Assembly: GCA_023458215.1 (NCBI GenBank) | Contig: JAEXAJ010000026.1 | Location: 1 to 36,323, forward strand | Origin: Bacteroidota bacterium | GTDB taxonomy: Bacteria; Bacteroidota; Bacteroidia; Bacteroidales; Bacteroidaceae | Length of the DNA stretch: 36,323 bases | Direction of reading: 5' to 3' | Shown here: positions 1 to 36,323 of the stretch, piece by piece | Layout: each line of letters begins with the position of its first letter | Numbering within the stretch: the first letter of the stretch is position 1 | The notes under the pieces: generated by a model | What the model saw: the letters and a program-made list of their open reading frames with translations, nothing else | Databases searched by the model: none | What the model was told of the DNA's origin: nothing | Program-made: the position numbers and the translations under genes

Positions 1-219
1 GTCCATTAAACGAACGTCTAAAAAACGCTTTATGCTTGTAATCGTTTCGTTTATAGCTTTTTACCTATAGGGTAATGAAGAACTACGAAAAAGCAGTTGG
101 CAAGAGGAGTACAAAGCTTGCCGTATATTACATAAAGTACTCGCAAGTGATTGAAATTCAAGCTTATGTAAGGATTTTAAAGCCCCGGGAGAACACCCTT
201 TTCTGAACAGAATCCTCGA
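1..219 (+). promoter_or_regulatory. Structured 5' leader of the CPS operon (upxY leader)
   Basis: This untranslated stretch precedes upxY and holds several short inverted repeats that could form alternative hairpins: GAGTAC 107-112 with GTACTC 137-142, CTTGC 117-121 with GCAAG 143-147, AAGCTTG 114-120 with CAAGCTT 159-165, and TTACATAA 128-135 with TTATGTAA 164-171. In Bacteroides, UpxY proteins act on the 5' leader of their own CPS operon to stop premature termination, so a folded leader is expected here. A weak promoter is possible (TTTA 29-32, 21 bp, TAGCTTTT 54-61). The real promoter may lie upstream of the window. The repeats are seen directly; the antitermination role is inferred. Confidence 0.6.
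10..19. promoter_or_regulatory. Possible Mpi-type invertible-promoter repeat core
   Basis: ACGAACGTCT reads AGACGTTCGT on the other strand. From memory, unverified, this fits the ARACGTWCGT core of the inverted repeats bounding phase-variable capsule promoters in B. fragilis. Its partner would lie upstream, outside the window. The sequence match is direct; the role is a guess. Confidence 0.3.
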
Positions 220-777
220 ATGAAAGCGGAAGAAGTAGTGGCAATAGTAGAAAAAGAAACGGAAATATGGTATGCCATGCGTGCTACCTACCGCAGAGAG
301 TCTGATGCCATGCGTCTGCTTGAAAAGGAAAAAATGGGCTGTTTTATTCCCATGCAATACAAAATAAGCCTCAAGAAAGGCAAGAAAGTCCGTGTCTTGG
401 TTCCAGTCGTTCACAATCTAGTCTTTGTCCATGCCTGTCCTTCCGAAATAAAGCGTGTCAAATCGCAAGTTACCTATTTGCAATATATCACCGACACCCG
501 TAGCGGGCAAAAAATCGTTATCCCCGACAACGAAATGCAGCGTTTCATAGCTGTAGCCGGTACCTATAACGACCAACTCCTCTACTTCCAACCCGACGAG
601 TTGAATTTGTCGAAAGGTACCAAAGTCCGTGTCACTGGTGGTGACTTCGAAGGACAAGAAGGTGTTTTCCTAAAAGTAAAAGGTGCCCGTGACCGCCGTG
701 TAGTCGTCCAGATACAGGGTGTCATTGCCGTTGCCATGGCCACTATCCACCCGGATTTAATAGAAGTAATCAAATAA
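220..777 (+). CDS. upxY: UpxY family NusG-like transcription antiterminator
   Basis: This 185-aa protein is a specialised NusG/RfaH paralogue that lets RNA polymerase read through the leader of its own capsule operon. The N-terminal NGN domain begins at W17-Y-A-M-R, the usual UpxY opening, and runs to about residue 110. A KOW segment starts near residue 132 (KGTKVRVTGGDFEG) and ends near 165. The ATG at 220 adds a short N-terminal extension before the NGN core; starting at M20 would cut into the conserved WYAMR motif, so I keep 220. It is the first gene of the operon, 95 bp ahead of upxZ. Its base composition is much less AT-rich than the cargo genes from 1.6 kb on, as expected for a conserved head carrying a variable cargo. 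Confidence 0.93.
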   Translation: MKAEEVVAIVEKETEIWYAMRATYRRESDAMRLLEKEKMGCFIPMQYKISLKKGKKVRVLVPVVHNLVFVHACPSEIKRVKSQVTYLQYITDTRSGQKIVIPDNEMQRFIAVAGTYNDQLLYFQPDELNLSKGTKVRVTGGDFEGQEGVFLKVKGARDRRVVVQIQGVIAVAMATIHPDLIEVIK

Positions 778-793
778 AAGCAGTATTTCAAAC

Positions 794-871
794 TATCTGT
801 CATCCTGAGCGCAGTCGAAGGATCTCCTCCCCCTGTCGCACTCTAATCATAAATTATAAATTATAAATCAT
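794..871 (+). repeat. Dispersed repeat plus 7-bp tandem repeat before upxZ
   Basis: The gap between upxY and upxZ holds TATCTGTCATCCTGAGCGC followed by AGTCGAAGGATC (794-828). It resembles the sequence TATCTGTCATTCGTAGTCG on the minus strand near 31.05 kb, so it belongs to a dispersed repeat family. Next come three near-perfect 7-mers, AAATTAT, AAATTAT and AAATCAT (851-871), abutting the upxZ ATG. No strong Shine-Dalgarno sequence is visible; an AT-rich initiation region is common in Bacteroides. Confidence 0.7.
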
Positions 872-872
872 T

Positions 873-1361
873 ATGATTCTCCTCGAAGAAACCTCTGCCC
901 TTCAGCATGCTGCCCATGACCTGATGTATTTGGGCACAGACGGTAGCCTCATCTACAGCGATGACCTCTCCCGTCGGAACAGTGAAGTTTATCGCCTGAC
1001 CACCGCCTTGTATAATTCCGGTGTCAAAGGCACCACCATCGACGAACAAGCTCATGTCTGCCTCGCCCTCCTGATGGGCTACAATGCATCATTCATCGAC
1101 CACGGTGAAAAGCAGGCACATATTCAGGAAGTGTTGGATCGTTGTTGGGATATTCTTGATGCTCTTCCTGCTTCACAACTGAAACTCCGTCTGCTTACCG
1201 CTTGTTATAGTGAGGTGTTCGATGAACCTTTAGTTGATGAAGCCCGTGCTATTATTGCTTCCTGGGACTCAGCATCACTTACGATAGAGCAACAAGAGGC
1301 TATCTCAGAGTTTCAGAATGTAGTGGATAATCCGTATCCGTGGGAATATATTGATGAATGA
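873..1361 (+). CDS. upxZ: UpxZ family inhibitor of heterologous UpxY
   Basis: This 162-aa protein matches the small UpxZ proteins encoded directly after upxY in Bacteroides capsule loci. In the family, UpxZ of an expressed locus blocks UpxY proteins of other loci, so that capsules are expressed hierarchically. The sequence is soluble and helical, with the recognisable opening LQHAAHDLMYLGTDGSLIYSDDL and an acidic C-terminus. There is no signal peptide and no membrane segment. Recognition rests on overall similarity plus position; there is no short catalytic motif to point to. Its GC content is like upxY and unlike the cargo that starts 240 bp downstream. Confidence 0.9.
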   Translation: MILLEETSALQHAAHDLMYLGTDGSLIYSDDLSRRNSEVYRLTTALYNSGVKGTTIDEQAHVCLALLMGYNASFIDHGEKQAHIQEVLDRCWDILDALPASQLKLRLLTACYSEVFDEPLVDEARAIIASWDSASLTIEQQEAISEFQNVVDNPYPWEYIDE

Positions 1362-1601
1362 ATAGTAAAGATATAATTTCCATATTCTCTACACGATCAA
1401 TACTAAAGACTCTCTAATTAGAGAAATTAAATTTAGATAAGAAATTAGAAGTTAATAAGGTTAAATTTGACAATTTGTAAGTATATCGAGATATTTTTTC
1501 AAGAAGAAATATTATAAATATGTATTGCTTTGTATAACTAGCAGTTAAAAGTAGTATATGAATATATTAATGAACTTACATAAACCATAATATATATAGA
1601 A
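1362..1601. other. AT-rich spacer between upxZ and the CPS cargo
   Basis: No gene is visible. The spacer contains a perfect 14-bp palindrome, TCTCTAATTAGAGA (1411-1424), and is very AT-rich. It marks the sharp composition change between the upxYZ head and the cargo genes. I see no T-tract terminator and no clear TAnnTTTG promoter, so I infer read-through from upxZ into the cargo. Confidence 0.6.
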
Positions 1602-2807
1602 ATGAAAGCATGTTTTATGGGGTTGGGCTATATTGGCTTGCCCACTGCTATAATTGCCGCTAAGCACGGAGTTCAGATTATTGGAGTTGATATAAATCCA
1701 AAAGTCGTGGAAATGACTAATCAAGGTAAGTTGCATATTATTGAACCCGGTATGCAAGAGCTTCTTCAAGAGATGGTTTCTTCCGGTCACCTAAAAGCAT
1801 CTATTGTTCCTGAAGTAAGTGATGCTTATTTTATAGTTGTTCCTACTCCTTTTAAAGGAAATCATGAGCCTGATATATCTTATGTAGAAGCAGCTACTAG
1901 TGCTATCATTCCTCTTTTAAAAGAGAATGATTTATATGTGATAGAGTCAACTTCCCCTGTGGGTACAACTGATAAAATGGCAAATCTAATATTTGATTTA
2001 CGTCCAGAATTGAAAGATAAAATTTATATAGCCTATTGTCCGGAGCGTGTTCTTCCTGGTAACGTTATTTATGAGCTAGTTCATAATGACCGTGTTATTG
2101 GAGGAATGAATGATGCTTCCACGGATAAGGCTGTAGCATTTTATAGCCAATTTGTGCAAGGAATGCTTCACCGTACCAATTGTAAGACGGCTGAAATGTG
2201 TAAATTGACAGAAAATTCTTCACGTGATGTACAGATTGCTTTTGCTAATGAACTTTCCTTGATTTGTGATAAAGCGGGAATCAATGTTTGGGAATTGATA
2301 AATTTAGCTAATAAGCATCCCCGTGTAAATATACTCCAACCTAGTTGTGGAGTAGGAGGGCATTGTATAGCTGTGGATCCTTATTTTATTACTGCGGATT
2401 TTCCGATGGAATCAAAAATTATTGCTATAGCTCGGGAAATTAATAATTATAAAGCTTTTTGGTGTGCGGAAAAGGTAGAGAATGCAATGCTGAAATTTGA
2501 ATTAGAGCATCATCGCAAACCGACTATTGCTATGATGGGATTAGCATTCAAACCTGATATTGATGATTTGCGTGAAGCACCTGCCAAGTATATCGCTAGC
2601 AAAGTGATGCAAAGTTGTAACAATGCAGATATTTTGGTTGTTGAACCTAATGTAGAGGAACATAATGTTTTTAAATTAACTGATTATAAAGAAGCATATG
2701 CAAAAGCTGATATCGTTGTGTTTTTAGTAGCTCATTCTGTATTTAAGACTTTGCCATATAATAAACAAAAAGTTATTCTTGACTTTTGTGGTATTTATAA
2801 AAAATAG
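1602..2807 (+). CDS. wecC: UDP-N-acetyl-D-mannosaminuronate dehydrogenase (WecC-like)
   Basis: This 401-aa enzyme belongs to the UDP-glucose/UDP-ManNAc dehydrogenase family, which oxidises the C6 of a UDP sugar twice with NAD+ to give a uronic acid. The N-terminal Rossmann motif is G7-L-G-Y-I-G12. The middle dimerisation domain includes CPERVLPG. The catalytic cysteine is Cys255 in GGHCIAVDP. The C-terminal domain has GLAFKPDIDDLREAP. Because a UDP-GlcNAc 2-epimerase gene lies two genes downstream, UDP-ManNAc is the likely substrate and UDP-ManNAcA the product. It is the first cargo gene; the next gene starts 3 bp after its stop. UDP-glucose as substrate is less likely but not excluded. Confidence 0.9.
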   Translation: MKACFMGLGYIGLPTAIIAAKHGVQIIGVDINPKVVEMTNQGKLHIIEPGMQELLQEMVSSGHLKASIVPEVSDAYFIVVPTPFKGNHEPDISYVEAATSAIIPLLKENDLYVIESTSPVGTTDKMANLIFDLRPELKDKIYIAYCPERVLPGNVIYELVHNDRVIGGMNDASTDKAVAFYSQFVQGMLHRTNCKTAEMCKLTENSSRDVQIAFANELSLICDKAGINVWELINLANKHPRVNILQPSCGVGGHCIAVDPYFITADFPMESKIIAIAREINNYKAFWCAEKVENAMLKFELEHHRKPTIAMMGLAFKPDIDDLREAPAKYIASKVMQSCNNADILVVEPNVEEHNVFKLTDYKEAYAKADIVVFLVAHSVFKTLPYNKQKVILDFCGIYKK

Positions 2808-2810
2808 TCC

Positions 2811-3254
2811 ATGAATGCAGTAAATTTCTATCGGATAGAACATTGGCTGTGGAAAAGGAAAGTTCCTATTCTTCCACAATTCATTCATCATCTCATTTTT
2901 CTTATGTTCAATTCTCATATTCCAGCTTCGTGTACAATAGGAAAAGGTACGCGTTTTGCTTATGGAGGAATAGGAGTGGTAATTCATGCTAATTGTATAA
3001 TTGGTAATGATTGTATCATAGGTACCAATGTTACAATTGGTGGCAGAAGTGGGCGTATAAATTCTCCAACAATAGGTAATAATGTTTATATATCAACAGG
3101 AGCCAAAGTTTTGGGTGATATACAAATAGATGATAATGTGATTGTGGGAGCAAATGCAGTTGTCATAAAGGATGTACCCCGCAATGCTATTGTGGTTGGA
3201 GTACCAAGTAAAATAGTAAAATATTCTCCTGAGGGAAATAGATTAATACCATAA
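2811..3254 (+). CDS. Serine acetyltransferase-like hexapeptide O-acetyltransferase
   Basis: This 147-aa protein has the left-handed beta-helix repeat pattern of the serine acetyltransferase-like family (I-G-x-x-x x-I; for example TIGKGTRF, CIIGNDCIIGTNVTIGG, PTIGNNVYISTGAKVLG). It ends with the conserved GVPSKIVK segment. In a capsule locus such short CysE-like proteins usually acetylate a sugar hydroxyl or amino group from acetyl-CoA, rather than making O-acetylserine. The N-terminal 45 residues (FYRIEHWLWKRKVPILPQFIHHLIF) are basic and hydrophobic, typical of polysaccharide versions. It is packed 3 bp after wecC and 9 bp before wecB. The acceptor sugar is unknown. Confidence 0.85.
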   Translation: MNAVNFYRIEHWLWKRKVPILPQFIHHLIFLMFNSHIPASCTIGKGTRFAYGGIGVVIHANCIIGNDCIIGTNVTIGGRSGRINSPTIGNNVYISTGAKVLGDIQIDDNVIVGANAVVIKDVPRNAIVVGVPSKIVKYSPEGNRLIP

Positions 3255-3263
3255 TAAAAGAAA

Positions 3264-4418
3264 ATGAAAAAAATAATGTTGGTTTTCGGAACTAGGCCTG
3301 AAGCAATTAAAATGGCTCCTTTAGTAAAAGAGTTTCAAAAAGATCCTAAAAAGTTTAAAACTGTGGTTTGTGTAACTGGACAACATCGTGAGATGCTTGA
3401 TCAAGTGTTAAGGCTTTTTAAAATCACCCCAGATTATGATTTGGATATAATGAAGCAAGGACAGGATCTTTATGATGTAACGGCTAGAGTATTGTTGGGA
3501 ATGCGAGATGTTTTGAAAGAATCAGTTCCAGATATTGTGTTGGTACATGGTGATACTACCACTTCTACTGCTGCTGCATTAGCTGCTTTTTATCAGCAAA
3601 TACCAGTAGGGCATATAGAAGCAGGACTCCGTACCCATAATATTTATAGCCCTTGGCCTGAAGAAATGAACAGGTTGATAACAGGACGTATTGCTACATA
3701 TCATTTTTCACCTACTCCTTTGAGCAAACAAAATTTGTTAGATGAGGGAGTGAAGGATTCGTCTATTGTAGTGACAGGTAATACAGTGATAGATGCTCTT
3801 TACATGGTAATAGATAAGATAAGAGTAGATGAAAAGCTTGATGAAGAGCTAAAGAATTTATTGTATTCGTCGGGATATGATGTTCAGCGTCTGCAAAATG
3901 GCAAAAAGATGATTTTGATAACAGGACATCGTCGTGAAAACTTTGGTGATGGTTTTATTTCCATGTGTCAAGCCATAAAAAGACTGACTGAAAAATATCC
4001 GGAAGTTGATTTTGTTTATCCGATGCACTTGAATCCCAATGTACGTAAGCCTATTCATGAAGTTTTTGGAGAGAATTTATCTGGACTTGGAAATATGTTC
4101 TTTATTGAACCATTAGAATATCTTTCTTTTGCTTATCTGATGGAAAAATCTACTATTGTTCTTACTGATAGTGGAGGTATTCAAGAAGAAGCACCAGGAT
4201 TGGGGAAACCGGTATTAGTAATGCGTGATACTACAGAACGCCCAGAAGCATTGGAAGCTGGAACTGTTAAATTGGTCGGAACAGACTTTGATAAAATAGT
4301 AAATGAAGTTTCTGCTTTGTTGGATGATACGGTTTATTATGAAAGAATGAGTAAAGCAGTAAATCCGTATGGAGACGGATTGGCATGCAGTAGAATTTTT
4401 AATTATTTGCAAGATTAA
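3264..4418 (+). CDS. wecB: UDP-N-acetylglucosamine 2-epimerase, non-hydrolysing
   Basis: This 384-aa enzyme interconverts UDP-GlcNAc and UDP-ManNAc in the cytoplasm. Family signatures are all present: FGTRPEAIKMAPL at the N-terminus, VTGQHREMLDQ, VHGDTTTS, HIEAGLRT, PWPEEMNR, ITGHRRENFG, and LTDSGGIQEEAPGLGKPVLVMRDTTERPEA. Length is normal for WecB/MnaA. Together with the WecC-like dehydrogenase it supplies UDP-ManNAcA, which predicts an acidic amino-sugar in the capsule. An A-rich GAAA stretch precedes the ATG. Confidence 0.94.
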   Translation: MKKIMLVFGTRPEAIKMAPLVKEFQKDPKKFKTVVCVTGQHREMLDQVLRLFKITPDYDLDIMKQGQDLYDVTARVLLGMRDVLKESVPDIVLVHGDTTTSTAAALAAFYQQIPVGHIEAGLRTHNIYSPWPEEMNRLITGRIATYHFSPTPLSKQNLLDEGVKDSSIVVTGNTVIDALYMVIDKIRVDEKLDEELKNLLYSSGYDVQRLQNGKKMILITGHRRENFGDGFISMCQAIKRLTEKYPEVDFVYPMHLNPNVRKPIHEVFGENLSGLGNMFFIEPLEYLSFAYLMEKSTIVLTDSGGIQEEAPGLGKPVLVMRDTTERPEALEAGTVKLVGTDFDKIVNEVSALLDDTVYYERMSKAVNPYGDGLACSRIFNYLQD

Positions 4419-4421
4419 AAA

Positions 4422-5945
4422 GTGTCATCAGAAAATACTAATCGTATAGCTCGAAATACAGTCATGCTTTATTTCCGCATGATACTCATGATGTTAGTGA
4501 ATTTATATACATCAAGGGTTGTGCTGAACGCATTAGGTGTTGAAAATTTCGGGATTTACAACGTCGTAGGTGGAATTGTGGTAATGTTTTCTTTTTTGCA
4601 AGGAGCTACTACTACTGCGACACAACGATTTCTGAATTATGAGTTAGGAACAGTTGGTGGAAAGAACTTATTGAAAGTTTTTAGTTCAAGTATTGAAGTT
4701 CATGTTTTCATTGGATTAATATGCGTGTGTATTGCTGAAAGTATAGGATTATGGATCGTATGTAATCAATTGTCTATATCAACAGAAAGCAGGGATGCTG
4801 CTATATGGGTTTATCATTTTTCAGTCCTTACTTTTTTTGTAAATATGGTAAATGCACCTTACAATGCGGCCATAATAGCCCATGAAAAGATGGGAGTTTA
4901 TGCATATATTGCCATAGTTGAGGTAGTAATGAAACTGTTGGTTGCTTGTTCTTTAGTTTATTTTCTTTTTGACAAACTGATGCTTTATGCATTTTTACTT
5001 TTTATTGTAGCATTGATAATACATGCTGTCTATTTCTTTTATTGTAGAATTCATTTTAGCGAATGTAAATTCAAATTTTGCTGGGATTTTGCTTTTATAA
5101 AGATTTTCTTTTCTTTTTCCGGTTGGATGCTAATGGGGTCTTTGACTAGTCTGTTAAGTACTCAAGGAGTCAATATATTGTTGAATATATTTTTTGGACC
5201 TTTGGTGAATGCAGCTCGTGGAATTGCTTGTCAAGTTCAAGCTGCTGTGAATTCTTTTGCCTTGAACTTTATGGTAGCTGTAAATCCCCAAATAGTAAAA
5301 TCTTACTCACAGCAAAAACTAGATTATATGTACCATCTTGTTTTTGCATCTTCGAAATTTTCTTTTTTCCTTTTATTTATAATATCTATTCCGCTTTTAA
5401 TAAATACAGATTTAATATTGACCTTGTGGTTGAAAAATGTTCCAGAATATGCAGTTCTATTTACGAGACTTGCATTGATTGATATTCTATTTCAAGTATT
5501 AAATATACCAATTGGAGTTATTTCACAAGCTTCGGGAAAAGTTCGTAATTATCAATTGATTATGGCATTGTTTTTTTCTCTGATTTTTGTTATAAGCTAC
5601 ATTGCATTCAAACAGGGTGCACCTGTATATTCAACATTTTTAATAGCCATTTGTTGTACAATATTAGGTACAATAGGGCGAATTTGGGTATTAAAAAACT
5701 TGATTAATTTTCCTGTAATTACATATTTAAAGAAAGTTATGTTTCCTGTAATTACTATATTCCTTTTATCATTGCCTATATTACTTCTTATTGATTCTTA
5801 TTGGAACATAAAATCAACTCTTTATATTTTGCTTTTCTCACTTCTTATTGTTTTTTTATTCTTATATCTGATATGGAAAATTGGATTAAATAATAGTGAA
5901 AGAATTTTCTTCATTCAAAAATTCCAGCAGATAAAAAACAGATAA
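4422..5945 (+). CDS. wzx: Wzx-type polysaccharide flippase
   Basis: This 507-aa polytopic membrane protein has about 12-14 hydrophobic segments and belongs to the Wzx/MATE-like polysaccharide export superfamily. It would flip undecaprenyl-linked repeat units across the inner membrane. The opening NRIARNTVMLYFRMILMMLV followed by SRVVLNALGVENFGIYNVVGG is characteristic of Bacteroides flippases. The start codon is GTG at 4422, 3 bp after the wecB stop; the next in-frame ATG would delete part of the conserved first helix. The gene is notably AT-rich. Confidence 0.9.
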   Translation: MSSENTNRIARNTVMLYFRMILMMLVNLYTSRVVLNALGVENFGIYNVVGGIVVMFSFLQGATTTATQRFLNYELGTVGGKNLLKVFSSSIEVHVFIGLICVCIAESIGLWIVCNQLSISTESRDAAIWVYHFSVLTFFVNMVNAPYNAAIIAHEKMGVYAYIAIVEVVMKLLVACSLVYFLFDKLMLYAFLLFIVALIIHAVYFFYCRIHFSECKFKFCWDFAFIKIFFSFSGWMLMGSLTSLLSTQGVNILLNIFFGPLVNAARGIACQVQAAVNSFALNFMVAVNPQIVKSYSQQKLDYMYHLVFASSKFSFFLLFIISIPLLINTDLILTLWLKNVPEYAVLFTRLALIDILFQVLNIPIGVISQASGKVRNYQLIMALFFSLIFVISYIAFKQGAPVYSTFLIAICCTILGTIGRIWVLKNLINFPVITYLKKVMFPVITIFLLSLPILLLIDSYWNIKSTLYILLFSLLIVFLFLYLIWKIGLNNSERIFFIQKFQQIKNR

Positions 5946-5950
5946 TTTTA

Positions 5951-6970
5951 ATGAAAATTGCAATATTGACATTTTCAAGAGCTTTTAGTACGGGAGCATT
6001 ACTTCAGTGTTATGCGTTAGCCACATTTTTACAAAGAGAAGGGCATACTGTAAAATTGCTAAGAAGTGATTTGAAAGTAGAGAATAATTGGAAATATTTT
6101 TTGAATTCAATCACTCGATGTGCTAATTTTAGAAACTTTAGGAAGCAGTTTCTTCCGCCATATGCTAATAAAGATGAGAGTTTTGATTTATACATTGTAG
6201 GCAGTGACCAGGTTTGGAATCCTGATATTCCTGTAAAGCCTTTAGACTATTTTTTTTCATTTTTACCATCGATGGCAAAAAGAATTTCTTATGCTGCAAG
6301 TTTTGGTATGGAAAACTGGGATTATAATGATAATTTTACTCAACAAGTAAAAAGTTGTATCCAACGTTTTTCACATATTACTGTTCGTGAGGATTCGGCT
6401 ATTAAAATTTGTAATGACCTTTTTGAGTGTCATGCTGATCTTGTTGTGGATCCGACCTTACTATTAGAAGATTTTGAAAATTTATATGCTCCATCGTTAA
6501 TAAATAATGGAACGCTCTTTTATTATAGGGTGTCGCATAAGGACAATTGGGGGAGTTTAGTTGATGAAATTGCTGATGAACTCAATTTGGAAGTATCACA
6601 GTACTTACCTAGAAAGAGAGTCTCTTTTTTACCTGCAATGCATGGATTAAATATGATTTATCCATCTATTCAAGAGTGGTTGGGAGCAATTCGTGTTTCT
6701 TCTTTTGTGTTGACAGATTCTTTTCATACAGTAGTATTTGCCATTTTAAATAGAAAACCATTTATTGTCCTACCTTCTGTAAAATCTAGAATGGGACGTA
6801 TTATTTCTCTGTTATCTCAATTGGGGTTATTTGATCGTTATTTCCCAACAGTTGAGATGGCTAGACAAACTCGAAGTTGGAATAAGAATATTGATTATAA
6901 CTCTGTTTTTTCACTTTTGAACAGAATGCGAGAGCATTCGATTAATATCTTGAAAAAAAGTTTATACTAA
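5951..6970 (+). CDS. Polysaccharide pyruvyl transferase family protein
   Basis: This 339-aa protein carries the polysaccharide pyruvyl transferase fold (PF04230 type). Visible signatures are FSTGALLQCYAL near the N-terminus, the VGSDQVWNPD motif at about residues 80-90, FGMENWD, and a late TDSFHTVVFAILNRKPFIVLP segment. The family transfers pyruvate from phosphoenolpyruvate to a sugar as a ketal, adding negative charge. Some members do other chemistry, so the pyruvyl assignment is by family. It is cytoplasmic and starts 5 bp after wzx. Confidence 0.87.
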   Translation: MKIAILTFSRAFSTGALLQCYALATFLQREGHTVKLLRSDLKVENNWKYFLNSITRCANFRNFRKQFLPPYANKDESFDLYIVGSDQVWNPDIPVKPLDYFFSFLPSMAKRISYAASFGMENWDYNDNFTQQVKSCIQRFSHITVREDSAIKICNDLFECHADLVVDPTLLLEDFENLYAPSLINNGTLFYYRVSHKDNWGSLVDEIADELNLEVSQYLPRKRVSFLPAMHGLNMIYPSIQEWLGAIRVSSFVLTDSFHTVVFAILNRKPFIVLPSVKSRMGRIISLLSQLGLFDRYFPTVEMARQTRSWNKNIDYNSVFSLLNRMREHSINILKKSLY

Positions 6971-7047
6971 TATAATATGTCTGCTGCTTATACAACTAAA
7001 AGGCTCTCTTATTCTCGTATTTTTTTCTATCAATTTACTATATTATT

Positions 7048-7533
7048 TTGCGTTATTTGCCAAGTAGTGGAACTCCATTGATTGGTAATTGTCGCTTATT
7101 ACGATATAACCGTTGTAAGCATATCTTTTTGTCATGTGGTAAGAATGTAAAGATTGAACAAAAAGCATATATTGCTTCGTGGTATAACTTAGTAATTGGT
7201 GATAATCATGGATTAGGTATAAATTGTTGTATTCCACAAAATACAGTGATTGGAGAAAATGTCATGATGGGGCCTAATTGCTATATTTTAGCTCAAAATC
7301 ATGACGTGTCTAGAACAGATATTCCTATGATTCAACAAGGTTTTATAGCTCCTAAACAAACGGTAATTAAAGATGATGTTTGGATAGGTAGAGATGTTTT
7401 GATGACTCCAGGGCGGATTATTGAAAAAGGTACAATTATTGCTGGGGGATGTGTTTTGTGCAAAGATTTCCCGGCTTTTTCTATTGTGGGAGGTAATCCT
7501 TCTCGATTAATAAAAAGCAGACTTTATGATTAG
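7048..7533 (+). CDS. Hexapeptide O-acetyltransferase, start uncertain
   Basis: This hexapeptide-repeat acetyltransferase (about 161 aa) resembles the WcaF/maltose O-acetyltransferase group, with the active-site histidine in LAQNHDVSRTD, then VIKDDVWIGRDV and a final IVGGNPSRLIKSR. The only convenient start is TTG at 7048. The same frame is open back to 7000 and encodes a hydrophobic stretch (LLFSYFFLSIYYIILRYLP) with no ATG. Homologues usually have residues before RYLPSS, so the true start may be upstream at a non-standard codon. Alternatively, an ATG at 6977 in another frame may have been joined to this gene before a frameshift near 7040-7050. Its 3' end overlaps wzy by 8 bp. Confidence 0.78.
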   Translation: MRYLPSSGTPLIGNCRLLRYNRCKHIFLSCGKNVKIEQKAYIASWYNLVIGDNHGLGINCCIPQNTVIGENVMMGPNCYILAQNHDVSRTDIPMIQQGFIAPKQTVIKDDVWIGRDVLMTPGRIIEKGTIIAGGCVLCKDFPAFSIVGGNPSRLIKSRLYD

Positions 7534-8698
7534 TGGATTAGGAAGTTCTTCTGATAGTATTCTTGTTTCTTGGGGATTAGCTTTAATTATTTTTCTTCAA
7601 AATCCACCATGGCCTTTATGGAATTGTGGATTGCTATTAGGATATTTCTTATCTTTAATATTGATTATCTATATTAATATAAAAAAGAGAAATCGCTACC
7701 TTTTACAAGGAATGAAACAGAAACGTTTTCCAATTTTTTATTTTTCTCTAATCTTTTTATTGATTATACCTCTAGTGTATGGCTTGAAGCTAAGTAGTGT
7801 TTTTATATTTATAACTTATATCCTACTTTTTCGTGTTACTCAAAATGACTTGAAGCATTCTTTGACAATATTGACTAATATCATTGCTTATGTAATATTG
7901 TTTACATTACCTTTTTGGATTTTTCATGTATTCATAACAGAACTACCTTCATTTGGTGAAATCGACATAACTGAGATGAAGGGTCGAGAATACATTTTGG
8001 ATAATCATATATTGTTTTTAACATATAGAGGATTTGATTTTTTTCGTTTTTATTCAGTTTTTGATGAACCAGGTGTACTAGGTACTTTATCCGCATTTAT
8101 AATATTCGGTAATCGTTATAATTTTAAACAATGGCAGAATATTGTTATTTTTATAGGAGGAATATTCACATATTCAATGGCTTTTTATGTGCTATTTTTA
8201 TTGGGGTATTTTTATTATAATACTTATTCTCTGAAACACTTTGTGAAGTCATTATTTTTTCTTATTTGTACAATTCCTATTGTCTTTTTTTTGTTGAAGG
8301 ATGATTTAGCCTTTTCATTGTCAGTTGTTGAGCGTTTTAAAGATTTTGGTTTAAATAGAATTGAAAACAGAACAGGAGAAGAAATTAATAGACATTTGAG
8401 TGAAATGTTTTATTCGCCAACAATATTTTGGGGAGAAGGAACTTCATTCTTACAAAGAAATAGGTCTGAAGTAGGAGCATCTTATAAATTATTTATCATA
8501 GAGTATGGCGTAATGGGATTATTGGGACTTTTTTTAATGTATTTTTCTCTGCTTTGGCAGAAAAACAGAGACACTTTGTTCTTTTTATTTCTTTTTTCTC
8601 TTTCTTTTTTACAGAGACCTTATGCCTTTACAGCATGGCAACTAACTATTTTTGCCGCTGTTGTTGCATCACTTAGTAAAAATATGGAATATGATTGA
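7526..8698 (+). CDS. wzy: Wzy-type polysaccharide polymerase (O-antigen polymerase-like)
   Basis: This 390-aa, very hydrophobic protein has about 10 membrane helices and one long periplasmic loop (roughly residues 255-320, including NRHLSEMFYSPTIFWGEGTSFL). The motif FDEPGVLGTLSAF in the middle is common in Wzy/O-antigen polymerase-like proteins of Bacteroidetes. With Wzx present, it would polymerise flipped repeat units in the periplasm. Wzy proteins share little sequence, so the call rests on topology, the motif and the locus. It overlaps both neighbours by 8 bp, which suggests translational coupling. Confidence 0.8.
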   Translation: MISGLGSSSDSILVSWGLALIIFLQNPPWPLWNCGLLLGYFLSLILIIYINIKKRNRYLLQGMKQKRFPIFYFSLIFLLIIPLVYGLKLSSVFIFITYILLFRVTQNDLKHSLTILTNIIAYVILFTLPFWIFHVFITELPSFGEIDITEMKGREYILDNHILFLTYRGFDFFRFYSVFDEPGVLGTLSAFIIFGNRYNFKQWQNIVIFIGGIFTYSMAFYVLFLLGYFYYNTYSLKHFVKSLFFLICTIPIVFFLLKDDLAFSLSVVERFKDFGLNRIENRTGEEINRHLSEMFYSPTIFWGEGTSFLQRNRSEVGASYKLFIIEYGVMGLLGLFLMYFSLLWQKNRDTLFFLFLFSLSFLQRPYAFTAWQLTIFAAVVASLSKNMEYD

Positions 8699-9644
8699 TT
8701 TCTTTTCTAATCTTTATGCAAGTATTAGGGGTAATAATATTTTGTTGGTAAAAATGAAATATTACTCAATAGAGCGTTTAATTATTCGTTTGTTATGTAA
8801 TGCGATATTGCCGATCTATTTGAGAGTAACCTCTAATAATGTACATTATACGCTACAAGGAACGGATAAGGCAAAAGGGCGTATCATTGTGTCGTTAACA
8901 TCCTTTAATAGACGTATTGGAAGGGTTTGGATAGCTATTGAAAGCATATTGAGACAAACTCATCAACCAGACATAATAATTTTATGGTTGTCAAAAGAGG
9001 AATTTCCTACTATAGATTGTGTGCCTAAGAGTTTATTAAGACTTCAGAAAAGAGGGGTAAAAATAGAACTGCGAGATGGTAATTTAATGTCTCATAAGAA
9101 GTATCATTATACTTTGATTGAATATCCCGATGATCACATGATAACAATTGATGATGATATTATTTACCCATCGAATTTTATTCGTTCATTATTAAATGGA
9201 TATGAACAGAATCCAGAATGTGTTATTTCACTATTTTCTTTTAAAATACGTCGTGATAACGATGGGGAAATATTACCTTATTCAATATGGAGTGCAGAAC
9301 TATTGAATCAGAGTACTTCACCATCTTTTGATATCTTTTTTGGTTCTGGTGGTGGTACGTTTTTTTCGGCCCATGTTTTAGGGGAAGAAGCTAAGAATAT
9401 TACTCTAGCAATGGAAAAATGTAAATTTGCTGATGATGTTTGGCTGAATACAATGTGTCGTTTAAATAAGAAGAAAATTGTTGTTGTTGATAATCTTTTT
9501 TCGTACTTGCCTATATTAAATTTTTCAAACTCTAAACTTGTTACAATTAATAATGGACAAAATCAAAATGATGTTCAATTATCGAATTTAAGAGAATATT
9601 ATATAAAGCATTTTGGAAAAGATCCTTATTCCCCATTAAATTAG
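8691..9644 (+). CDS. GT-A-type glycosyltransferase
   Basis: This 317-aa protein is counted from the ATG at 8691, which overlaps the wzy stop by 8 bp. An upstream TTG at 8652 would extend it, but the ATG gives the same overlap geometry as the previous gene. It looks like a GT-A glycosyltransferase: RIIVSLTSFNRRIGRVWIAI opens the nucleotide-binding fold, IILWLSKEEFP follows, and MITIDDDIIYPSNFI carries the metal-binding acidic triad at about residues 150-155. FADDVWLN near residue 245 may hold the catalytic acid. Donor and acceptor cannot be read from the sequence. Confidence 0.8.
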   Translation: MIDFFSNLYASIRGNNILLVKMKYYSIERLIIRLLCNAILPIYLRVTSNNVHYTLQGTDKAKGRIIVSLTSFNRRIGRVWIAIESILRQTHQPDIIILWLSKEEFPTIDCVPKSLLRLQKRGVKIELRDGNLMSHKKYHYTLIEYPDDHMITIDDDIIYPSNFIRSLLNGYEQNPECVISLFSFKIRRDNDGEILPYSIWSAELLNQSTSPSFDIFFGSGGGTFFSAHVLGEEAKNITLAMEKCKFADDVWLNTMCRLNKKKIVVVDNLFSYLPILNFSNSKLVTINNGQNQNDVQLSNLREYYIKHFGKDPYSPLN

Positions 9645-9651
9645 TAAAGAA

Positions 9652-10731
9652 ATGAAGATAGCAATTATTTTACCTGCGGAACCGGAAATGGCTCCATATA
9701 TTCATTATTACATTGATTTGTTTAAAAATAAATATATAAATTATGATTTGATAGCTTGGAATAGATCGGGGGAAAATAGTAAACAGGCTGAAAATCTTAT
9801 GATGTATGAGCATGTTAGTCCAGATACTTCACATATATTGGCAAAGATATGGGGATATGTTGGATTTGTAAAGTTTGCAAAGAAGCATATGCAAAAAGTA
9901 AAATATGATTTGGTTATTGTCCATACTATATTACCTGCTGTATTAATGAAACAATTTTTAATTGAGGAGTATGGGGGACGTTTTATTTTAGATATTCGTG
10001 ATAGAGGTAGTTTATTTGTGTTTTGGAAAAATCGTTTGAAATCATTATTAGATTCCTCTGCTTTGAATGTTATTTCTTCTGCAGGTTTTACACAATGGCT
10101 TCCAAAAAATAAATTTTATTTGAGTCATAATGTTGGTGTGAATGGAATAAATGGAATGACAATAGAGAAGGATATTTCATTTGGTCAAAAAATTACAATA
10201 TTAAGTATTGGGCAAATTCGCTTTTATGAAGCTAATAGATATTTGATTGATAGTTTAGGTGGTAATTCTCGTTTTTATCTGCATTATGCAGGTTTTGGTC
10301 CGGATAGTGAGAGACTTCAAGAATATTGTAAATCAAAATGCATATTTAATGTTTGTTTTTCTGGACAATATTTGAAACAAGATGAACCTCAAATATTAGC
10401 GAATTGTGATTTTATTAATATTATTTTTCCTAGAACTAGTGGTACACTATCTGCAATGCCGAATAGATTTTATGGAGCAGCTATGTATCGTAAGCCTGTA
10501 ATTGTAACTTCAGGTAGTGTTCAGGCTGAATATGTAAAAAAGTATAGGCTTGGTATTATAGTGGATGGGACGGAAAATTTACAAGAAAAAATAGATACAT
10601 ATATACAATCGTTTGATTCAAAAGAGTTTATAAAAGGTTGTGATGCTTTTTTAAAAGAAATCAGTCAAGATAATGCAGATTTTGTAAGTCATTTAAATTA
10701 TTTGATAGAAAAAAATAGTAAACATGTCTAA
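9652..10731 (+). CDS. GT-B (GT4-like) glycosyltransferase
   Basis: This 359-aa protein has a two-domain GT-B outline. The N-terminal half includes KVKYDLVIVHTILPAVL and FILDIRDRGS. The C-terminal half has ITILSIGQIRFYEANRYLI, LHYAGFGPDSERL and PNRFYGAAMYRKPVIVTSGSVQAEYVKKYRLG, where a GT4-like donor-binding helix would be. It probably adds one sugar of the repeat unit on the cytoplasmic face of the inner membrane. The 3' end overlaps the next gene by 8 bp. Specificity is unknown. Confidence 0.78.
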   Translation: MKIAIILPAEPEMAPYIHYYIDLFKNKYINYDLIAWNRSGENSKQAENLMMYEHVSPDTSHILAKIWGYVGFVKFAKKHMQKVKYDLVIVHTILPAVLMKQFLIEEYGGRFILDIRDRGSLFVFWKNRLKSLLDSSALNVISSAGFTQWLPKNKFYLSHNVGVNGINGMTIEKDISFGQKITILSIGQIRFYEANRYLIDSLGGNSRFYLHYAGFGPDSERLQEYCKSKCIFNVCFSGQYLKQDEPQILANCDFINIIFPRTSGTLSAMPNRFYGAAMYRKPVIVTSGSVQAEYVKKYRLGIIVDGTENLQEKIDTYIQSFDSKEFIKGCDAFLKEISQDNADFVSHLNYLIEKNSKHV

Positions 10732-12070
10732 TCGCATAGGTTTTAAAGAACTAATATATTATTCTAGTCCTGTTTGTATTCAAAATTTGCTTTGTTGTAT
10801 AAAAGGTTATTTTATTAGGAAGAGAAGATACTCACAGGAGTTTATGCAACATTTAAGGCAGTATGAATCCAGAGCTTTTGATGGTCAAGAGGAATTAAGA
10901 AAATTCTTGCAAAATATAGCTGAAGTCCCTTATTATAGACATTTATATAAAGAAAATGATTTTAATCCGAATGCTGAAAATTTGCAGGAAGAGATAAAGA
11001 AACTGCCTGTTTTGACACGTGCTGAGGTTATTGCAAATAAACAAAAAATTATCAATCCGCATTTTAAAAAAGCTGTAATTCTATCGAGCACGGGGGGAAC
11101 TACGGGAGCTGGACTGGAATTTCCGCTTTCGATAGAGGCAGAACATAAACAATGGGCTGTTTGTTGGAGATATCGTGAAAATTTGGGCATTAAGTGGGAT
11201 ACTTGGCACGGGTGGTTCGGTGGTAAAATAATTATTCCTGTACATAAACATAAACCACCTTTCTGGCGTATCAATTACCCATGTAAACAGGTAATGTTTA
11301 GTAGTTTACATTTGTCAGAGGAAACAGTTGTTTTGTTTCATAAATGTATTTGTGAGAAAAAGCTTTCTTGGCTGCATGGATATTCTTGCAATTTGAATTT
11401 GTTAGCTGTACTGATTTTAAAAATGGGATTAAATCCGATTTACACAGTGACACATGTTACTACAGGTTCGGACAATTTATTAGATAGTTATAGAGAAACT
11501 ATTAAAAAAGTATTCCCTAATGCACAAGTACATACACATTATGCAATGAGTGAATGTGTAGCTAATATTAGCGAAACCAAAGATGGTAAAATGTTTGTGG
11601 ATGAAGATTTTGCTTACATGGAATTACTCCCTTTTGATAACAATAAACCCCATCTAAGAAAAATTATTGGTACAGGTTTTGTTAATTATGCTTTTCCGCT
11701 GGTGAGATATGACACAGGAGATGTAGCTGCTATTGATTATGATGATAATGGAAAAATGTATATAACTCGTATAGAAGGAAGAGAAGCGGAATATTTGAAA
11801 CTTCCTAACGGACAGAAGATAGGAGTGACATTTATTGATAATTTTGAATCTTTCAAAAAAATAAAAGCAGCACAGATATATCAACCTGATATAAATACTC
11901 TGATAATTAGAGTAGAAAGGAATGCTGATTATGATCTAGATGAAGAACGGGATATTATAAAAGAAATAGAAGGACGCTTGTCATGTCCCATGAATATCAA
12001 AGTAGAGTATGTAGATAAAATAGAACGTACGAAATCGGGAAAATTGCGTTTGATTATTTCAGATTTTTGA
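10724..12070 (+). CDS. PaaK/CapK-like adenylate-forming enzyme of the CPS locus
   Basis: This 448-aa protein belongs to the phenylacetate-CoA ligase-like (PaaK/CapK) branch of adenylate-forming enzymes. The phosphate-binding loop is SSTGGTTGAGLEFPLS, MSECVANISETKDG occupies the adenine-binding position, YDTGDVAAI is the hinge region aspartate motif, and IERTKSGKLRLI supplies the C-terminal lysine. CapK-like genes occur often in capsule and O-antigen loci, but their reaction is generally undefined; activation of an acyl or amino-acid group for transfer to a sugar is a reasonable inference. It is followed 3 bp later by the heparinase-like gene. Confidence 0.85.
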   Translation: MSNRIGFKELIYYSSPVCIQNLLCCIKGYFIRKRRYSQEFMQHLRQYESRAFDGQEELRKFLQNIAEVPYYRHLYKENDFNPNAENLQEEIKKLPVLTRAEVIANKQKIINPHFKKAVILSSTGGTTGAGLEFPLSIEAEHKQWAVCWRYRENLGIKWDTWHGWFGGKIIIPVHKHKPPFWRINYPCKQVMFSSLHLSEETVVLFHKCICEKKLSWLHGYSCNLNLLAVLILKMGLNPIYTVTHVTTGSDNLLDSYRETIKKVFPNAQVHTHYAMSECVANISETKDGKMFVDEDFAYMELLPFDNNKPHLRKIIGTGFVNYAFPLVRYDTGDVAAIDYDDNGKMYITRIEGREAEYLKLPNGQKIGVTFIDNFESFKKIKAAQIYQPDINTLIIRVERNADYDLDEERDIIKEIEGRLSCPMNIKVEYVDKIERTKSGKLRLIISDF

Positions 12071-12073
12071 TCT

Positions 12074-13636
12074 ATGCTAATAACGAAATTTAAACTTCTT
12101 GTTTACACACTTTATTATCTAAAGCTGATTCAGATTTTTTATAGGGTGAAATTTCTATTAAGGAAATTATTTCCAGTAAAGGTATTATGGAATGTTGATA
12201 AAAGTACAGAAAGCCAGATGTTGACTTGGGAAAATTCTATTTCTTATCCAATGTATTTGAGTAATGGATATGCTTTTACTTTTTTGAATTTGTCACATTC
12301 GTTTCCAAAACAGATTGATTGGAATTGGTTAGGATATGGTAGATTATGGTGTTATAATTTAAATTATTTTGAATTTTTGGATCAAAAGAATACTACTAAA
12401 GATGTGGGGAAAAGATTAATAGATGACTATATTAGTCAGATCTCTTCCGTCATGATTGGTATGGAACCTTATCCTCTTTCACTCAGATGTTTAAATTGGA
12501 TCCGTTTTTTTGCAAAATATGATTTGAAAGATAAGAAATGTGATGCCATATTGTTTCAGCAGTTAGAATTGTTGACACACAAATTAGAGTATCATTTGCT
12601 AGCAAATCATCTTTTAGAAAATGGCTTTGCACTATTGTTTGGAGCTTATTATTTTAATAATGAATATTTTTATAGACAGGCAAAAAGAATATTGTTGCCG
12701 GAGCTAAAAGAGCAGACATTGAAGGATGGGGGAAACTTTGAACTGAGTCCAATGTATCATTGTACTATCCTATTACGTGTCCTTGATAGTTATAATCTGG
12801 TGAAAAATAATGTTTCTTTTTCTTGTGAACTTCTTCCTTTTTTAGAAAAGTATAGCATAAAGATGTTGGGGTGGCTAGATACTGTTATTTTTAAGAATGG
12901 AGATATCCCTTTATTTAATGATGCTGCTTTTCAATCTGCCCCTTCAGCATTATCTTTGTTTGATTATGCTAAAAGATTGGGGATAGTGCATGATGTGGGT
13001 GTTTTAGGTGAATCTGGATACCGAAAAATAGTAAATTCAAAATTTGAAATGGTAATGGATGTTGCTAAGGTGGGACCTGATTATCAGCCTGGACATGCAC
13101 ATGCTGATACATTCAGTTTTGAATTACATGTGAATGACCGTCCTGTAATTGTGGATACAGGTACTTCTACTTATGAACTTAATAAAAATCGTTTCTATGA
13201 ACGTTCCACTGAGGCTCATAATACGGTTGTAGTAGATGATATGAACTCTAGCGAAGTTTGGGCTAGTCATAGGGTTGGACGGAGAGCTTCTGTTACTATT
13301 CTTGAAGATAATGATCATAGATTAATAGCTTGTCATGACGGATATAGATTTAAGGGGATAAAACATATTCGTTCTTTTGAAATGATAAATGAAAATATTG
13401 TTATAACAGATAACATAAATTCTAATGCTGTTGCTTATTTGCATTTTCATCCGGCAGAACATGTGAGTTTGAAGAATGAGAAAACAATTATTGGAAAGGA
13501 TTACTGTATAGAATGTGAAGGAGCTATTTCGATAAAGCTTCTTGATTCATATTATGCCCCAGAATTTAATAAAAGAATCCCTTCTGTTAAAGCCGAGATT
13601 CATTTTAAGAATAGATTATATACGATATTTAAATGA
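12074..13636 (+). CDS. Heparinase II/III-like protein of the CPS locus
   Basis: This 520-aa protein has the layout of heparinase II/III-like proteins. A helical toroid domain (about residues 1-300) includes WCYNLNYFEFLD and GGNFELSPMYHCTILLRVLDSY, with candidate catalytic Tyr and His. A beta-sandwich domain contains PGHAHADTFSFEL, DTGTSTYE and STEAHNTVVVDD. Family members cleave uronic-acid polysaccharides by beta-elimination. In biosynthetic loci the role may instead be trimming or uronate epimerisation. No signal peptide is evident, which fits a biosynthetic rather than degradative role. The ManNAcA predicted for this capsule is a plausible uronate substrate. It overlaps the next gene by 4 bp (ATGA). 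Confidence 0.84.
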   Translation: MLITKFKLLVYTLYYLKLIQIFYRVKFLLRKLFPVKVLWNVDKSTESQMLTWENSISYPMYLSNGYAFTFLNLSHSFPKQIDWNWLGYGRLWCYNLNYFEFLDQKNTTKDVGKRLIDDYISQISSVMIGMEPYPLSLRCLNWIRFFAKYDLKDKKCDAILFQQLELLTHKLEYHLLANHLLENGFALLFGAYYFNNEYFYRQAKRILLPELKEQTLKDGGNFELSPMYHCTILLRVLDSYNLVKNNVSFSCELLPFLEKYSIKMLGWLDTVIFKNGDIPLFNDAAFQSAPSALSLFDYAKRLGIVHDVGVLGESGYRKIVNSKFEMVMDVAKVGPDYQPGHAHADTFSFELHVNDRPVIVDTGTSTYELNKNRFYERSTEAHNTVVVDDMNSSEVWASHRVGRRASVTILEDNDHRLIACHDGYRFKGIKHIRSFEMINENIVITDNINSNAVAYLHFHPAEHVSLKNEKTIIGKDYCIECEGAISIKLLDSYYAPEFNKRIPSVKAEIHFKNRLYTIFK

Positions 13637-14808
13637 AATTATTGTTTTTATCTTTCTATTTTGAACCTGATCTTTGCGCGGGTTCTTTCAGAAATAGTCC
13701 TTTATTTCGAGAGCTGCAAACTAAATTGTCTAAGGATGATCTTATCTATGTAATTACGACACAGCCTAATCGGTATGAAACATTCAAAGTATTGGGATTA
13801 GCAGAAGAATACGGTGAAAATTATATAATAAAAAGAATTGAAATTCCAAAACATAAAGGAGGGATGTTAGATCAAGCTAAATCTTTTTGGGTATTTTATC
13901 GTAAGGCAATTAAAATGGTGGAATGTGAAAATTTTGATTTAGTATATGCTTCTTCTTCTCGACTTTTTACTGCATTTTTAGGCCGTCGGATATCATATTC
14001 AAAAAAATGTATTTTGTATTTAGATATTCGTGATATATTTGTAGACACTATAAAGGATATTTTTAAAAAAAGGAAATGTCTTCAGATACCTATTGTGGCA
14101 ATGGCTAAATATGTGGAAAGATATACTTTTTCTCATGCAAATCACATAAATTTAGTGTCGGAAGGATTCAGAGAATATTTTTATAAATATAAGTGTCCGA
14201 CTTATTCTTATTTTACTAATGGTATAGATAATGTCTTTTTGCAGGCAGAAAAAAATATTGTACGAGAAATAAATAATCCTATGATTATTACTTACGCAGG
14301 TAATATAGGCAGTGGGCAAGGACTTGAGAAAATAGTACCACAAGCTGCCAAAAAATTAGGAGATAAATATTACTTTCGAATAATAGGTGATGGGGGAACC
14401 AAAGAACTTTTACAACAAAAAATAGAAGAATTAGGAGTTGATAATGTAGGGTTATTAAATCCTGTTTCTAGGAAAGAACTTTTGGAATATTATAATCAAT
14501 CAACATTTTTGTTTTTGCATTTGAATGATTTGAATGCTTTTAAGAAGGTTCTACCGTCTAAATTGTTTGAATATGGAGCTTTTAATAAGCCTATCATTGC
14601 AGGTGTTGGAGGATATGCCGCACAATTTATTAAAAATAATTTATCCAATTATATTCTTTTTAAACCCACTGATGTCAATGATTTGGTGTGTCAATTGGAG
14701 AATTACGTTATATCATTTGAGGATAGAAATGGATTTAAAAAAAAATATTCAAGGCAAAATATAATAAAAGATATGGCTAATAATATATTAAATGTTTTGA
14801 AGGCATAA
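13633..14808 (+). CDS. GT4-family glycosyltransferase
   Basis: This 391-aa GT-B glycosyltransferase begins with KLLFLSFYFEPDLCAGSFR, the usual GT4 opening in which a glycine-rich loop follows the first strand. The C-terminal domain has ITYAGNIGSGQGLEKIVPQAA, FRIIGDGGTKELLQQKIEELGVDNV and PSKLFEYGAFNKPIIAGVGGYAAQFI, where the glutamate of LFEYG would contact the donor nucleotide. The ATGA overlap with the heparinase-like gene indicates coupling. The AT-rich cargo composition ends at this gene. Confidence 0.87.
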   Translation: MKLLFLSFYFEPDLCAGSFRNSPLFRELQTKLSKDDLIYVITTQPNRYETFKVLGLAEEYGENYIIKRIEIPKHKGGMLDQAKSFWVFYRKAIKMVECENFDLVYASSSRLFTAFLGRRISYSKKCILYLDIRDIFVDTIKDIFKKRKCLQIPIVAMAKYVERYTFSHANHINLVSEGFREYFYKYKCPTYSYFTNGIDNVFLQAEKNIVREINNPMIITYAGNIGSGQGLEKIVPQAAKKLGDKYYFRIIGDGGTKELLQQKIEELGVDNVGLLNPVSRKELLEYYNQSTFLFLHLNDLNAFKKVLPSKLFEYGAFNKPIIAGVGGYAAQFIKNNLSNYILFKPTDVNDLVCQLENYVISFEDRNGFKKKYSRQNIIKDMANNILNVLKA

Positions 14809-14850
14809 TTCTTTTAAAAATTATCTGTTAGTTTCTTTCTTAAATGTAAT

Positions 14851-15831
14851 ATGAATATACTTATTACAGGAATCCACGGTTTTGTGGGTTCTAATCTTGT
14901 TGTTGCCCTAAAGGAACGTCATAACCTATATGGCTTAGATATTATTGTCTTGGAGAAGGAAGGTGTGATAAAAACCTTCTCTTGGAAGGATATTGAAACG
15001 TCCTCCATGCGTAATCTCCCACAATTCGATGCCATTATTCATTTGGCGGGCAAGGCGCATGATATAAAGAATCAATCTGCTGCTCAGGTTTATTTTGATA
15101 TTAATACCGGTCTAACACAGAAGATATTTGATTTCTTTGTGGAATCATCTGCCCAAAAGTTTATTTTCTTTAGTTCGGTAAAGGCTGCTGCTGATAGTGT
15201 AGTAGGGGATATGCTGACGGAGGATGTGATACCATCTCCGGTAGGACCGTACGGAGAGAGCAAGATTGCTGCTGAGGAATACATCCTTAGTAAGTTGAGA
15301 GTTAAAAGTGGAAAATTAAAAGTTGATCTGTGTGGTGATAAAGAAGTTTATATCGTACGTCCTTGTATGATTCATGGTCCGGGTAATAAGGGAAATCTGA
15401 ATCTGTTATATAATGTGGTGAAGAAAGGAATTCCTTGGCCTTTGGGTGATTTTGAAAACAGAAGGTCATTTACTTCGATTGATAATCTTTGCTATGTGGT
15501 GGAAGGATTGCTAACAAAAAATGTAGAAAGCGGTATTTATCATATAGGTGATGATGAAGCTTTGTCTACGAATGAATTGATAGCTTTGATGTGTGAAATG
15601 TTAGGACGCAAACCGCATATTTGGAAAATGAATAAAGGGATAATGGAAAGTTGTGCGGGATTGGGAACTTTATTACATCTTCCACTGAACACGGAACGTC
15701 TGCGTAAATTGACGGAAAATTATGTGGTAAGTAATGCAAAAATAAAGTCTGCTTTAGGTATCGATAAGATGCCTATAAGGGCGGAAGAGGGGATAATGAA
15801 AACGATAAGATCGTTTCAAACAAAGAAATAA
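14851..15831 (+). CDS. NAD-dependent nucleotide-sugar epimerase/reductase (WbpV-like)
   Basis: This 326-aa extended short-chain dehydrogenase has G7-I-H-G-F-V-G at the N-terminus, HLAGKAHD, FFSSVKAAAD and the catalytic YGESK pair near residue 135. Paired with the WecA-like gene after it, it resembles the WbpV/WbpL arrangement, in which a 4-keto-6-deoxy-HexNAc is reduced or epimerised and then used to start the lipid-linked repeat. No 4,6-dehydratase is present in the window, so that substrate would come from elsewhere. Residues 148-160 (KLRVKSGKLKVDL) look like an in-frame insertion of a simple A-rich repeat. Composition is less AT-rich than the cargo, so it belongs to the conserved 3' part of the locus. 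Confidence 0.87.
   Translation: MNILITGIHGFVGSNLVVALKERHNLYGLDIIVLEKEGVIKTFSWKDIETSSMRNLPQFDAIIHLAGKAHDIKNQSAAQVYFDINTGLTQKIFDFFVESSAQKFIFFSSVKAAADSVVGDMLTEDVIPSPVGPYGESKIAAEEYILSKLRVKSGKLKVDLCGDKEVYIVRPCMIHGPGNKGNLNLLYNVVKKGIPWPLGDFENRRSFTSIDNLCYVVEGLLTKNVESGIYHIGDDEALSTNELIALMCEMLGRKPHIWKMNKGIMESCAGLGTLLHLPLNTERLRKLTENYVVSNAKIKSALGIDKMPIRAEEGIMKTIRSFQTKK
15293..15326 (+). repeat. A-rich simple repeat inserted in frame in the epimerase
   Basis: This 34-bp stretch has AGTTGAGAGTTAAAAGTGG followed by AAAATTAAAAGTTGA, a near-repeat of the unit AGTT(A)AAAGT. It looks like intergenic simple repeats common in Bacteroides rather than coding sequence. It encodes a lysine-rich loop between YILSK and VYIVRPCM, where a shorter loop is usual. 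Confidence 0.55.
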
Positions 15832-15860
15832 GAATGAAAAACTAGAGGAGATATACTGAC

Positions 15861-16811
15861 ATGTATTACTTTATAATTATAGTTCTGCTATTTTTAGCAG
15901 AACTTTTTTATTTTAAGATAGCTGATAGATTTAATATCATTGATAAGCCGAATGAACGGAGTAGTCATACTCGGGTTACTTTACGAGGTGGTGGAATCAT
16001 CTTTTACTTCGGAGCGTTAACTTACTTTCTAACGAGTAGTTTTGAATATCCTTGGTTTATGCTAGCATTGACTTTGGTAACTTTCATTAGTTTCATAGAT
16101 GATATAAGATCCACCAAACAGATTACGAGACTACTTTTTCATTTTTCCGCTATGGCATTAATGTTCTACCAATGGGGATTGTTTTCTTTGTCCTGGTGGT
16201 GGATACTAATTGCTTTGATAATCTGTACGGGCATTATCAATGCCTATAACTTCATGGATGGAATCAATGGAATTACAGGTGGTTATTCTTTCGTGATCCT
16301 TGTTGCACTGGCTTATATAAACAAAGTCATAGTTCCTTTTGTGAACGAAGGCATTATTTATACAGTGCTTTGTTCTGTATTGGTTTTCTGCTTTTTCAAT
16401 TTTCGCACGAAGGCGAAGTGCTTTGCCGGTGATGTGGGTTCTGTAAGTATAGCTTTCATAGTTCTTTTTTTGATCGGCAAGCTGATCGTACAAACGCAAG
16501 AATTCAGCTGGATTGTCTTATTGGTAGTCTATGGCGTAGATAGTGTATTGACTATCATTCACCGTCTGATGCTTCGTGAGAATATCGGATTACCACATAG
16601 GAAGCATCTGTATCAGCTAATGGCAAATGAGTTGAAAATTCCCCATGTAGTAGTATCATCTATTTACATGGTGGCACAATCGTTTGTGATCATTGGATTT
16701 ATCTATTGTCAGAACTATAAGTGTCTCTATTTGATAAGTAATATTCTACTTTTAAGTTTGATTTATGTTTTATTTATGAAGAAGTATTTTCACTTACACT
16801 TGAATAAGTAA
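15861..16811 (+). CDS. WecA/WbpL-like undecaprenyl-phosphate HexNAc-1-phosphate transferase
   Basis: This 316-aa, roughly 10-helix membrane enzyme is of the MraY/WecA superfamily. It transfers a HexNAc-1-phosphate from a UDP sugar to undecaprenyl phosphate, the first committed step of repeat-unit assembly. Motifs visible: RSSHTRVTLRGGG after helix 1, the metal-binding FIDDIRSTK, NAYNFMDGINGITGG, FAGDVGS, and the basic cytoplasmic loop GLPHRKHLYQL. It is the last biosynthetic gene of the CPS operon. Its final codons and following 3' sequence recur in diverged form at 17725-17783, beyond the kinase gene. Confidence 0.92.
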   Translation: MYYFIIIVLLFLAELFYFKIADRFNIIDKPNERSSHTRVTLRGGGIIFYFGALTYFLTSSFEYPWFMLALTLVTFISFIDDIRSTKQITRLLFHFSAMALMFYQWGLFSLSWWWILIALIICTGIINAYNFMDGINGITGGYSFVILVALAYINKVIVPFVNEGIIYTVLCSVLVFCFFNFRTKAKCFAGDVGSVSIAFIVLFLIGKLIVQTQEFSWIVLLVVYGVDSVLTIIHRLMLRENIGLPHRKHLYQLMANELKIPHVVVSSIYMVAQSFVIIGFIYCQNYKCLYLISNILLLSLIYVLFMKKYFHLHLNK

Positions 16812-16818
16812 TCTGAAA
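16756..16818 (+). repeat. Copy A of the duplicated wecA-like 3' end
   Basis: The last codons of the wecA-like gene and about 10 bp beyond (TTTGATTTAT through TTGAATAAGTAATCTGAAA) match 17725-17783 with substitutions and a small deletion. The two copies flank the kinase gene. Confidence 0.65.
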
Positions 16819-16843
16819 GAAGTAGTTTCCATCTGTGGACGGA

Positions 16844-16875
16844 TTTGTATAATTCGGACAGAATACTTATCTTTG
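16844..16875 (+). promoter_or_regulatory. Consensus Bacteroides promoter for the kinase gene
   Basis: TTTG at 16844-16847, then 20 bp, then TATCTTTG at 16868-16875 match the Bacteroidetes -33 and -7 elements exactly. Transcription should begin near 16880, giving a leader of only 10-17 nt before the kinase start. This makes the kinase gene independent of the CPS promoter. Confidence 0.82.
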
Positions 16876-16890
16876 TACAGAGATAAAAAT

Positions 16891-17715
16891 ATGATAATGA
16901 ACAATTCTGATTTTTGGGTGTCGATAGATACTATTATCAATGAAGGCTTTACACCTGAAGGTTTGATAAAATTAGATCGTTATGCAGAAGAATTTATCAG
17001 CAGGAAGCTTATATATAAACGATTTTCACCGTTTGAACAGCATGGATGCTCAACGGGAGGTTCGTGTCATGTCATTGCATCCTTACTCGCGGGAGCAAAA
17101 ACTGAAGCAGATCATGGCATTAAAGGAGTCACGGACTTCAAAAGAGAGCTCCAATGCGGAGCGCAGCAAGCTCTAAGGATAGAAAAATGGGCTAGAGTTG
17201 TAGGTATTTGGATTGATAATGTTGAATGGTATCTACAGAATTCTTTAGGTGAAGAAATAGCTGAAGGTGGTGAAGCTAAGGTTTATGACCATGGTTCTAC
17301 ACTTATAAAATCTATAGGTCTTGATTATTTTGTTCAGCCGATTCTTGCCCTTGATAGAATATCCCTTCATAATGCTTACTTTCCGGAGACAGCTATCATT
17401 GTTATTGGTTTTGGAAGAAATGCCGAAGGTGACTTCAAAATAATTGTGGAGCAACCTTTTATTAAGGGTAAACGGGTTTCAGACGAAGAAATAGCTTGTT
17501 ACATGAATAATATGGGCTTCGAGTTACGTAATCTTCGAAATTGGACTTATGCCACTCCTGAGGTATATCTGAGTGATATGCACGATGAGAACGTGATAAA
17601 GTCTGATGCAGGTACATTTTTTGTTGTAGACTGTGATATCCGTATTAACACTCCGGAACTTAATCAGGGAGGAATTCGGAGTTTGACTACTAAGGTGGAA
17701 TTTGCTAAATTTTGA
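16891..17715 (+). CDS. Putative polyvalent-protein-type kinase
   Basis: This 274-aa protein is counted from the ATG at 16891; ATG 16897 is equally possible, while the upstream in-frame TTG at 16873 lies inside the -7 box. The second half looks like a minimal protein kinase: EGGEAKVYDHGSTLIKSIG gives a glycine-rich loop and lysine, YLSDMHDENVI a catalytic-loop-like Asp and Asn, and FFVVDCDIR a DFG-like metal-binding Asp. It resembles kinase domains of polyvalent proteins carried by phages and conjugative elements. The first 100 residues (FSPFEQHGCSTGGSCHVIA) have no function I can assign. It is flanked by duplicated wecA-like 3' sequence, with its own promoter and possibly a hairpin after it. 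The target is unknown. Confidence 0.68.
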   Translation: MIMNNSDFWVSIDTIINEGFTPEGLIKLDRYAEEFISRKLIYKRFSPFEQHGCSTGGSCHVIASLLAGAKTEADHGIKGVTDFKRELQCGAQQALRIEKWARVVGIWIDNVEWYLQNSLGEEIAEGGEAKVYDHGSTLIKSIGLDYFVQPILALDRISLHNAYFPETAIIVIGFGRNAEGDFKIIVEQPFIKGKRVSDEEIACYMNNMGFELRNLRNWTYATPEVYLSDMHDENVIKSDAGTFFVVDCDIRINTPELNQGGIRSLTTKVEFAKF

Positions 17716-17724
17716 GTAATGCAA

Positions 17725-17783
17725 GATTTGATTTATATTCTATATTATGAAGATATACTTCCATTTGAATAAATAATCTGAAA
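17725..17783 (+). repeat. Copy B of the duplicated wecA-like 3' end
   Basis: TTTGATTTATATTCTATATT, then ATGAAGATATACTTCCATTTG, then AATAAATAATCTGAAA parallel the end of the wecA-like gene. One frame gives MKIYFHLNK-stop, compared with MKKYFHLHLNK-stop in the intact gene. It looks like the displaced original tail of the operon or the result of a recombination. Confidence 0.6.
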
Positions 17784-17795
17784 CAGTAATAAAAT

Positions 17796-17833
17796 AACAG
17801 TCCTCGGTTCTGATAAAGGAATCGGGGACTGTT
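17796..17833 (+). terminator. Hairpin, probable 3' end of the CPS/kinase transcripts
   Basis: Arms AACAGTCCTCGGTTC (17796-17810) and GAATCGGGGACTGTT (17819-17833) pair over 15 positions with two G-U pairs around an 8-nt loop. No T-tract follows (AATATAG), so it could be a processing or stability element rather than a classical intrinsic terminator. Confidence 0.55.
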
Positions 17834-17956
17834 AATATAGAACATCTTGATAAGACTTATCTTAATTCATAGTGACGCCTATTTTATATAATTTGTTATA
17901 AAATTCCATCTTATATACAAAAATTCCCTCTATTTTTAATTTATTTAGTGTAATTA

Positions 17957-17988
17957 GTTGTCGAATTGCTATTTTTAAATACATTTTG
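17957..17988 (+). promoter_or_regulatory. Candidate promoter of the SusC/SusD operon
   Basis: GTTG at 17957-17960, 19 bp, then TACATTTT at 17980-17987 approximate the TTTG / TAnnTTTG pair. A start near 17993 would give a leader of about 38 nt. The match is imperfect. Confidence 0.4.
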
Positions 17989-18030
17989 CATGCACCATTT
18001 ATCAATACACAATTTAAATTAGGAAAACTT

Positions 18031-21000
18031 ATGAGAAAATTTTCAATGATTCTTTGTGCTTTATTCATAGCAAGTGTACAGATGGCATTTGCTCAAAATA
18101 TAAGCATAACGGGTACAATTAAAGGGGGAGGAGATGTACTTCCGGGAACTTCAGTATTACTGAAAGGTACAGGGACAGGAACAACTGCCAATGCGGATGG
18201 GCACTATACAATAGAGGCTCCTGCTAACGGTACGTTGATTTTTAGTTTTGTAGGGATGATCTCTCAGGAAATACCCATCCAGGGGAGAAAAGTTATTAAT
18301 GTAGAACTAAAAGATGAATCGGTCAATATTAACGAGGTTGTGGTAGTGGCCTATGGTGTTGCAAAGAAATCTACTTTTACGGGTTCGGCCGTTACGGTGA
18401 AAGCCGACGTGCTGGAGAAACGGCAGACATCAAGCATTTCACAATCTCTGCAAGGTGTAGCTCCGGGTGTGCAAGTTACCATGAATTCCGGTCAGCCGGG
18501 TGAGAATGCCCAAATACGTATTCGTGGTATCAGCTCACTGAACACGGGTTCGGAACCACTTTGGGTAATTGATGGTATCCCATACGAAGGAAACTTGAAT
18601 TCGGTGAATCCGGACGATATCGAGTCGATGACTATTTTGAAAGACGCCGCTTCGGCTGCCTTGTATGGTGCAAGAGGTGCTAACGGTGTGGTAATGGTAA
18701 CGACTAAAAAAGGTAAGAAAGATCAGGCTCCCACTATCTCTTTGAAAGCAGTGGTAGGTACTTCAAGCCGTGCTGTGTCGGAGTATAAGAAACTACATAC
18801 CGTAGACTGGATGCAGATGCAATGGGAAGCTATGCGCAATGGAAGTATTGGCAGCAGTACGCTGGGAGGTCTTTCCCCCGAGCAGTGGGCAACTGATAAT
18901 CTGATTAAAAACATTGTTTACAACCCTATCTTCCAAAATGGCAGGGCGGTGGATAAACCTATCGGCACAGATGGAAAAGTACTTCCGGGTACTACAGTGA
19001 TGTGGGATGAAGATTGGTATGACGCCGTTACGCAAACTCCTATCCGTCAGGAATACCAGCTCTCTATTTCGGGCGGTGCCAACAAAGTGAGATATGCCGC
19101 TTCGCTGGGTTACTTGAAAGATGAAGGTACTACCCGCGAATCTTATTTTACCCGTTACAACGGTCGCCTTTCTTTGGAAGCCGATATCAGCAAATGGTTG
19201 AGCACGGGTTTGAGTGCTGCTTTTTCGTACAGTGACCAGAACTATCCTCCGCAGGCCTACGAGAACATCGGTTATCCGTATGTATTTTCGCGTGTGGTAG
19301 CGCCCATCTATCCCGTGTATAGAAGGAATGAGGACGGTAGTGTGATGAAGGATCAAAACGGGGCTCCGGTGTTTGACTTGGGCGACGGAGATCCTAAGCG
19401 CCCTGTGGCATCGGGACAGAACCCCAGAGCTTCTCTAGGCTTGAATACTAAAAAGTATACCAAGACCACTTTGGACCCCAACTGGTGGTTCCAACTCAAT
19501 ATCATCGATGGCTTGACTTTCAAGAACAGCTTGGCGGTAAATACTTGGCATGGTGATGACGATCAGATGTACAGCCGCGTGTATGCCGATGCCAAAGGAT
19601 TAGGTTATCAGTATAAGTATCGCAATAATCAGATGGTGATTAACGCCAATCAGGTACTTTCATACAGCAAGCAGTTGGGCGATCATAACATCGGTTTGAT
19701 GGTGGGTCATGAATCTTCGAAGAATACCCGCAAATACTTGAGTGCACAAAAAAGTGGTACTTATTCGGATGATTTTCCGGAATTCTCCATGTCGACCACC
19801 ATGGTTAGTCTGAACTCGTATACCGAAGAGTTGAATCGTGAAGGTTACTTCGGTCGTGCCAGCTACGATTATAAGTCCAAGTACTTTGTGGAAGCAAGTT
19901 ACCGTCGTGACGCATCTTCACGCTTCTATATTGATAATGCGTGGGGTAACTTCTGGTCGGTAAGCGGTGGATGGACCTTGACCAGAGAGAAATTCATGGA
20001 GTCTGTGAAATGGCTCGATTTGCTGAAACTGCGTCTGAGTTATGGTATACAGGGCAATGATAACATGAGTGACTGGTACGCATGGCAGGGATTGGCTTCT
20101 ACAGGCAGCAACGCGATGAATTACAATGGCAACATGGGTGTTTTCTACTCTAAGATGGAAAACCGTGATTTGACTTGGGAGAAGAACAAGTCTTGGAATG
20201 TAGGTATGGATTTTGCCGTGTTGGGCCAACGTATCTCGGGTTCGTTAGAGTTCTATAACCGCCTGACCACTGATATGCTGTTCAGCTTGCCTATGCCTTT
20301 GTCCAATGGTTTCAGCCAAAGATACAAGAACATCGGTAGTATGGTGAACAGAGGTGTCGATCTCGATTTGAATGGTATCTTCTACGCTGACAAGAACATA
20401 GAAGCCGGCGCACGTTTCAATATGAGTTATCTGCATAACGAAATCAAGTCGCTTCCGCAAGATAAAATCATCAAGGATGACAAACAATGGCAGAAGGGAC
20501 ATGGCGCTTACGAATTCTATATGTATGAGTATGCCGGCGTTGACCCTGAAACCGGCGACGCATTGTATTACGGTGAAGGTGAGAATGGTAGAATCAAGAC
20601 TGCCAATATCGGTAAAGCATCTAAGTATTATGTAGGAAATGGTTTGGCACCTGTTCAGTTTACTCTTTCACCTTACATTAATCTGTATGGAGTTGACTTC
20701 TCGTTCTCATTGAGCGGTACATTCGGAAATCAAGTGTACGATTATGCTTATGAACGTATGATGCATACCGGAGGTAGCTACGGTACACAATGGTCTGCCG
20801 ATATCTTGAACCGTTGGACTCCGGATAACCGCAACACAAACATTCCGAAGGTAACGATTGGAGCTAATTCTTACTCTATCGCCTCTTCACGTTTCTTGTT
20901 CGACGGTGACTATATGCGTCTGCGTGCTTTGACCTTGGGATATACTTTGCCTAAGACATGGCTTGCGAAAGCCCATATCAAATCGGCACGTGTCTACTTC

Positions 21001-21135
21001 CAGGGTGATAATCTGCTGACCTTTAAGTTAGGCAACCTGCCCGACGGAACAGATCCGGAAGTGTTGAATGGAACACAAAGTACGAACTCGACGGCAGCGC
21101 GTACACTCTCATTCGGTATTAATCTCAACTTCTAA
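18031..21135 (+). CDS. SusC/RagA family TonB-linked outer-membrane receptor
   Basis: This 1034-aa SusC-type transporter imports oligosaccharides or peptides across the outer membrane with its SusD partner. I start at ATG 18031, where a clean signal peptide begins (MRKFSMILCALFIASVQMAFA, cut before Q22); a more upstream ATG at 17986 would place 15 extra residues before it. A carboxypeptidase-regulatory-like domain follows (about residues 23-105), then the plug with LQGVAPGVQVTMNSGQPGE, IRIRGISSLN and PLWVIDGIPYEG, then the barrel, which ends with phenylalanine. There is no N-terminal STN domain, so it is not an anti-sigma-signalling receptor. No glycosidase or regulator lies nearby, so the substrate is unknown. 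Confidence 0.95.
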   Translation: MRKFSMILCALFIASVQMAFAQNISITGTIKGGGDVLPGTSVLLKGTGTGTTANADGHYTIEAPANGTLIFSFVGMISQEIPIQGRKVINVELKDESVNINEVVVVAYGVAKKSTFTGSAVTVKADVLEKRQTSSISQSLQGVAPGVQVTMNSGQPGENAQIRIRGISSLNTGSEPLWVIDGIPYEGNLNSVNPDDIESMTILKDAASAALYGARGANGVVMVTTKKGKKDQAPTISLKAVVGTSSRAVSEYKKLHTVDWMQMQWEAMRNGSIGSSTLGGLSPEQWATDNLIKNIVYNPIFQNGRAVDKPIGTDGKVLPGTTVMWDEDWYDAVTQTPIRQEYQLSISGGANKVRYAASLGYLKDEGTTRESYFTRYNGRLSLEADISKWLSTGLSAAFSYSDQNYPPQAYENIGYPYVFSRVVAPIYPVYRRNEDGSVMKDQNGAPVFDLGDGDPKRPVASGQNPRASLGLNTKKYTKTTLDPNWWFQLNIIDGLTFKNSLAVNTWHGDDDQMYSRVYADAKGLGYQYKYRNNQMVINANQVLSYSKQLGDHNIGLMVGHESSKNTRKYLSAQKSGTYSDDFPEFSMSTTMVSLNSYTEELNREGYFGRASYDYKSKYFVEASYRRDASSRFYIDNAWGNFWSVSGGWTLTREKFMESVKWLDLLKLRLSYGIQGNDNMSDWYAWQGLASTGSNAMNYNGNMGVFYSKMENRDLTWEKNKSWNVGMDFAVLGQRISGSLEFYNRLTTDMLFSLPMPLSNGFSQRYKNIGSMVNRGVDLDLNGIFYADKNIEAGARFNMSYLHNEIKSLPQDKIIKDDKQWQKGHGAYEFYMYEYAGVDPETGDALYYGEGENGRIKTANIGKASKYYVGNGLAPVQFTLSPYINLYGVDFSFSLSGTFGNQVYDYAYERMMHTGGSYGTQWSADILNRWTPDNRNTNIPKVTIGANSYSIASSRFLFDGDYMRLRALTLGYTLPKTWLAKAHIKSARVYFQGDNLLTFKLGNLPDGTDPEVLNGTQSTNSTAARTLSFGINLNF

Positions 21136-21146
21136 AGATTTTAGTT

Positions 21147-22661
21147 ATGAAAAGAAAATTCTTATTATATACGGCTTTGTCCGGCATGCTGCTTCTGACA
21201 ACAACAGGATGTGGCGACTCTTTCCTGCAAACGAAACCCACCGACTCTGTAGGCTCGTCTGAAATGACTGACAATGAGCTGAACATTAGTTCTTTGCTCA
21301 ACGGTACATACAAGAAAATGATGGCATACAACGGTGCAGAATCGACTAATCATGATGATGCTTCATACGTGTCGTGGGTGATGAAGAACGAAGTGCGCGG
21401 TCTTGATATGATTATCAAGAGAGCCCGTTCGCGCTGGTATGCATGGGATTATGAATTTGATGAGCCCAGTCGCTTGGCAAATGACTATCACTCTCGTGTG
21501 ATCTGGCAATATGCTTATGCCATCATCAAGAATTGTAATGTGGTGATCGAAGCAACCAAGGGCTTCTCTCCCGAATCTTATAAATCATACAATGGCCAGG
21601 CCAAGGTAATTCGTGCTATGATGTATCATCAGTTGGTGAGGATGTATCAAAAAGCCTATCGGCTGAATCCGGATGCTCCCGGTGTACCTTTGATTCTGCT
21701 TCCGCCCAGTGCGAACTTTTCTGAGGATAAAGACGCTAAAGGACGTGGAAAGTTGTCGGAGGTTTACGTACAGATGGTTCAAGACTTGAATGATGCGATT
21801 GATGTATTGACTAATGCTCGTACGAACAAAGGTTATATCAATCAGCAGGTTGCTTATGGTTTCCTGGCACGTGTACAGTCAGACATGGCGTATGCCGGCA
21901 ACGACAATGGTTTCCAAAACGCTTTGTGGGATAAAGTGATAAGCAACGCTCAAGCTGCTTGCGAGGGATTGGGAATCATGGACCGCGCTTCGTGGGAATT
22001 AGGCTTCAACGATAATTCCAATAAGGACTGGATTTGGGGCTTTGTGAACGATAGTCAGGGAAATACCGGTTATCCGGGCTTCTTCTCATTCGCCGACCGC
22101 AGAAGTGGACGTACCGGTTATCAGAATGTACGCGTGGACAAAGCGTTTATCGACCTGTTCAGCGAAGCCGATGTGCGCAAACTCTTCATGCAAGAACCCG
22201 GTAGCAAAGAAGATGACAATGAATACTGCCCGCTTAAATTCATGGATAATTCACTCAAAACCGGACATATTCCGATGATGCGTGTTTCGGAAATGGTACT
22301 TATTCAGGCTGAAGCATACGCCAATAAAGGAGAGTTGCAGAAAGCTCAGGACAAACTGGATGAACTGCGCGCCAAACGCATTGAAGGTTATGTAAACGAA
22401 GCTCCTGCTGCTACCCGCAATGATATGCTGGAACGTATTTGGAAAGAACGTCGTAAAGAACTGTACGGCGAAGGTTTTGCAATGACCGATATCTTGCGTT
22501 TGGGCTTTATTGTGAATGGCGAGAAAGCAACTCGCAGCCAGTATCATGGACTTTGGGTAGTAAAGGACTTACAAGATAATGATAACCGTTTCATCTTCCA
22601 GATTCCGGTAGAGGAGTTGAATGCTAACCCGTTAATCACGGATAAAGATCAGAATCCTTAA
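21147..22661 (+). CDS. SusD/RagB family nutrient-binding lipoprotein
   Basis: This 504-aa surface lipoprotein caps the SusC barrel and binds ligand. The signal peptide ends at Cys22 (LLLTTTGC), with the family-typical continuation GDSFLQTKPTDSVG. Helical TPR-like segments follow, and the C-terminus carries GEGFAMTDILRLGF and FQIPVEELNANPLI, standard SusD endings. It lies 11 bp after susC and is followed by an intrinsic terminator, so the operon is just these two genes. Confidence 0.95.
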   Translation: MKRKFLLYTALSGMLLLTTTGCGDSFLQTKPTDSVGSSEMTDNELNISSLLNGTYKKMMAYNGAESTNHDDASYVSWVMKNEVRGLDMIIKRARSRWYAWDYEFDEPSRLANDYHSRVIWQYAYAIIKNCNVVIEATKGFSPESYKSYNGQAKVIRAMMYHQLVRMYQKAYRLNPDAPGVPLILLPPSANFSEDKDAKGRGKLSEVYVQMVQDLNDAIDVLTNARTNKGYINQQVAYGFLARVQSDMAYAGNDNGFQNALWDKVISNAQAACEGLGIMDRASWELGFNDNSNKDWIWGFVNDSQGNTGYPGFFSFADRRSGRTGYQNVRVDKAFIDLFSEADVRKLFMQEPGSKEDDNEYCPLKFMDNSLKTGHIPMMRVSEMVLIQAEAYANKGELQKAQDKLDELRAKRIEGYVNEAPAATRNDMLERIWKERRKELYGEGFAMTDILRLGFIVNGEKATRSQYHGLWVVKDLQDNDNRFIFQIPVEELNANPLITDKDQNP

Positions 22662-22709
22662 TTTCTTTGCGAAAGATATTCTCTTTCTTTAGAAGAAAAT
22701 TGATTATAG

Positions 22710-22746
22710 AAAGCGGTGGAGATTGATTTTCTTCACCGCTTTTTTC
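22710..22746 (+). terminator. Intrinsic terminator of the SusC/SusD operon
   Basis: AAAGCGGTG (22710-22718) pairs with CACCGCTTT (22734-22742), and the right arm runs into a T-tract ending at 22745. This is a classical rho-independent terminator 49 bp after the SusD stop. Confidence 0.88.
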
Positions 22747-22789
22747 TAATTATATGATATCTGTCAGTTTTTGAAAAGGATTTTTCTTT

Positions 22790-22797
22790 TATCTTTG
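22790..22797 (+). promoter_or_regulatory. -7 box for the acyltransferase gene
   Basis: TATCTTTG matches the Bacteroidetes -7 consensus. The nearest TTTG (22770-22773) is only 16 bp upstream, shorter than the usual 19-21 bp. Expected transcription start is near 22803, about 24 nt before the GTG start codon. Confidence 0.65.
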
Positions 22798-22826
22798 CGC
22801 GCGAATTAATTAATATCTATACCAAA

Positions 22827-23963
22827 GTGAATACACAAACTACTTATCTTGCTTCGAAGCCGCATTATGAGATACTTGACGGACTTCGTGGTGTGGCGGC
22901 GGTTATGGTCGTTGTTTTCCATTTGTTTGAAGCGCATGCCGGTGGCAATCACCTAGTACAAATAATCAATCATGGTTATTTGGCCGTAGATTTCTTTTTT
23001 ATGTTATCAGGTTTTGTTATTGGTTATGCCTACGACGACCGTTGGAACAAGATGTCCGTCGGTACTTTCTTTAAACGTCGTATTATTCGTCTTCATCCTA
23101 TGGTTATTATGGGGAGTATCATAGGAGCTATATTCTTCTATTTTCAAGCTTCTCCCTGTTTCCCGCCTATTGCGGAGACACCGGTCAGCAAAATGCTGCT
23201 GGTTATGCTACTGGGTTGTACTTTACTTCCTTTGCCACTGAAATGGGATATTCGTGGCTGGACTGAGATGCATCCGTTGAATGGTCCGGCATGGTCGCTC
23301 TATTATGAATATATCGGCAATATTCTATATGCATTGTTTGTCCGTAAGTTTAATAAGGTAGCTTTATCTGTATTGGTATTTGTGGCGGCATGCTTCACTG
23401 TGCATCTCTGTTTGACTGCGCCTGCCGGAGATATTGTAGGCGGTTGGGCACTGAATTGGGAACAGCAGTATGTAGGATTAGTCCGGTTGATGTATCCTTT
23501 CTTCGCAGGTTTGCTCTTGTCCCGGTTGGGCTGGCTGATACGTATAGATAAGCGAGCTTTTTGGTGGTGCAGCCTGATGATTGTAGTTGTGCTTTCTATT
23601 CCCCGTATCGGAGGAGAAGATGGTTATTGGATGAACGGACTTTATGAAGCTTTCTGTATTATCTGCATTTTCCCGATTATTGTTTCTATGGGAGCGGGAG
23701 GAAAGGTTACAGGTAAACGTTCTACCGCTGTATGTAAATTCCTGGGAGATATCTCGTATCCGGTCTATATCACCCATTATCCGTTAGTATATGCTTATAC
23801 AGCTTGGGCTTGCAATCATAATGCAACAATGGTCGAAGGTATTCCTTATATGATACTTACTTTTGTCGGCGCATTTGTTCTGGCTTATGCTTGTTTGAAA
23901 CTTTACGACGTGCCGGTGCGCAAATGGTTGACAAACCGCTTTCTGAAAGGAAAAAAGAAATGA
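22827..23963 (+). CDS. Acyltransferase family 3 (OafA/YrhL-like) membrane protein
   Basis: This 378-aa integral membrane acyltransferase has about 10 helices. The first helix carries ILDGLRGVAAVMVVVFHLFEAHAGG with the catalytic histidine of VFHLFE, followed by VDFFFMLSGFVIGYAYDDRW, FFKRRIIRLHPMVIMG and a late GDISYPVYITHYPLVYAY. The family transfers acyl (often acetyl) groups to carbohydrates or peptides in the envelope. The start is GTG at 22827; no in-frame ATG precedes the DGLRG motif. It is a single-gene unit between two terminators. Acetylation of the upstream capsule is conceivable, but nothing in the sequence shows it. Confidence 0.88.
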   Translation: MNTQTTYLASKPHYEILDGLRGVAAVMVVVFHLFEAHAGGNHLVQIINHGYLAVDFFFMLSGFVIGYAYDDRWNKMSVGTFFKRRIIRLHPMVIMGSIIGAIFFYFQASPCFPPIAETPVSKMLLVMLLGCTLLPLPLKWDIRGWTEMHPLNGPAWSLYYEYIGNILYALFVRKFNKVALSVLVFVAACFTVHLCLTAPAGDIVGGWALNWEQQYVGLVRLMYPFFAGLLLSRLGWLIRIDKRAFWWCSLMIVVVLSIPRIGGEDGYWMNGLYEAFCIICIFPIIVSMGAGGKVTGKRSTAVCKFLGDISYPVYITHYPLVYAYTAWACNHNATMVEGIPYMILTFVGAFVLAYACLKLYDVPVRKWLTNRFLKGKKK

Positions 23964-23988
23964 GTGTAAGTACTGAATAGTTTAAATA

Positions 23989-24024
23989 AAAATTCCCCGC
24001 TGCTGAACTGCAACGGGGAATTTT
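23989..24024. terminator. Bidirectional terminator between the acyltransferase and Hsp20 genes
   Basis: A perfect 11-bp inverted repeat, AAAATTCCCCG (23989-23999) with CGGGGAATTTT (24014-24024), has A/T ends on both sides. It can terminate the converging acyltransferase (+) and Hsp20 (-) transcripts. Confidence 0.85.
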
Positions 24025-24041
24025 GCTTATTAATAATTATC

Positions 24042-24485
24042 TTATTTGACATCAATGAACTTTTTTGCCTTTTCTTTTTCTTGTTCGGTGTATTTAGGCA
24101 AAGAAATGTTCAAGACGCCATTTTCAACCTGAGCACAGATTTTATCCTTATCTACATCTTCAGGCAGGATCATGGTCTGTTGGAATTTCGTATATGAGAA
24201 TTCACGACGTAGGTAGCGACCCTCTTTCTTTTCTTCGGTCTTATTCTCTTCTTTATTTTCAGTTTTCTTTTCCATACTGATGACTAAGTTGTTTTCTTCG
24301 TCGATATGAACGTTGAAATCTTCTTTAGTCATGCCCGGAGCTGCTAATTCTACTTTGTATTCTTTTTCTGTTTCGAATACGTTGATGGCAGGTGCGGTTG
24401 CATTGGCTTTTACCATCCACTCATTATCAAAGAAATCATTAAAAATGCTTGGTAACCAATTGGGGTTTCTTCTTACAGGCATCAT
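24042..24485 (-). CDS. Hsp20/alpha-crystallin small heat-shock protein
   Basis: This 147-aa small heat-shock chaperone is ATP-independent and holds unfolding proteins. The N-terminus MMPVRRNPNWLPSIFNDFF is the usual bacterial Hsp20 arm. The alpha-crystallin domain runs from about PAINVFETEKEYKVELAAPGM to VENGVLNISLPK, with the charged insert ENKEENKTEEKKEGR. A good Shine-Dalgarno AGGAG sits about 9 nt before the ATG, unusual among its neighbours. The 248 bp upstream to the next gene presumably hold its promoter, though I see no convincing TAnnTTTG box. Confidence 0.95.
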   Translation of the reverse strand: MMPVRRNPNWLPSIFNDFFDNEWMVKANATAPAINVFETEKEYKVELAAPGMTKEDFNVHIDEENNLVISMEKKTENKEENKTEEKKEGRYLRREFSYTKFQQTMILPEDVDKDKICAQVENGVLNISLPKYTEQEKEKAKKFIDVK

Positions 24486-24733
24486 AGTTATAGTCTCCTA
24501 TTCTTTAAGTTAAACATATAATTTAGGTTTGATTGAATTGTGATTCGTTTTTATCAAGTGTAAGTTTTATAACTTCTACTATTTGTTTTCCCGAACCGTC
24601 ATTCACTAATTATACTGCAAACCTTATGCCAACTATATCAGGCTTTTATATTTGACTATTTGTCATTTTATACTGACTATTTTACCTGTTTAATGCCAAA
24701 ATGCTATCTTTTTTATTTAAAATTGATTGAATT

Positions 24734-25201
24734 TTAGACTAATTTAAAGCGCATTCTCCATCGTCTCGCTTCGTCATTCCAGTCGTGGCTGATGATCTTA
24801 AAAGTTCCGATTTCCGACGTGTTTGCAACATGCGTGCCGATGCAGAGGCATTGGTCATAATCTCCTACTTTTACTACGCGTACTGTTTCAGAGGCATCTT
24901 CCGGCAATCGCTCTAAATCGAAACGACCTTTCGCTTCCTCTTGTGAAATGAATTCTGTGGTGACCGGAAGATGTTGAGCGATCACTTCATTTACCGCTTC
25001 TTCCAGCTTTCTCACGTTTTCTTCTGAAGGACAGCCTTCCAAACAATAATCTAATTTACTCTTCTTCCGTTCTATATGTGCTGATACAGAGCGTCCGCAA
25101 TTAAATAACCTAATCATTGTCTGATTGACAATATGCTCGCAAGTATGCATAGGTGCGATTGACACATCCTGAAATTTGGGGGCTGCTTGGTTTATTTCCA
25201 T
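24734..25201 (-). CDS. AlaX-like aminoacyl-tRNA trans-editing protein
   Basis: This 155-aa stand-alone editing domain is of the alanyl/threonyl-tRNA synthetase second additional domain type. It would hydrolyse mischarged aminoacyl-tRNA. The zinc site is visible: H19-T-C-E-H23 (HxxxH) and C120-I-G-T-H124 (CxxxH), with VANTSEIGTFKI after it as in AlaRS (THVxNTxEIG). I start at ATG 25201. An in-frame ATG at 25228 lies inside the 26-bp repeat arm (25218-25243), and the nine residues it would add look like translated repeat. Which misacylated tRNA it edits is not readable. Confidence 0.88.
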   Translation of the reverse strand: MEINQAAPKFQDVSIAPMHTCEHIVNQTMIRLFNCGRSVSAHIERKKSKLDYCLEGCPSEENVRKLEEAVNEVIAQHLPVTTEFISQEEAKGRFDLERLPEDASETVRVVKVGDYDQCLCIGTHVANTSEIGTFKIISHDWNDEARRWRMRFKLV

Positions 25202-25217
25202 AATAGACAAGTTTTTA

Positions 25218-25243
25218 TTTTTAGACATAAGAACAAAAGAACA
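25218..25243 (+). repeat. Inner-facing repeat arm, left end of the GxxExxY unit
   Basis: This 26-bp arm consists of TTTTTAGACA, then the 8-mers TAAGAACA and AAAGAACA. The identical 26-mer forms both arms of the palindrome at 30833-30919. It lies 16 bp upstream of the AlaX start codon. Confidence 0.9.
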
Positions 25244-25262
25244 TATTTCTTCTTATGGGCAA

Positions 25263-25640
25263 TTATTGATGTTTATATTCTCTGAATTTTCTTTTTATTT
25301 CAATGCGTTCACCACCAAAGTTTATTAATAAGCCGTGGTCTGTATTGGTAGCGGTTAAGTAATTTACTAATTGGGTTTCGTGTATGGGGAGAAGATGCTG
25401 TACAGCTTTAAGCTCAATGATTATTTCTCCTTCTACGATTATGTCCGCTCTAAATTCTCCCACAATTTCATTTTTGTAATATACATTTATAAGTATTTCT
25501 GTATCTACATGAATACCTTTTTCTTTTAATTCTATCACCAATGCTTTTTGATAAACTGTTTCAAGAAAACCTGCGGCAAGATGTATTCTCACATTGTAAG
25601 CACACTGAATAATAGTTTTTATCAAACTTTCTATTTCCAT
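25263..25640 (-). CDS. GxxExxY family protein (PD-(D/E)xK nuclease-like)
   Basis: This 125-aa protein has the diagnostic motif G24-F-L-E27-T-V-Y30 and a nuclease-like core: Asp66 in EFRADIIV, then E76-L-K78 in IIIELKAV, the (D/E)-x-K arrangement of PD-(D/E)xK folds. It continues with HETQLVNYLTATNTDHGLLINFG, the usual family ending. Length is normal for the family. No biochemical role is established that I know of. The gene is tightly bracketed by inverted repeat arms (25218-25243 and 25645-25676), with only 19 and 4 bp between gene and arms, which suggests a compact mobile-like unit. An in-frame stop lies just upstream of the ATG, fixing the start. Confidence 0.88.
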   Translation of the reverse strand: MEIESLIKTIIQCAYNVRIHLAAGFLETVYQKALVIELKEKGIHVDTEILINVYYKNEIVGEFRADIIVEGEIIIELKAVQHLLPIHETQLVNYLTATNTDHGLLINFGGERIEIKRKFREYKHQ

Positions 25641-25644
25641 CTTT

Positions 25645-25676
25645 TTCTTTTGTTCTTATGTTCTTTTGTCTAAAAA
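25645..25676 (-). repeat. Inner-facing repeat arm, right end of the GxxExxY unit
   Basis: Read on the minus strand this is TTTTTAGACA followed by AAAGAACA, TAAGAACA and AAAGAA. It is the left arm with one extra 8-bp AAAGAACA unit, in inverted orientation. It ends 4 bp before the GxxExxY start codon. Confidence 0.85.
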
Positions 25677-25757
25677 ACAAGATAATGTGTCTCTTTCGTG
25701 TGCATGGAGGATATTCCTGCTTATTGTGCTCGTTGAGTTGAATTTCTTGTTCCATAA

Positions 25758-26573
25758 TTATTTCGTACGATTAATATATTTATCGAATCGTTCCATGTGA
25801 AGACCAGTACATTTTACTTTCACTATGTGTTGATTGTCTGTTAAAAAGCAGGTAGGAGTGGCTTGTGTCCCATATTTGATTTTCATGGGACTTGCATCTT
25901 GTTTAAAGTCAGAAATGAAAATATATTCAGAAGGATATTCTTGTTTTACTTCTCGTAGATTTTCTAACGAACTGCAAGGCCAATATACTATTATTAGAAA
26001 ATTCTCATTTGATGTTTGATTGTACAATAGTTCCAGTTCTTCGCGTCCACTTTTTCCCATACACCCTAATCCACCATAAAGTATGAGTAGTTGCTTTCCT
26101 TTAGTAATATTCCAATCAAATTCTTTTCCATCTATTTGAAAACATGGGAATGCGTATATTGGATCACCCTCTTGAATTTGATCGGTTTGTAAGTGTTCTC
26201 TGATATTTTTGCCGTCAAATGACTCTTGCATCTCAGGGTTAAGCGAGTTTAGTATGTTTTCTAAAGAATCTTTCGGGATATCGAGACGGATCATATATAA
26301 ACGTTGCAGTCCACTGGGAACCGATGCGTATTTTATCGCTAATTCTATATTCTTTTTAGCGGCCTTTCTGTAGATGTCTTCATAAAGATGTTGAATACTA
26401 TCTCTTTTTTCGGGCATTGTCTCCCAATATTTACTTAATGCCTCTTGTTGCTTTTCATAATTTGTCCAAAGAATACTGTCTTCTTTCAGATAGTTAGCTT
26501 CAGTTATAATCTCTTGCGAACAGAGTTTTGTTATATTCAATAGGCATATAATAACGATGTATAATTTGTTCAT
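25758..26573 (-). CDS. Exported thioredoxin-fold (TlpA/AhpC-like) protein lacking CxxC
   Basis: This 271-aa protein has a signal sequence (MNKLYIVIICLLNITKLCS) and a C-terminal thioredoxin-like domain starting near residue 140 (DPIYAFPCFQIDGKEFDW). LLILYGGLGCMGKSGREELELLY sits where TlpA proteins have a WCxxC active site, but only one cysteine remains (GCMGKS). The cis-proline position is kept in TQATPTCFLTDN. The N-terminal helical region, about residues 20-140, resembles the DUF4369/DUF5106-like fronts seen in Bacteroides TlpA homologues, but I cannot assign it surely. The lost CxxC argues against classical disulfide chemistry. Confidence 0.72.
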   Translation of the reverse strand: MNKLYIVIICLLNITKLCSQEIITEANYLKEDSILWTNYEKQQEALSKYWETMPEKRDSIQHLYEDIYRKAAKKNIELAIKYASVPSGLQRLYMIRLDIPKDSLENILNSLNPEMQESFDGKNIREHLQTDQIQEGDPIYAFPCFQIDGKEFDWNITKGKQLLILYGGLGCMGKSGREELELLYNQTSNENFLIIVYWPCSSLENLREVKQEYPSEYIFISDFKQDASPMKIKYGTQATPTCFLTDNQHIVKVKCTGLHMERFDKYINRTK

Positions 26574-26642
26574 ACTATTCTTTTTTAAGGTTTTTCAATT
26601 GTGATTTTGTTCCGCTTTATACATTAACAAGTGTGGTATCAA

Positions 26643-27944
26643 CTATTCCATTGTAGCTAATACCTTTTCTTTCAAGATACTATATACATGTATGTCCGTA
26701 AATTCTCCGGAAGTAAGTAATTCTCCCGCTTGCTCTGTTCCTTCATGGTGGAAACCGAGACGGATAGGAATGGCATTGCTTGCTGCATTGCCGGTGGCAC
26801 AACGAACTTGTATACGTTTTATATCTTTTTCATTTACCAACCATTGACATAACCTGCGAACACAAGCTGTCATGATACCCCGGTGTTGATACTCGGGAAG
26901 CAGCCAATAACCAATTTCCGTGCGGTGATTAGCAAAATCAGAGAAATGTAATCCGATTAATCCACAGACTTCATTTCGGTCATTCCATATTCCGAATATA
27001 GGTTCATACTGTTCTTCAGGAACAGATAGTACACTTTTCAAGAAAGATTCTTCATCGGCTATCGAATGCATTTTGTCTACAAAAGGTAACCACGTTCTCA
27101 GATAGTCACGATGAGAGTCGATGGCATGAAAGATTGCGGCGGCGTCCTTCATAGTAACCTCACGTAATAGGATATCAGGAAAAATAGGGAATGAGATCAG
27201 AGTCGATTTTTTATTTACGGTCTTTGTAGGCTGACAAAGTTCCAATCTTTCTTTTATTTTTCCCCATGCGTGCGTATCGAACAGACAACTATCGCGCATG
27301 GTGTGATACATTTCCTTAAAACGAGACATCGGAATGGTGAAACTAAGTATATTGTCTTCGAAGTACGGACGTACGGAAGGATCGAAAAATCCTAAGAAGG
27401 TTCGTTTGCCTTGCAGTCTGTTTTCAAGGATGGCTTGTGTAACCACGGAACAGCAACCTGAACCGAATGGGGTGGATACGGCATCATACGCGTTGTTATC
27501 GAAGTATGCCCAAGTAGCCAGTCCGGAAAGCATGTCGGGGGTAGCCAGGAAAAGGATACCTTCTGCCCGGTCAAAAGACGATAGTTGATCTATACGGGCA
27601 AAATGCAAATAAGCTTTGTCCGTTCTGGGAACCTGTATCTCTTGTATAAAATCAAGTACCATCTCAGGGGTCTTCTTATATTTTTCTTTTAGTGAGACAA
27701 AGCCGGGTACACGTTCGGGCATATCTGTAAAGCCGGTATAGAATTTGCCGCCTCCACAAGTAATAGTTTCATTACTGAGGCTGACGACTTTTCCGTCTCT
27801 GACCAGCCGCATACATTTGAAGAGACAACCGTTTACTTTTTCAGTAGGTGCTTCTGCTTCATTTGAATACCAGAAAGCGATAGGAAGTTCCGCTTGCATA
27901 CCGAAAGCTTCCTGATAGTTGGATATGAATGTGTGTATGTTCAT
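26643..27944 (-). CDS. DUF169 - GNAT acetyltransferase fusion protein
   Basis: This 433-aa protein joins two domains. Residues 1 to about 235 look like DUF169 (LPIAFWYSN, NGCLFKCMRLVRDGKVVSLS, CGGGKFYTGF, STPFGSGCCSVVTQAI, RPYFEDNILSFTIPMSRF), a cysteine-rich family of unknown function common in anaerobes. Residues about 255-425 are a RimJ/RimL-type GNAT domain: LLREVTMKDAAAIFHAID, GLIGLHFSDFANHRTEIGYWLLPEYQHRGIMTACVRRL with the acetyl-CoA loop in QHRGIM, and NAASNAIPIRLGF. The linker is about 20 residues. The reading frame is continuous, so the fusion is intact in this sequence. Substrate unknown. Confidence 0.8.
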   Translation of the reverse strand: MNIHTFISNYQEAFGMQAELPIAFWYSNEAEAPTEKVNGCLFKCMRLVRDGKVVSLSNETITCGGGKFYTGFTDMPERVPGFVSLKEKYKKTPEMVLDFIQEIQVPRTDKAYLHFARIDQLSSFDRAEGILFLATPDMLSGLATWAYFDNNAYDAVSTPFGSGCCSVVTQAILENRLQGKRTFLGFFDPSVRPYFEDNILSFTIPMSRFKEMYHTMRDSCLFDTHAWGKIKERLELCQPTKTVNKKSTLISFPIFPDILLREVTMKDAAAIFHAIDSHRDYLRTWLPFVDKMHSIADEESFLKSVLSVPEEQYEPIFGIWNDRNEVCGLIGLHFSDFANHRTEIGYWLLPEYQHRGIMTACVRRLCQWLVNEKDIKRIQVRCATGNAASNAIPIRLGFHHEGTEQAGELLTSGEFTDIHVYSILKEKVLATME

Positions 27945-28063
27945 ATTAGAATATTATTATAAACCGTAAAGATAGGTTATTTTCTGATATATGCTCGAAA
28001 CTCATACCCTAATTTTATTTTGAATCGTTGGTAAGAGAGGGTGATTTATATCGGGAAAAATCT

Positions 28064-28071
28064 TATCTTCG
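28064..28071 (+). promoter_or_regulatory. Candidate -7 box for the outer-membrane receptor gene
   Basis: TATCTTCG matches TAnnTTTG at all but one fixed position and lies 32 bp before the chosen ATG. No TTTG is visible at the expected -33 distance, so the promoter may need an activator. Confidence 0.45.
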
Positions 28072-28103
28072 CAAAATTGTTAACAAACACATGTTCTGAC
28101 AAA

Positions 28104-30521
28104 ATGAAGAAGTATTTCTATCTCATTGTTACCTTACTATGCTTTACTTGTTCTGTCGTGGCTGCTCCCTCATTCCGGTTAAGGGGAAAAGTGGTGGACG
28201 CTGGTAATCACAAACCTATTGATGTAGCAGATGTGCTCCTTTTTCAGAAAGGAAATGTCAATCCTCTATATCATACTCTTACCAATACAGACGGCACATT
28301 TGGTATTCCCGATGTGAAAGAAGGAGAATACAGTCTATTGATCCGGCTCATCGGATACGACCTCTATTCCCGGCCGGATATCCAGTTGAAATCTGCATCT
28401 GCTGTACTAGACTTAGGGGTGGTTGAATTGAAACCCTTGGAAATCGGTTTGTCTGAAGTAGAAGTTGTTGCCAGGAAGAAACAGGTTATCTATAAACTGG
28501 ATAAAAAAGTAATTGAATCCTCTTCCAGTTTGATGGCCGGTGGTGGTTCGGCTGTCGATATATTGGAGAATACTCCTTCTATCCGGATAAATGCCGAGGG
28601 GGAAGTGAGCTTTCGTGGAAGTAGTGGTTTTACGGTCTACGTAGATGGAAAACCCAGTGTGTTCAGTGGTACACAAGCGTTGGAGCAGATTCCTTCCAGC
28701 CATATAGATAATATCGAAATTATAACGACACCTTCTGCCCGCCACGATACCGGAGGAGATGTCGGTATTATCAATATTATAACGAAGAAACACAGTCAGC
28801 ACGGTTTAAGCGGTATGGTGAATGTGACAGGTAGTACATTTCTGTCGCGTGGCATAGATTTCCTGCTGACGCAACAGAACAAAACTTCACGCTGGTATTT
28901 CGGAGGTAGTTGGAATGATAGGTTGCGCAAGAGCCGGTTCGAACAAGAGAAAACTACTATTATTGCCGATACTGCTACTACATCTCATTCCAAAGGACCG
29001 CGCGAAAGTAATAATCAAGATTATTCCCTGAAAGCCGGTTGGAGCTATAAGTTGCCGAAGACAATGTTGAGTGCCGATATCCAAGGTGGTTATGGCGGAC
29101 GATTGCGTAAGGGTGATTTGAACTATACGGAAGTTCGCTCAGATAAAGGGAGTGAATTTGAAAGGGGAGACTATTACAGTCGTGACGATTATGATTTACA
29201 TGAAACCTATTATCAGGGAAGCATAGCAGCCGATCATAAATTTGATGAACAAGGTCATCGGTTAACGGCTAGTTTTTATCTGAAATACGGCGGTAATGCC
29301 ATGGAGTATTTCCAGAGTGATTTGTATAATAAGGATAATGAGCGTGAGCAGGGACATCGTGCCTGGGAAGACGAACATCGTTGGACTGTACGCGGCAATT
29401 TGGATTATATCTATCCCTACAGCAAGACCGGTCGTCTGGAAAGTGGATATCAGTATTTCTCCTACCTGGAAGACGGAGATTACAGCATGCAGTTTTGGAA
29501 TCCGGAGAAGAAAGAGTTCTACTGGCGCGATGATATCTACAACACCTTCTATTTTCAGCATGGCATCCATTCGATTTATGCGATTATAGCCGATAGTTAT
29601 AAGGATTTTGATTTTCAGGTAGGGGTGCGTGGAGAACATACACACCGTGTGTTACGCAGCTCGATACCTGATAAGGACCGTACTTACAATAAGTTTGAAC
29701 TCTTTCCATCCGTACACTTGGGATACAATTTCCCGAAGGAACATAAATTGATGGTGTCTTATTCTCGCCGTATCACTCGTCCGGAATTGTTTTTTATGGA
29801 GCCTTATATCACTTACCGCGATTATTACTCGGCTGAAATAGGTAATCCGGATATCCGTTCGGAATACATCCATTCTTTCGAATTGAATTATAAAAAGAAT
29901 ATCGGTGAGCATACTTTGTCGGCTACTGTTTTTCATCGCAGCCGTAAAGATAAAATTGAACGTTTGCGTATTCCTTATAAAGCCGGTGTGACGTTGGACT
30001 CTATGGCTAATGTAGGACACGATTATTCCACCGGTATTGAACTGAGTGGTCAACTTCAACTGACACGTAGGTGGAACACCACGTTGAATGGTAATTTATA
30101 TCATTATAAGGTAAAGAACCAATATAAGCTAGATGGCAAGAATGAAACGAGTACCAACTATGATATTGTTTGGAACAATGGTGTCGATGTTCTGAAAAAC
30201 ACTCGTATCCAGTTAGATGGCAACTTTGTTGGTCCGTCTGTTACGACACAAGGTCGTACGGATGCTTTCTGGTATGTGAATTTGGCTGTTCGGCAACAAC
30301 TAATAAAAAGAAAGTTATCTGCCACACTGGCTTTCCGCGATGTATTCAATTCTGCCCGTTATGTAAGTACAATCACAACTTCGAACTTGCAATCCATTAC
30401 ACATATCCGACCTAATTATCCGTTGATAACATTGAACTTGAGCTATACATTTAACAACTTCAAGATAAAGGGTTCACAGGATAGAGAAAACCATGATTTA
30501 TTTGAAGGAACAAATCATTAA
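28104..30521 (+). CDS. TonB-dependent receptor, OMP_b-brl_3 family
   Basis: This 805-aa outer-membrane protein starts at ATG 28104, where a signal peptide begins (MKKYFYLIVTLLCFTCSVVAA). An upstream in-frame ATG at 28041 lies before the -7 box and is unlikely. A carboxypeptidase-regulatory-like beta-sandwich follows (RLRGKVVDAGNHKPIDVADVLL), then a plug with GGSAVDILENTPSIRINAEGEVSFRGSSGFTVYVDGKPS and IDNIEIITTPSARHDTGGDVGIINIITKK. The rest is a barrel matching the OMP_b-brl_3 group. These receptors act without SusD; ligands vary and are unknown here. It forms a single-gene unit, followed by a 21-bp perfect palindrome. Confidence 0.92.
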   Translation: MKKYFYLIVTLLCFTCSVVAAPSFRLRGKVVDAGNHKPIDVADVLLFQKGNVNPLYHTLTNTDGTFGIPDVKEGEYSLLIRLIGYDLYSRPDIQLKSASAVLDLGVVELKPLEIGLSEVEVVARKKQVIYKLDKKVIESSSSLMAGGGSAVDILENTPSIRINAEGEVSFRGSSGFTVYVDGKPSVFSGTQALEQIPSSHIDNIEIITTPSARHDTGGDVGIINIITKKHSQHGLSGMVNVTGSTFLSRGIDFLLTQQNKTSRWYFGGSWNDRLRKSRFEQEKTTIIADTATTSHSKGPRESNNQDYSLKAGWSYKLPKTMLSADIQGGYGGRLRKGDLNYTEVRSDKGSEFERGDYYSRDDYDLHETYYQGSIAADHKFDEQGHRLTASFYLKYGGNAMEYFQSDLYNKDNEREQGHRAWEDEHRWTVRGNLDYIYPYSKTGRLESGYQYFSYLEDGDYSMQFWNPEKKEFYWRDDIYNTFYFQHGIHSIYAIIADSYKDFDFQVGVRGEHTHRVLRSSIPDKDRTYNKFELFPSVHLGYNFPKEHKLMVSYSRRITRPELFFMEPYITYRDYYSAEIGNPDIRSEYIHSFELNYKKNIGEHTLSATVFHRSRKDKIERLRIPYKAGVTLDSMANVGHDYSTGIELSGQLQLTRRWNTTLNGNLYHYKVKNQYKLDGKNETSTNYDIVWNNGVDVLKNTRIQLDGNFVGPSVTTQGRTDAFWYVNLAVRQQLIKRKLSATLAFRDVFNSARYVSTITTSNLQSITHIRPNYPLITLNLSYTFNNFKIKGSQDRENHDLFEGTNH

Positions 30522-30556
30522 GTAACGTTTTACAAATAACTTGCTACGGTTTAATG

Positions 30557-30619
30557 ACCTAACCCTTAGGTTTAGCACGTTGAAGCTTAGGTTTAGGATG
30601 CTAAACCTAAGGGTTAGGT
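30557..30619. repeat. Perfect 21-bp inverted repeat after the receptor gene
   Basis: ACCTAACCCTTAGGTTTAGC+A (30557-30577) is the exact reverse complement of 30599-30619, around a 21-nt loop. The loop holds a third related copy (GCTTAGGTTTAGGA). No T-tract follows. It may end the receptor transcript or be a repetitive extragenic palindrome. Confidence 0.85.
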
Positions 30620-30832
30620 TGGCTGTTGCATTATACCAAGTTATAATCTCGATAGTAATCTTAAGGTGAAGGTACAGAGGAGGATACTGTATGGTCACCC
30701 TCACCTTACCGAGGCTGCTATGAATAATGCAGGTATAAATGATAATTTGGAGTATCTGTCATCCCGTAATCAGGGCAACCGCATCATAATAAAATTCATT
30801 ACGCGAAAGACATGAGGTAAACAGAATGTTAT

Positions 30833-30919
30833 TTTTTAGACATAAGAACAAAAGAACAAATTAGAAAACATAAGCTATATCCTACTATGAATATGTTCTT
30901 TTGTTCTTATGTCTAAAAA
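30833..30919. repeat. Perfect 26-bp palindrome matching the GxxExxY unit arm
   Basis: 30833-30858 and 30894-30919 are exact reverse complements around a 35-nt loop. Each arm is identical to the 26-mer at 25218-25243. It looks like a gene-less derivative of the GxxExxY unit. Confidence 0.88.
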
Positions 30920-30987
30920 TAGTTCTTTTGTCATTTAGCTCAAAACCCTTCAGAAATGAACTATTATTTTGATGCGGTTGCCCTGGA

Positions 30988-31049
30988 TCGTAATCGAAGA
31001 ATCTTCTCTCCTAATTATAATATGTAGAGAAGGGATTCTTCGACTACGA
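30988..31049. repeat. Hairpin-forming dispersed repeat
   Basis: TCGTAATCGAAGAATC at 30988-31003 pairs with GATTCTTCGACTACGA at 31034-31049 (15 of 16), extended by TTCTCT/AGAGAA past a 2-nt bulge. Its outer part resembles the repeat before upxZ (794-828). Confidence 0.75.
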
Positions 31050-31086
31050 ATGACAGATACTCCACTAAATTTTCATTTAGGCAATA

Positions 31087-31153
31087 GTGAATTAATTATG
31101 AACACTCATTTATAGAATAAACTATATGTGAACTAATTATGAACACTCACTTA
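31087..31153. repeat. Two 26-bp direct repeats next to the hcp 3' end
   Basis: GTGAATTAATTATGAACACT+CATTTA (31087-31112) and GTGAACTAATTATGAACACT+CACTTA (31128-31153) differ at 2 of 26 positions, with a 41-bp period. The second copy ends 4 bp before the hcp stop codon. Function unknown. Confidence 0.75.
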
Positions 31154-31157
31154 ATAA

Positions 31158-32792
31158 TTAAGCAATATCTTCCATAGGTACTTGCGAACCGATACCGAAA
31201 GTATTAATCAGTACCTCAGCCACTCCGGGAGAAAGGAATCCGGGCAGTGTAGGACCTAAATGGATATTCTTTACGCCGAGCGAGAGCAAAGCCAACAGCA
31301 CGATAACAGCTTTTTGCTCGTACCATGCAATGTTATAAGTGATGGGCAACTCGTTGATGTCGTTCAGTTGGAACACTTCCTTCAGCTTCATGGCAATGAC
31401 GGCCAGTGAGTAGCTGTCGTTACATTGTCCGGCATCGAGCACACGGGGAATGCCATTGATGTCACCCAAGGCTAACTTATTGTAACGATACTTGGCGCAT
31501 CCGGCGGTCAGGATCACGGTGTCCTTTGGCAGTGCTTTGGCAAACTCGGTATAATAGTCACGGCTCTTCATCCTACCGTCGCATCCCGCCATCACATAGA
31601 ATTGGCGGATGGCTCCTGTCTTCACGGCATCTACTACTTTATCGGTCAGGGCAAGCACCTGATTGTGGGCAAAACCACCGAGGATGGCTCCTTTTTCAAT
31701 CTCTACAGGTGGCTGGCAAGTTTTGGCTTGAGCTATGATTTCGGAAAAGTCCTTGTGACCGTCAGCATTTGTGGAAATGTGTTTGCAACCGGGGAATCCG
31801 GTAGAATTGCCCGTGTACATACGATCTTTGTAGGTAGCACCTGCCAATGGCGGTACGATACAGTTAGTAGTAAAGAAGATGGGGCCATTAAAAGAGGTGA
31901 ACTCTTCGCGTTGTTTCCACCAAGCATTGCCGTAGTTACCCACGAAGTGTTTGTATTTCTTGAATGCGGGATAGTAGTGACCCGGCAACATTTCGCTATG
32001 TGTATATACATCCACATCGGTTCCTTCAGTCTGCTTCAACAGATCCTCAAGATCTTTCAAGTCGTGTCCGCTGATGAGGATACCCGGATTCTTGCCTACG
32101 CCGATATTGACGCTGGTCAGTTCGGGATGTCCGTAGGTGGAAGTATTGGCAGTGTCGAGCAAAGCCATGACGCGTACGCCGAAATTACCCGTTTCAATAA
32201 CACGTGCCACCCACTTGTCGGCAGAAAGGCCAAGAGTGATATCCGCCAAGGTACGTAGCATGAAAGCTACTGCTTCCGGGTCACGATATCCCAGACGCAT
32301 GGCATGTTCCAGATAAGCCGCCATACCTTTCAGCCCGTATAGGGTGAGTTCTTTGAGCGATCGCAAGTCTTCGTTTTTCTCGCGCAATATACCCGCGGCA
32401 ATGGCCTTGCGGGCAAAGTCATCTTCGTTAGAACCACTCCAAGTAAGTTCGTCTACTTCGGGTAGGGTGATACCCAATGCTACAGCTTGGGACTTTAGTG
32501 CATCGCGCAATGTCAGTCCGTCAATGATGCGGCGAGTCAGAGAAGCATTATCGAAGTTGGCATTGGTGATCGTGCAAAACAGGGCATCAATCACAAATTG
32601 TCCTGCCTTGCAGGTCATCTTTTCATTCTTTTCTTTTAATAGAGTAGCAGCTATAGACACGCCACGTACCACATGTAGTAATGTATCCATCAATGCTGAT
32701 GTCCCACTTTCTTTTCCACATACGCCCTTCACCGTACAACCGGTTCCTTTGGCGGTTTCCTGACATTGGAAACAAAACATTTGTCCTTCCAT
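31158..32792 (-). CDS. hcp: Hydroxylamine reductase / hybrid-cluster protein
   Basis: This 544-aa cytoplasmic hybrid-cluster protein reduces hydroxylamine in vitro; in vivo the family is linked mainly to nitric oxide detoxification. The N-terminal iron-sulfur cluster ligands are C7, C10, C19 and C25 (CxxCx8Cx5C, the anaerobe-type spacing). Hybrid-cluster ligands occur in motifs such as [39 protein letters not shown] and [13 protein letters not shown]. Length is normal. It is transcribed away from a Crp/Fnr regulator gene 198 bp upstream, with a dyad near its predicted -43 position. This places it in a nitrosative-stress regulon with ric. Confidence 0.95.
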
Positions 32793-32841
32793 AATTCGTT
32801 TTCTTTTTTATTAATTTGTTAGAGTAAAAAGAATCTGAAGG

Positions 32842-32885
32842 CAAATATCGGAGAATGGTGGCAGGAAAAACGTAACATATGTGAC
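32842..32885 (-). promoter_or_regulatory. hcp promoter with upstream regulator dyad
   Basis: On the minus strand, GATATTTG (32849-32842) is a near-consensus -7 box, predicting a start near 32835. A near-perfect dyad, GTAACATATGTGAC (32872-32885), is centred about 43 bp upstream, the class II position typical for Crp/Fnr activators. No TTTG -33 box is at the usual distance, consistent with activator dependence. Confidence 0.6.
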
Positions 32886-32930
32886 ATTCCCCCTTTGATT
32901 TGCATTATTAACTTCATTTTAAGTAGTATG

Positions 32931-32973
32931 TATCATTTGTGACATTTATTGTCCTTACTACCCTCTATCTTTG
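32931..32973 (+). promoter_or_regulatory. Promoter and regulator site of the crp/fnr-like gene
   Basis: TATCTTTG (32966-32973) is a perfect -7 box, predicting a start near 32980. The half-palindromic TATCATTTGTGACA (32931-32944) shares TGTGACATT with the hcp-side dyad and is centred about 43 bp upstream of that start. This suggests autoregulation, with control of ric through read-through. Confidence 0.6.
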
Positions 32974-32990
32974 CAAAAAACAGTTGAGAT

Positions 32991-33632
32991 ATGGATGTAA
33001 AGATATTAATGGCAACTCCCGTCTTCCTTCACTTGAGTCAGGAAAAGCTACAAACTTTTATTGATAGTGCCACACATGGGCTACGCAGTTATGCTGCTCA
33101 CGATTTCATTGCTATGCAAGGCGATCCCTGTCGTTCCCTCTATCTACTCTACAGCGGTCAGGTACAAACAGTGATGTCCGGCCCCGATGGCAAACAAGTA
33201 GTCATGGCCGATCTCAAAGCTCCCGTATTGTTGGCTCCTGCGTTTGTTTTCGCTACCAATAATCGGTTCCCTGTAAGCGTTACTGCCGTTACTCCTTGCG
33301 AAGTCCTCATTATTAATAAAGAGGACTTTATGGAACTTATGCGGCGCGAACCTATTGTGATGCAGAATTTCATGCGCATCATTTCCGACCGTAGTTTTCA
33401 GCTCACCCATAAGGTTAGCGATTTTGCTCTCCATAGTCTGAAAGGACGTGTAGCTGCATACCTATACCAGTGGGGGGCTATTAGCAATCAAAATGATGTG
33501 GCGGCTCGAATGGGAGTAGCCCGTCCGTCACTTTCGCGTGTATTGGCCGAATTGGCTGCTGAAGGATGTATTGCCTTCGAAAAACGAAAGATCATCATCG
33601 TGAATCACGAGTATTTGGAAAAGTATTTATAA
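32991..33632 (+). CDS. Crp/Fnr family regulator, HcpR-like
   Basis: This 213-aa protein has an N-terminal cyclic-nucleotide-binding-like beta-barrel (FIAMQGDPCRSLYLLYSGQVQTV at about residues 40-62), a dimerisation helix (PIVMQNFMRIISDRSFQLTHKV), and a C-terminal winged helix-turn-helix (NQNDVAARMGVARPSLSRVLAELAAEGCI). It lacks the clustered N-terminal cysteines of Fe-S FNR, so it does not sense oxygen that way. Position next to hcp suggests an HcpR-type nitrosative-stress regulator; in Porphyromonas gingivalis HcpR is a heme-dependent NO sensor controlling hcp. ric starts 20 bp downstream, probably co-transcribed. Confidence 0.88.
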   Translation: MDVKILMATPVFLHLSQEKLQTFIDSATHGLRSYAAHDFIAMQGDPCRSLYLLYSGQVQTVMSGPDGKQVVMADLKAPVLLAPAFVFATNNRFPVSVTAVTPCEVLIINKEDFMELMRREPIVMQNFMRIISDRSFQLTHKVSDFALHSLKGRVAAYLYQWGAISNQNDVAARMGVARPSLSRVLAELAAEGCIAFEKRKIIIVNHEYLEKYL

Positions 33633-33652
33633 ACCCTTAATAAATAAAAGTA

Positions 33653-34384
33653 ATGAAGAATTTTAGTGAAATGACCGTTGGCGAAATTGTAGCCGATAAC
33701 TTTAAGTATGCATGGGTGTTCAATCGTCATAAGATAGATTTCTGCTGCAATGGTTCTATTCCGTTGTCCGAAGCCTGTAAGCAAGTCGGTGTCAGCATGG
33801 AGGCTGTGCTCGAAGAGTTGAATGACTGCATAGTCGGACAAAATTCCGGTACACCTGACTATAAAAGTTGGCCTACCGATTTGTTGTCGGACTACATTTT
33901 GAAATTCCACCATCGTAATATCCGTACACAAGGAGCCGAGATTGTACAATTGCTGGACAAAATTTGCGAAGTACATGGCGACAACCATCCCGAGCTTTAC
34001 GAGGTACAAGAACTCTTTGCACAATCCCTTGTCGATCTTGACAATCATCTTCAGAAGGAAGAGAGGGTACTTTTCCCTTATATTTACGAGCTATGCAATT
34101 CACAGACCAACGGTGCACCCATTCCCTGTTTCCACTGTGGAAGCATAGAGAGCCCCATTGCTGTGATGATGGCTGAGCACGATACCGAAGGCGAGCGCTA
34201 TCGTCAAATTGCACAACTTACAAACGATTATACTGTTCCTGTTGATGGTTGCAATACCTACCGCCTGGCTTTGGACAAGCTGAAAGCTTTTGAAGAGGCT
34301 TTGCATGAGCATATTCATTTGGAGAACAATATCGTCTTTCCGCGTGCAGTAGAGATGGAGGAGCAACTACGTTGTCAAAGGTGA
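33653..34384 (+). CDS. ric: Iron-sulfur cluster repair di-iron protein RIC/ScdA
   Basis: This 243-aa protein is of the YtfE/ScdA/RIC family, which repairs Fe-S clusters damaged by nitric oxide or oxidation. The N-terminal ScdA_N domain holds the conserved F30-C-C pair (IDFCCNG). The hemerythrin-like four-helix bundle supplies iron ligands in KFHHRNIR, DNHLQKEERVLFPYI, MAEHDTEGERY and LHEHIHLENNIVFPRAVEME. Length is normal. It forms an operon with the preceding Crp/Fnr-like regulator, and with hcp across the divergent promoter makes a compact nitrosative-stress module. Confidence 0.94.
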   Translation: MKNFSEMTVGEIVADNFKYAWVFNRHKIDFCCNGSIPLSEACKQVGVSMEAVLEELNDCIVGQNSGTPDYKSWPTDLLSDYILKFHHRNIRTQGAEIVQLLDKICEVHGDNHPELYEVQELFAQSLVDLDNHLQKEERVLFPYIYELCNSQTNGAPIPCFHCGSIESPIAVMMAEHDTEGERYRQIAQLTNDYTVPVDGCNTYRLALDKLKAFEEALHEHIHLENNIVFPRAVEMEEQLRCQR

Positions 34385-34393
34385 GGTATGGAG

Positions 34394-34459
34394 CAAAAAA
34401 AAGGAGTACCGCTGTACTCCAACCTTTGTTAACCTTAAATCTAATACTATGAAAAACAC
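34394..34459 (-). ncRNA. Predicted short RNA with own promoter and terminator
   Basis: On the minus strand a consensus promoter (TTTG 34494-34491, 19 bp, TATCTTTG 34471-34464) predicts a start near 34458. About 40 nt later a perfect 7-bp hairpin (34420-34403) and eight T residues form an intrinsic terminator. The product would be about 60-65 nt with no reading frame. Its middle, TAGTATTAGATTTAAGGTTA, followed by ACAAAGG, is a sequence I recall, unverified, as recurring in Bacteroides intergenic regions. It is antisense to the 3' flank of ric. It could be a trans-acting sRNA or an attenuated transcript. Confidence 0.6.
34395..34420 (-). terminator. Intrinsic terminator of the short RNA
   Basis: Read on the minus strand, GGAGTAC, loop AGCG, GTACTCC, then eight T. 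Stem arms are 34414-34420 and 34403-34409. It lies 19 bp past the ric stop, so it may also help end the ric transcript, although on that strand the following sequence (AACCTTTG) is not a T-tract. Confidence 0.82.
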
Positions 34460-34463
34460 ATTG

Positions 34464-34494
34464 CAAAGATACGGACTTCTGACATATCTGCAAA
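34464..34494 (-). promoter_or_regulatory. Consensus promoter of the short RNA
   Basis: Minus-strand TTTG (34494-34491) and TATCTTTG (34471-34464) are separated by exactly 19 bp, one of only two full-consensus -33/-7 pairs I see in the window. Confidence 0.8.
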
Positions 34495-34602
34495 TTATCC
34501 AAAGAAAAAAGTATGTTTTATAACACTTATTAGATTTTATATCTTCTGTTTATAACTTTGTTAACCAAAAAGGTTTAATAATATGTATCTTCTTTCGGGG
34601 AA

Positions 34603-36270
34603 TTATCCTTTAGCTTCTTGATACATAAACCTCTTAATACTCTTCTTTGCCGTCTTTTCAAACTCTTCGAAGTGTATTTTCACTTTGCTGATTTGACAAT
34701 ATGCAGGTAATTGTTGGTTGAGCTCATTGCGATTCTCTTCCATGGCTTTCACAATATCTGTTTGTTGAAGGCCATGAGCAAACGCATCGTCAAAATCGGG
34801 ATAAATGAGGGCTACAAGCTTTTCATGTTGTAGTACAATTAATGATTCGGCTACGTAGGGCATGTTGTTCAGCTTGCTTTCTATTTCTTCGGGGTAGATG
34901 TTTTGTCCGCTGGAAGTAAGCAGCATGTTTTTGCTGCGACCACGCACGACAACATATCCGTCAGCATCCATGGTGGCGAGATCTCCGGTGTGGAGCCAGC
35001 CATTGATATCGATAATTTGAGAAGTTGCTTCCTCGTTTTTATAGTAACCCAGCATAAGATTAGCACCCTTACAAATGATTTCACCGGCAATATTCTCAGG
35101 GTCAGGAGATGCTATTTTAACTTCCATGCGCGAAGTAGCCTTGCCGCAGGATGCAAGTTTCAGAGTCTCCCAACGGCTGGAGCAAATAATCGGGCCACAT
35201 TCCGTCATGCCGTATGCAATGGTGTAGGGGAATCCTATTTGTTTTAGGAAACGTTCTACATCGGCATTGAAAGGAGCACCGCCAATGATGATTTCATCGA
35301 AGTTACTGCCAAAGATTTCCATAGCCTCTTTGCGGGCAGCAGCTTTTATCTTGTCGTTGATAATGGGGACGCGGAGCAACAGTTTCCCGATTTTGTTATC
35401 CACACGGGGAAGAATATTCTTTTTGATAATCTTTTCTACAATCAATGGCACACATGATATAACGCGTGGCTTGATTTCAGAGAAGGATTGTGCAATAATC
35501 TTCGGCGAAGGCATGCGGGTTAGGAAATAGATATGCGCGCCGGCAGAGAAACCATATAAGAAATCGTATACCATACCGAAGACATGGCCCAAGGGCAGCA
35601 TCGATACAATGTGATCGCCTTGACGAACAGGCAGCATCTCGTGGCAGTAAGCAATGTTTGACCATAGACTGCGATGGGGTAGCATCACCCCTTTTGAATA
35701 TCCCGTTGTGCCGGAGGTATAGTTGATGATCACTAATTCTTCAGGAGATTGTTCCTTGCGGTAGCGGATATGCTCCTTGCGGAAGTTCTTTGGATAGCGT
35801 CCGCCATAAATGGCGTTGCGATGATCAAAGGCTTCCAGCAGACGCTCATTCCGGCAAACGACAGGGGTAAAGTCTGTTAACAATACAATCCCCATCAGTA
35901 GGGGCATCGCGTCTTCGTTGAGATTTTCCCATGCCTGATCGCCTACAAACAGTAATTTGGCTTCGGAGTGGTTGACGATGTTATGAATATTGTCCGCTTT
36001 GAACTCGTGCAGAATGGGGACAATGACTGCGCCGTATGTGATAGTGGCGAGGAAAGTAACTGCCCAATGTGCACTGTTACGTCCGCAGACAGCTATTTTG
36101 TCACCGGGTTTGATTCCGGCACTTTCCAATACGATATGGAATTTAGCTATCTTTCTTGCTACGTCTTTGTATTGTAAAGTGATTCCTTTGTAGTCGGTCA
36201 GGGCATCACAGTCCCAATTTTGAATTATACTTTGTTCTATATAATCAATGAACCCTTGTTGTTGTTCCAT
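34603..36270 (-). CDS. Long-chain acyl-CoA ligase-like AMP-binding enzyme
   Basis: This 555-aa adenylate-forming enzyme activates a carboxylic acid, probably a fatty acid, with ATP and CoA. Motifs: IINYTSGTTGYSKGVMLPH (P-loop), MLPLGHVFGMVYDFLYG, AYGMTECGPIICSS, WLHTGDLATMDADGYVVVRGRSKNMLLTSSGQNIYPEEIE, and the C-terminal lysine region TAKKSIKRF. I start at ATG 36270, because the frame's earlier start at 36285 is a GTG only about 9 nt from the predicted transcription start. It is shorter than the roughly 600-residue FadD15-type ligases but complete. Substrate chain length is not readable. Confidence 0.88.
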   Translation of the reverse strand: MEQQQGFIDYIEQSIIQNWDCDALTDYKGITLQYKDVARKIAKFHIVLESAGIKPGDKIAVCGRNSAHWAVTFLATITYGAVIVPILHEFKADNIHNIVNHSEAKLLFVGDQAWENLNEDAMPLLMGIVLLTDFTPVVCRNERLLEAFDHRNAIYGGRYPKNFRKEHIRYRKEQSPEELVIINYTSGTTGYSKGVMLPHRSLWSNIAYCHEMLPVRQGDHIVSMLPLGHVFGMVYDFLYGFSAGAHIYFLTRMPSPKIIAQSFSEIKPRVISCVPLIVEKIIKKNILPRVDNKIGKLLLRVPIINDKIKAAARKEAMEIFGSNFDEIIIGGAPFNADVERFLKQIGFPYTIAYGMTECGPIICSSRWETLKLASCGKATSRMEVKIASPDPENIAGEIICKGANLMLGYYKNEEATSQIIDINGWLHTGDLATMDADGYVVVRGRSKNMLLTSSGQNIYPEEIESKLNNMPYVAESLIVLQHEKLVALIYPDFDDAFAHGLQQTDIVKAMEENRNELNQQLPAYCQISKVKIHFEEFEKTAKKSIKRFMYQEAKG

Positions 36271-36300
36271 TCGTATTTTGCACACTTTAGTTAAAACCGT

Positions 36301-36308
36301 GCAAATAT
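36301..36308 (-). promoter_or_regulatory. -7 box of the acyl-CoA ligase gene
   Basis: Minus-strand TATATTTG matches TAnnTTTG. The expected start is near 36294, about 24 nt before the ATG. The -33 element would lie outside the window. Confidence 0.6.
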
Positions 36309-36323
36309 AGGGCTTATACTAAT

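Follow-up and report, generated by a model that had tools for sequence, protein, structure and literature searches.

Does a small gene of the GxxExxY family that lies between inverted arms of short repeated words reside there beside ordinary repeats, or does it form, together with these arms, a DNA element of its own? The question is raised by a stretch of 36,323 nucleotides from a Bacteroidota bacterium, hereafter the window, for which an earlier note, made from the sequence alone, had proposed a minimal element resembling REP-associated transposases. This widespread family (TIGR04256 / PF13366) has so far been named by motif alone; a testable function is now on offer.

The GxxExxY unit and the enclosed protein

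The GxxExxY gene of the window (25263..25640, minus strand) encodes 125 aa and is flanked by a left arm (25218..25243, plus strand), composed of TTTTTAGACA and two AAGAACA words reading inward, and by a right arm (25651..25676, minus strand), which is an inverted copy of the left one and has a further partial word beside it (25643-25650). The arms are 26 nt each, 92% complementary and spaced by 407 nt. The inverted match exists between the two arms; a single arm consists of tandem words with no palindrome. Searching the window for WAAGAACAWAAGAACA with at most one mismatch gave five matches against 0.04 expected, a number reached in 0 of 100 shuffles, so that the packaging of the gene between inverted AAGAACA-word arms described in the earlier note was borne out. 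Inside the unit, transposase was absent, and a Pfam profile search matched the enclosed gene to PF13366 only.

Two of the five WAAGAACAWAAGAACA matches belong to a gene-less (REPIN-like) copy at 30833-30919 that was overlooked in the earlier note. Its left arm (30833..30858, plus strand) and right arm (30894..30919, minus strand) are 35 nt apart, and as single-stranded DNA the copy folds with -25 kcal/mol (z -10). A degenerate single word, GACAAAAGAACT (30921-30932, minus strand), adjoins it. The hcp side of this copy was found in 12 loci, with no AAGAACA element in the adjoining DNA listed; the intergenic DNA does not align.

The window protein matched PF13366 with an E-value of 3.5e-37 (127.8 bits, cut-off 22) and TIGR04256 with an E-value of 1.8e-40 (137.9 bits, cut-off 35). 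D66, E76 and K78 were invariant in 44 aligned sequences, as were G24, E27, Y30, Q90 and Y94. The structure model (pLDDT 92.9) matched 4ic1, and its best structural matches were nuclease folds. The PD-(D/E)xK core that had been read from the sequence (D66, E76-x-K78) is upheld by this invariance and by the Cas4-like fold of the model, and the protein is predicted to be a minimal PD-(D/E)xK nuclease of RecB/Cas4 fold. Cas4 and RecB-type nucleases are much longer than its 125 residues. With regard to a CRISPR link, a passage of one paper states that a GxxExxY domain was assigned by its pipeline at a place for which a different tool had given cas4.

A PDB sequence search with the window protein gave no match up to an E-value of 1, and 0 families of the PADLOC-DB anti-phage defence library were matched at an E-value of 0.001. 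Carriage by phages was rejected, with no match in the phage collection at an E-value of 1e-5, and so was carriage by plasmids, with eight records only at 33-46% identity; a Bacteroides finegoldii plasmid record is a radA-GxxExxY-FAD stretch that looks chromosomal. The open full-text literature, from which subscription papers and preprints are mostly absent so that earlier notice is possible, yielded nothing about what GxxExxY proteins do or about the arms; the sole paper with any one of six arm words concerns eye development.

Arm words at related genes and gene-less copies

Relatives of the window protein were found at 47 loci when species genomes were scanned, and the 46 genomes concerned, chosen in this way by likeness to the window protein and not by arms, were searched with TIGR04256. 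Close relatives in Bacteroides, Parabacteroides and Coprobacter carry AAGAACA-type arms; among the flanks listed, distant relatives in other phyla carry arms made of other words. For quantification, the 200-nt upstream flank was compared with the reverse complement of the downstream flank and scored against 3,029 same-locus controls, two of 77 genes being dropped for short flanks. The inverted match exceeded the 99th percentile of controls at 59 of the 75 GxxExxY genes, in several phyla, and the 99.9th percentile at 46, leaving 16 of 75 without a significant inverted match in flanks of this length; in direct orientation, the 99th percentile was exceeded at 16 of 75. A detector of inverted word doublets reported 128 clusters in 560 kb, a set in which some loci contain the same gene twice, as compared with 5 and 8 in the reversed and complemented controls. 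Where the arms of a cluster were 230-2,200 bp apart (85 clusters), a GxxExxY ORF was enclosed in 70 and absent in 15. Arms at homologues in unrelated loci, which the earlier note had proposed to look for, are thus present in other genera and other phyla.

The two arms of a gene also fit each other. In statistics that, here as elsewhere in the analysis, count related genes as separate, 62 of 71 genes scored higher with their own arm pair than with the average mismatched pair of that word class, and 44 of the 71 higher than with any mismatched pair; most genes of the AAGAACA class gained little from having their own arms paired (20 vs 19.5 in the window).

Arm words (AAGAACA, CAGATT, CGGATT, CAGAGG and others) repeat every 8-10 bp. 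Word classes were chosen by eye after the flanks had been seen, and 73 of 108 genes were labelled in ten classes, 35 being without a clear class. On a tree of 103 proteins (five of the 108 under 95 residues were left out), 72 of them labelled and the unlabelled rows treated as one group, the word changed 37 times as compared with a shuffled mean of 65.5, and 0 of 200 shuffles were as low. All 14 AAGAACA-labelled proteins, with one unlabelled, formed one starred branch; CGGATT, CAGATT and CAGAGG also clustered (0 of 500 shuffles as low), and the CTGATT, AGGATT and CAAAG classes, with four rows each, showed no clustering on the tree.

The nearest protein in another genome carried the same word in 47 of 72 cases against 10.2 expected, and in 27 of 72 when the comparison was limited to proteins below 60% identity. 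For 31 genes, a labelled sister is present in the same genome; 14 of these 31 have their word in common with the nearest outside protein, whereas sisters agree in 4% on average; the genes of a single genome (G036), for instance, bear the labels AGGATT, CTGATT, CAGAGG and, twice, CAGATT. By these sequence comparisons, the word follows protein lineage more than host genome, a coupling that holds for the larger word classes and is what specific recognition of the word by the protein would give.

Arm pairs of the same words occur without a gene. Eleven of 60 Bacteroides genomes contain exact matches to the AAGAACA doublet GACAWAAGAACAWAAGAACA, 42 in all, and the reversed pattern gave 0. Thirty-nine of the 42 lie away from any GxxExxY match, one of these (in G087) adjoining a broken remnant. 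Inspection of 20 doublet stretches revealed many clean inverted pairs, the broken remnant at alaX in L146, and several doublets in or beside CACAGAG-type arms. These gene-less copies are dispersed inverted pairs, their extragenic placement having been judged by eye on the inspected loci. An intact gene of the AAGAACA type is present in four of the 60 genomes (G001, G002, G004 and G010), all of which have dispersed copies; among the remaining 56, dispersed doublets without such a gene were found in seven.

The CAGGATT doublet behaved similarly, with 6 to 396 copies in eight of 38 genomes and at most one in the other 30, the reversed control giving one in total. An AGGATT-flanked GxxExxY gene was seen in seven of the eight CAGGATT-rich genomes, its type assigned by eye in G015 and G016, to which the script gave no label; doublet richness accordingly applies to 7 of 7 genomes with the gene type vs 1 of 31 others. 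The exception, G044, is CAGGATT-rich, but its GxxExxY genes carry other words. The possibility raised in the earlier note that the repeats are distributed independently of GxxExxY genes therefore fails, the doublets being tied, with exceptions, to the gene type.

In one CAGGATT-rich genome, AGGATT-type elements stand in tandem with a spacing of about 100 bp, like REPIN clusters (L309, G015:C176:4309-5131). In G001 and G058, CACAGAG-type arms contain or adjoin AAGAACA elements (L154-L156, L149), and in L155 and L156 the AAGAACA element looks fully nested in the loop of a CACAGAG-type hairpin, which suggests that one element type uses another as a landing site.

Filled and empty sites in related species

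At the window locus, the unit adjoins alaX (24734..25202, minus strand), which encodes an alanyl-tRNA editing protein and has its likely start at ATG 25202, as inferred from homologues; the 164-aa alaX ORF as called begins inside the left arm. In species without the unit, the alaX 5' end is intact (MEQQIQLN...PPMHT or similar). In the window, codons 1-25 of the former alaX are found as a severed 5' end outside the right arm (25681..25755, minus strand), no longer as one open frame, and the alaX body is joined to a replacement 5' end (MEINQAAPKFQDVSIAPMHT, 25143..25202, minus strand), which separates it from the unit. In the empty-site species L167, the same type of alaX body (88% identical) begins with another N-terminus, and relative to this species the extra DNA of the window extends from about 25154 to 25697. 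The target duplication ACAAG considered in the earlier note was rejected, because the right flank is old alaX sequence; filled and empty sufC-sufD junctions show none either. An exported-protein gene (25758-26573) has the severed alaX end on one side and the gene at 26643-27944 on the other; L167, collinear in other respects, lacks it, which makes it an additional insertion or loss at this place.

In the window and in six of 12 other alaX-linked loci (L001, L002, L004, L014, L045 and L146, the last two with broken genes), the severed 5' end of an alaX lies beyond the unit, and across the unit from it stands a complete alaX that begins with a different N-terminus. No severed end was detected by tblastn in L003, L005, L009, L010, L011 and L031. 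Between the window and L001 or L004, the unit with short flanks is 89-90% identical and the DNA beyond 70-77%, a step such as transfer of the unit plus flank would give. The alignments of the window with L002, L003, L005 and L031 are continuous over the unit at 76-82%, with no identity step.

Among 30 sufC-sufD loci, three contained a unit (447-519 bp), one a gene-less element (107 bp) and two an apparent solo arm (31 bp); in the other 24, the gap was 0-16 bp in 20 and 42-87 bp without GxxExxY in four. A unit at this site was found in three more genomes and, by coordinates, in two more (G050 and G081), one of them broken. The gap after the stop codon is 3 bp in G099 and G086, 444 bp in G085 and 509 bp in G037. 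The units of G085 and G037 differ in proteins and words, and SufC of G085, G037 and G099 is 100% identical in the sequence compared; two different units thus occupy the same 3-bp gap in species with identical SufC. The empty and filled sufC-sufD junctions compared had no target-site duplication. An insertion sequence or MITE with a DDE transposase was rejected on this ground and on the absence of a transposase inside the unit. In L198, the 87-bp sufC-sufD gap contains mirror-image A/T-rich words (AATTATGA-like), perhaps another type of gene-less element.

Of 30 radA loci, eight were filled, 17 had gaps of 6-136 bp with no gene, in four the next gene was not matched, and one, with a 724-bp gap, was left out; L233 and L253 have an apparent left arm only. 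Three filled loci lie outside this set, among them L088, which is without visible arms. At the same radA junction (L229, L232), the units of G085 and G099 differ in word (CAGATT, CAGAGG) and in protein branch, an apparent replacement of the unit in place. Retention of the radA copy in many species looks like long residence or domestication. The empty sites in relatives that the earlier note had called for are therefore on record, with filled and empty orthologous sites at alaX, sufC-sufD and radA.

These sites bear on how the unit arrives. In a homing-type gene drive, the nuclease would cut an uninterrupted target, e.g. alaX at the HxxEH motif or an operon junction, and repair from a unit-bearing copy would import the unit with its flanks. 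The severed alaX ends at the window and half of the other alaX-linked loci, the identity step against L001 and L004, and the repeated striking of the same sites (sufC-sufD, radA) speak for it, but six alaX-linked loci lack a severed end by tblastn, gene-less copies are many and scattered, and no co-converted coding flank accompanies the sufC-sufD units in the junctions listed. A homing component is possible, since at alaX the unit seems to have brought coding DNA with it from its flanks; as the full account, we consider homing unlikely, and equally doubtful is its explanation of the parts, with arms as binding or protection sites and gene-less copies as deletion products.

Still less probable is a resident role for GxxExxY, as a housekeeping nuclease or a regulator that binds repeats, next to arms that would be common intergenic repeats, either REP-like terminators or sites of protein binding; gene and arms would then be associated through binding and not through mobility. 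The retained radA copy and the hairpin-forming arm pairs in gene-poor gaps would suit such a role, but orthologous junctions gain and lose units and gene-less copies, one and the same gap is occupied by different units where SufC is identical, and the word type tracks protein lineage across genomes. That the arms act in RNA, the unit being tolerated as an insert and its stem being processed once transcribed, like the S23-encoding 23S rRNA intervening sequences, is very improbable: neighbouring genes mostly run in the same sense as GxxExxY (upstream 78 of 89, downstream 72 of 89) and the intervening sequence with an S23 gene is of similar size with a 28-bp terminal stem in the part of PMC4990558 at hand, but arm mismatches in 85 alignments had no G-U wobble bias (99 vs 110, P 0.49) and the modelled enzyme fold is that of a DNA nuclease.

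The proposed element and known systems

Inverted word arms occur together with dispersed gene-free copies, and the unit therefore looks like a minimal, little-noticed kind of mobile DNA. Observed are the architecture across phyla, the word-lineage coupling, the dispersal of gene-less pairs, deletion derivatives, and presence or absence at orthologous sites. The anatomy supports the earlier suggestion of a RAYT-like minimal selfish element and extends to its gene-less copies; we consider it probable that the GxxExxY unit is a minimal selfish DNA element and that gene-less arm pairs of the same word were dispersed by the unit or its relatives. Counting against this reading are the absence of a target-site duplication, the long-kept radA copy and the armless L088, the genes with no significant inverted match or no word label, the three small word classes that fail to cluster, the slight own-arm gain in the AAGAACA class, and the genomes that have dispersed doublets but no intact gene of the matching type.

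In the proposed mechanism, the nuclease, probably a dimer or larger, would recognise the word array of its own arms, either in duplex form or folded into a hairpin, extruded or single-stranded, and would cut at or near the T-rich outer end of the arm. The element may then reach intergenic gaps by copying or by movement, for the most part inside operons and in sense direction, and gene-less copies would be mobilised in trans. Joining by host repair is our guess; we know of no PD-(D/E)xK enzyme of the RecB/Cas4 fold that joins DNA. The proposal offers a source for periodic short repeats scattered in the genomes examined (AATCCGTGTAATCCGTG-like, CACAGAGG-like and AGGATT-like), and if the enzyme reads the words, the natural protein/word pairs of the various phyla constitute a ready data set on recognition by a 125-residue nuclease.

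The chances are about even for a wider view, in which a large class of mobile DNA, spread across phyla, has GxxExxY proteins as its enzymes, a lone RecB/Cas4-fold nuclease reading a periodic word code and moving itself and gene-less hairpins, with enzyme and word diversified together; S23 four-helix-bundle genes may share the arm architecture, joining rRNA intervening sequences to the class. Genes of this four-helix-bundle family (S23/TIGR02436), up to 17 per genome (L139:61-500, L255-L284), often lie between inverted arrays built from different words (TTGGTTAC, GAAGGCT, GTCATGGGT). Their flanks passed the GxxExxY flank threshold of 12 in 19 of 31 cases; measured against 210 controls of their own, only five of 31 exceeded the 99th percentile. 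As described in the available part of PMC4990558, 23S rRNA intervening sequences with S23 resemble the unit in having about 430-460 bp, one small gene and terminal inverted repeats of 26-28 bp. They differ in their insertion into rRNA and excision from RNA by RNase III, in S23 being of another, four-helix-bundle family, and in that word arrays do not figure in that part of the account.

Free-standing homing endonucleases are similar in the invasion of a conserved gene and, at part of the alaX-linked loci, in the apparent arrival of flanking coding sequence with the unit, whereas the GxxExxY unit has inverted word arms and dispersed gene-less relatives. Rpn / YhgA-like nucleases (PF04754) share the PD-(D/E)xK core, a proposed role in aiding DNA acquisition, and, as reported for one paralogue, independent insertions in the same place, but belong to another Pfam family, and the portion of PMC5350276 consulted mentions neither arms nor gene-less copies; RpnA is described there as having little sequence specificity in vitro.

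The closest comparison is with REPIN/RAYT (TnpA-REP, 'REPtron') systems, which, in the extracts of PMC3116915 and PMC8266576 at hand, likewise consist of short repeats in inverted pairs, dispersed over extragenic DNA and accompanied by a single small enzyme gene, the enzyme evolving together with the type of repeat. The RAYT enzyme is an HUH tyrosine (Y1) transposase and GxxExxY a predicted PD-(D/E)xK nuclease; the REP repeat is itself a palindrome, whereas the GxxExxY arm is an array of 8-10-bp words with none; and the GxxExxY gene, unlike that of REPIN/RAYT, sits inside the doublet. The unit is not a REPIN/RAYT member, because its enzyme is not HUH and its arms are not palindromes. By analogy, it is best read as an autonomous/non-autonomous selfish pair that would work like RAYT/REPIN with no shared part and, if this is true, would extend RAYT-like mobility to an enzyme class that is not HUH.
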